Assembly: GCA_910575585.1 (NCBI GenBank) | Contig: CAJTGF010000052.1 | Location: 1 to 37,857, forward strand | Length of the DNA stretch: 37,857 nt | Direction: 5' to 3' | DNA from: Clostridiaceae bacterium | Lineage (GTDB): Bacteria > Bacillota > Clostridia > Lachnospirales > Lachnospiraceae | Shown: one piece after another, positions 1 through 37,857 of the stretch | Position numbering within the stretch: position 1 is the stretch's first letter | How the letters are laid out: each line of letters begins with the position of its first letter | Translations under genes and position numbers: made by a program | Notes under the pieces: generated by a model | What the model was told of the DNA's origin: nothing | The model's input: the letters and a program-made list of their open reading frames with translations, nothing else | The model's database searches: none

Positions 1-89
1 CAGCCAGAATTGCGTATAACACAAATAATTCGAGAGCAACAGGATACGTCAGGAATCTATTGGGATTCCCTGGCTTCTTAGTAGTGTAA
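1..89 (+). other. Possible 3' end of an upstream gene, frame unresolved
   Basis: Two + strand frames are open from the window edge: one ends in a TAG at 79-81, the other in a TAA at 87-89. Neither C-terminal fragment (about 26 and 28 residues) is one I recognise, so the upstream gene cannot be named. Between here and the first clear gene is a short AT-rich leader that includes GTAAA-CTT-TTTAC (86-98), a small inverted repeat that could be an operator for the operon downstream; that is only a guess. Confidence 0.25.
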
Positions 90-132
90 ACTTTTTACTC
101 ACAAGTAATTAAGTGAAAAGGAGAAAACGATT

Positions 133-840
133 ATGAAAAAACTAACTGCTATTTTATTGAGTGTATTACTTGTATTCAGCCTTGCGGCCTGTGGCAATAA
201 TCAGCAGGCAACGGATACCACGCCGGAACCTTCTTCGGAACCGGTAAGCGAGACTACGTCGGAGCCGGAAAAAGCGGAGCAGTCTTCTGAAACGTCCTCT
301 GCCAGCCAGTCAGAAAACGAGGATAATACTGTCGATACGGATGTGGAAAGTACGGGCGGAAAAACGCTGATTGTTTACTATTCAGCTTCCGGGAATACGG
401 AGGAGGTTGCAAATTATATTGCTTCTGCTACGGGCGGAGATTTGTTTGAGATCGTGCCCACGGAAATTTATACAAATGCTGACCTTGATTGGACGGATGA
501 TGACAGCCGCGTATCCAGAGAACATGACAATGAGGATGAAAGAGATGTCCCGCTTGTATCTGATACGGTGGATAATTGGGACGAGTACGATACAGTGTTT
601 ATCGGATACCCGATCTGGTGGGGGATTGCGGCATGGCCTGTAGACGGTTTCATAAAGGCGAATGACTTCACAGGAAAAACGGTGATACCTTTCTGCACTT
701 CTTCAAGCTCCGGTTTGGGTGAAAGTGGCGAACTGCTTGAAGAAATGGCCGGAACCGGGGAATGGTTGGAAGGTGAGCGTTTCCGTTCAGGAGCTTCGGA
801 AGAAACAGTCCGGTCATGGGTAGAAGGATTAGGTTTATAG
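133..840 (+). CDS. Flavodoxin-domain lipoprotein
   Basis: A 235-residue exported flavodoxin. Residues 1-20 are a lipoprotein signal ending in lipobox LAAC (Cys20), so the mature protein should be lipid-anchored outside the membrane. Residues about 21-75 are a low-complexity Ser/Glu/Thr linker. The flavodoxin fold starts about residue 78, with the FMN phosphate loop SASGNT (84-89) and the flavodoxin_4-type GYPIWWG (158-164) that packs on the flavin ring. Family knowledge suggests one-electron transfer with FMN; the partner is unknown. Start chosen by the AAAAGGAG site 8-15 bases upstream. It is first in a seven-gene operon, with only 15 bases to the next gene. Confidence 0.9.
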   Translation: MKKLTAILLSVLLVFSLAACGNNQQATDTTPEPSSEPVSETTSEPEKAEQSSETSSASQSENEDNTVDTDVESTGGKTLIVYYSASGNTEEVANYIASATGGDLFEIVPTEIYTNADLDWTDDDSRVSREHDNEDERDVPLVSDTVDNWDEYDTVFIGYPIWWGIAAWPVDGFIKANDFTGKTVIPFCTSSSSGLGESGELLEEMAGTGEWLEGERFRSGASEETVRSWVEGLGL

Positions 841-855
841 AACAGGAGCCAGACT

Positions 856-2520
856 ATGAGAAAAATAATAGCTGTTCTCGCAAGTGTGTTAATGATTGTT
901 ACACTGGCCACTTGTGGAAAAAGGGAAGAAAAACAATCCTTGCCGGAAGAAAGTATTGTATCAGACAGTACGGCTCCACCTGCAAAGGTGGAGCCGGGGA
1001 AAAATGAAAGTACAGGCTCCCGCGTTTTAATTGCTTACTTTTCTATGCCGGAGGATGCAGATACTTCCGGCGTGGATGCCATTGCCAGTGCAAGTATTGT
1101 GGTAAGGGATGGGGAACGGCAGGGAAATACAGAATTTGTCGCAAAAATTATACAGGAAACAGTGGGCGGCGATCTGTTCCGAATAGAAACCGTGCAGGAT
1201 TATCCCTTAGACCATGATCCGTTAGTAGATCAGGCCGCAGATGAACAGGAGGAAAATCTGCGACCGGAGCTTGCGAGCCATATCGAAAATCTGGAACGAT
1301 ATGATACCATCATTTTAGGATACCCGAATTGGTGGGGAGATTTGCCTATGCCGGTATATTCGTTCTTGGAGGAATATGACTTCGGAGCTAAAACGATCAT
1401 TCCTTTTGTAACACATGGCGGCAGTAGTTTTTCTGACACAAGGAATACGATTTCTGAATTGCAGCCCGACGCAGCTATAAGCGAAAATACGTTTTCTCTT
1501 TCCAGAAATGATGTGGCGGAAAGTGAAGCAGAAATCAGGCAATGGGCGGAAAGCCTCAATCTGAAATCGGATACAGATGGAATACCAGCGGGGGCAGAAA
1601 ATATGCAGATAGAGGGAAACAAAACCGACCTAAGCGGGACTGTACCGGAGGAACTGGAATATATACCGGCTGAATATAAAAGTCCTTCGGAACATCCGGG
1701 AATGCTGGAAAAATTGACCTATCAGACGTGGGAATCCTTTTCCTATGAGGAACGGACGCAGGAACTGACAAAAGAGGCGTGGGTGTATCTGCCTTATGGC
1801 TATTCAGAAGATCAGAAATATAATGTATTCTATTTAAGTCATGGCGGATGGAGCAATGAAACAACGGTTATGGGAACAGACCAAAACCCGAACTCTTTTA
1901 AGTATGTGATCGACCATGCCATAGAAGATGGGAAGATACAGCCCCTTATTATCGTCCTACCGACCTATAATAATACAAGCGGCAAGGACAGCGGGGATTA
2001 CAGCCTTGCGCTTCAGTTGACAGACCAGTTTCACAATGAGCTGGTAAATGACCTGATTCCGGCGGTGGAAAGTAAATACAGCACTTATGCGGAGAATACC
2101 TCGTTGGAAGGCATAAAAGCGTCCCGCGATCACAGAGGATTTGGCGGTTTTTCAATGGGTTCTGTCAATACATGGTGTACTTTCCGGTATGCGCTTGATT
2201 ATTTCCGGTATTTTATGCCTATGAGCGGAAGCTACTCCACAGACGGTGAATACATGGCGGAACTGGTAAAAGAATCCGGTCATGATTCTGATGATTTTTT
2301 TATATTTGCTGCTTCTGGCACGGATGATTTCGCGTACAGTGCATTTAAGGCGCAAATTATGGCAATGGGGAGTGTTTCGGATGGCACATTCCGTTTTGCG
2401 GACAATGAGGCGGATGGAAATCTGTCCTTTTTGGAACGGGAGGGATATGTTCACGATGGGATAGCCAGTGATGAATATACCTACAATGGACTTAGGTTTT
2501 TTTGGAACAGGGAACAGTGA
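856..2520 (+). CDS. Flavodoxin-esterase fusion lipoprotein
   Basis: A 554-residue two-domain exported protein. Residues 1-20 are a lipoprotein signal (LATC, Cys20). Residues about 55-235 are a second flavodoxin_4-type domain, with YFS near 61-63 and GYPNWWG at 155-161. Residues about 265-554 are an alpha/beta-hydrolase of the esterase D/feruloyl esterase type: GFSMG at 431-435 places the nucleophile at Ser433, and His533 (YVHDG) is the likely catalytic base. The frame runs through both domains with no stop. Each domain is normally a separate protein; the pairing suggests redox and ester cleavage on the same extracellular substrate, but the substrate is unknown. Confidence 0.85.
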   Translation: MRKIIAVLASVLMIVTLATCGKREEKQSLPEESIVSDSTAPPAKVEPGKNESTGSRVLIAYFSMPEDADTSGVDAIASASIVVRDGERQGNTEFVAKIIQETVGGDLFRIETVQDYPLDHDPLVDQAADEQEENLRPELASHIENLERYDTIILGYPNWWGDLPMPVYSFLEEYDFGAKTIIPFVTHGGSSFSDTRNTISELQPDAAISENTFSLSRNDVAESEAEIRQWAESLNLKSDTDGIPAGAENMQIEGNKTDLSGTVPEELEYIPAEYKSPSEHPGMLEKLTYQTWESFSYEERTQELTKEAWVYLPYGYSEDQKYNVFYLSHGGWSNETTVMGTDQNPNSFKYVIDHAIEDGKIQPLIIVLPTYNNTSGKDSGDYSLALQLTDQFHNELVNDLIPAVESKYSTYAENTSLEGIKASRDHRGFGGFSMGSVNTWCTFRYALDYFRYFMPMSGSYSTDGEYMAELVKESGHDSDDFFIFAASGTDDFAYSAFKAQIMAMGSVSDGTFRFADNEADGNLSFLEREGYVHDGIASDEYTYNGLRFFWNREQ

Positions 2521-2547
2521 TTTGCATGATAAAGGAGGAAGATCAAA

Positions 2548-2997
2548 ATGAGCATTGTATTTATCAACGGCAGCCCGAATAAAAACGGCAATACAGCGGG
2601 GCTTGCAAAAGAATTGTTAAAGGGCAGGGATTATGAAACGCTGAATCTGACCGATTACCGGATCGGCAGCTACGGGCAGGACTTCCCGGATGATCAGCTC
2701 GGAGAGGTTATTGCAAAAATAAAGGAGTCGGAAGTGATCATGATTGGCTCCCCGCTGTATTGGCACAATATCTGCGGCTCTGTGCGCAATATGCTGGATC
2801 GCTTTTATGGTCTGGTAGAGGAAGGAGCTTTATCGGGAAAATCGTTGTATTTTCTCTTTCAGGGAGCAGCTCCGGAAAAGTGGATGATGGAGGCCGGGGA
2901 ATATACTATGAAGCGTTTTGCAGGGCTTTATGGGATGGAGTATGCAGGAATGGCCACCAATCGCTCCGAGGCGGGCAGATTGTCGGAGAAATTATGA
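2548..2997 (+). CDS. NAD(P)H-dependent FMN oxidoreductase, flavodoxin-like fold
   Basis: A 149-residue cytoplasmic protein without signal peptide. GSPNKNGNT (8-16) is the FMN phosphate-binding loop of the NADPH-dependent FMN reductase/iron-sulfur flavoprotein group, and GSPLYWHN (67-74) is the second flavin-contacting motif. It probably reduces flavin, quinone or nitro-type acceptors with NAD(P)H. It is somewhat shorter than the usual 170-190 residues of the family. The AAAGGAGG site sits 9 bases before the ATG. It lies between the exported flavodoxin proteins and the CMD/cupin gene in the same operon. Confidence 0.85.
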   Translation: MSIVFINGSPNKNGNTAGLAKELLKGRDYETLNLTDYRIGSYGQDFPDDQLGEVIAKIKESEVIMIGSPLYWHNICGSVRNMLDRFYGLVEEGALSGKSLYFLFQGAAPEKWMMEAGEYTMKRFAGLYGMEYAGMATNRSEAGRLSEKL

Positions 2998-3032
2998 GAA
3001 TATTTTCATCAATGTTATAGGAGGAAAACAGC

Positions 3033-3782
3033 ATGGCGGTAAAACAAACAGCAGGAAGGACTGCACTTGGGGAATTTGCCCCTAAATTTGCAGAGCTGAA
3101 TGATGATGTGCTTTTTGGGCAGGTATGGAGCCGGGAAGATAAAATGTCTCTCCGTGACCGTTCTCTTATCACGGTTGTATCGCTGCTTTCGCAGGGGCTT
3201 ACCGATACCTCTTTTGTTCATCATCTTGAAGCGGCAAAAGCAAACGGCATAACGAAAACTGAAATTGCCGAGATCATTACACATGCGGCCTTTTATGCAG
3301 GGTGGCCAAAGGCGTGGGCGGCGTTCCGTCTGGCAAAGGAAATCTGGAATGATGAAACAAACGGAACAGATGAAAAGGCTCTGCATGAAAAGTCTATGAT
3401 ATTTCCAATCGGCCAGCCAAACGATGCGTTTGCACAGTATTTTTCAGGGCAGAGCTATCTGCTTCCGATTTCCAAAGAGCAGGTGGGTATTTTTAATGTG
3501 ACCTTTGAGTCGGGCTGCCGGAACAACTGGCACATCCATCATGCTGACAAGGGCGGCGGACAGATTCTGGTTTGTGTGGCAGGCAGGGGCTTTTATCAGG
3601 AATGGGGAAAAGAACCGGTCTGCATGACAGCGGGAGATACCGTCAATATTCCGGCAGGCGTGAAGCATTGGCATGGAGCAGCGCCGGACAGTTGGTTCTC
3701 CCATCTGGCGGTAGAGGTGCCGGGGGAAAACGTGCGTACAGAATGGTGTGAACCGGTCAACAGTGAAGATTACAAAAAATAA
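3033..3782 (+). CDS. Carboxymuconolactone decarboxylase-like/cupin protein
   Basis: A 249-residue cytoplasmic protein. Residues about 20-110 form the all-helical CMD/AhpD-type domain (with FVHHLEAAKANGIT at about 61-74), without the AhpD CxxC pair. Residues about 155-230 are a cupin barrel: motif 1 has WHIHH at 166-170, motif 2 has P207 with H212 and H214, so a metal site is likely. This fusion is common in operons with flavodoxins and aldo/keto reductases in Firmicutes; a defined substrate is not known to me. RBS TAGGAGG precedes the ATG. The following gene starts 25 bases after the stop. Confidence 0.85.
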   Translation: MAVKQTAGRTALGEFAPKFAELNDDVLFGQVWSREDKMSLRDRSLITVVSLLSQGLTDTSFVHHLEAAKANGITKTEIAEIITHAAFYAGWPKAWAAFRLAKEIWNDETNGTDEKALHEKSMIFPIGQPNDAFAQYFSGQSYLLPISKEQVGIFNVTFESGCRNNWHIHHADKGGGQILVCVAGRGFYQEWGKEPVCMTAGDTVNIPAGVKHWHGAAPDSWFSHLAVEVPGENVRTEWCEPVNSEDYKK

Positions 3783-3807
3783 AATAATGATTACAGGAGG
3801 GAAAGTC

Positions 3808-4650
3808 ATGGAATATGTAACTTTGAACAATGGGATCAAGATGCCGGTGTTGGGATACGGTGTGTATCAGGTAAGCAATGAGGAATGTGAACGCTGTGTG
3901 CTGGATGCAATCAGTGTCGGCTACCGCTCCATTGATACGGCGCAGGCATACGGGAATGAAGAAGCTGTGGGCAATGCAATTAAAAAATGCGGCGTTCCCC
4001 GTGGAGAATTATTTATCACCACAAAAGTATGGATCAGCAACGGTGGCTATGAAAAAGCGAAGGCTTCTTTGAAGGAATCCCTGCGTAAGCTGCAGACGGA
4101 ATATATTGATCTGGTGCTTATCCACCAGCCTTTCAATGACTATTATGGAACTTACCGGGCAATGGAAGAAGCATATAAGGAAAGCTGGATTCGCGCTATC
4201 GGTGTATCGAATTTCTACCCTGACCGTCTGATTGACCTGTGCAGTTTTGTGGAAGTGAAACCGGCGATCAATCAGGTGGAGACCCATGTGTTCCAGCAGC
4301 AGGCACAGGCACATGAATATATGGTGAAATATGGCGTACAGCATGAATCGTGGGGGCCTTTTGCGGAGGGGCGCAAAGATTTCTTTACCAATCCTGTTTT
4401 GACGAAGATTGGGGAGAAATATAACAAGAGTGCGGCGCAGACTGCTCTCCGCTTCCTGATCCAGAGCGGTGTTGTAGTAATCCCGAAGTCTACGCACAAG
4501 GAGCGCATGATTCAGAATATGGATGTGTTTGATTTTGTGCTGAATGATGAGGATATGGCGGCAATTCAGGCATTGGATGAAAAGGAAAGCCTGTTCTTTT
4601 CCCACTATGACCCGGCAACGGTAGAAATGCTGACGGGGCTTCACAGGTAA
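3808..4650 (+). CDS. Aldo/keto reductase (2,5-diketo-D-gluconate reductase type)
   Basis: A 280-residue TIM-barrel oxidoreductase reducing aldehydes or ketones with NADPH. The catalytic tetrad is visible: Asp43, Tyr48 (YGNE), Lys73 (TTKVW) and His106 (LIHQPF). The cofactor-binding stretch with IPKSTHKERM lies near residues 225-235. ATG 3808 is preferred because ACAGGAGGG stands 9 bases upstream; an in-frame ATG at 3748 lies inside the previous gene and lacks such a site. Length is normal for the family. Its place after redox genes suggests a role in detoxifying or reducing small carbonyls. Confidence 0.92.
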   Translation: MEYVTLNNGIKMPVLGYGVYQVSNEECERCVLDAISVGYRSIDTAQAYGNEEAVGNAIKKCGVPRGELFITTKVWISNGGYEKAKASLKESLRKLQTEYIDLVLIHQPFNDYYGTYRAMEEAYKESWIRAIGVSNFYPDRLIDLCSFVEVKPAINQVETHVFQQQAQAHEYMVKYGVQHESWGPFAEGRKDFFTNPVLTKIGEKYNKSAAQTALRFLIQSGVVVIPKSTHKERMIQNMDVFDFVLNDEDMAAIQALDEKESLFFSHYDPATVEMLTGLHR

Positions 4651-4672
4651 ATCAGAGGCGAGGTGGCAGAGA

Positions 4673-5593
4673 ATGAAAAACGGAACAATCTTGTTTGGTA
4701 TATTAGCTGTGCTATTCCTGTTTACTGCATGTGGCGCAAAAGAAGATATTGATAATAATATATCGGCAGAAAACGCTGTGCAGATAGAAAACAGCTCTAC
4801 GGAAGAATCCTCCGAAAGTGCAAATGAGACTGTTCCAACAATCTCTGCCACAGAAAAGAAGGAGGATTTATCAGTGGGAAGTACGCTCGTTGCGGAGCAA
4901 ATATTAACCGGAGCGGACGGGGATATTCATTACAGCTATTATCTGCCGGAGGATTTTGACGAGAGTAAAAAATACCCTATGATGGTAGTCATGCCGGGAT
5001 ATGACATGATGTGGTTTGGAGAAGATTCCTCCGGCAGTAATCTGAATTGGAGCGGTTTTCTGGCATGGACGGAGCTTGACGAAGATATGATTGTTGTTTC
5101 GGCACAGCTTACCGACTGGCGGGAGAAATCCGCAAGGCAGGCGATAGAATTGACGGAGTATTTTCTTGATAATTTTCCCGTTGATGTAAAACGGGTATAT
5201 GCTGCCGGATATTCCGCTGGCGGAGAAACTATGTCGCAGGCTGTATCCATGCGCCCGGACTTATATGCAGCTTATTTACACGGTGCTTCACAATGGGATG
5301 GAACCTTTGAGTCTATTGCAGAAAATGGCGTTGCTGTTTATATCTTTATGGCTGAAAATGACGAGTATTACGGTTCAGGGAAAGCAAGGGACGCTTATAA
5401 CGGTTTGCATGAAGCCTATTTGGATACAGGCTTAACAGAAAGCCAGATAGAGGATGTACTATGTCTGGAGATCCCGGATAACGAATATTTTAACAGCCGT
5501 GGAATTTACAATTATCACGGCGGCGGGAATATTTTATTTCAGGATAAAAGTATTTTGAATTGGATTATAGAAAAAAGGAAATCTATCTGTTAG
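4673..5593 (+). CDS. Alpha/beta-hydrolase lipoprotein (esterase/peptidase S9-like)
   Basis: A 306-residue exported hydrolase. Residues 1-20 are a lipoprotein signal with FTAC (Cys20), followed by a Ser/Glu/Thr-rich linker to about residue 65 like those of the first two operon proteins. The hydrolase domain covers about 70-306; GYSAG at 179-183 marks nucleophile Ser181, and a late His (YHGGG, about residue 284) could complete the triad. Together with the esterase half of the 856-2520 gene it gives the operon two extracellular esterase-like proteins. The substrate cannot be read from the sequence. Confidence 0.82.
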   Translation: MKNGTILFGILAVLFLFTACGAKEDIDNNISAENAVQIENSSTEESSESANETVPTISATEKKEDLSVGSTLVAEQILTGADGDIHYSYYLPEDFDESKKYPMMVVMPGYDMMWFGEDSSGSNLNWSGFLAWTELDEDMIVVSAQLTDWREKSARQAIELTEYFLDNFPVDVKRVYAAGYSAGGETMSQAVSMRPDLYAAYLHGASQWDGTFESIAENGVAVYIFMAENDEYYGSGKARDAYNGLHEAYLDTGLTESQIEDVLCLEIPDNEYFNSRGIYNYHGGGNILFQDKSILNWIIEKRKSIC

Positions 5594-5613
5594 GGCGAAA
5601 GGAGACAGGCAGC

Positions 5614-6297
5614 ATGAAACGGAAAACAATTTTGAAAATCGTGGTCGATATTGGGATGACGGTCATGCTGCTGCTTCTGATGACTTATGAGCTGATTGGC
5701 GAGGCGGCGCATGAGTGGATTGGGATAGGGATGTTTTGTCTTTTCCTTATCCATCATATTTTGAACCGAAAATGGTGCCATTGCGTTTTCAAAGGGAAAT
5801 ATACATTGTTTCGTATTTGGCAGACTGTTCTTGTTATTGGAATCCTGCTCACAATGGTCGGTTCCATGTATAGCGGAGTGATTCTTTCCGAACACGCATT
5901 GTCATTTCTTCCGATCAAGGGTGGGCGGGCTTTTGCCAGAGAGGTTCACATGCTTTCCGCTTATTGGGGATTTGTGTTGATGTCACTTCATCTTGGATTA
6001 CATTGGAGCATAATGATGGGGATGGCAAAGCGGTTTGTAAAGAAACTTCCAACAGCAGGAAAATGGCTGCTTCGTGGGATTGCCGCCTTTATCGCCGGGT
6101 ATGGCGTGTATGCTTTCATACAGAGGGAGATTGGACGGTATATGCTCTTGAAAAATCACTTTGCATTTTTTGATTTTGAGGAACCGTTGATTTTCTTTCT
6201 GGCAGATTATGTGGCAGTCATGGCTTTGTTTGTGTGGGTAAGCCATTATTTTTCTAAGGGGCTGAGATACATAATACAGATAAGAAAAACAAAATAA
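5614..6297 (+). CDS. DUF4405-type integral membrane protein, possible haem b
   Basis: A 227-residue membrane protein with about six hydrophobic segments (roughly 8-29, 36-52, 70-92, 113-135, 152-169, 190-210). Histidines at 33, 47, 48, 112, 126 and 130 lie in or next to the membrane segments, as in DUF4405/cytochrome b561-like proteins that may hold b-type haem. It could pass electrons across the membrane to the exported flavodoxin proteins encoded upstream; this is inference. ATG 5614 has a GAAAGGAG site 9 bases upstream; an upstream in-frame ATG at 5560 is inside the preceding gene. Last gene of the operon. Confidence 0.8.
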   Translation: MKRKTILKIVVDIGMTVMLLLLMTYELIGEAAHEWIGIGMFCLFLIHHILNRKWCHCVFKGKYTLFRIWQTVLVIGILLTMVGSMYSGVILSEHALSFLPIKGGRAFAREVHMLSAYWGFVLMSLHLGLHWSIMMGMAKRFVKKLPTAGKWLLRGIAAFIAGYGVYAFIQREIGRYMLLKNHFAFFDFEEPLIFFLADYVAVMALFVWVSHYFSKGLRYIIQIRKTK

Positions 6298-6332
6298 AAT
6301 TTTCTTTACATCAAGGCAAGCATATCTTGCCC

Positions 6333-6371
6333 AAAAAGGTCAATCTGCCTTGTGTAGATTGGCCTTTTTAA
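6333..6371 (+). terminator. Rho-independent terminator of the redox operon
   Basis: AAGGTCAATCT (6336-6346) pairs with AGATTGGCCTT (6356-6366) with one G-U pair, followed by a short T run. A smaller hairpin GGCAAG-catat-CTTGCC (6315-6331) precedes it. It separates the redox operon from the mobile element. Confidence 0.8.
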
Positions 6372-6523
6372 GTTGCATTGTCGAAACTTGTCAATAAATG
6401 GCAGTAAATTTTTTTGAGAAATATTCAAAAATCTTTCCGGTTTGCCATGCCGAGATGTGTTCTGGTATTACGAGGAGGTGAAAAACCAGCCGCGCTCGAA
6501 TCTGACAGAAGGGAGGAAGTGCC

Positions 6524-6946
6524 ATGCTATCTCCTTCAAACGAAGACCGTATTTGCGCTATGTTCGATTCCTTCTGCAAAACGGTGTCGCGCAACTTTGT
6601 CAGAAATTTAGACCGGGCCGGGAACAACCGGGACAAGCATTTTGCTGACGAACCGGTAGACTATCTTCTGGAAACATTAGGCCGCAGGGATGAATACCCT
6701 TCCGAGTCTTTCGTGCTTTATGTGGGCGGATACTCCTGTGCGGTGGAGAGCGAAACTTTATATAAAGCACTGTTATCCCTGCCGGAGAGGCAGAGGAACG
6801 TCCTGCTCTTGGACTTTTGGGGCGACCTCTCCGACCGGGAAATCTCGGAAAGGATGGAGGTGACACCGCGCACTGTCTACAACCTGCGGCAGCGCGCATT
6901 TAGCAAAATCCGCGAGTATTATGAAAAGCGGGGACGAGATCCATGA
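6524..6946 (+). CDS. Sigma-70 family RNA polymerase sigma-like factor (ICE type)
   Basis: A 140-residue protein with a sigma region 4 at its C-terminus: LPERQRNVLLLDF (about 86-98) followed by the helix-turn-helix SDREISERMEVTPRTVYNLR (about 102-121). The N-terminal half is a weak region 2 match. Proteins of this size and order, directly before a HTH_16 gene, are typical of Tn916/Tn1549-type conjugative elements, where they control element genes. RBS GGGAGG is 10 bases upstream. It overlaps the next gene by 26 bases. It is a candidate reader of the repeated TTGYYT-N17-TAATCT promoters downstream (inference). Confidence 0.82.
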   Translation: MLSPSNEDRICAMFDSFCKTVSRNFVRNLDRAGNNRDKHFADEPVDYLLETLGRRDEYPSESFVLYVGGYSCAVESETLYKALLSLPERQRNVLLLDFWGDLSDREISERMEVTPRTVYNLRQRAFSKIREYYEKRGRDP

Positions 6947-7163
6947 ATTAAACTATGAGCTGATCAAAAGAGCGGTTCACGGCGAGCCGGAGGCGTTGGA
7001 GGAAATTTTAAGGATATATGAGCCTTACCACGATTCCCTCGTGACTTCTGATGTTGCGGGGGCCGACGGCAGAATCCATAAGGTAATTGACGAGGACAAG
7101 AAGATTCAGGTACAGATGCACCTTGTGGACGTGATCCAGAAAAAATGGAGGGAACTGATATGA
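6921..7163 (+). CDS. Helix-turn-helix (HTH_16-type) ICE protein
   Basis: An 80-residue protein resembling the small helix-turn-helix proteins paired with sigma-like factors in Tn916-family elements (ELIKRAVHGEPEALEEIL near residues 12-30 is the typical repeat-like opening). The start lies inside the preceding sigma-like gene and the stop overlaps the next start (ATGA), so the three genes are translationally coupled. The ribosome site is weak, consistent with coupling. It probably helps control element transcription; no target is known. Confidence 0.75.
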   Translation: MKSGDEIHELNYELIKRAVHGEPEALEEILRIYEPYHDSLVTSDVAGADGRIHKVIDEDKKIQVQMHLVDVIQKKWRELI

Positions 7164-7972
7164 ATTTACTGCCAGACCTGTTTTCCTTCGCCTATGTGCC
7201 GGGCTGGTACTGCCAGCTCGACGAGCTGGCGGGGCTGGCCTTACCGGAGCCGTGGAGGTTTCGGAATCCAGACTACTATACGAAAAATACAGATACTCCG
7301 ATATTAGAGCGATATATCCACTCGATATTCAAAAAACAAGTCATTGATTTTAACGAAGAACGGAACCCGGAGAAGGCGGCGGGCTATCTCCATGTGGAGA
7401 ACGAATTTGTCTGCTTCCATACCGGCCTGTATACACGCAGGTACAAGGCGATCTATGGCTGCTTTGACCGGAACAAGCGGCAGGCCAGTATGCTGGACTG
7501 GTATTTCCGGGGCTTTTCGGACGAGCTTTCACCGTGGCTCAAATATGTGAGCCCGCTCCCGAAAAAGCCCAGCTATGATATGGCGCAGTATGGCGTCAAT
7601 TATAACCCGGAGTGGCCGATACGGGTAAACATAGACCACATTTTGGGCGACGGGGAGAACCTCTCCCGCCTGCCCGCCTCGATCCGCGACGCGCAGAACC
7701 TGCCCCTGCTACTGGAAACGGCAGTTGAGCTGGCGCGGCGGAAGGCAGTCATTGAGCCGGGCATTGTGGTGCCGCAGGGCTACCAAGGAAGGGTGCAGTA
7801 TCTTCTGCCGATCTGTCTGACCGATATGGAGAACCCCGACCTTGCTATGACCCTCACCATCATGGACGGGTATTATTTAGGCAATACCTGCCTGACGTTA
7901 GAAATGGCGTACTTGAACGCCCGTCTATTGGCGAGGCCGGTTGCTCCGTGGCTGGCGGAGCTTGTCATGTAG
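7160..7972 (+). CDS. DUF3825 domain protein
   Basis: A 270-residue protein matching my memory of the DUF3825 family, which occurs in conjugative elements and is linked to RNA-binding contexts in comparative genomics. Visible family features are the N-terminal FAYVPGWYCQLDELAGLAL opening (about 10-28), a central FHTGLYTRRYKAIYG segment (about 87-101) and conserved Asn/Asp-rich strands. Its biochemical role is unknown. ATG 7160 overlaps the previous stop in ATGA; an in-frame ATG 15 bases upstream is less likely. It follows the sigma/HTH pair with no gap. Confidence 0.7.
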   Translation: MNLLPDLFSFAYVPGWYCQLDELAGLALPEPWRFRNPDYYTKNTDTPILERYIHSIFKKQVIDFNEERNPEKAAGYLHVENEFVCFHTGLYTRRYKAIYGCFDRNKRQASMLDWYFRGFSDELSPWLKYVSPLPKKPSYDMAQYGVNYNPEWPIRVNIDHILGDGENLSRLPASIRDAQNLPLLLETAVELARRKAVIEPGIVVPQGYQGRVQYLLPICLTDMENPDLAMTLTIMDGYYLGNTCLTLEMAYLNARLLARPVAPWLAELVM

Positions 7973-8045
7973 GAAAAGCAATCATAGCAGGTCATATACT
8001 CTCCCGCGCCGGACAGCGGCGGCGACAGAAAGGGGCGTATATGAG

Positions 8046-8249
8046 ATGCGCAGGAAGAAGGAGGCGCAGACCAATGGGCTAAGGACAACCCTGCGGCCTG
8101 TCTGCTGTCCGGTATGCGGGCGGCGGATCATGGACGCAGTATCAGGTACAAAGACGCAGATGATTACCCCGAGGAGGGGCCGGTATCCCGATTTCATTAT
8201 AAAGTGCGGGCACTGCGGCTCCGAGGTCGGGGTAATGAAAACGGAATAG
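8046..8249 (+). CDS. Cysteine-rich KTR-type small protein
   Basis: A 67-residue basic protein with two zinc-knuckle-like pairs, CPVC (21-24) and CGHC (54-57), resembling the cysteine-rich KTR family found in Firmicute conjugative elements and phages. It probably binds one zinc and nucleic acid; the function is unknown. The chosen ATG follows AGAAAGGGG. Seventy-odd bases separate it from the DUF3825 gene. Confidence 0.65.
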   Translation: MRRKKEAQTNGLRTTLRPVCCPVCGRRIMDAVSGTKTQMITPRRGRYPDFIIKCGHCGSEVGVMKTE

Positions 8250-8580
8250 AAAACTTTGATCCGCTCCGAGCCAGCAGGCCGGGAGCTGACCGGAGATACC
8301 GCCACGGCAATACGGCACGGCCCGCAGGGAATGTATGCGGGCCGGGGAAACGGCTGGCTAAACCGGGACAGGGATCACTCGTTTGTTTGAGCATGATGCA
8401 GGGAGGGACGGTTTCATTCCGTAAACAAGGATCGGCCCTCCAATACGCCACTTTCATTTTAGAAAAGTGGATATGACATTGAGCCTGACAGGCGGCACTT
8501 TTGTGCTGCTTGTCAGGCTCTTTTTCTGTTTATGGCGGTCGATGTGCCGCCTGCCGGGCTCCGAAAGGAGAACGGCAAAA
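8250..8580 (+). ncRNA. Hairpin-rich leader region, candidate structured RNA
   Basis: A 331-base stretch without a credible gene. It holds a series of hairpins: GGCCCGCA/TGCGGGCC (about 8320-8345), GGAGGG with CCCTCC enclosing ACGG/CCGT (about 8401-8440), and CCACTTT/AAAGTGG (about 8449-8471), followed at once by the terminator at 8481-8525. The order hairpins, terminator, gene resembles an attenuation leader for the second sigma-like gene. I do not recognise it as a known riboswitch class. Whether it is an RNA at all is inference. Confidence 0.4.
8481..8525 (+). terminator. Strong intrinsic terminator upstream of second sigma-like gene
   Basis: GAGCCTGACA (8481-8490) pairs perfectly with TGTCAGGCTC (8511-8520), with an inner GCAC/GTGC stem around a TTTT loop, followed by TTTTT. 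It stands 55 bases before the 8581 gene with no clear promoter in between, so it may act as a regulated attenuator. Confidence 0.85.
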
Positions 8581-8970
8581 ATGAAAATCCGGTATGAGTT
8601 TGTAAATGGAGAGGTTTCGGAGATCGAGGTGGACGATTCCTTAGGCGAGCTGCTGGTGGATTTTGACCGGCAGCAGTACAACAACGACCACAAGGAAACC
8701 CGCCGCCATGTTTCCCTTGACGGTATGGACTACGAGGGGGAGCTGTTTGCCTCGGCGGAGGATACGGAAGGGGAGCTTCTGCGCCGGGAGGATATGGCCC
8801 GGCTCTTGGAGGCAATGGAGGCCCTCTCCCCTTCCCAGCGGGAGCTGGTGTTAAAAGTTTATTTTAACGGACGCTCCTTAGTGAGCATTGCGGCAGAGGA
8901 AGGCGTGAGCCATGTGGCGATTGTCCGCCGCCTGAACCGCATTTATGGAAAGCTCAGAAAAAAATTGTAA
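8581..8970 (+). CDS. Sigma-70 region 4-like regulator
   Basis: A 129-residue protein. The C-terminal half (about 78-129) has LSPSQRELVLKVYFNGRS then the helix-turn-helix SIAAEEGVSHVAIVRRLNRI, a sigma region 4-type DNA-binding domain. The N-terminal half is an acidic strand-rich segment with no clear sigma region 2, so it may act as a partial sigma or as an activator. Such proteins are common in ICEs and phages of Clostridia. ATG 8581 follows AAAGGAG by 9 bases. A terminator and a hairpin-rich leader lie just upstream. It is the second candidate regulator for the repeated promoters at 22045-26289. Confidence 0.75.
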   Translation: MKIRYEFVNGEVSEIEVDDSLGELLVDFDRQQYNNDHKETRRHVSLDGMDYEGELFASAEDTEGELLRREDMARLLEAMEALSPSQRELVLKVYFNGRSLVSIAAEEGVSHVAIVRRLNRIYGKLRKKL

Positions 8971-9053
8971 AACAGACCGTTACATTTTGCCTTTCCCGTG
9001 GCCGTATATTGAGGGCCAACGATACGCGCCCTTAGAAAGAGGTGAAAGGCAAC

Positions 9054-9257
9054 ATGAAACATAACTTGAAAATCAGTCTTGCGCAGGGGCTGGATACGGG
9101 CGGCATTGTCCGCTGTAAGACGGTATCCCTGCGGGAGCGGGTGCTTCGGAGGCTGTTCGGCGATACCCGCCGGATCACCATCATTGTACCCGGCGACAGC
9201 GTGAAGGCGCTGTCCCTGCAGGAAGTGCCGGAGGTGGGCGGCCATGACTACGCATGA
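9054..9257 (+). CDS. Small hypothetical protein
   Basis: A 67-residue basic protein, not assigned to a named family. It contains a beta-rich core with VSLRERVLRRLFGDTRRITI (about 24-43) and a final VPGDSVKALSL strand. ATG 9054 is chosen over the in-frame ATG at 9042 because AGAGGTGAAAGG lies just upstream. The 3' end overlaps the helicase gene start by 14 bases, so the two are coupled. Similar small proteins accompany helicase genes in related elements, as far as I recall. Confidence 0.6.
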   Translation: MKHNLKISLAQGLDTGGIVRCKTVSLRERVLRRLFGDTRRITIIVPGDSVKALSLQEVPEVGGHDYA

Positions 9258-10716
9258 GGAAAGCAGGCCCTCCCTGCCTATGCCGGTCAAGGCCACGCCT
9301 TACCGCCACCAACAGGAAGCCTTTGGCTTCGTCTGCCGCGCCTTCGGCCTGCTGCCGGAACCGGAGGCTGGGCCGCCTGTCCTGAAAAGCAGCGGCTGTG
9401 CGCTCCTTATGGAAATGGGAACCGGAAAGACCATCACCAGCATAGCGATCACCGGCGCACTTGCAGAGGCCGGGAGGATTGGCCGGGTGCTGATCGTGGC
9501 CCCGCTCTCCATCCTCGGCGTATGGGAGGCGGAATTTGCCCGCTTTGCGGATTTCCCCTATTTCCTCGCGGTGCTTTCTGGAACCGGCGCAAAGAAGCTG
9601 GATACCCTGCGGCACATGAACGGGACGGCCCTGCAGGTGGCGGTGGTGAATTATGAGAGTGCATGGCGGATGGAAAAAGACCTGCTGGCATGGCGGCCCG
9701 GCCTCATTATCGCCGACGAGGGCCACAAGATCAAGACCCACAATATCGCCGCCAGCAAGGCCATGCACCGGCTGGGGCGGGCGGCCAGTTACCGGCTCCT
9801 GCTTACCGGCACCGTGATTAGCAACAAGGCCATTGATGTGTTCAGCCAGTACAAATTTACCAACCCGGCCATTTTCGGCCAGAGCTTTTACGCCTTCCGA
9901 AACCGCTACTTTGACATGGTGGGCTATGGGAACCATACGCCGGTCTTGAAGAAATCTATGGAGGCGGAGCTGGTGGAAAAAATGCACGCCATTGCTTACC
10001 GGGCCACAAAGGCGGAATGTCTGGATTTGCCGGAAACCACCGACATCCTGCGGCAGGTGGATTTGGAGCCTGCGGCCCTGCGAATATACCGGGGGCTGGT
10101 AAAGGAGAGCTATGCGGAACTATCCGGCGGCGAGGTGACAGCCCCGAACATTTTAACGAGGCTTCTGCGCCTTTCCCAGCTTACAGGCGGCTTTATCGGC
10201 AATGACGAAACCGCCGCCGTGGAGCAGGTGAGTGCGGCGAAGCTCTCCGCCTTGGAGGATATTCTGGACGGGGTCGTGGCCGAGGGGAAAAAGCTGGTCA
10301 TCATTGCCCGCTTCCTCCCGGAAATCCGCGCGATATGCAGGCTGCTGGAAAAACGGGGCCTGCGCTATTCCTGCATTACCGGGGAGGTGAAGAACCGGGA
10401 GGAGCAGGTGGAGCAGTTTCAGAAGGAGCCGGAGGTCATGGCCTTCGTGGGCCAGATCGCCACGGCGGGGCTTGGCATTACCCTGACGGCGGCCTCCACA
10501 ATGGTCTTTTACTCGCTGGACTATTCCATGAGCAACTTCGAGCAGACCAAAGCCCGGATTCACCGGGTGGGCCAGCGGATGCCCTGCACTTATTTATATC
10601 TGGTGGCGCGGGGAACCGTGGACGAGAAGGTGCTGCTGGCCCTGAAAAACAAGGCAGACCTTGCCAAGACGCTTGTTGACGATTACCGTAGCGGGAAGAA
10701 CCCCTTCGCCGCTTAG
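9244..10716 (+). CDS. SNF2/DEAD-type superfamily 2 helicase
   Basis: A 490-residue SF2 ATPase. Walker A is MEMGTGKT (56-63), Walker B is the DEGH box (158-161), and the C-terminal helicase lobe ends with the motif VI region QTKARIHRVGQR near residue 435. PYRHQQEAF near residues 19-27 is the Q-motif-like opening. The lack of accessory SNF2 insertions and the setting suggest the phage-type helicase that aids replication or recombination. It is the first large gene of the replication module, 12 bases before the next gene. Confidence 0.88.
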   Translation: MTTHEESRPSLPMPVKATPYRHQQEAFGFVCRAFGLLPEPEAGPPVLKSSGCALLMEMGTGKTITSIAITGALAEAGRIGRVLIVAPLSILGVWEAEFARFADFPYFLAVLSGTGAKKLDTLRHMNGTALQVAVVNYESAWRMEKDLLAWRPGLIIADEGHKIKTHNIAASKAMHRLGRAASYRLLLTGTVISNKAIDVFSQYKFTNPAIFGQSFYAFRNRYFDMVGYGNHTPVLKKSMEAELVEKMHAIAYRATKAECLDLPETTDILRQVDLEPAALRIYRGLVKESYAELSGGEVTAPNILTRLLRLSQLTGGFIGNDETAAVEQVSAAKLSALEDILDGVVAEGKKLVIIARFLPEIRAICRLLEKRGLRYSCITGEVKNREEQVEQFQKEPEVMAFVGQIATAGLGITLTAASTMVFYSLDYSMSNFEQTKARIHRVGQRMPCTYLYLVARGTVDEKVLLALKNKADLAKTLVDDYRSGKNPFAA

Positions 10717-10728
10717 ATTGGAGGATTT

Positions 10729-11145
10729 ATGGATACAGACAGAATGTTTACGCTGGCCGACCGGCTCCGGGCGCTCCGGGACGAGAAGGCCGAGGCCGAC
10801 AAACGGCTCAAAGAAATCAAGGAGGAAATGGACGAGGTGGACTACCAGCTCTCGGAGGTGATGGCCGGGAGCGAAACGCAGAACTTTACCCGCGCTGGGA
10901 TGATGTTCTGCCTTACCACCAAAACCCACGCCTCCGCTACCGCCGGGCGGAAGGAGGAACTGTTCGCGGCCCTTCGGGGCGAGGGCTTTGGTGACCTTGT
11001 GTATGAAACGGTCAACGCCAATTCCCTCTCCGCCTTTGTGAAGGAGCAGATTTCAGAAAATGGCGACGCGCTGCCCGCATGGCTGGACGGACTTGTAAAT
11101 GTGTTTGAGAAAACCACCGTCGGCGTGCGCAAGGCCGCAAAATAA
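10729..11145 (+). CDS. Coiled-coil phage protein of unknown function
   Basis: A 138-residue protein. Residues about 5-45 are a charged heptad-like helix (Asp/Glu/Lys/Arg/Leu) likely to form a coiled coil; the C-terminal half is a compact alpha/beta region. It has no catalytic motif that I recognise. It lies between the helicase and the Cys-containing protein in the replication operon with good AGGAGG spacing, which suggests a role in DNA replication or recombination; that is context only. Confidence 0.65.
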   Translation: MDTDRMFTLADRLRALRDEKAEADKRLKEIKEEMDEVDYQLSEVMAGSETQNFTRAGMMFCLTTKTHASATAGRKEELFAALRGEGFGDLVYETVNANSLSAFVKEQISENGDALPAWLDGLVNVFEKTTVGVRKAAK

Positions 11146-11165
11146 TTTGAAGGAGGAACTATCTC

Positions 11166-11921
11166 ATGAGTAACAAAAATAATGAAATGATCCCTGCAAA
11201 TACCGGCTTTCTGGCCCTTGCCGATTTCAATATGAACGAGGGCATGGCGGAGGAGCTGGACGGGCTGGAAGGCGGCTTTGACCGGGTAAAAATCCCCGCT
11301 GGCGGGGCCACCATGTTCGAGCTGCCCGGCGACGAGGCAGACGAGCCGGAAACCGTGAAGGAGTTTTCCGCCGTGATCCTGTTCCATCATCCCATCCTGC
11401 AGTATTACAAGGAGAAATATACCGGAGGGAGCAACCCGCCTGACTGCGGCTCCTTTGACGGCGTAAACGGAGAAGGCGATCCGGGCGGGGCTTGCGCGAA
11501 CTGTCCGCTGAACCAATTCGGCTCCGGGGAGAACAACAGCAAAGCCTGCAAGACAAGGCGCAGGGTATTCCTCCTGCGGGAGGGCGAGCTGTTTCCGTTG
11601 ATCCTCTCCCTGCCCACCGGCTCCATGAAGGAATTTTCCCGCTATATTAAACGCCTGCTTTCCAAAGGGAAAAAGAGCAACATGGTCGTGACACGCTTCT
11701 CGCTGAAAAAGGCCACCAACAACAGCGGCATTGCCTACTCGCAGGCACAATTCCGCATTGACCGCCCGCTGACCGCCGAGGAGCAGATTCTGATTAGCAG
11801 GCTCTCGGAGCAGGTGAAGGGATACAGCCGCCGCGTGGGCTTTGACGTGGAGGAGCCTGCGGAGATGGACGCTCCCTTTGTAGACCCGGAAACCGGCGAG
11901 GTCGTGGAGCCCCTGCAGTAA
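11166..11921 (+). CDS. Putative single-stranded DNA-binding protein, phage type
   Basis: A 251-residue protein in the position where phages with their own family A polymerase often carry a DNA-binding protein. It has four clustered cysteines (CANC at about 106-109, a nearby Cys before it and another after GSGENNSKAC), suggesting a zinc site, then a basic segment CKTRRRVFLL and an acidic tail (last 20 residues, rich in Glu/Asp). An acidic C-terminus is usual in SSB-like proteins. Assignment rests on these traits and on context, not on a family match. Confidence 0.45.
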   Translation: MSNKNNEMIPANTGFLALADFNMNEGMAEELDGLEGGFDRVKIPAGGATMFELPGDEADEPETVKEFSAVILFHHPILQYYKEKYTGGSNPPDCGSFDGVNGEGDPGGACANCPLNQFGSGENNSKACKTRRRVFLLREGELFPLILSLPTGSMKEFSRYIKRLLSKGKKSNMVVTRFSLKKATNNSGIAYSQAQFRIDRPLTAEEQILISRLSEQVKGYSRRVGFDVEEPAEMDAPFVDPETGEVVEPLQ

Positions 11922-11985
11922 ATATACGCCCGGCGCGGGAGGGGCTTTGCGCCTTTCCCGCCCATCCGGGCAGATTGGAGGAAAT

Positions 11986-13908
11986 ATGAGTTATTCATGC
12001 GTGACGACGCTTAACAGGATCAAGGAATATCTGGCCGGGGCCGCCCTTGTGGCCTTCGATTTTGAAACCTCGCCTCTGGACGAATACCGCTCGGAGGAGC
12101 GGGCCGCTCTGGACGCGCATAAATCAAGCATTACCGGCGTGAGCTTCTCCGTATCCGAGGGCAGCGGAATCTATGTGCCGCTCCGGCACCGGATCGGGAA
12201 AAATGCGGCAAGGCCGGAGGCAGTCATGGGCTATCTGCAGAAGGCCCTGTTTGAAAATACGGCCATTGTCAAGGTGGCCCACAACCTTTCTTTCGAGGCC
12301 ATGTTCCTTTATGCCCTCGGCATGGTGGTGCAGCCGCCCTGCTATGACACCATAGCGGCGGCCCAGCTTACCTTAAAGAGCAATACCCAGTTTCGAGGCC
12401 TCTCGGACAGCGGCCTGAAAACCCTTGTGCCGCAGCTTTTTGATACGGAGCTGCCGGATTTCGGGAGCGTGACCGGCGGGCGGTTTTTCGATGAGCTTTC
12501 CCCGCAGGATACGGAAACCGTGCGATATGCCTGCGCCGACAGCGACTATGCCCTGCGGCTCTATCACATTTTCAACGGCTGGTTTGACAAATACCTGCCG
12601 AAGCACCGCCGCATTGTGGAGCAGATTGAAAGCCCCACGGCGGTTTACTGCGGCCTTATGCGCTACAACGGCCTGCTCATGGATCGGGCGGCTATGGAGG
12701 AAAAGCAGGCCGAGGCCGAGGCGCGGATTACAAAAATCCGGGAGGAGATCGCCTTCATTACCGGGGACGTGGAGATTGGGGCCAACGCCTCTACTTCCGC
12801 GTTCAAAAGTTATCTTTACAATGACCTCGGCCTGCCGGTGGTAAAGACCACGGCCAAGTATCAGGAGGCGGCGGATGATGAAACCATGATTTTGCTTTCG
12901 GACTGGTGCCGGGAGCAGAAACCGGAGCTTGTGCCGCTGTTTGAGCTGGTGCAGGAATACCGGCGCTGGGGGAAGATCAAGGGGACATATTTAGACGGGT
13001 ATCTGCGGCATATCAATAGCGCCACCGGGCGGATACATCCTGATCTTTTGCCGCTTGGGACGGAAACGGGCCGGTTCGCCGCCCGCAACCCCAACATGCA
13101 GAACTGCCCGCGCAAGGACAACGACCCGGTGGGTATCCGCTCCATGATTGTCGCCCCGGAGGGCTGTGTTCTGCTCTCTCTGGATTTTTCGCAGATTGAG
13201 CTGCGCGTCGGGGCCTTTTACTGCCGGGATGAAAAGATGCTGCAGACCTACCGGGACGGCGGCGACATCCATGCGCAGACCACCTCTGTCATTTATGGAA
13301 TCCCCTTTGAGCAGGCGGCGGACAAGAACGCCGAGCATTACAAGGAGCGCCGGACGATTGCGAAAAACTGTAACTTTGGCGTATTCTTCGGCCTGTTCCC
13401 GCGTGGCCTGCAAAAGACGCTGAAATTCAAGGCCGGGCTGGATACGCCGCTTAGTGACTGCGAGCGGATCATTGCAAACCTGAAATCCGGCTATCCCCAG
13501 CTTTCGCTCTGGCAGGAGGTGGTAAAGCGGCAGGCCGCCGCTCGCCGGTACAGCGAAACATGGCTGGGCCGCAGGCGGTATCTGCCGAACATCACCTCCG
13601 AGGATTGGGGGAAAAAGAGCTTTGCGGAACGGTGCGCCATGAATACGCCTATACAGGGAACCGCCGCCGATATTTTGAAGCTGGCCCTTTCCCGGCTGAT
13701 CGTGGGGCTCCGGGAGCGCCCGTGGCTGCGGCCCCTTTTGCAGATACACGATGAGCTGGTGTTTGAGCTTCCCGCTGATAAGGTGGAGGAAGCGGCGGCC
13801 TTTGTCCGCTCCTGCATGGAGGCCCAGCCGTTCCCGGAATTTGACGTGCCGATCATTGCCGAGGGGGCCTTCGGGCCGAGCTTTGGCAGTATGGCGGAAA
13901 TGGAGTGA
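11986..13908 (+). CDS. Family A DNA polymerase with 3'-5' exonuclease domain
   Basis: A 640-residue phage replicative polymerase. The DnaQ-like exonuclease has exo I DFE (Asp25, Glu27), exo II HNLSFEA and exo III YACADSD. Polymerase motif A is LSLDFSQIELRV (catalytic Asp400), motif B RRTIAKNCNFG (Arg456, Lys460, Phe464) and motif C IHDELVFE (His588, Asp589, Glu590). There is no 5' nuclease domain. Phe464 at the sugar-selecting position is like E. coli Pol I and would discriminate against dideoxynucleotides (family knowledge). The ATG follows TTGGAGG; a GC-rich hairpin (about 11934-11962) lies in the leader. Confidence 0.95.
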   Translation: MSYSCVTTLNRIKEYLAGAALVAFDFETSPLDEYRSEERAALDAHKSSITGVSFSVSEGSGIYVPLRHRIGKNAARPEAVMGYLQKALFENTAIVKVAHNLSFEAMFLYALGMVVQPPCYDTIAAAQLTLKSNTQFRGLSDSGLKTLVPQLFDTELPDFGSVTGGRFFDELSPQDTETVRYACADSDYALRLYHIFNGWFDKYLPKHRRIVEQIESPTAVYCGLMRYNGLLMDRAAMEEKQAEAEARITKIREEIAFITGDVEIGANASTSAFKSYLYNDLGLPVVKTTAKYQEAADDETMILLSDWCREQKPELVPLFELVQEYRRWGKIKGTYLDGYLRHINSATGRIHPDLLPLGTETGRFAARNPNMQNCPRKDNDPVGIRSMIVAPEGCVLLSLDFSQIELRVGAFYCRDEKMLQTYRDGGDIHAQTTSVIYGIPFEQAADKNAEHYKERRTIAKNCNFGVFFGLFPRGLQKTLKFKAGLDTPLSDCERIIANLKSGYPQLSLWQEVVKRQAAARRYSETWLGRRRYLPNITSEDWGKKSFAERCAMNTPIQGTAADILKLALSRLIVGLRERPWLRPLLQIHDELVFELPADKVEEAAAFVRSCMEAQPFPEFDVPIIAEGAFGPSFGSMAEME

Positions 13909-13912
13909 ATTT

Positions 13913-14341
13913 ATGAGCCATGTGAACAGATATAACGGGGAGGGATACGCCGACCCGACCACTTATGAAGCCCTTACCCGGATTGAGAGGGAGGCGAAGA
14001 AAACGGCATATAGGCCGCTGGTTTTCATTTCCTCGCCCTATGCCGGGGATACGGGGCGCAATGCCGAGCGGGCGCGGGGATACTGCCGCTTTGCGGTATC
14101 AAGGAACTGTATCCCCATAGCGCCGCACCTTCTCTATCCTCAATTCATGGACGAGGACGACCCGGCCCAGCGGGAGCTTGGGATTTTCTTCGGCATGGTG
14201 CTGATGGGGAAATGTCAGGAGGTCTGGGTATTCGGCAGCAGGATCACCCGCGGCATGGCCGTGGAGCTTGCGAAGGCGAAGGAGCGCGGCCAGAAAATCC
14301 GGTATTTCAATGACCGGTGCGTGGAGGTGCCTGCGCCATGA
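13913..14341 (+). CDS. DUF4406 (nucleoside 2-deoxyribosyltransferase-like) protein
   Basis: A 142-residue protein. PLVFISSPYAGD (about 35-46) is the typical opening of the DUF4406/deoxyribosyltransferase-like Rossmann domain, and the late strand with VWVFGSRITRGM followed by ELAKAKERGQ is also typical. Family relatives bind nucleotides; activity here is unproven but fits nucleotide pool handling next to the polymerase. The ATG lies 4 bases after the polymerase stop and its own stop overlaps the next start (ATGA). Confidence 0.78.
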   Translation: MSHVNRYNGEGYADPTTYEALTRIEREAKKTAYRPLVFISSPYAGDTGRNAERARGYCRFAVSRNCIPIAPHLLYPQFMDEDDPAQRELGIFFGMVLMGKCQEVWVFGSRITRGMAVELAKAKERGQKIRYFNDRCVEVPAP

Positions 14342-16833
14342 AAAAAGCCTTAAATATCCCGCTGGAAGAATTTCTGCGCCCCTTCTTTGAACCGGCGGAA
14401 AAGGTCTGCCTGCGGATATTCGACGACAGAAAGACCGGAACCTTCAAAGGGGCGAAGCTGGAAACGCCTGCCGGGCAGGTGGCGGCCATGACCGAAACCC
14501 TAAAGCGCCATAACGAGAAAAATCGCGGCATTTATTTTGTGGTGAATTTTGGCGGCCATGAGGACGCGGAGATTACCCGGATCAACGCGCAGTTTATGGA
14601 GTACGACGAACTATCCTTAGACGAGCAGCTTAAACAGATTGAAGCGTTCCCGCTGGAACCGTCGCTTATCGTAAAAACCCGCAAATCCCTGCATACCTAC
14701 TGGCTCATAAAGGACGGCGACGTGGCGGCCTTCCGCCGGGTACAGAAGCGCCTTGCGGTTCAGTTTCACGGGGATAAGACCTGCGTAAATGAAAGCCGCG
14801 TCCTGCGGCTTCCGGGCTTCTATCATTGCAAGGAGGAGCCGGTCTTGGTGGAGTGCATCCATTTCCGCCCGGAGCTTCGCTATACGCAGGCGGAGTTGGA
14901 GCAGTATCTGCCGCAGGTGCCAGAGGAAGGGGCCGCCCCGGTGGCGGCAACGGTCAAAGGCTCCCGGAAGGGCCTTATGCTGGTGGAGCGCCGCTGTGAT
15001 TTTATCCGGCATTGCAGGGACAATGCGGCGACCCTTTCGGAACACGACTGGTATGCCATGATAACAAACCTCGCTGTTTTTGAGGGCGGCGATCAGGCGG
15101 TGCATAAGCTGTCGGCGGCCTATCCCAAGTACAGGGCGGCAGAAACGCAGGATAAGATCAACCATTTCCTCGAATCCGGTACGAAGCCCATGACCTGTAA
15201 GACCATTGCGGAAAAGGGCTTTGTCTGCCCGAAGATTGCAGGCGGCGAATGTGGCTGCAAGGCCCCGGCGGCCCTGTGCTTTAAGGCGCTGGCCGTGGAG
15301 GAGCTTCGGGAAATGCTGGCCGCCCTGCCGGTGGGCGGCTCTGCGGTGGAGAATATGGCGGTGGCGCGGGATTTCGTCAAAGATTATCTTTACAATATCG
15401 AGCCGGTGGTGGCGGCCACGTTCATTGAATACGAGCTGCGGCAGCATTTTGACATGAAGGCAGCAGGCATAAAGCCGCTGGCGGCCTATCACCGGGAGCT
15501 GTACCGGGAATACCGGCAGCACAGGGAAACTAAGCGCGAGGCCGAAGGGGCTGACCTGCCGGACTGGTACGAGCCGACGGAGCGCGGCGGCCTCCGGTTC
15601 ATTTCCGGCCTGCTGGCGAACCATCTGGCGGAGAACGTCCACGCCTTCTATGGCGCGGGCAGCTATTTCCGTTATGAGGGAGGCGTGTACCGGGACAGCA
15701 GCGATCTGTGGGCGACGGCAAAGGTGCGGGAGTTTATGCTTCCGCGCTATGCCTCCATGCAGGCCATTAACGACACAACGGGCCAGTGGAAAATGTTGAT
15801 CCAGAAGTCGGTGCGGGAAATCAACAGCAACGCTTTTATCATCAATGTGCAGAACGGCCTTTACAATGTGCTGGACGACAGCTTCAAGGCCCATTCCCCG
15901 GACTATATCTCTACGGTGCAGATCGGGGCCAGCTATGAGCCGGGCGCGGCCTGCCCGCGTTTCATGGAATTTTTAAGGAGCATTATCCACGAGGAGGAAA
16001 TCCCGCTCATGCAGGAGATATTCGGTTATCTGCTGATCCCGGTAAACAAGGCGCAGAAATCCTTTGTCTTTGTCGGTGCGCCCAACGCGGGCAAATCGAC
16101 GCTGTTATCCGTGGCGCAGGAAATCCTGCTGGGCGCGGAAAATGTGTCAAACGTGCCGTGGCAGAGCCTCGGCGACCGCTTCAATAAGGCGGAGCTGTTT
16201 GGAAAGCTGGCAAATATCTTTGCCGACCTGCCAAGCCGGAGCATTGACGATAACGGCATGTTCAAGGCCCTTACCGGCGAGGATTTTATCACCGCCGAGC
16301 GGAAGAATAAAGACCCTTTTTCCTTCCGGCCTTATGCAAGGCTTTTATTTTCCTGCAATGAAATCCCGCGCAATTACGGCGACCGCTCGGACGGCTTTTA
16401 CCGGCGCTTGCTGATCGTGCGTTTCGACCATTCCGTACCGAAGGAAAAGCGCGACCCGAACCTGCGGGAGAAGCTCTTTGTGGAGAAAAACGGCATTTTG
16501 ATGTGGGCCGTGGAGGGCTTGAAGCGCCTGATCGCGGACGGCTATGAATTTACCGAAACGGACGCTACCCGCGCCGAGCTGCAGCGGTACAAGGTGGAAA
16601 GCAACAGCGCCCTTTTGTTCGTGGACGAGTGCTGTGTGCTGGATGCCGAGGCGGAATATCCCCGCGAGGACTTGTTTCAGTCTTACCGGGATTACTGCAA
16701 CAAAAACGGCCTGAAACCTATGTCGCAGGCTAACTTCAATAAGGACGTGGAATCGGTGAGCGCGTCCATTACCCGAAAAACAGACCGCTTGGGGAAACGC
16801 CGGGTATGGCGCGGCCTGCGGTATCAGGACTGA
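14338..16833 (+). CDS. Primase-SF3 helicase, D5/P4-like
   Basis: An 831-residue replication protein. The N-terminal third is a RepB-like archaeo-eukaryotic primase domain: FMEYDE (86-91) holds the metal-binding acids, SLHTYWLI (117-124) the catalytic His, and RVLRLPGFYH the third conserved patch. A Cys-rich segment (about 300-320) may bind zinc. The C-terminal half is an SF3 helicase with Walker A GAPNAGKST (580-588), ADLPSRSI as Walker B and SCNEIPRNYGDRSDGFYRR as the motif C/arginine finger region. Fusion of both activities is typical of phages and plasmids that open their own origin, supporting an origin nearby. Confidence 0.92.
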   Translation: MKKALNIPLEEFLRPFFEPAEKVCLRIFDDRKTGTFKGAKLETPAGQVAAMTETLKRHNEKNRGIYFVVNFGGHEDAEITRINAQFMEYDELSLDEQLKQIEAFPLEPSLIVKTRKSLHTYWLIKDGDVAAFRRVQKRLAVQFHGDKTCVNESRVLRLPGFYHCKEEPVLVECIHFRPELRYTQAELEQYLPQVPEEGAAPVAATVKGSRKGLMLVERRCDFIRHCRDNAATLSEHDWYAMITNLAVFEGGDQAVHKLSAAYPKYRAAETQDKINHFLESGTKPMTCKTIAEKGFVCPKIAGGECGCKAPAALCFKALAVEELREMLAALPVGGSAVENMAVARDFVKDYLYNIEPVVAATFIEYELRQHFDMKAAGIKPLAAYHRELYREYRQHRETKREAEGADLPDWYEPTERGGLRFISGLLANHLAENVHAFYGAGSYFRYEGGVYRDSSDLWATAKVREFMLPRYASMQAINDTTGQWKMLIQKSVREINSNAFIINVQNGLYNVLDDSFKAHSPDYISTVQIGASYEPGAACPRFMEFLRSIIHEEEIPLMQEIFGYLLIPVNKAQKSFVFVGAPNAGKSTLLSVAQEILLGAENVSNVPWQSLGDRFNKAELFGKLANIFADLPSRSIDDNGMFKALTGEDFITAERKNKDPFSFRPYARLLFSCNEIPRNYGDRSDGFYRRLLIVRFDHSVPKEKRDPNLREKLFVEKNGILMWAVEGLKRLIADGYEFTETDATRAELQRYKVESNSALLFVDECCVLDAEAEYPREDLFQSYRDYCNKNGLKPMSQANFNKDVESVSASITRKTDRLGKRRVWRGLRYQD

Positions 16834-17142
16834 GGCCGGACGGCTTTCGGGTATCTGCCCGTCAAAAATTGACGGACTGCCGCTTCGCCACTTGGCGCGG
16901 CGGGCATGGAGATTTGACAGGCGGCCCCGTTTTTGACCGGTATTTGACAGGGCTTTTGGCATCAGGAAGCCCCGCAATTTGGGGCGTTTTACACTTTTGA
17001 CAGGCTTTTTGTATTTCTTGCATTGAACCAGAGAGGTAAAGGAATATAGGCAAAAAGGAAAGATATTTTTGTGAATATATAAAGAAGCAGGAAATTGTCG
17101 TCAAATCGGTCAAAGCCGTCCGGCGAAAAGAAAGGCGCAGAT
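16834..17142 (+). other. Iteron-like non-coding region, candidate replication origin
   Basis: A 309-base gap with no credible gene. TTTGACAGG occurs at 16913-16921, 16943-16951 and 16996-17004, with TTTGACCGG at 16932-16940. A perfect CCGTCAA-AAA-TTGACGG inverted repeat lies at 16859-16875. Reverse-oriented copies (CGTCAAA at 17099-17105, CGGTCAAAG at 17107-17115) flank an AT-rich stretch (about 17037-17095) that stands out in GC-rich surroundings. Repeats plus an AT-rich block directly after the primase-helicase resemble an iteron origin. None of the TTGACA cores has a -10 box at the right distance. Confidence 0.5.
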
Positions 17143-17430
17143 ATGGAGAAAGACATTGTTGCCGCAATCCTGCGGTATCTGAAACAAAGCCCTTTGTGCT
17201 TCGCATGGAAAACCCACGGCGGGATGTACGGCACAGCGGGTATCCCGGACATTATCGCCTGCATAGGCGGAAAGTTTTATGCTTTCGAGGTGAAGCAGCC
17301 CGGCGGGCGGCTCTCCCGATTGCAGGAAGTAACTTTGAAAAAGATTGAGGCCGCTGGCGGCGTGGCTGTTATGGTGACTTCGGTGGATGAAGTCAAGAAG
17401 GCGCTGGCGGGGAAAGGAGAAACATTATGA
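17143..17430 (+). CDS. VRR-NUC domain nuclease
   Basis: A 95-residue stand-alone VRR-NUC nuclease. The PD-(D/E)xK core is visible: GIPD (33-36) and FEVKQPGGRLS (48-58, catalytic Glu49 and Lys51), with an early Glu in the first helix. Family members cut branched or structured DNA, which would suit resolution of replication intermediates before packaging. The stop overlaps the next gene. The candidate origin lies directly upstream. Confidence 0.9.
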   Translation: MEKDIVAAILRYLKQSPLCFAWKTHGGMYGTAGIPDIIACIGGKFYAFEVKQPGGRLSRLQEVTLKKIEAAGGVAVMVTSVDEVKKALAGKGETL

Positions 17431-17846
17431 CGGCGAAGGAATATCTCGGCCAAGCGTACCGGATCGACCAGCGGATCAACAGCAAGCTGGAACAGGTGGC
17501 GAGCCTGCGGGCGCTGGCGACCAAAGCGACCTCCACCCTTTCCGATACCCCGCAAAGCGGGAGCCGGAACGTGCAGGCAACGGAGGCCACCATTGTAAAG
17601 ATTGTGGACTTGGAGAATGAAATCAACGAGGACATAGATACCCTCGTGGACTTGAAGCGGGAAATCGTGGGCGTTATCAAGCACATACAAAACCCGGAAT
17701 ACCAGACGCTTTTGGAGCTTCGGTATCTTTGCTTCTACTCATGGGAGAAGGTGGCTGTGGAGATGGAGTATGACCTGCGGTATATGCACAAGCTCCACCG
17801 GAAGGCGCTGGAACAATGCTCGGCATTTATCCCGGCTGGGGAATAA
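17427..17846 (+). CDS. DUF1492/ArpU-like late transcription regulator
   Basis: A 139-residue helical protein of the DUF1492 type: an N-terminal coiled coil (MTAKEYLGQAYRIDQRIN opening), a middle DLENEINEDIDTLVDLK helix and a C-terminal sigma-4-like helix-turn-helix (about 98-130: TLLELRYLCFYSWEKVAVEM). Proteins of this family sit at the end of phage early operons and switch on late genes. Its position just before the break in gene order, with the GACAC repeats at 18705-18729 a little further on, fits that role. Confidence 0.85.
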   Translation: MTAKEYLGQAYRIDQRINSKLEQVASLRALATKATSTLSDTPQSGSRNVQATEATIVKIVDLENEINEDIDTLVDLKREIVGVIKHIQNPEYQTLLELRYLCFYSWEKVAVEMEYDLRYMHKLHRKALEQCSAFIPAGE

Positions 17847-17852
17847 TGAAAT

Positions 17853-17898
17853 ATTGGGAAGGGACACTTTCAAATATGAATATATGTCCCTTCCCAAT
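17853..17898. repeat. Perfect 14-bp inverted repeat between convergent genes
   Basis: ATTGGGAAGGGACA (17853-17866) is the exact reverse complement of TGTCCCTTCCCAAT (17885-17898), with an 18-base AT-rich loop. It lies between the convergent late regulator and the reverse-strand cargo gene. It could be a bidirectional terminator, though no long T run follows on either side, or mark the edge of the inserted AT-rich segment. Confidence 0.75.
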
Positions 17899-17906
17899 GA
17901 TTAAAC

Positions 17907-18623
17907 TTAGATTGTTTGTCGAGATATATAATCTTTCAAAAAGCGAATACATCCTTCAACAAAATAGAATACAAATTTTTCATAGTTTAGTGTGGTTTCA
18001 AAACGGTAAGTTATTGGTTTACCTTTACATTTCTGATAACAGCTTATCATTTGATCGTCTGTTGACATTGAGGTAAGCCAGATAGAATCACTATCATGGC
18101 TAAAAACCTGCATAGACCAAAAATCACCTTCATGAGCTGCCATGCAGCGAATCCTAAATAAAATCATGGAGAAATCGCTTATTGATAACGAATAATACTC
18201 TTTAGTATCAAATAGTAGTCGTGACTTTTCATCCATTTCATAATCAGGTTCAAGACCCATAAATCTAAAATGGCTCAGTATGTATTGCTGCCCGTCTTGA
18301 CTGATATAATCATTATAAAAATTAACGATACTTTGTTGGTTATCGTTGAGAGCGTAAATGGCTTCAAGACCTGTTCTTAAAAATAGAACACGCAATGGAT
18401 CACGCTTCGGTCGGATGATTTCTATATCGTTAGCAAGTGTTACAAAGTTATAAATTTGGTTCATCATTCGCCGAGGCGTTTTATCTATATCGTCATGTTT
18501 GAATACGGAAATAAAGAATGTATTCATATCTTCTTTTGTGCCGAAATAAGGTGAATAAAATTCTTCGTATTTAAGCTGGTATTCATAAGGGAATCCGGCT
18601 ATCTCAAAAACATTTTCTGCCAT
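17907..18623 (-). CDS. AT-rich cargo (moron-like) protein of unknown function
   Basis: A 238-residue protein on the strand opposite to all its neighbours, in a clearly AT-richer segment (about 17870-18705). ATG 18621-18623 has AAAGGAG 8 bases before it; an ATG 42 bases further upstream lacks one. It has no signal peptide, membrane segment or catalytic motif I recognise; it is rich in aromatic residues with a mixed helical pattern. Reverse-strand AT-rich genes at late control regions in prophages are often lysogenic-conversion or superinfection-exclusion genes, which is the best guess here. Confidence 0.7.
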   Translation of the reverse strand: MAENVFEIAGFPYEYQLKYEEFYSPYFGTKEDMNTFFISVFKHDDIDKTPRRMMNQIYNFVTLANDIEIIRPKRDPLRVLFLRTGLEAIYALNDNQQSIVNFYNDYISQDGQQYILSHFRFMGLEPDYEMDEKSRLLFDTKEYYSLSISDFSMILFRIRCMAAHEGDFWSMQVFSHDSDSIWLTSMSTDDQMISCYQKCKGKPITYRFETTLNYEKFVFYFVEGCIRFLKDYISRQTI

Positions 18624-18704
18624 AATATTACTCCTTTCTCGGAAATTTGTAATATAGCTTACCATATTTCAGAGTGATATTCAACCATAGAACTTATTTA
18701 AGAG

Positions 18705-18729
18705 GACACTAAAAGACATAGAAAGACAC
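18705..18729 (+). promoter_or_regulatory. Three GACAC/T direct repeats at 10-bp spacing, candidate late operator
   Basis: GACAC (18705-18709), GACAT (18715-18719) and GACAC (18725-18729) repeat every 10 bases, one DNA helical turn, each in an A-rich setting. They precede a possible late promoter in CTGGTAGTATTAC (18739-18751). In phages with ArpU/RinA-type regulators such repeats could be the activator site. Binding is inferred from position only. Confidence 0.45.
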
Positions 18730-18780
18730 CCTGAAAATCTGGTAGTATTACAATAGCAACAAAAGCAGGAATACAGGACG

Positions 18781-18814
18781 GCCTTCGCAGGAGCAATCTG
18801 CGGGGGCTTTTCTT
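18781..18814 (+). terminator. Terminator-like hairpin before the HNH gene
   Basis: GCCTTCGCAG (18781-18790) pairs over 10 positions with CTGCGGGGGC (18798-18807), including two G-U pairs, with a 7-base loop and TTTTCTT after it. It lies between the candidate late promoter and the first late gene, so an antitermination step is possible. Confidence 0.6.
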
Positions 18815-18838
18815 ATGCCCGAAAGGAGGCGGCAGCTT

Positions 18839-19201
18839 ATGCCATACAAACCCAAGCGCCCCTGTTCCTATCCCGGATGCCCGCGCCTTACGGACGGGCG
18901 CTATTGTGAGGAACACCAGAAAATTGTCACGGCGCATTATAACAAGTACGGGCGCGACCCGGCCAGTAAGCGGCGCTATGGCCGCGCATGGAAACGGATT
19001 CGTGACCGCTATATCAGCGAACACCCGCTCTGTGAGAAATGTAAGGAGGCCGGGAAGCTGACCCCTGCTGAGGAGGTTCACCATGTAACGCCATTGTCGC
19101 GCGGCGGCACCCATGACCGGAATAACCTCATGGCCTTATGTAAGAAATGCCACTCTGAAATTACTGCGCGGGAAGGCGGACGCTGGGAACGCCGACGGTA
19201 A
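18839..19201 (+). CDS. HNH endonuclease, packaging-associated
   Basis: A 120-residue HNH nuclease. The motif is EVHHVTP (79-85), N95/N96 and H105; CEKC (65-68) and CKKC (101-104) form the structural zinc site. An HNH protein directly before the small terminase is usual in HK97/cos-type siphoviruses, where it works with the terminase in cutting concatemers. ATG 18839 has AAAGGAGG just upstream; an in-frame ATG at 18815 lies in the preceding hairpin region. Confidence 0.92.
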   Translation: MPYKPKRPCSYPGCPRLTDGRYCEEHQKIVTAHYNKYGRDPASKRRYGRAWKRIRDRYISEHPLCEKCKEAGKLTPAEEVHHVTPLSRGGTHDRNNLMALCKKCHSEITAREGGRWERRR

Positions 19202-19323
19202 GCAGGGGGGAAGAAAATCTCTACGCCGGGCCGGGCGGGCAGCGGGCGTGGGGTATCGCGTGAAAAATCGCGCTTTCAAGTTGGGTATATGCCCGCAGTT
19301 TCAAGGAAGGAGGTGGCGGCCTT

Positions 19324-19866
19324 ATGGCAAACGGCCACGGTGGTGCGCGGATCGGCGCGGGCCAGAAGAAAAAAGCGTTGTCGGATAAAATCGTGGAAGG
19401 CAACCCCGGCAAGCGCAAGCTGACGGTCATGGAGTTTTCGGATACCGCCGACCTTCAAGGGGAGCAGATGCCGCCGCCCCGTGATTTTCTGGCGGCGCAC
19501 CAAAAGAGCGGCAGGGAGCTTCTGGCCGTGGAGGTTTACGAGCGCACTTGGACGTGGCTCCATGAGCGGGCCTGCGACCACCTGATACCGGCGCAGATTT
19601 TGGAACAGTACGCTATGGCAATCTCCCGCTGGATACAGTGCGAGGAGGCGATCTCGGAGTTTGGCTTCCTTGCCAAGCACCCGACCACGGGGAACGCGAT
19701 CCCGTCGCCCTATGTTTCCATGAGCCAGAGCTTTTCCAAGCAGGCCAACAACCTGTGGTTCCAGATTTACCAAGTCGTCCGGGAGAACTGCTCCGCCGAG
19801 TACAAAGGGGCAACCCCGCACGACGATATGATGGAGAAGCTCCTTTCCGCCCGGCGCGGCGGTTAA
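19324..19866 (+). CDS. terS: Phage terminase small subunit, P27 family
   Basis: A 180-residue protein with the P27-type opening: GGARIGAGQKKK (about 6-17) followed by IVEGNPGKRKL (about 22-32). It recognises viral DNA for packaging and recruits the large subunit. AGGAGGTGGCGGCCTT precedes the ATG. The large subunit, usually the next gene, is here about 8.3 kb downstream. Confidence 0.9.
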   Translation: MANGHGGARIGAGQKKKALSDKIVEGNPGKRKLTVMEFSDTADLQGEQMPPPRDFLAAHQKSGRELLAVEVYERTWTWLHERACDHLIPAQILEQYAMAISRWIQCEEAISEFGFLAKHPTTGNAIPSPYVSMSQSFSKQANNLWFQIYQVVRENCSAEYKGATPHDDMMEKLLSARRGG

Positions 19867-19891
19867 AAGATAAATTTAACGGAGGTTTAGC

Positions 19892-20479
19892 ATGAATATA
19901 TTACAGCTCCCTTTGGAGGAGGTACACCCTTACGAAAACAATCCGAGAAAGAACGATAATGCCGTGGACGCGGTGGCGGCCAGCATTAAGCAGTATGGTT
20001 TTCTTGTCCCTCTGGTGATCTCTGCCGAGTATGAGATCATTGCCGGACATACCCGGTACAAGGCGGCGGGGAGGCTTGGCCTTTCCACGGTTCCCTGCGT
20101 CATTGCTGACGAGCTGACCGAGGATCAGATAAAAGCCTTCCGGCTGGCGGACAACAAGGTGGGCGAGCTGGCACAGTGGGACGTGGATTTGCTCCCGTTG
20201 GAGCTGGCGGACATTGCGCAGGATATGACGGTGTTCGGTTTTGAGAGCATTTCCGAGGAGGAATTTGGCGAGGAATTTACGCTGGATTCCGGCGAGAAAA
20301 AGCCCTACCAGCAGATCAGCCTTACCCTGCACGACAAGCAGGCGGAGCTTATCATGGCCTGCATTGATTACGTCCACGCCCACGAGGAAGTCGGGGAAAC
20401 CTTCGGCAATGAGAACCGGAAGGGCAACGGCGTGTATGAGGTGGTGCGGCAATGGGCAGAGCAAAAGAAATTAGTCTGA
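19892..20479 (+). CDS. ParB N-terminal domain protein
   Basis: A 195-residue protein with a ParB/sulfiredoxin-like domain in the first 100 residues: VHPYENNPRKND (about 10-21), then the signature IIAGHTRYKAAGRLG (about 49-63). Phage relatives often accompany DNA methyltransferases or modification enzymes; the ParB fold can bind CTP or nucleotide. The C-terminal half is acidic and without a known domain. Its end overlaps the first Mom-type gene by 28 bases, showing coupled expression with the modification genes. Confidence 0.82.
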   Translation: MNILQLPLEEVHPYENNPRKNDNAVDAVAASIKQYGFLVPLVISAEYEIIAGHTRYKAAGRLGLSTVPCVIADELTEDQIKAFRLADNKVGELAQWDVDLLPLELADIAQDMTVFGFESISEEEFGEEFTLDSGEKKPYQQISLTLHDKQAELIMACIDYVHAHEEVGETFGNENRKGNGVYEVVRQWAEQKKLV

Positions 20480-21195
20480 AAGTGATACCGGGGAAGGTGG
20501 CAAACCCATTCATGCGGCGGCACCATTACAGCGGTACGGTGGTAAACAATAGCTGCCTGCATTTTGGCGTATTCTTAGACGGGCGGCTTCATGGCGTTAT
20601 GAGCTATGGGCCGAGCCTGAACAAATCCAAAATCCTGCCGCTGGTGGCCGGGACTGGCTGGAATGAGTATCTGGAATTAAATCGGATGGCCTTTGACTGC
20701 GTCCTTCCGCGCAATTCCGAGAGCCGGGCAATCTCCCTGAGCATTAAGCTGCTCAAAAAGTATGCGCCCCATGTCAAGTGGATCATCAGCTTTGCGGATG
20801 CCTGCTCCTGCGGCGACGGGGCAATCTACCGGGCCAGCAATTTTATCCTGACCGGCATTAAGGAAAATGAAGCGCTCTGCCTGCTGCCGGACGGCACGAA
20901 AATCCACAAGCTGACACTGGAAGCAAATCCGCTGGCCCCGCGCAAGGAGCTGGGCGGGCGTTCCTTCTTTGACGTGACCGACGGCAACTTTAGCTGGGGC
21001 CGGTACATGGAGGCAGCAGGCGGCACATTGCTTTCCGGCTACCAGCTCCGCTATATCTATTTCATAGACAAGGCGAAGCGGAAAGATTTGACCGTCCCGG
21101 AAATCCCCTATTCCCGCATTGACGAGATGGGGGCTGGGATGTATAAGGGCGAAAAAATGACACTGGCCGAGCGCCATGTGGGAAAGGAGGCGTAA
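20452..21195 (+). CDS. Mom-family DNA-modification protein, copy 1
   Basis: A 247-residue protein that I place in the Mom (adenine methylcarbamoylation) family, a GNAT-fold group. Conserved stretches are HHYSGTVVNNSCLHFGVF (about 24-41), ELNRMAFD (about 75-82), PRNSESRAISLSIK (about 86-99), ISFADACSCGDGAIYRASNF (about 112-131) and YQLRYIYFID. Mu Mom converts adenine in DNA to a bulky N6-modified base that resists restriction; the same role is likely here. It is about 70 percent identical to the next gene by eye and overlaps the ParB gene. Confidence 0.72.
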   Translation: MGRAKEISLKVIPGKVANPFMRRHHYSGTVVNNSCLHFGVFLDGRLHGVMSYGPSLNKSKILPLVAGTGWNEYLELNRMAFDCVLPRNSESRAISLSIKLLKKYAPHVKWIISFADACSCGDGAIYRASNFILTGIKENEALCLLPDGTKIHKLTLEANPLAPRKELGGRSFFDVTDGNFSWGRYMEAAGGTLLSGYQLRYIYFIDKAKRKDLTVPEIPYSRIDEMGAGMYKGEKMTLAERHVGKEA

Positions 21196-21197
21196 GG

Positions 21198-21944
21198 ATG
21201 GGCCGGGCAAAAGAGATTGTGATGAAAGTGATCCCCGCAAAGGTGGCGACCCCGTTTATGAAGGCCCACCATTACAGCGGCAAGGTGGTGAATAACAGCA
21301 CGCTCCATTTTGGCGTGTTCTTGGACGGCCAGCTCCACGGCGTTATGAGCTACGGGCCGAGCCTCGACAAGTCAAAGATAATCGGGCTGGTGAAGGATAC
21401 CGGCTGGAATGAATTTCTGGAACTGAACCGGATGGCCTTTGACAGCTACCTTCCCCGCAATTCCGAGAGCCGGGCGATCTCCATGAGCATTAAGCTCATA
21501 AAGAAATATGCGCCGCAGATCAAGTGGATCATCAGCTTTGCCGATGCCTGCTCCTGTGGGGACGGAACCATTTACCGGGCCAGCAACTTTGTCCTGACCG
21601 GCATTAAGGAAAACTTAAACCTTGCGGAGCTTCCTGACGGCTCCCACGTCCATAAGATGACGTTAGCCAGTAACCCCACTTCTCCCCGGAAGGAGCTGGG
21701 CGGCCTGACCTTTTTTGATGTGACGGGCGGCACCTATAATTTCAAGAAATATCTGGACTATGTGGGGGCCACACCGATCCCCGGCTATCAGCTCCGCTAT
21801 ATCTATTTCATAGATAAGAAAAAGCGGCAGGATTTGACGGTGCCGGAGGTTCCGTTCTCCATGATTGACGAGCTGGGGGCCGGGATGTATAAAGGCGAGA
21901 AGGTATCGCAGGCCGAGCGGCACAGCAAACTTACGCCGGAGTAA
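21198..21944 (+). CDS. Mom-family DNA-modification protein, copy 2
   Basis: A 248-residue tandem paralogue of the previous gene, beginning 2 bases after its stop. The same blocks are kept (HHYSGKVVNNSTLHFGVF, PRNSESRAISMSIK, FADACSCGDGTIYRASNF, YQLRYIYFID), while the segments around residues 60-70, 135-150 and 175-195 differ. That pattern fits duplication followed by change of target or substrate recognition, or formation of a hetero-oligomer. The role in anti-restriction DNA modification is inferred from the family. Confidence 0.72.
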   Translation: MGRAKEIVMKVIPAKVATPFMKAHHYSGKVVNNSTLHFGVFLDGQLHGVMSYGPSLDKSKIIGLVKDTGWNEFLELNRMAFDSYLPRNSESRAISMSIKLIKKYAPQIKWIISFADACSCGDGTIYRASNFVLTGIKENLNLAELPDGSHVHKMTLASNPTSPRKELGGLTFFDVTGGTYNFKKYLDYVGATPIPGYQLRYIYFIDKKKRQDLTVPEVPFSMIDELGAGMYKGEKVSQAERHSKLTPE

Positions 21945-21959
21945 CGCTCCGGCCATCAT

Positions 21960-22029
21960 GCGCGGATAGGCTAAGGGCAGACCGCCCGCCAACCGGCGGG
22001 AAATGGCGGTTCGATTCCGCACTCCGCGC
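21960..22029 (+). other. tRNA-like sequence, non-canonical
   Basis: GCGCGGA (21960-21966) pairs perfectly with TCCGCGC (22023-22029) like an acceptor stem. TA and GGCT-AAGGGCA-GACC resemble a D arm (one mismatch). CCCGCC-AACC-GGCGGG forms a strong stem where the anticodon arm would be, and GCGGTTCGATTCCGC is an almost perfect T arm. The anticodon loop is too short and lacks T33, so a working tRNA is unlikely. It may be a decayed tRNA or a tRNA mimic. Confidence 0.45.
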
Positions 22030-22044
22030 TCTAAATTTCCGCCC

Positions 22045-22073
22045 TTGCTTTCCACGGGCTTTCAGGGTAATCT
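22045..22073 (+). promoter_or_regulatory. Repeated cassette promoter, copy 1
   Basis: TTGCTT (22045-22050), 17 bases, TAATCT (22068-22073), then 31 bases to the ATG at 22105. This is the most divergent of five copies (spacer ends TTTCAGGG). It drives the zinc-ribbon gene and the ParB-methyltransferase. The tRNA-like hairpin stands directly upstream where three other copies have a terminator. Confidence 0.6.
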
Positions 22074-22104
22074 GTCGTCACATTTTGAAAGCGAGGGATT
22101 TATT

Positions 22105-22539
22105 ATGAGCGAGCAGTATTTGAAAATCGGGAGCTATACGCCGGAAAAGGACGGTAAAGAGGCGGTCATAGAACGGGACTATTTTCAGCAGGGCTGGATC
22201 GTAAAGGACGAGGAGGCCTTTCTGAAATTCCCGGATAAGGTCTGCTATGTGCCGGAGCTTTCCAACGAGGGCTATACCCGGCAGGATTTTCTGGATATGT
22301 GTAACGGGCAGGAGGAATTTGCCACCATGCTGTTTGAAATGGTGGACTGGCAGAGCCCGGAAACTTTGAAAAATGAGCTGTTCGATATGCGGGAGATTGA
22401 CTTCTGCCCGGTATGCAAAAAGCTCTATTTCATGGCAGGGGAACAAAAGCCCTGCCCGATATGCGGGAGAAACCCGGAGGAGGTAGAACATGCAGATACA
22501 GAAAGTGAGCGCCGACCGTCTGAACCCGGCGGCCTATAA
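22105..22539 (+). CDS. Zinc-ribbon protein of unknown function
   Basis: A 144-residue acidic protein. The C-terminal part has a two-pair zinc ribbon, CPVC (about 104-107) and CPIC (about 121-124). The N-terminal hundred residues contain no known domain. The ATG sits 31 bases after the repeated -10 box, as in the sister units, which supports the start. Its 3' end overlaps the methyltransferase gene by 50 bases. The name of the family is unknown to me. Confidence 0.65.
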   Translation: MSEQYLKIGSYTPEKDGKEAVIERDYFQQGWIVKDEEAFLKFPDKVCYVPELSNEGYTRQDFLDMCNGQEEFATMLFEMVDWQSPETLKNELFDMREIDFCPVCKKLYFMAGEQKPCPICGRNPEEVEHADTESERRPSEPGGL

Positions 22540-23788
22540 CCCGCGCCGGGATTTGAAGCCCGGCGACAAGGACTATGAAAAACTGAAACGCTCCATTGAG
22601 GAGTTTGGATTTGTGGAGCCGGTGGTCTGGAATAAAGCCACCGGCTTTGTAGTGGGCGGCCACCAGCGGTTGAAGGTCTTGCTGGATATGGGCGAAACCG
22701 AGATCGACTGCGTTGTGGTGGACTTGGAGCCGGAAAAGGAAAAGGCGCTGAACCTTGCCCTCAACCGGATTCAGGGCGATTGGGACGAAGGGAAGCTGGC
22801 GGAGGTGCTGGCCGATCTGGACGCTTCCGCCTTCGACGTATCCTTTACCGGATTTGACGCGGAGGAGATCGACGCATTGATGAACAAATTTTACTCCGCC
22901 GAGGCGCAGGAGGATGATTTTGACCGGGAAAAAGCGGCGGCGGAAATGGAAGCCGCTGGCGGCACGTCCGCCCGGCCCGGCGACCTTTGGGAGCTGGGGG
23001 ATCACCGCCTGCTGTGTGCAGACGGGGCCTGTGCGGAGGATATGGAGCGGCTCATGGAAAATGAGCGGGCCGCCTGCGCCATTACCGCGCCGCCCCTCGG
23101 CTCCCGGAAGGAATATGTGAAGGAAGGGCTGGCCCCGTGGCTCTCCCGCATGGGCGAGGCCGCACAAAACCTCTGCCGCCATGCGGAGATCATCTGCTGG
23201 AACATGGGCGACCTGTTCGCCACCGGGACGCAGTATGTGGAACCCACCGGCTTTTACAGCATGAAGCTGTTTTCCGACTGCAATTTCCGCCCGCTCTGGA
23301 TACGGGTGTGGAAAAAGCAGGGGCAGCAGGCCCGCGCCGGTTCCACGCACCTAAACAGCGCAAAGCCCCAGCGCCAGTTTGAATATCTGGCTGCCTTTGC
23401 CGGGGAGCAGGCGGAGGAATACAACCTGCCGGAATATGCTTGGGTGTCCGCCTTTGCGGCCCACAATTACCACTTCGTGAAGCGCCTTACCAAAGAGGAG
23501 CGCCGCAAGTGGGGCTATGCCGGAGTATGGGAGATTTCCGCGCCAGCGCCCGATACGGACGGGACGCTCCCGGTTCCCGTGGAGCTGCCGTGGCGGTGCA
23601 TGAAGATGCACTCCGATCCGGGCGGCCTGATCCTCGACCCCTTCGCCGGGGGCGGCTCCACGCTGATCGCCGCCGAGCAGAGCGGGCGGCGGTGTTTCTG
23701 TATGGAGAGCGACCCGGCCTCCTGCGAGCTTATCGTCATGCGCTGGGAGCAGTTTACCGGGGAAAAGGCGGTTAAAAAATATGTTTAA
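22490..23788 (+). CDS. ParB-DNA methyltransferase fusion with altered motif IV
   Basis: A 432-residue protein. Residues about 1-110 are a ParB domain (NPRRD at 17-21, VVGGHQRLKVLLD at about 54-66). Residues about 160-432 are a DNA adenine/cytosine-N4-type methyltransferase. The AdoMet motif LDPFAGGGST (about 382-391) is intact, but the catalytic motif IV, normally (D/S/N)PP(Y/F), reads TAPPLG, with Ala200-Pro-Pro-Leu203. A catalytically weak or differently acting enzyme is therefore possible. Such fusions are common next to terminase genes in Firmicute phages, where they modify phage DNA. No terminator follows. Confidence 0.82.
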   Translation: MQIQKVSADRLNPAAYNPRRDLKPGDKDYEKLKRSIEEFGFVEPVVWNKATGFVVGGHQRLKVLLDMGETEIDCVVVDLEPEKEKALNLALNRIQGDWDEGKLAEVLADLDASAFDVSFTGFDAEEIDALMNKFYSAEAQEDDFDREKAAAEMEAAGGTSARPGDLWELGDHRLLCADGACAEDMERLMENERAACAITAPPLGSRKEYVKEGLAPWLSRMGEAAQNLCRHAEIICWNMGDLFATGTQYVEPTGFYSMKLFSDCNFRPLWIRVWKKQGQQARAGSTHLNSAKPQRQFEYLAAFAGEQAEEYNLPEYAWVSAFAAHNYHFVKRLTKEERRKWGYAGVWEISAPAPDTDGTLPVPVELPWRCMKMHSDPGGLILDPFAGGGSTLIAAEQSGRRCFCMESDPASCELIVMRWEQFTGEKAVKKYV

Positions 23789-23806
23789 GAATTTTTGTTT
23801 TTGAGC

Positions 23807-23835
23807 TTGCCTTTTGAGGTGTTCCAGAGTAATCT
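23807..23835 (+). promoter_or_regulatory. Repeated cassette promoter, copy 2
   Basis: TTGCCT (23807-23812), 17 bases ending GTTCCAGAG, TAATCT (23830-23835), then 31 bases to the ATG at 23867. Downstream CTGCTCACATCAAA matches the leader of the other copies. No terminator precedes this copy. Confidence 0.7.
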
Positions 23836-23866
23836 CTGCTCACATCAAACGAAGGAGGTCATCCAC

Positions 23867-24238
23867 ATGACAATGATAGAAAGAGTAAGCAGCTTCAAGA
23901 ACGAATATTTTAACGCCTTAATCGAGAAATACACCGACAGAAAGCAGGCTCCGGAAAGCCACGGCATGAACCGCGCCATCCGCGCCTATCTGGAAAGCAA
24001 CGACGAGAACCTTTCCGAGCTTATGGTGAGCGATATGCCCTTTATGCAGGATATGGACGACTTCATGGGAACTATTGAAGCGGCGGGCATTACGGAATTT
24101 CTTCTCTGTGATACCTCCACGGCCCTTATGGAAACCCTGCACTACCTCATGGGGCATGGCTGGCAGATAACCGGAACCTGTGAATTTTCTACCAGCCCTT
24201 ATACGAAACGGCAGGGGCTGCGCATGAAAAAGGCATAA
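23867..24238 (+). CDS. Orphan accessory protein
   Basis: A 123-residue acidic protein (many Asp, Glu and Met) with no family I can name. It appears alpha-helical in the first half (FKNEYFNALIEKY) with an alpha/beta C-terminus ending in a basic tail. It is the only gene in its unit: repeated promoter upstream, intrinsic terminator 10 bases after its stop. Small acidic single-gene phage cassettes are often anti-defence proteins, but nothing here proves it. Confidence 0.65.
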   Translation: MTMIERVSSFKNEYFNALIEKYTDRKQAPESHGMNRAIRAYLESNDENLSELMVSDMPFMQDMDDFMGTIEAAGITEFLLCDTSTALMETLHYLMGHGWQITGTCEFSTSPYTKRQGLRMKKA

Positions 24239-24242
24239 AAAG

Positions 24243-24267
24243 AAAAGGCCCGGAAACGGGCTTTTTT
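24243..24267 (+). terminator. Cassette terminator 1
   Basis: GCCCG (24248-24252), GAAA tetraloop, CGGGC (24257-24261) and six Ts, with flanking A/T pairing. It ends the 23867 unit and runs straight into promoter copy 3. Confidence 0.85.
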
Positions 24268-24279
24268 CCGTCGTGAGCC

Positions 24280-24308
24280 TTGTCTTTCAGGCGGTCTAAG
24301 GGTAATCT
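24280..24308 (+). promoter_or_regulatory. Repeated cassette promoter, copy 3
   Basis: TTGTCT (24280-24285), 17 bases, TAATCT (24303-24308), then 31 bases to the ATG at 24340. GTGAGCC stands just before the -35 and GTGTCACACCAAAAAA after the -10, both shared with copies 4 and 5. Confidence 0.75.
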
Positions 24309-24339
24309 GTGTCACACCAAAAAAGGAAGGAGGTTTGGT

Positions 24340-24762
24340 ATGGCACAAAGAACAGATGAAGGAGGTACGCCTATGCTGAGTAAGGAGCAATACCGGGATG
24401 TGGTGGACGGTATCCGAAGGATACACCGGATCGCCCGCCACCTTGCCCGGATACCGGAGGAGAGGCTTTCGGTGGATATGGATACTGCGCTGGACGTGGA
24501 CTATATCAACGAATGGCTTGACATTATCCTCTGCCGGATTTGCAGGCAGGAGGCGGTCAAAATGCCCGCGCTTCCCGAAAACCCCGGCCCGCAGGAGCTG
24601 TACCGGTACTGCATGAAAAAGGCAGAAAAACAGGCGGGGCGCATCCGCTTCGGGCTTTTTACCGACAGGATTGGCCGGGAGCTTCTCACGCAGAACGCAT
24701 GGGAAGGAGTAGACAGCGCGGTATCCATGCTGGAAAGCGTGGCCGCGGAGCAAAGGAGGTAA
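24340..24762 (+). CDS. Orphan accessory protein, helical
   Basis: A 140-residue mostly helical protein; no named family recognised. Two starts are credible: ATG 24340 (AAGGAGG upstream and exactly 31 bases from the -10, as in sister units) and in-frame ATG 24373, which has its own GAAGGAGG. The double site may give two forms or help re-initiation. The body has an Arg-rich first helix (GIRRIHRIARHLARI) and a short CRIC cysteine pair. First gene of a four-gene unit. Confidence 0.62.
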   Translation: MAQRTDEGGTPMLSKEQYRDVVDGIRRIHRIARHLARIPEERLSVDMDTALDVDYINEWLDIILCRICRQEAVKMPALPENPGPQELYRYCMKKAEKQAGRIRFGLFTDRIGRELLTQNAWEGVDSAVSMLESVAAEQRR

Positions 24763-24767
24763 ATTTG

Positions 24768-25007
24768 ATGGGATTCCCAAGAAAAGAGATTGTGGAGGCG
24801 GTACGCGCCCGGTATCCGAAGGGGACGCGGGTGGAGCTGGTTTCTATGGATGACCCTTACAGCAGGTTAAAGCCCGGCGACCGGGGAACCGTAAAATCTG
24901 TGGATGATACGGGGACGGTTCATGTAAGCTGGGACTGCGGCTCCGGCCTCGGTGTGGTTTACGGCGAGGACGAAATCCGTATCTTGGAGGGCGGTGATTT
25001 TGAATGA
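24768..25007 (+). CDS. DUF4314 domain protein
   Basis: A 79-residue protein of the DUF4314 type, known from Tn1549-like conjugative elements and their relatives. It has an SH3-like barrel pattern: KGTRVELVSMDDPY (about 18-31), LKPGDRGTVKSVDDTGTVHV (about 34-53) and a final YGEDEIRIL. The role is unknown. AGGAGG precedes the ATG, and its stop overlaps the next start in ATGA. It is the clearest ICE-type family among the accessory cassettes. Confidence 0.8.
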   Translation: MGFPRKEIVEAVRARYPKGTRVELVSMDDPYSRLKPGDRGTVKSVDDTGTVHVSWDCGSGLGVVYGEDEIRILEGGDFE

Positions 25008-25369
25008 GCGGGATTTTCCATGAGGGCCGCTTCTATGAGAACACGGATATGGTCTGCCGCCGCTGCGGCCATCCGGTGTATGAATCCGATAACCCGGAGT
25101 ACCGCTATCAGTGTTTTTACTGCGACGAGGATCTGTACCGCTTTGAGATAAGGGAGCAGGACGGCCTGTACCTGCCGCCGGTCATAGTGGCCCGCCCGGT
25201 GGACGGCATTACCTTGAATGAGGCGCTGGAATACCTGCTGGGCGAAAACGAAAAGCCCCGCATATTTTCAAACCAGCCGGAGGCGGAGTGCTTCCTGCTG
25301 GCACAGGGCATGGACGCGGAGGCTTTGGAGCATTTTTATTTTGTGGAGGTGACGGAGGATGAAGAATAA
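25004..25369 (+). CDS. Zinc-ribbon orphan accessory protein
   Basis: A 121-residue acidic protein with an N-terminal zinc ribbon, CRRC (about 14-17) and CFYC (about 32-35). The remainder resembles an alpha/beta segment with an acidic tail. No family recognised. It is translationally coupled to the DUF4314 gene (ATGA) and overlaps the next gene by 11 bases, so the proteins are made together. Confidence 0.65.
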   Translation: MSGIFHEGRFYENTDMVCRRCGHPVYESDNPEYRYQCFYCDEDLYRFEIREQDGLYLPPVIVARPVDGITLNEALEYLLGENEKPRIFSNQPEAECFLLAQGMDAEALEHFYFVEVTEDEE

Positions 25370-25757
25370 AGGGTGTGCTTTTGAACTGAAAGGCGACGGG
25401 AAATCCCGGTATTATTCCGCCCCGGAGGTTTCGGGGCTGGCGGATTTTGCCCGCTTTCTGTATGAGAACCGCGCCGGTGCAGCCGGTACTCCCCTGCCGC
25501 TTGGAGAGCGGATACCGCAGGCAGAGGAAATTTCCGAGACAGCATGGCAGAAAATAGCGGATCACAAAGCGGCGGGCTGCGCCTGCTACTTTATGCTGGA
25601 TATACGCGAAAACCAGATGTGGGTAAACGAGGATACGGGCGCGGGGCTGGCGCTCTATCTATTCCCATTTACTGCGGTCATGGAGGAAGCGGCCACTGGC
25701 ACCGGCGATATTTGGGAGCGGCTTCTTGCCCGCTTCCCCGGTGCAAAGCTGGGATAA
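25359..25757 (+). CDS. Orphan accessory protein
   Basis: A 132-residue protein with no recognised family. It has an N-terminal SRYYSAPEVSGLADFARFL segment, a Cys pair in GCACYF and a hydrophobic strand-rich second half. No signal peptide. It is the last gene of the four-gene cassette unit and is followed 10 bases later by an intrinsic terminator. Confidence 0.6.
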   Translation: MKNKGCAFELKGDGKSRYYSAPEVSGLADFARFLYENRAGAAGTPLPLGERIPQAEEISETAWQKIADHKAAGCACYFMLDIRENQMWVNEDTGAGLALYLFPFTAVMEEAATGTGDIWERLLARFPGAKLG

Positions 25758-25767
25758 TACGCAAAAA

Positions 25768-25793
25768 AAAAAAGCTCGAAACCGGGCTTTTTT
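25768..25793 (+). terminator. Cassette terminator 2
   Basis: GCTCG (25774-25778), AAAC loop, CGGGC (25783-25787, one G-U pair) and six Ts, within A-rich and T-rich flanks. It is similar to the terminators at 24243 and 26222 and runs into promoter copy 4. Confidence 0.82.
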
Positions 25794-25805
25794 CGTCGGT
25801 GAGCC

Positions 25806-25834
25806 TTGTCTTATGGGGCGTTCCAGAGTAATCT
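25806..25834 (+). promoter_or_regulatory. Repeated cassette promoter, copy 4
   Basis: TTGTCT (25806-25811), 17 bases ending GTTCCAGAG, TAATCT (25829-25834), then 31 bases to the ATG at 25866. The GTGTCACACCAAAAAC leader is nearly the same as in copy 3. Confidence 0.75.
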
Positions 25835-25865
25835 GTGTCACACCAAAAACAAGGAGGAGCGAACC

Positions 25866-26213
25866 ATGATAGATTTGAGGAATTATAAGGACTATATCCG
25901 GGAGCTGGTGGCAGAGCAGGATAAGAAGGATACGAACTGGCATTGGTCGGTGAAAAGTATCGGAAAGAGCCTCGTCCGTATCCGCTGGGGCTATCTGGAC
26001 TACTTGGAGGAAAAGGAAAACTGCTTCCTGCTTTCTATGGACGAAGCCGCAGGCGACTGGCTGTGGGCCAAGAGGCCGGACGGCGGGCTGATCGAATGTT
26101 ATCTGGTAGTGGAGGGCAGGCCGAACCCGCAGCTTGGCGCAGAGCAGACAATCAAAAGCGGCCTGCGGGACGCGGTTTGGGAGATCGCCTACACCGCCCA
26201 CAACTGCTATTAA
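25866..26213 (+). CDS. Orphan accessory protein
   Basis: A 115-residue protein with many aromatic residues (WHWS, RWGYLDYL, WLWAKR) and an acidic N-terminus; no family recognised. It forms a single-gene unit between promoter copy 4 and terminator 3. Like its neighbours it is a candidate anti-defence or host-takeover protein by context only. Confidence 0.62.
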   Translation: MIDLRNYKDYIRELVAEQDKKDTNWHWSVKSIGKSLVRIRWGYLDYLEEKENCFLLSMDEAAGDWLWAKRPDGGLIECYLVVEGRPNPQLGAEQTIKSGLRDAVWEIAYTAHNCY

Positions 26214-26221
26214 GAATACTC

Positions 26222-26249
26222 AAAAAGCCTGAATTTCCGGGCTTTTTTT
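26222..26249 (+). terminator. Cassette terminator 3
   Basis: GCCTG (26227-26231), six-base loop, CGGGC (26238-26242, one G-U pair) and seven Ts, with A-run/T-run extension. It runs into promoter copy 5. Confidence 0.85.
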
Positions 26250-26260
26250 GTTGTGAAGCC

Positions 26261-26289
26261 TTGTCTTTTCGGGTGTTCCAGAGTAATCT
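26261..26289 (+). promoter_or_regulatory. Repeated cassette promoter, copy 5
   Basis: TTGTCT (26261-26266), 17 bases ending GTTCCAGAG, TAATCT (26284-26289), then 30 bases to the ATG at 26320. The CTGTCCACATCAAAAAA leader matches copy 2 most closely. Confidence 0.75.
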
Positions 26290-26319
26290 CTGTCCACATC
26301 AAAAAAAGGAGGTTTTTCA

Positions 26320-26631
26320 ATGAAACAGACAGCAGAAATGAAGCAGGCGGCCTTCGTGGAACTTATGCACGACAACGGCTTTCAGTATCTCGGAGCGACT
26401 GCCCGCGACGGACAATTTATCTATGAGCGCACATGGCGGCATACCGTACCGGTGGCCTTCTATGGCGAGCAGGAGCGCACCTACCGGATCGCGGCGTATA
26501 TCAGCTTCGGCGTACCCATCGTCCAGCTTTTCGAGGACGGGCGGCATACCAGCACCCGCGACTATTCCAGCCCCAAGCGGGCCATGAACGCAATCAAAGA
26601 AATTATCCGGTGCGCCGGGTATGCCATGTAA
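26320..26631 (+). CDS. Orphan accessory protein
   Basis: A 103-residue alpha/beta protein, no family recognised. Features are an N-terminal helix, FQYLGATARDGQFIYER, a hydrophobic strand segment RIAAYISFGVPIVQLF and a basic C-terminal helix. First gene of a three-gene unit; AAAGGAGG is 7 bases before the ATG. Confidence 0.6.
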   Translation: MKQTAEMKQAAFVELMHDNGFQYLGATARDGQFIYERTWRHTVPVAFYGEQERTYRIAAYISFGVPIVQLFEDGRHTSTRDYSSPKRAMNAIKEIIRCAGYAM

Positions 26632-26642
26632 GGAGGGCGGCT

Positions 26643-27122
26643 ATGAGCGATTTTAGAGAAGAATACGAGAAAAAATACAGCCCCATGCGGGCAGCGAGAA
26701 AGGACATATCCCCGGAGCTTCACGAAACGCTGGTGCAGCTTTGCCAGCGCAACTGCTGGGTAAAGCGCCACGGCATCCCCTTCCATGACGATCCCTGCTT
26801 GGAATTAGACAGCCCTTATACGTTCTGCGAGTATGAGGACATTGCCATGTTGAAGTTATTTTTTGAACATGGGAATTGGAGCATCCGGCAGGGCGTGGTA
26901 TACAAAGACTTGTTCTTCTGCAATCAGGTAAACGGCGGCGACGAATGGTGGACGTGCCGGTACGACCATGAGGCCGGGGCCTACTTCCCCTTTGAGAGCG
27001 TAACCATGAAAGCGGTGATTGATAAGGGGGAATTTGAAACCCTGCTGGCGGATATGCTGGCGGCCACGGTGGAGCAATGCAAACATCTGGAATATGCGGG
27101 AAGGAGTAAAGAGCATGAATGA
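26643..27122 (+). CDS. Orphan accessory protein
   Basis: A 159-residue protein, no family recognised. It opens with a charged helix (SDFREEYEKKYSP), then LHETLVQLCQRNCWVKRHG and a Trp/Tyr/Phe-rich half (NGGDEWWTCRYDHEAGAYFPF). The ATG is 12 bases after the previous stop with AAGGAGGG. It overlaps the next gene by 8 bases. Confidence 0.6.
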   Translation: MSDFREEYEKKYSPMRAARKDISPELHETLVQLCQRNCWVKRHGIPFHDDPCLELDSPYTFCEYEDIAMLKLFFEHGNWSIRQGVVYKDLFFCNQVNGGDEWWTCRYDHEAGAYFPFESVTMKAVIDKGEFETLLADMLAATVEQCKHLEYAGRSKEHE

Positions 27123-28056
27123 TTTGTTTTCAAACTGGCTGGCCTCCGGCGACGCTGGCCCCTGCTGCTTTCAGGACGGCGGCCACGGCTATATCGTGGT
27201 GCGGATAGAGAAAAACGCGGACTTTGAATATCTGTTCTGCCAGCAGCTCTATCATAAGGAAAACCTGACGAGGAGCGGTACTTTCAAATATGCCGGAATC
27301 TACTGCAGGAAGGACGGCCTTTTGTATGACATACAGTATAGCTTTTCCGAGATTGCGGAAGGCCCGGAGGCCATAAAGGAGCGGTCTGCTGAAACGCTCC
27401 GGGAGAAGCTAAAGGCGGCTGTGCGGGAAAAGGTGGAGGCGGCTATCGGCAATGACCGGAGCAATCTGCAGGTTGCGGAAATTACGGACAGCGGGCTTTT
27501 GAGCCGTCTGGAATATACCCTCAATTATGACGCGAAGGAAACCGCCCGCAGGCGCTATCTGGATACGGTGGATTTTGAGCCGCAGGCATTTTCCTGCCAC
27601 TACGACCCGGATCACTGGAAGGAGGATTCGCTTCTTTCCTATATCGCCGACCCGGAGGGCTATGCGCAGAAGCAGGCGGAGGATTTTATCGCGGAAAATC
27701 AGGAAAATATGCTGTTTGATTTTCTGTATAATGACGCGGTTTTGAAGGAATACCGGGCCATTCTGGCGGATACCAAAAACCCGGTACACCTCATTAAAAA
27801 AATCTCGGCGGCAATGGCTACGACCTCGGCAAAGACGGTCAATGTCACCATTTCCAAAAACGGCACGGAATTTACCTTCAAGACGGAGGCGTTCTCCCTG
27901 CGCGGGGACTGCGGGAGCCACTATAATTCATGGAGCATTGTGGCGGCAGACCGCAGGAAGTTTGAGGAGCTTTTTGGCCGGAGCGCGGACTATACGCCGG
28001 GGGAAATCCTTTGCATTACCTACGCCAGAAACGTATTGTATGAAGCCGGGAAATAG
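27115..28056 (+). CDS. Large accessory protein of unknown function
   Basis: A 313-residue protein, by far the largest of the orphan cassette genes. It has an alpha/beta N-terminus, a long charged helical middle (about 80-110: KERSAETLREKLKAAVREK) and a C-terminal strand-rich region (VNVTISKNGTEFTFKTEAF). No catalytic motif recognised and no membrane segment. It ends the accessory block; a terminator follows 34 bases on. Confidence 0.65.
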   Translation: MNDLFSNWLASGDAGPCCFQDGGHGYIVVRIEKNADFEYLFCQQLYHKENLTRSGTFKYAGIYCRKDGLLYDIQYSFSEIAEGPEAIKERSAETLREKLKAAVREKVEAAIGNDRSNLQVAEITDSGLLSRLEYTLNYDAKETARRRYLDTVDFEPQAFSCHYDPDHWKEDSLLSYIADPEGYAQKQAEDFIAENQENMLFDFLYNDAVLKEYRAILADTKNPVHLIKKISAAMATTSAKTVNVTISKNGTEFTFKTEAFSLRGDCGSHYNSWSIVAADRRKFEELFGRSADYTPGEILCITYARNVLYEAGK

Positions 28057-28089
28057 GCCCGGCCAGTAAAACTTAAAAATTATCTTTAA

Positions 28090-28119
28090 GGGGCTTCCTT
28101 CCGGGGAGGTTCCTTTTTT
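28090..28119 (+). terminator. Terminator of the accessory block
   Basis: GGGGCTTCC (28090-28098) pairs over nine positions with GGAGGTTCC (28105-28113), several as G-U, with TTCCGG loop and six Ts. It lies 34 bases before the large terminase start, so the structural operon must either read through it or start from an unseen promoter. Confidence 0.7.
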
Positions 28120-28152
28120 GTTCCCATTTTCGCAGAAAGGAGGCGTTTGCCG

Positions 28153-29754
28153 TTGCGAAAGTTAAAGACCTACAAGCCCACCCGCTTCATGGCGGACGGC
28201 TCCTCTTACAACCGGGAGCTGGCCGATCTGGCGGTGAATTTTATCGGCTGCCTGAAACATACAAAGGGCGAATGGTACGGACAGAATTTTGACCTCATTG
28301 ACTGGCAGGAGCAGATCGTCCGCGACCTGTTCGGTATTGTGAAGTCTAACGGATACCGCCAGTTTAATACGGCCTATGTGGAGATTGCCAAGAAGCAGGG
28401 GAAATCGGAGCTGGCCGCTGCGGTGGCCCTCCTGCTTACCTGCGGCGACGGGGAATACGGCGGCGAGGTGTACGGCTGTGCCTCTGACAGACAGCAGGCT
28501 TCCATTGTATTTGACGTGGCCTGCGGCATGGTGGAGCAATGCCCGGCGCTCAAATCCCGCATTAAACCGGTGCTGTCTCAAAAGCGCCTGATCTATAAGC
28601 CGCTGGGCAGCTTTTATCAGGTATTGTCGGCAGAAGCCTACACCAAGCACGGCCTCAATGTCCATGCGGTGGTATTCGACGAACTTCATGCACAGCCGAA
28701 TCGTCAGCTATACGACGTTATGACCCACGGCTCCGGCGACGCGCGGAAACAGCCCTTATATTTTCTCATTACCACGGCGGGCAATGATACCAACTCGATC
28801 TGCTATGAGGTACACCAGAAGGCGCAGGACATTCTGGACGGGCGCAAGGTGGATGCCACTTTTTACCCGGTGATCTACGGGGCGGACGAGGGCGACGACT
28901 GGACTTCCCCGAAGGTGTGGAAAAAGGCCAACCCCTCCCTCGGCATTACGGTGGATATAGAAAAGCTGGAAGCGGCCTGCGAGAGCGCAAGGCAGAACCC
29001 CGCCGAAGAAAACCTGTTCCGGCAGCTCCGGCTCTGCCAGTGGGTGAAACAGGCTGTCCGGTGGATGCCGATGGAGGCGTGGGATAAATGCGCCTATGCG
29101 GCGAACCCGGAGGCCCTGCGGGGCCGGGCCTGCTATGGCGGGCTGGATTTGTCCTCTACTACGGATATAACGGCCTTCGTGCTGGTATTCCCGCCGGAAT
29201 ACGAGGGCGACAAATATATCCTCCTGCCCTTCTTCTGGATACCGGAGGACAATCTGGAACTGCGGGTGCGCCGGGATCATGTCCCCTATGACGTGTGGGA
29301 AAAGCAGGGCTTCTTAAAAACCACCGAGGGAAATGTCGTCCACTATGGCTTTATCGAGGCTTTCATTGAAGAACTCGGCATGAAGTATAACATCCGGGAG
29401 ATTGCCTTTGACCGCTGGGGCGCGACGCAGATGGTGCAGAACTTGGAGGGCCTCGGCTTTACGGTGGTTCCCTTCGGGCAGGGCTTCAAGGATATGTCCC
29501 CGCCCACAAAGGAGCTTATGCGCCTGACGCTGGACGAAAAGATCGCCCACGGCGGCCATCCAGTACTGCGCTGGATGATGGACAACATCCATGTGCGTAC
29601 CGATCCGGCGGGCAATGTGAAGCCGGACAAGGAGAAATCCACAGAAAAGATTGACGGCGCGGTGGCTGCCATTATGGCGCTCGACCGGGCCATCCGGGGC
29701 GGCGGGGATACCGGCGCTTCTATTTATGACGGAAGGGGGCTTTTGATCCTATGA
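28153..29754 (+). CDS. terL: Phage terminase large subunit
   Basis: A 533-residue packaging motor of the Terminase_1 type. Walker A is AKKQGKS (79-85), Walker B VVFDE (173-177), the coupling motif TTAGND (about 207-212), and the nuclease domain begins at GGLDLSS (Asp332). No ATG fits: TTG 28153 is preferred because AAAGGAGG ends 9 bases upstream; TTG 28147 would leave only 3 bases. Its stop overlaps the portal start (ATGA). It is about 8.3 kb from the small subunit. Confidence 0.95.
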   Translation: MRKLKTYKPTRFMADGSSYNRELADLAVNFIGCLKHTKGEWYGQNFDLIDWQEQIVRDLFGIVKSNGYRQFNTAYVEIAKKQGKSELAAAVALLLTCGDGEYGGEVYGCASDRQQASIVFDVACGMVEQCPALKSRIKPVLSQKRLIYKPLGSFYQVLSAEAYTKHGLNVHAVVFDELHAQPNRQLYDVMTHGSGDARKQPLYFLITTAGNDTNSICYEVHQKAQDILDGRKVDATFYPVIYGADEGDDWTSPKVWKKANPSLGITVDIEKLEAACESARQNPAEENLFRQLRLCQWVKQAVRWMPMEAWDKCAYAANPEALRGRACYGGLDLSSTTDITAFVLVFPPEYEGDKYILLPFFWIPEDNLELRVRRDHVPYDVWEKQGFLKTTEGNVVHYGFIEAFIEELGMKYNIREIAFDRWGATQMVQNLEGLGFTVVPFGQGFKDMSPPTKELMRLTLDEKIAHGGHPVLRWMMDNIHVRTDPAGNVKPDKEKSTEKIDGAVAAIMALDRAIRGGGDTGASIYDGRGLLIL

Positions 29755-31013
29755 ATATTTTTTCCCGTATGTTCAAGGCGAGGGATAAGCCGCAGGATTC
29801 GCTGGGCGGCAGCCAGTACAGCTTTTTCTTCGGGCGCACCACCAGCGGCAGGCCGGTGAATGAGCGGACGGCCATGCAGATGACGGCGGTCTATTCCTGC
29901 GTCCGTATCTTGTCCGAGGCGGTGGCCGGGCTTCCGCTCCACCTGTACCGCTATACCGAGGGCGGCAGTAAGGAAAAAGCACTGGATCATCCGCTTTACC
30001 GCCTGCTCCATGACGAACCCAACCCGGAGATGACCTCGTTCAATTTCCGGGAAACCCTGATGGGCCACCTGCTCTTATATGGCAATGCCTACGCGCAGAT
30101 CATCCGAAACGCGCGGGGCGAGGTGGTGGGGCTGTATCCGCTTATGCCGAACAAAATGACGGTTGACCGGGACAGCGCGGGCCATCTCTATTACCTTTAT
30201 ACGCGCGGCTCCGACGATTCCCCGGTGGATACGGAAAACGGGCAGGTCTACCTGCCGCCGGAACAGGTGCTTCATATCCCCGGCCTCGGATATGACGGGA
30301 TCGTGGGCTACTCGCCCCTTGCTATGGCAAAGAACGCGGTGGGGCTTGCTATCGCCACCGAGGAATACGGGGCGAAGTTTTTCGCCAACGGGGCCGCGCC
30401 GGGCGGCGTGCTGGAACATCCCGGCACCATCAAAGACCCGCAGAGGGTAAAGGATAGCTGGAACGCGGCCTATCAGGGAAGCGGCAATGCCCACCGGATC
30501 GCCGTCCTCGAAGAAGGGATGAAGTACCAGCCTATCGGCATTTCCCCGGAGCAGGCGCAATTCCTCGAAACGCGGAAATTCCAGATCAACGAGATTGCCC
30601 GCATTTACCGGGTGCCGCCCCACATGGTGGGCGATCTGGAAAAATCCAGTTTCAGCAATATCGAGCAGCAGAGCCTTGAATTTGTCAAATATACCCTCGA
30701 CCCGTGGATATGCCGCTGGGAGCAGTCGCTGAAAAGGCGGCTTTTCACGGAGGAGGAAAAACGGGAGTATTTCATCAAATTCAATGTGGACGGCCTTTTG
30801 CGCGGGGACTACCAGAGCCGCATGAACGGTTATGCGGTGGCGCGGCAGAACGGCTGGATGAGTACCAACGATATAAGGGAGCTGGAAAACCTCGACCGTA
30901 TCCCGGCGGAGGAAGGCGGCGACCTGTATCTAGTGAACGGCTCCATGACGAAGCTGGCGGACGCGGGGGCCTTTGCAGATCAAAAAGAAACGGAGGGACA
31001 GACAAGTGAATAA
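29751..31013 (+). CDS. Phage portal protein, HK97 type
   Basis: A 420-residue portal. AVYSCVRILSEAVAGLPLHLY (about 45-65, in shorter form) is the usual opening core, with GNAYAQIIRNARGEV, the central FFANGAAPGGVLE stretch and RIYRVPPHMVGD (about 286-297) typical of HK97/phi-105-like portals. It forms the dodecameric ring through which DNA enters the head. ATGA overlap with terL and overlap of its 3' end with the protease start show a tightly coupled head operon. Confidence 0.95.
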   Translation: MNIFSRMFKARDKPQDSLGGSQYSFFFGRTTSGRPVNERTAMQMTAVYSCVRILSEAVAGLPLHLYRYTEGGSKEKALDHPLYRLLHDEPNPEMTSFNFRETLMGHLLLYGNAYAQIIRNARGEVVGLYPLMPNKMTVDRDSAGHLYYLYTRGSDDSPVDTENGQVYLPPEQVLHIPGLGYDGIVGYSPLAMAKNAVGLAIATEEYGAKFFANGAAPGGVLEHPGTIKDPQRVKDSWNAAYQGSGNAHRIAVLEEGMKYQPIGISPEQAQFLETRKFQINEIARIYRVPPHMVGDLEKSSFSNIEQQSLEFVKYTLDPWICRWEQSLKRRLFTEEEKREYFIKFNVDGLLRGDYQSRMNGYAVARQNGWMSTNDIRELENLDRIPAEEGGDLYLVNGSMTKLADAGAFADQKETEGQTSE

Positions 31014-31701
31014 ATTCTGGAACTGGGTGCGGAATGAGGATAACCGCACTCTTTATCTGAACGGCACCATTGCCGAGGAGAGCTGGTTTGACGACGACGT
31101 GACACCGGCGGCCTTCAAAGCGGAGCTTCTATCCGGCGAGGGCGACATTACCGTATGGATCAACAGTCCCGGCGGGGACTGTGTGGCCGCCTCTCAGATT
31201 TACAGTATGCTCATGGACTACAAGGGCGCGGTCACGGTGAAGATTGACGGCATTGCCGCCAGCGCGGCCAGCGTGATCGCAATGGCTGGCACCACCGTCC
31301 TGATGGCTCCCACAGCCTTGATGATGGTGCATAATCCGCTGACTGTGGCAATGGGCGATTCGGAGGAAATGAAGAAAGCCATTGCCCTTTTGGACGAAGT
31401 AAAGGAGTCGATCATCAATGCCTATGAGATCAAGACCGGGCTGTCGCGGGCGCGGCTCTCACACCTTATGGACGCGGAAACATGGCTGTCCGCCCACAAG
31501 GCCGTGGAGCTGGGCTTTGCCGACGACCTCTTATTTCAGGCGGCGGGCGATCCCGCCCCGCCCCAGCCGGAGAGCTTCGCGTTCTCGCGGCGGACGGTGA
31601 CAAACCGCCTGTTAAACAAGCTGCCACGTGAGGCAGAGGAAACCGAACAGAAACAACCTGCAAAGCCGCTTTACGAGCGGCTTCATTTATTGAAATTTTA
31701 A
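31006..31701 (+). CDS. ClpP-like head maturation protease
   Basis: A 231-residue S14-type serine protease. The GTG start at 31006 has CGGAGGGA about 8 bases upstream and overlaps the portal stop. Active-site residues are visible: Ser86 in GIAASAAS and His109 in MMVHNP; the oxyanion strand is INSPGGD (52-58). In HK97-like phages this protease trims the capsid protein delta domain during head maturation. The C-terminal 45 residues form a charged linker typical of the phage version. Confidence 0.93.
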   Translation: MNKFWNWVRNEDNRTLYLNGTIAEESWFDDDVTPAAFKAELLSGEGDITVWINSPGGDCVAASQIYSMLMDYKGAVTVKIDGIAASAASVIAMAGTTVLMAPTALMMVHNPLTVAMGDSEEMKKAIALLDEVKESIINAYEIKTGLSRARLSHLMDAETWLSAHKAVELGFADDLLFQAAGDPAPPQPESFAFSRRTVTNRLLNKLPREAEETEQKQPAKPLYERLHLLKF

Positions 31702-31714
31702 GGAGGAACGAATT

Positions 31715-32917
31715 ATGAGCATTATTTTGGAACTGCGCGCCAAGCGCGCAAAGGCGTGGGACGCGGCGAAGGCATTTCTGGATTCCAAGCGCGGGGCCGA
31801 CGGCCTTTTGTCCGCCGAGGACGTGGCGACCTATGAAAAGATGGAGGCCGACGTGGTAAATCTCGGAAAAGAGATTGACCGCTTGGAACGCCAGCAGGCA
31901 TTGGATGCGGAGCTGAACAGGGCTGTCAATACGCCGATCACCGGCAAGCCTGCGGCCCCTGCCGGGGAGGAAAAGACGGGTCGGGCCACGGCGGAATACC
32001 GGAAATCCTTCTGGAATGTGATGCGCAGCAAGATGCCCTCCCCGGAGGTGATGAACGCCCTGCAGGTGGGGACGGATTCTGAGGGCGGCTATCTGGTGCC
32101 AGATGAATTTGAGCGCACGCTGGTGGAGGCATTGGAGGAGCAGAACATTTTCCGCACGCTGGCCCATGTGATCCAGACCAGCTCCGGCGACCGGAAGATC
32201 CCCGTGGTGGCTTCCAAAGGGAGCGCCTCTTGGGTGGACGAGGAAGGGGCGATCCCGGAGAGCGACGACAGCTTCGGGCAGGTATCCATTGGGGCCTACA
32301 AGCTCGGCACCATGATTAAGGTATCCGAGGAACTTTTGAATGACAGCGTGTTTGACCTTGAAGCCTACATTTCCCGCGAATTTGCCCGCCGGATTGGCAA
32401 CAAGGAGGAGGAAGCCTTCTTTACCGGCGACGGCACCGGAAAGCCGCTGGGCGTGCTGGCGGAAACGGGCGGCGCGGAGGTGGGAGTTACCGCTGCGGCG
32501 GCTGCGGCCTTTACGGCGGATGAAATCTTTGACCTGTTCTATTCCCTGAAAGCGCCTTACCGCCGGAGCGCCGTATTCGTGATGAATGACGCGAGCGTGA
32601 AGGCCCTGCGCAAGCTCAAAGACAACAACGGCCAGTATCTGTGGCAGCCCAGCCTTACCGCCGGAGCGCCGGATACCCTGTTAAACCGCCCGGTCTATAC
32701 GTCCGCTTTCATGCCCGCCCTTGCGGCTGGAGCAAAATCTATTTTGTTCGGCGACCTGTCTTATTATTGGGTGGCCGACCGGCAGGGCCGCTCCTTCCGC
32801 CGCCTCGGCGAGCTGTATGCGCCGACCGGGCAGGTGGGCTTCCTTGCGACCCAGCGCGTGGACGGCAGGCTCATTCTGCCGGAGGCCGTGAAGGTCATGC
32901 AGCAGAAATCTGCGTAA
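31715..32917 (+). CDS. Major capsid protein, HK97 fold
   Basis: A 400-residue capsid precursor. The N-terminal about 110 residues are a helical delta domain (scaffold) likely cut by the upstream protease. The mature part begins near ALQVGTDSEGGYLVPDEF (about 113-130), the classic HK97 start, followed by SSGDRKIPV and the E-loop/P-domain region (KVSEELLNDSVFDLEAY). AAGGAGG precedes the ATG. Copy A of the 106-base repeat follows directly after its stop. Confidence 0.95.
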   Translation: MSIILELRAKRAKAWDAAKAFLDSKRGADGLLSAEDVATYEKMEADVVNLGKEIDRLERQQALDAELNRAVNTPITGKPAAPAGEEKTGRATAEYRKSFWNVMRSKMPSPEVMNALQVGTDSEGGYLVPDEFERTLVEALEEQNIFRTLAHVIQTSSGDRKIPVVASKGSASWVDEEGAIPESDDSFGQVSIGAYKLGTMIKVSEELLNDSVFDLEAYISREFARRIGNKEEEAFFTGDGTGKPLGVLAETGGAEVGVTAAAAAAFTADEIFDLFYSLKAPYRRSAVFVMNDASVKALRKLKDNNGQYLWQPSLTAGAPDTLLNRPVYTSAFMPALAAGAKSILFGDLSYYWVADRQGRSFRRLGELYAPTGQVGFLATQRVDGRLILPEAVKVMQQKSA

Positions 32918-32919
32918 TG

Positions 32920-33025
32920 GGGGAACCCCGCAAAGCCGGATGGCTTTGTGGGGAGAGGAGGAGCAACGGAATGAGTGAGCTTTCGCACTTGTGCGGAAGT
33001 AAGCGATATGGAGTTTGTGACGACG
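32920..33025 (+). repeat. Head-tail junction repeat, copy A
   Basis: A 106-base unit beginning GGGGAACCCC and ending GTTTGTGACGACG. Hairpin 1 is CCGCAAAGCC-GGAT-GGCTTTGTGG; hairpin 2 is GCTTTCGCA-CTTG-TGCGGAAGT. AGGAGG stands 9 bases before ATG 32971, opening a 38-codon frame (MSELSHLCGSKRYG...) that overlaps the connector gene out of frame. Confidence 0.88.
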
Positions 33026-33037
33026 AGAGGTGGCGGC

Positions 33038-33349
33038 ATGGAGGAATTACTGCAGAAGGTAAAGGACAATCTGATCCTTTCCCATAACGAGGACGACGGG
33101 CTGCTTCGTGGCTATATCACGGCGGCCCTTTCCTATGCGGAGAGTTACCAGCATATCCCCACGGGCTACTATACCGACAATCCCATGCCGCCCACCACCG
33201 AGCAGGCCGTTATCATGCTGTCGTCCCATTTTTACGAAAGCCGGGACGGCAGCACCGGCGGCTTTTTTGCGGATAACATTCAGGCCGGGCAGCAGGTATG
33301 GAATACGGTCAACCTTCTTTTGCGCCTTGACCGGGATTGGAAGGTATAA
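33038..33349 (+). CDS. Head-tail connector protein (gp6-like)
   Basis: A 103-residue helical protein of the phage gp6/head-tail connector type: LLRGYITAALSYAESYQ (about 22-38), TEQAVIMLSSHFYESR (about 54-69) and a final WNTVNLLLRL. It forms the adaptor ring under the portal. ATG 33038 follows AGAGGTGG; in-frame ATG 33008 and GTG 32975 inside repeat copy A would extend it by 10 or 21 residues. It is followed at once by repeat copy B. Confidence 0.82.
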   Translation: MEELLQKVKDNLILSHNEDDGLLRGYITAALSYAESYQHIPTGYYTDNPMPPTTEQAVIMLSSHFYESRDGSTGGFFADNIQAGQQVWNTVNLLLRLDRDWKV

Positions 33350-33455
33350 GGGGAACCCCACAAAGCCGGAAGGCTTTGTGGGGAGAGGAGGAACAACGGA
33401 TTGAGCGAGCTTTCGCATTTATGCGGAAGCGAGGGAAAAGGAGTTTGTGACGACG
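33350..33455 (+). repeat. Head-tail junction repeat, copy B
   Basis: Second 106-base unit, starting GGGGAACCCC right after the connector stop. Hairpin 1 is perfect: CCACAAAGCC-GGAA-GGCTTTGTGG. Hairpin 2 is GCTTTCGCA-TTTA-TGCGGAAGC. AGGAGG stands 9 bases before TTG 33401, which opens a frame continuous with the head closure gene. Confidence 0.9.
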
Positions 33456-33838
33456 ATATGAGCTTTGGAAAAATGCGCACGCCCATCCAGCTAATCCTTA
33501 CCGAGAACGTGAAGGACAACGAGGGATTTAGCTCCCCGCAGGATACGGTGGTGGCGGAGGTTTGGGCCTACCATGAGGCCCGGCATGGAAGCGAACGCTG
33601 GGCCAACCGGGCGGCCTTTTCGGAGGCCACCGACCTGTTCCGGTTCCGTATCATCCCCGGCCTGCAGGTGACGACAAAGCTGTTCTTGCGCTGTGAGGGC
33701 TGCCGGTATGACATTACCAGCGTGGAGGATGTGAAGGGGCGCGGGATGTATGTGGAGATTTTAGCGAAAAAGGTGGTGGGCTCCGGGGCTCCCGCAAAGC
33801 CGGAAGGCTTTGTGGGGAAAGGAGGAGCAACGGATTGA
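33401..33838 (+). CDS. Head closure/head-tail adaptor protein
   Basis: A phage head-tail adaptor (SPP1 gp16-like) beta-barrel: MRTPIQLILTEN (in frame after residue 24), VVAEVWAYHEARHGSERW and RFRIIPGLQVTTKLFLRCEG. Two starts compete: TTG 33401 has the ideal AGGAGG of repeat copy B and gives 145 residues; ATG 33458 gives 126 and has AAGGAG 14 bases upstream. The last about 16 residues (APAKPEGFVGKGGATD) are encoded by repeat copy C, so the repeat extends the protein at both ends. Confidence 0.8.
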   Translation: MSELSHLCGSEGKGVCDDDMSFGKMRTPIQLILTENVKDNEGFSSPQDTVVAEVWAYHEARHGSERWANRAAFSEATDLFRFRIIPGLQVTTKLFLRCEGCRYDITSVEDVKGRGMYVEILAKKVVGSGAPAKPEGFVGKGGATD

Positions 33839-33889
33839 GTGAGCTTTCGCATTTATGCGGAAGCGAGGGATAAGGAGTGTGTGACGACG
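33785..33889 (+). repeat. Head-tail junction repeat, copy C
   Basis: Third unit, 105 bases, opening GGGGCTCCC. Hairpin 1 is CCGCAAAGCC-GGAA-GGCTTTGTGG; hairpin 2 as in copy B. The head closure stop overlaps TTG 33835, which opens a 12-codon peptide (MSELSHLCGSEG) ending TAA 33871-33873, next to AAGGAG of the following gene. Confidence 0.9.
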
Positions 33890-34320
33890 TGGCTAAGGTG
33901 CAGGTAAAAATGCCGGAGGATTTTCTTCTGCGGCTCTCCCGGCTGGGGGATAAGACCGACGAGATCATCCCGAAGGTGCTGGAAGCGGGCGGCGAGGTCG
34001 TGGAGCAGAAAGTTAGGGCGAATTTGGGCGCGGTGATTGGCCGGGATACAAAGGAGGAATCCCGCTCCACCGGCGAACTGCTTTCCGCCCTCGGCGTATC
34101 CCCGGCCAAGATTGACCGGGACGGCAATTACAACGTGAAGGTGGGCTTTTCGGAGCCGCGCCCGGACGGTCGCAGCAATGCCATGATTGCCAACGTCCTC
34201 GAATACGGGAAAAGCGGGCAGCCTGCCAAGCCTTTTCTGAAACCGGCAAGATCGGCGGCCTGCGCCCCGTGTATCGAGGCCATGAAGGCCGCTTTTGAGA
34301 GGGAGGTGGAAAAGCTGTGA
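33889..34320 (+). CDS. HK97 gp10 family tail-completion protein
   Basis: A 143-residue protein matching HK97 gp10: an N-terminal DFLLRLSRLGDK helix, VLEAGGEVVEQKVRANL, then VGFSEPRPDGRSNAMIANVLEYGKSGQPAKPFLKPAR, the usual core (given here in parts of the family pattern). No ATG is available; GTG 33889 lies 11 bases after AAGGAG, while GTG 33877 overlaps that site. It overlaps the next gene by 4 bases. Confidence 0.85.
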   Translation: MAKVQVKMPEDFLLRLSRLGDKTDEIIPKVLEAGGEVVEQKVRANLGAVIGRDTKEESRSTGELLSALGVSPAKIDRDGNYNVKVGFSEPRPDGRSNAMIANVLEYGKSGQPAKPFLKPARSAACAPCIEAMKAAFEREVEKL

Positions 34321-34658
34321 GCCTGCTGGAAGATTTGAACGGTACGCTCGGCCCTTTGGGTATCCCCATAGAAACCGGCGTGTTTCAGGATACGCCGCCG
34401 GAGGAATATCTGGTCGTCACGCCCCTTTCGGACAGCTTCGGCTTCCATGCTGACGACCTGCCGCAGTATGAGGTGCAGGAGGCCCGGCTTTCCTTCTTCA
34501 AAAAGGGCAGCTATACCAGACAGAAAAACCGGATCGTCCGCGCCCTTTTGGCGGCGGACTTTACCATTACAGACCGCCGGTATATCGGCCATGAGGACGA
34601 CACCGGCTATCACCACTATGCCATAGACGTGGCAAAACATTATGAAATGGAGGTTTAG
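34317..34658 (+). CDS. Tail completion/minor tail protein
   Basis: A 113-residue protein at the place of the tail terminator (gp11/DUF3168-like) in HK97-type phages. A hydrophobic N-terminal helix is followed by EYLVVTPLSDSFGFHADD and a final HHYAIDVAKHYEMEV strand. GTG start at 34317 overlaps the previous stop (GTGA). Function is taken mainly from position and size. Confidence 0.7.
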   Translation: MSLLEDLNGTLGPLGIPIETGVFQDTPPEEYLVVTPLSDSFGFHADDLPQYEVQEARLSFFKKGSYTRQKNRIVRALLAADFTITDRRYIGHEDDTGYHHYAIDVAKHYEMEV

Positions 34659-34661
34659 ATC

Positions 34662-35261
34662 ATGGCGACGATTGGACTTGACAAGCTGTTTTATGCCCCG
34701 ATCACCGAGGGCGAGAATGGCGACGAAACCTACGGAACCCCGGTCATGCTGGCGAAGGCAATGACCGCCGAGCTTTCGATTGAATTAAACGAGGCCACGC
34801 TGTATGCCGACGACGGCGCGGCGGAGATCGTAAAGGAATTTAAGAGCGGAACCCTGTCGCTGGGCGTGGACGATATAGGCGTGTCCTCCGCCGAGGCACT
34901 GACCGGGGCGAAGGCGGATAAAAACGGCGTCCTCATTTCCGCCAGCGAGAACGATGGCGCACCGGTGGTCGTGGGCTTCCGCGCCCGCAAGGCAAACGGC
35001 ACTTACCGTTATTTCTGGCTGTACCGGGTAAAATTTGCGGTTCCCGGCACGAACCTGCAGACGAAGGGGGATTCCATCACCTTCTCCACGCCCACCATTG
35101 AGGGGACGATCCTGCGCCGCAATAAGGTGGACGGGAAGAACGAGCATCCGTGGAAGGCGGAGGTCAACGAGGACGACAGCGGCGTGCAGGCCAGCACCAT
35201 TTCCAGCTGGTATCAGGAAGTATACGAGCCGGTCTATGAAACGGAAGGAGGCGCGGCATGA
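34662..35261 (+). CDS. Major tail protein, phi13 type
   Basis: A 199-residue tail tube protein: IGLDKLFYAPITEGENG opening (about 3-19), AKAMTAELSIELNEATLYADD (in part), GVDDIGVSSAEALTGA and VGFRARKANGTYRYFWLYRVKF are typical of phi13-like major tail proteins. It polymerises into the tail tube around the tape measure. AGGTTTAG precedes the ATG; its stop overlaps the next start. Confidence 0.9.
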   Translation: MATIGLDKLFYAPITEGENGDETYGTPVMLAKAMTAELSIELNEATLYADDGAAEIVKEFKSGTLSLGVDDIGVSSAEALTGAKADKNGVLISASENDGAPVVVGFRARKANGTYRYFWLYRVKFAVPGTNLQTKGDSITFSTPTIEGTILRRNKVDGKNEHPWKAEVNEDDSGVQASTISSWYQEVYEPVYETEGGAA

Positions 35262-35647
35262 TGGTGGATCAGGACAGGGCCGCAACAATCACGATTGGCG
35301 GCGAGGAGTACCAGCTTATTTTAACCACAAGGGCCACAAAGGAGATCGCGGGCCGCTATGGCGGTCTGGAAAACCTCGGCACGAAGCTGATGAAATCGGA
35401 AAATTTCGAGATGGCGCTGGATGAGATTATCTGGCTGATCGTCCTGATGGCGAACCAGAGCCTTTTGATATACAACCTGCGCCATAAGGAGGAGCCGAGG
35501 CCCCTGCTCACGGCGGAGGAGGTGGAGCTTCTCACTTCCCCGTTGGAGCTGGCGGCATACAAGGACGCGATCATGGAGGCCATGTTCCGGGGAACCAAGC
35601 GCCACATAAAGAGCGAGGCAGACCCAAAAAACGTGCCGGTCGGGTAA
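35258..35647 (+). CDS. Tail assembly chaperone, short form (gpG-like)
   Basis: A 129-residue protein between tail tube and tape measure genes: ATITIGGEEYQLILTTRATKEIAGRYGG (in part) and DEIIWLIVLMANQ are typical of the first chaperone. Eight codons before its stop lies the slippery heptamer A-AAA-AAC (35626-35632). It escorts the tape measure protein in tail assembly; the ratio to the frameshifted long form is set by slippage. Confidence 0.88.
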   Translation: MMVDQDRAATITIGGEEYQLILTTRATKEIAGRYGGLENLGTKLMKSENFEMALDEIIWLIVLMANQSLLIYNLRHKEEPRPLLTAEEVELLTSPLELAAYKDAIMEAMFRGTKRHIKSEADPKNVPVG

Positions 35648-35835
35648 GCGACGAAGAACTGTTTACCCGGCTGATTTATTATGCAACGGTGCCGCTTCGG
35701 CGTTCCGAGGAGGAGGCGTGGCTCATGCCTTTCGGGTATCTGCTGGATTTGTGGGAGTGCCACAAGCAGTTTACCGGCCTCGCCAAGCCGAAGCGGGAGC
35801 TGTTCATTGACGACATTATCCCTTACGGGATTTGA
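35258..35835 (+). CDS. Tail assembly chaperone, -1 frameshift long form (gpGT-like)
   Basis: A -1 shift at A-AAA-AAC (35626-35632) joins the first 125 codons to a 67-codon -1 frame that runs to TGA 35833-35835, giving about 192 residues. The second part (SDEELFTRLIYY, MPFGYLLDLWECHKQF, ELFIDDIIPYGI) has no start codon or ribosome site of its own suited to separate translation, and is typical of the T domain in Firmicute phages. It binds the tape measure protein. Confidence 0.85.
35626..35632 (+). promoter_or_regulatory. Programmed -1 ribosomal frameshift site
   Basis: Heptamer A-AAA-AAC in the zero frame of the chaperone gene, the X-XXY-YYZ pattern. GC-rich sequence follows, which could add a stimulatory structure. 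It sits at the same place as frameshift sites in lambda G/GT-like gene pairs. Confidence 0.82.
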
Positions 35836-35875
35836 AGATAAGTTTTAATTTTTCCGGGAAGGAGGTGGCGGAATC

Positions 35876-37804
35876 ATGGCGGACAATTTTGGCCTGCGGA
35901 TCGGCGTGGAGGGCGAGAAGGAATTTAAGAAGGCCCTTGCGGAGATCAACCAGAGTTTTAAGGTGCTTGGCTCGGAGATGAACCTTGTGGCCTCGCAGTT
36001 TGATAAGCAGGATAAATCGGTGGAGGCGATCACGGCCCGCAACCGTGTCCTGAATAAAGAGATTGATACGCAGAAACAGAAAATCGGCACCTTAGAGCAG
36101 GCCCTACAAAACGCCACCGCTTCCTTCGGGGAAAATGACCGGCGCACGCAGCAATGGCAGATTCAGCTCAACAACGCCAGAGCGGCCTTAAACGATATGG
36201 AAAAGGAGCTGGACGAGAACAACCGGGCATTGGAGGAAGCCGGGGATCATCTGGACGAGGCGGGCGGCCAAGCCGACGATTTCGGCGATTCGCTGGAAGA
36301 AAGCGCCGACAAGGCAGAGGATGCCGGGAACCGGTTTGAAAAGCTGGGCGGCATTGCAAAGACGATTGGCGCGGTGGTGGCTGCTGCCGTCGTGGCTATC
36401 GGTGCCGCCGCCATATCCGCAGGCGTGGGGCTTGTGAAGCTGGGCGACGAGTACAATCAGGCGGTGAACCAGATTTCCGCCTCCACCGGGGCCACCGGCG
36501 CGGAATTGGAGGCGCTTGGTGAAACGGCCCGCCGGGTATATACAAACAATTTCGGCGACAGCTTGGAGGACGTGGCGGAAGGCATTTCCGCGGTGCAGAA
36601 AACAACCGGCCTTATGGACGAGGAGCTGCAGAAGGCCACGGAATCCGGATTCGCCCTGCGGGACACCTTCGGGTATGACCTGCAGGAATCCGCCCGGACG
36701 GCAAACGCCTTAATGAAAAACTTCGGCCTTTCCGCAGAGGAAGCCTATAACATCATTGCCGTGGGCGCACAGAACGGCGCGGATCAGAACGGCGACCTGT
36801 TAGACACTCTCAACGAATACTCGGCACAGTACGCTGCCCTCGGCCTCTCCGCAGACGAATTTGTGAGCGGTCTGATCAGCGGTTCCGAAGCCGGTGTCTT
36901 TTCGATTGACAAGGTGGGCGACGCGGTAAAGGAATTTAACCTGCGCGTGATCGACGGAAGCAATACCACCACCGAAGCCTTTCAGGCCCTCGGCATGGAC
37001 GCGGACGCTATGGCGGCCCGGTTTGCCACTGGAGGGGATTCGGCAAGGGAGGCATTTTTCGAGGTCGTCAATGCGCTTGACAGTATGGACGATCCCATTG
37101 CCAAGAATACGGCGGCGGTCAACCTGTTCGGCACACAGTTTGAGGATTTGCAGGGAAGCGTCCTGCCGGTGCTTGCCAGCATGGAGGACGGCGCGGGCAA
37201 GACCTACGACGCGCTCTCGCAGATCAACCAGATAAAATACAATGACCTTGATTCCGCCATAGAGGGGACGAAGCGCTCCATTCAGGGCGTTTTCCTGCCG
37301 CTGGCAAGTGAAATGTCGGCGGGGATCACCGACGTTTTTTCCACACTCAGCAATGAAATCAACGCAGCCAACGGGGACTTTGAGCAGATCGGCGTGGCTA
37401 TCGGAAACGCCATAGAGGGCGTTTCCAACGTGATCTTAGAGAAGATGCCCATGTTTCTGGAATTGGGCCTGAATATCGTGACGAGTATCGGCGGGGCCAT
37501 TTTAGACAATCTGCCCGTGCTGATCGAATCGGCGACGAATATTGTCTTAACGCTCCTTAATGCGCTGGTTTCAGCCCTGCCCCAGCTTTCCGAGGGCGCG
37601 TTGCAGTTGGTGCTTACGCTGGCGCAGGGGATTTTAGACAACCTGCCGCAGATCGCCGAGGCCGCCATTCAGGTGATCGTCACGCTGGCGGCGGGGCTTG
37701 GCGAGGCGCTGCCGGAGCTGGTTCCGTCTATCGTGGAGGCCATTATTTTAATGAGAGCGGGTATAATTCCCCGCCCCTTGGGGCGTAACAAACTTTTCAG
37801 ATAA
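35876..37804 (+). CDS. Tail tape measure protein, 3' end interrupted
   Basis: The first about 625 residues of a tape measure protein: N-terminal coiled coil (about 35-150), a Gly/Ala-rich hydrophobic stretch (about 160-190, TIGAVVAAAVVAIG), the TP901-type core (NQISASTGATGAELEALGE, QKTTGLMDEELQKATESGF) and a hydrophobic repeat series (MFLELGLNIVTSIGGAIL, LPVLIESATNIVLTLLNAL, LPQLSEGALQLVLTLAQG). The last about 17 codons after 37750 do not fit the family and belong to an inserted element, so the gene is broken and the usual C-terminal part is displaced or lost. AAGGAGGTGG precedes the ATG. Confidence 0.88.
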   Translation: MADNFGLRIGVEGEKEFKKALAEINQSFKVLGSEMNLVASQFDKQDKSVEAITARNRVLNKEIDTQKQKIGTLEQALQNATASFGENDRRTQQWQIQLNNARAALNDMEKELDENNRALEEAGDHLDEAGGQADDFGDSLEESADKAEDAGNRFEKLGGIAKTIGAVVAAAVVAIGAAAISAGVGLVKLGDEYNQAVNQISASTGATGAELEALGETARRVYTNNFGDSLEDVAEGISAVQKTTGLMDEELQKATESGFALRDTFGYDLQESARTANALMKNFGLSAEEAYNIIAVGAQNGADQNGDLLDTLNEYSAQYAALGLSADEFVSGLISGSEAGVFSIDKVGDAVKEFNLRVIDGSNTTTEAFQALGMDADAMAARFATGGDSAREAFFEVVNALDSMDDPIAKNTAAVNLFGTQFEDLQGSVLPVLASMEDGAGKTYDALSQINQIKYNDLDSAIEGTKRSIQGVFLPLASEMSAGITDVFSTLSNEINAANGDFEQIGVAIGNAIEGVSNVILEKMPMFLELGLNIVTSIGGAILDNLPVLIESATNIVLTLLNALVSALPQLSEGALQLVLTLAQGILDNLPQIAEAAIQVIVTLAAGLGEALPELVPSIVEAIILMRAGIIPRPLGRNKLFR

Positions 37805-37857
37805 CTAGAAGGTGATATAATATAAGCGGAAAGGAGATGTGTAGATGAGTGAACATA
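37751..37857 (+). mobile_element. Left end of a probable IS200/IS605-type insertion sequence
   Basis: The tape measure reading frame loses family character after ATTTTAATG (37744-37752). Within 35 bases comes the perfect hairpin CGCCCC-TT-GGGGCG (37772-37785), as IS200/IS605 ends carry. Then TTTTCA (37794-37799), 16 bases and TATAAT (37816-37821) form a promoter, followed by GGAAAGGAG and an ATG at 37845. AT-rich composition also changes here. Only the edge is visible, so the family is inferred. Confidence 0.5.
37845..37857 (+). CDS. Start of a probable transposase gene (partial)
   Basis: Only four codons (MSEH) lie inside the window. AAGGAGATG ribosome site and a good sigma-A-type promoter precede it. 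An opening like this would fit TnpA of the IS200/IS605 family, as I recall it, but four residues prove nothing. Confidence 0.4.

Follow-up and report, generated by a model that had tools for sequence, protein, structure and literature searches.

The window analysed here, a stretch of 37,857 nucleotides (contig CAJTGF010000052.1), is a prophage resembling 'Ca. Heliusviridae', in which one short element recurs ahead of each accessory cassette in the region flanked by the Mom genes on one side and the large terminase gene on the other. The window contains major capsid, portal, Clp-like protease, terminase, PolA, helicase and nuclease-like genes, the nuclease falling below the Pfam cut-off. These are seven of the nine gene kinds shared by 'Ca. 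Heliusviridae' and are listed there as core (PMC9226167), two of the nine being of unknown function. The window terminase shares 77.9% identity with its counterpart in phi1605, which is counted among the members of the group (PMC9226167). Most records of the phage lineage come from gut Firmicutes, and one comes from Gardnerella. The accessory block is composed as follows.

22044 to 22073, + strand: site A (CTTG..AGGGTAATCT), heading the gene at 22105-22539 and the overlapping ParB-methyltransferase gene at 22490-23788
22105 to 23788, + strand: cassette A genes, a 144-aa protein without family match and a ParB-like/N6_N4 methyltransferase fusion
23806 to 23835, + strand: site B
23867 to 24238, + strand: cassette B gene, with a DUF7698 match
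24246 to 24267, + strand: intrinsic terminator-like hairpin directly 5' of site C
24279 to 24308, + strand: site C
24340 to 25757, + strand: cassette C, four open reading frames, that at 24768-25007 being DUF4314
25772 to 25793, + strand: intrinsic terminator-like hairpin directly 5' of site D
25805 to 25834, + strand: site D
25866 to 26213, + strand: cassette D gene, 115 aa
26222 to 26247, + strand: intrinsic terminator-like hairpin directly 5' of site E
26260 to 26289, + strand: site E
26320 to 28056, + strand: cassette E genes (starting at 26320, 26643 and 27115)
28088 to 28115, + strand: terminator-like hairpin at the end of the block, 5' of the large terminase gene, with aligned counterparts in relatives

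The five sites described in the initial annotation are present on the + strand as TTG(T/C)(C/T)T and TAATCT separated by exactly 17 bases (22045, 23807, 24280, 25806 and 26261), and the ATG codons at 22105, 23867, 24340, 25866 and 26320 follow TAATCT after 31, 31, 31, 31 and 30 bases, respectively. The conservation claimed for the flanks holds for the spacer end, where GTTCCAGAG occurs in three copies (23807, 25806 and 26261), but not for the region after the -10 box, where TGTCACACCAAAA is found in only two (24280 and 25806) and is replaced by GTCGTCACATTTT, CTGCTCACATCAAA and CTGTCCACATCAAA in the others. The boxes depart from the standard: a scan for consensus TTGACA-17-TATAAT promoters detects none of the five, although all have TTG, 17 bp and TAnnnT. 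With up to two mismatches, a loose two-box pattern matched 13 times in the window, where 7.5 matches were expected; 7 of 100 shuffles reached that number, so that matches beyond the five exact copies are at background level. Genome-wide (6.13 Mb), this pattern has nine exact matches, five of them inside the window. A longer refined pattern, derived from the five copies themselves, matched five times with up to three mismatches (0.00 expected; 0/100 shuffles); since it was built from these copies, the independent support lies in recurrence among relatives. An element common to several genes, promoter-like in geometry and limited to the accessory block, is borne out in the stretches scanned.

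Across the window and 15 related records, 52 sites were gathered by the pattern CTTG-19-GTAATCT, which partly imposes the constancy of these 11 letters. Looser scans that did not require the full pattern added a single site, with TAAGCT (G399); they revealed no full-length site at another spacing in the window and relatives, and every full-length GTAATCT site in them is preceded by CTTG. Measured freely, 14 of the 19 spacer columns differ at 0.2-0.65 per pair between orthologous sites. The -35-like hexamers of the 52 sites are TTGTCT (29), TTGCTT (12), TTGCCT (4), TTGTAT (3), TTGTTT (2), TTGCAA (1) and TTGATG (1); the three bases after TTG are likewise variable in sigma-70 -35 boxes. TAATCT lies 29-34 bases from the start codon in 51 of the 52 sites and 52 bases from it in the remaining one.

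The cassettes headed by these sites are gained, lost or swapped among the relatives. Site A is present in 12 records of the family. G393, G396, G397, G400 and G403 lack cassette D, its absence falling cleanly between two sites, and in G403 and G404 site B is followed by a replacement gene with no match to the DUF7698-type gene. A homolog of the cassette D protein (56% identity) lies on a 68-kb viral contig, where no such element precedes it. A terminator-like hairpin occurs within 45 bases upstream of 24 of the 29 C, D and E sites (9/13, 5/5 and 10/11, respectively), as compared with 0 of the 23 A and B sites, 8 of 300 random 45-mers and 0 of 32 other gene starts.

Since the relatives keep the element before genes that come and go, its probable role is that of a shared plug-in switch of accessory cassettes. 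Judging from sequence and comparison, we assign a probability of roughly 0.65 to the reading that it constitutes a lineage-wide promoter class for moron cassettes in this 'Ca. Heliusviridae'-like prophage and its kin. Each site would form a sigma-70-type promoter (TTG, 17 bp, TAATCT) whose transcripts begin with a short leader containing a strong ribosome site, so that expression of each cassette could be uncoupled from that of the replication and late operons. For most C, D and E cassettes, an intrinsic terminator would in addition block transcription arriving from upstream. With the same promoter on every cassette, cassettes could be gained, lost or re-filled without rewiring. We infer that the element acts as a promoter, that it is read by the host housekeeping polymerase, either unaided or together with a phage factor, and that the cassettes are expressed together. 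Several observations count against this reading. TAATCT matches the sigma-A -10 consensus poorly, the consensus scan detected none of the five sites, and hairpins are missing upstream of the A and B sites. Folding is stronger at the sites than in their shuffles (mean z of -1.98 over 48 distinct sites and -1.32 for the five in the window, against -0.35 for 38 other gene starts), a property not needed by a pure DNA promoter. The differences from the sister element described below also count against it. If this is a true promoter class of morons, it would offer a sequence handle by which accessory genes can be found and their expression timed in a widespread gut phage lineage that is very common and little studied, and moron acquisition and control would become open to experiment.

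Three sister phages that lack the TAATCT motif carry a similar element, CTTG-15-AGAG, whose commonest form has matches in at least 120 viral stretches. In all three, it precedes a unit holding a DUF4314 gene. In G408, it heads a one-gene, moron-like insertion between terminase and portal that includes a terminator-like hairpin (read by eye); G407 has 17 nt at the same place. With nhmmer, the profile of the sister element missed the window sites and the window profile missed the sister element. A column-profile alignment of the two families scored above all 400 column shuffles, and did so again when CTTG was kept constant, a comparison favoured by the T-rich and A-rich zones of both elements. 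Some sister-type copies lose the -10-like letters (GATATA, GATTAA). A LexA-like reading of the sister element was rejected, its right half-site not being conserved, and sigma region 4 (PF08281) was too common to be diagnostic, occurring in 17 of 20 sister-element contigs, with 6 over the cut-off. It is conceivable, and we propose it only tentatively, that a family-level phage lineage runs its exchangeable accessory genes through a promoter class of its own (CTTG-15/16-AGRG-box-leader), a family-wide moron regulon read by a polymerase-modifying factor, and that lineages like that of the window shifted the box, for example from GAATAT to TAATCT, together with its reader.

The five promoters might instead be jointly repressed or activated by a lysogeny repressor or activator bound to a dyad centred on the -10 box. 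The dyad CAGAG-TAAT-CTCTG has perfect 5-bp arms in the window copies at B and E (23825 and 26279), and the constancy of the -10 letters goes beyond the requirements of sigma recognition. However, the dyad is imperfect in the A, C and D copies, its matches outside the five sites number 6 against 6.1 expected (window, up to three mismatches), and no lysogeny regulator was identified on the contig, which makes such an operator unlikely.

The initial annotation had proposed a dedicated regulon of one regulator, possibly a sigma-like factor encoded at 6524 or 8581, that switches on all five copies at once. Both are early-module genes matching sigma-70 region 4, orthologs of 8581 (58-95% identity) occur in 8 of the 15 motif-bearing genomes or records, and TAATCT is constant though far from the sigma-A consensus. 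In the other seven, several of them fragments, 8581 has no match or a weak one only. The proposal loses ground in that region 4 was the only sigma-70 part matched: region 2, which reads -10 boxes, was recognised in neither protein, and the structural models reach good confidence only over the C-terminal portion matching region 4. The DNA-reading helix of 8581 differs among phages having the motif, whereas that of 6524 is nearly constant (10/11 positions) but equally so in the motif-less G407 and G408. Among 25 sister-element records, 4 contain a match to 6524, never a full-length one, and 10 contain a match to 8581, which is full-length in four. A sigma-like reader encoded by either gene is accordingly quite improbable. 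The ArpU/RinA-like gene 17427 was also rejected as a reader, with no match at E 1e-5 in G402, G401, G395, G396 and G406, whose stretches span its place and keep the motif.

The folding noted above would suit an mRNA leader whose 5' arm (CTTG...), by pairing with the ribosome-site region, regulates translation or silences read-through transcripts while promoter-made ones are translated. At 40 of 48 sites, the ribosome site is predicted to be freer when the transcript begins downstream of the -10 box. The A-type sites contain an 11-bp CCCTTGCTTTC/GAAAGCGAGGG helix, and over all types the native arms outpair re-dealt arms (0/5000; 0/3000), with 31 of 3000 re-dealt sets reaching the native value when the A sites are left out. 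Within types, however, the permutations reaching it are 2701 (A), 1014 (C/D) and 105 (B/E) of 3000, which is negative or borderline; the inner helix shows no covariation, and the A helix is broken in G396. The ribosome site is unpaired at 0.28 against 0.33 with a shuffled 5' arm and lower in only 26 of 48 sites, 8 of the 11 distinct A sites being the exception to this weak pairing. RNAalifold retained only three apical pairs, and the outer GTGA/TCAC arms were not convincing (native reached by 31/1000 shuffles). Spacer and ribosome site do not covary in 77 sister elements (359/5000), and the upstream arms of that set are likewise negative (298 and 1067 of 5000). Rfam at gathering score gave no hit in the window and, in seven sister loci, a SAM riboswitch in one and nothing else. 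A leader sequestering the ribosome site, attractive from the folds, has little effect beyond composition outside the A sites, and we consider it very improbable. That the sites are recombination boundaries, repeated junctions kept for cassette exchange without a role in transcription, is barely credible: turnover does occur at these junctions, and terminator and element make similar stretches at those of C, D and E, but the start-codon distance is near-fixed, ribosome sites follow directly in a single orientation, and the nearest neighbour of a site is of the same cassette type in 49 of 52 cases and from the same phage in 0 of 52, giving no sign of frequent junction exchange within one genome.

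The promoter reading finds partial counterparts in known systems. Among the matches listed in literature searches on the motif strings, no title concerned phages or promoters, and no description of either element was found in the literature searched. For 'Ca. Heliusviridae', the element is undescribed in the main text of PMC9226167, from which the words promoter, motif and intergenic are absent. Bacillus phage 0305phi8-36 similarly has a repeated, phage-specific promoter-like motif, a 21-bp promoter candidate in 14 copies with none in a B. thuringiensis israelensis genome (PMC2147016). As described there, however, that phage has a 218-kb genome and a putative RNA polymerase of its own, and its motif is mixed with other promoter spaces and untied to exchanged cassettes. 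The SAS/ESAS repeats of cluster K mycobacteriophages are also located directly 5' of gene starts, mostly in one orientation, and are conserved with gene families (PMC3203893). SAS is a 13-base motif, GGGATAGGAGCCC, to which ESAS adds 17-bp imperfect inverted repeats (PMC3203893); the present element has neither feature, none being seen by eye in the 52 site sequences, but has -35/-10-like spacing. The cassettes also resemble morons as defined in PMC4378225: a promoter-like start, here visible as geometry and hence putative, a terminator at many junctions (those upstream of C, D and E sites, not of A and B sites), presence or absence among relatives, and insertion between genes that are adjacent in related phages, as found for cassette D and the G408 unit. 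Unlike in that definition, the cassettes of one phage here share one conserved promoter-like sequence, some cassettes comprise several genes, and the sister phages have a similar element.

Sites A to E, the five copies of TTGYYT-17-TAATCT at 22045, 23807, 24280, 25806 and 26261, were re-located in the window, and their positions and geometry, 30 or 31 bases before a start codon, are as described in the initial annotation. A refined pattern derived from these copies, CTTGYYTTN4GN3TN3ARRGTAATCT, was not matched in any of 100 shuffles when up to three mismatches were allowed. The loose two-box pattern, with two mismatches allowed, stays at background level in the window beyond the five copies. 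Four exact loose-pattern matches occur outside the window in the 6.13-Mb host genome, none with AGRG before TAATCT.

PHROG and Pfam searches define the window as a siphophage-type prophage, with the following features (single numbers are gene starts; assignments by PHROG/Pfam unless indicated):

9244: SNF2 helicase
11947: DNA polymerase A
14317: D5-type primase
17143: VRR-NUC-like protein, below the cut-off
17427: phrog_36/DUF1492 regulator, which we take to be ArpU/RinA-type
17907-18665, reverse strand: gene of 252 aa, lying after the 17427 regulator and before the HNH gene
18815: HNH protein
19324: small terminase
19892: ParB-like protein
20452: Mom-type protein, assigned through 75% similarity to 21198
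21198: Mom-type protein (PF25680 match)
21959-22029, forward strand: tRNA-like gene immediately before site A
28147: large terminase, after the accessory block

From the Mom genes onward, the order is accessory block, large terminase, portal, protease, capsid and tail genes, and the accessory block sets the small and large terminases about 8 kb apart. The best 12 terminase matches among phage records are 77–79% identical and include Erysipelothrix phi1605, Streptococcus Javan630 and PV036425, the last labeled Ca. Heliusvirales. The two Mom-type genes adjoin each other (20452-21944; mutual identity about 75%), and the pair lies beside a ParB-like gene in the relatives mapped across this interval. 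ARAGORN reports the tRNA-like gene as 'tRNA-???', and its tRNA-Sec model score of 24 bits is below the cut-off. The region upstream of site A looks conserved in the alignment of 10 of the 12 A-site records, differing in G395 and G396 (G3xx and G4xx denote relatives' records).

A scan of one genome per species (84,980 species) returned 18 stretches, of which 12, in nine genomes, share the context of the window; the other six were judged by eye to be chance matches. IMG/VR contributed 10 stretches on six contigs, giving 16 records and 52 sites with the window included, all gathered by the pattern CTTG-19-GTAATCT. Half-profile scans of eleven records, as far as fetched, added a single site, in G399, which has TAAGCT; no other hit came close to site-level score. 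All sites head cassettes within the Mom-to-terminase block. Named as orthologs A to E, they come and go: D is missing in G393, G396, G397, G400 and G403, both D and E in G395, G398 and G405, E in G401, and B in G396, G397 and G400. In G403 and G404, the gene that follows site B fails to match by tblastn (1e-5). A homolog of the D gene is present on a 68-kb viral contig, with no such element upstream and no other window gene matched in the 12 kb read. The nearest site is the ortholog in 49 of 52 cases and a genome mate in none; the copies are therefore old. Since the freely measured spacer columns drift among sites, the persistence of both boxes suggests selection on them, although the collecting pattern itself demanded the boxes.

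Three sister phages (G407, G408 and G409) have 75–83% identical terminases and no Mom match. Their accessory units are preceded by CTTG-15-AGAG elements, after which comes CGAATATG, CGAACATG or TGATTAATG/TGATGAATG. Each of the three has one copy ahead of the unit that contains the DUF4314 gene. Between terminase and portal, G408 has such an element along with a 74-aa gene and a terminator-like hairpin, whereas the gap in G407 is 17 nt; this unit fits the definition of a moron. The pattern CTTGNTN12YAGAGYGAAYATG matched at least 120 IMG/VR stretches; twenty long contigs picked from these hold one to five copies each with up to two mismatches, and the reversed pattern, used as a control, gave one match over the same contigs. 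A 94-bp sister copy used as query found 36 phage records at E ≤1, 20 of them matched over at least 80% of its length. The sister element is plain on reading even in the weakest named match, Gardnerella AB1 (E 0.2), and is also present in Streptococcus Javan105, Erysipelothrix phi1605 and Terrisporobacter TPDSL_ph1, the last with GTTG in place of CTTG; in these four, AGAGTGATATAT replaces AGAGCGAATATG. In four of five opened regions it has a methyltransferase on one side and the large terminase on the other; the fifth record ends before that point. Where TTG is followed by a 17-bp spacer, the window family has TAATCT as its box, and 77 pattern-chosen sister sites have GAATAT (70) or GAACAT (7). 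Because copies not so chosen have GATATA or GATTAA, the boxes share only the A at position 2. Column profiles of the two types align better than shuffled profiles; nhmmer detected no homology between them.

One sister-type copy (L214, G000:C2:148863) lies in the host genome on a contig other than that of the window, so both types exist in one genome; none of the window proteins tested has a match in the surrounding 3 kb. A viral contig with three sister elements carries a SAM riboswitch above the Rfam gathering score (L171:5760-5847, reverse strand).

In the -35-like hexamer, TTG is constant and the remaining letters vary, and the scans revealed no spacing other than that of the sites. Sites C, D and E mostly follow terminator-like hairpins at such short range that another promoter would hardly fit in between. 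These features would be expected of a sigma-70-type promoter. A tendency to fold counts against a pure promoter: the folding z is -1.32 for the five window sites and -0.35 and -0.29 for controls. RNA structure at the element is retained as a minor rival. Across types, the 5' arm pairs with the ribosome-site region better than re-dealt arms do, also when the A sites are left out (31/3000), and most A sites form a helix dependent on their own 5' arm. However, that helix is broken in G396, the pairing test is negative within A and within C/D and borderline within B/E (105/3000), and neither the inner helix nor the sister set gives such a signal.

Host polymerase is the simplest candidate reader. 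A phage factor or an operator may also be involved, given that TAATCT suits sigma A poorly. The proposal that a sigma-like protein encoded at 6524 or 8581 reads all five copies is not supported. Only sigma region 4 is recognized in the two proteins. The recognition helix of 8581 differs among nine motif carriers. For 6524, five carriers agree at 10 of the 11 helix positions, and so do G407 and G408, where CTTG-19-GTAATCT has no match even with one mismatch; G409 has a 36%-identical relative with nearly the same helix and one match with one mismatch. The 17427 regulator is unsupported as a reader, being undetected in five records (G402, G401, G395, G396 and G406) whose motif is unchanged though the region before the HNH gene differs.

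That region (18665-18840, before the HNH/small terminase unit) has two versions among the phages: repeated GACAC/AGACA boxes where a 17427-type gene was found (the window, G404, G393, G394 and G400), and a TNTGNTATRCTG-like box in the five records where it was undetected and in G399, which has a weak partial 17427 match. This looks like an exchange of a regulator together with its target. For the neighboring gene at 17907-18665, tblastn at 1e-5 gave no match in any of the 16 other mapped stretches, of which roughly ten cover this position; the gene is possibly a recent insertion.

Judged from sequence, the five copies most likely serve as promoters for moron-type cassettes and would belong to a lineage-wide promoter class. 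Our literature search found no description of a conserved promoter-like element common to exchangeable cassettes within a phage lineage, nor of the sister version across the wider lineage. The kind of arrangement is already known, from morons and from repeated phage promoters.
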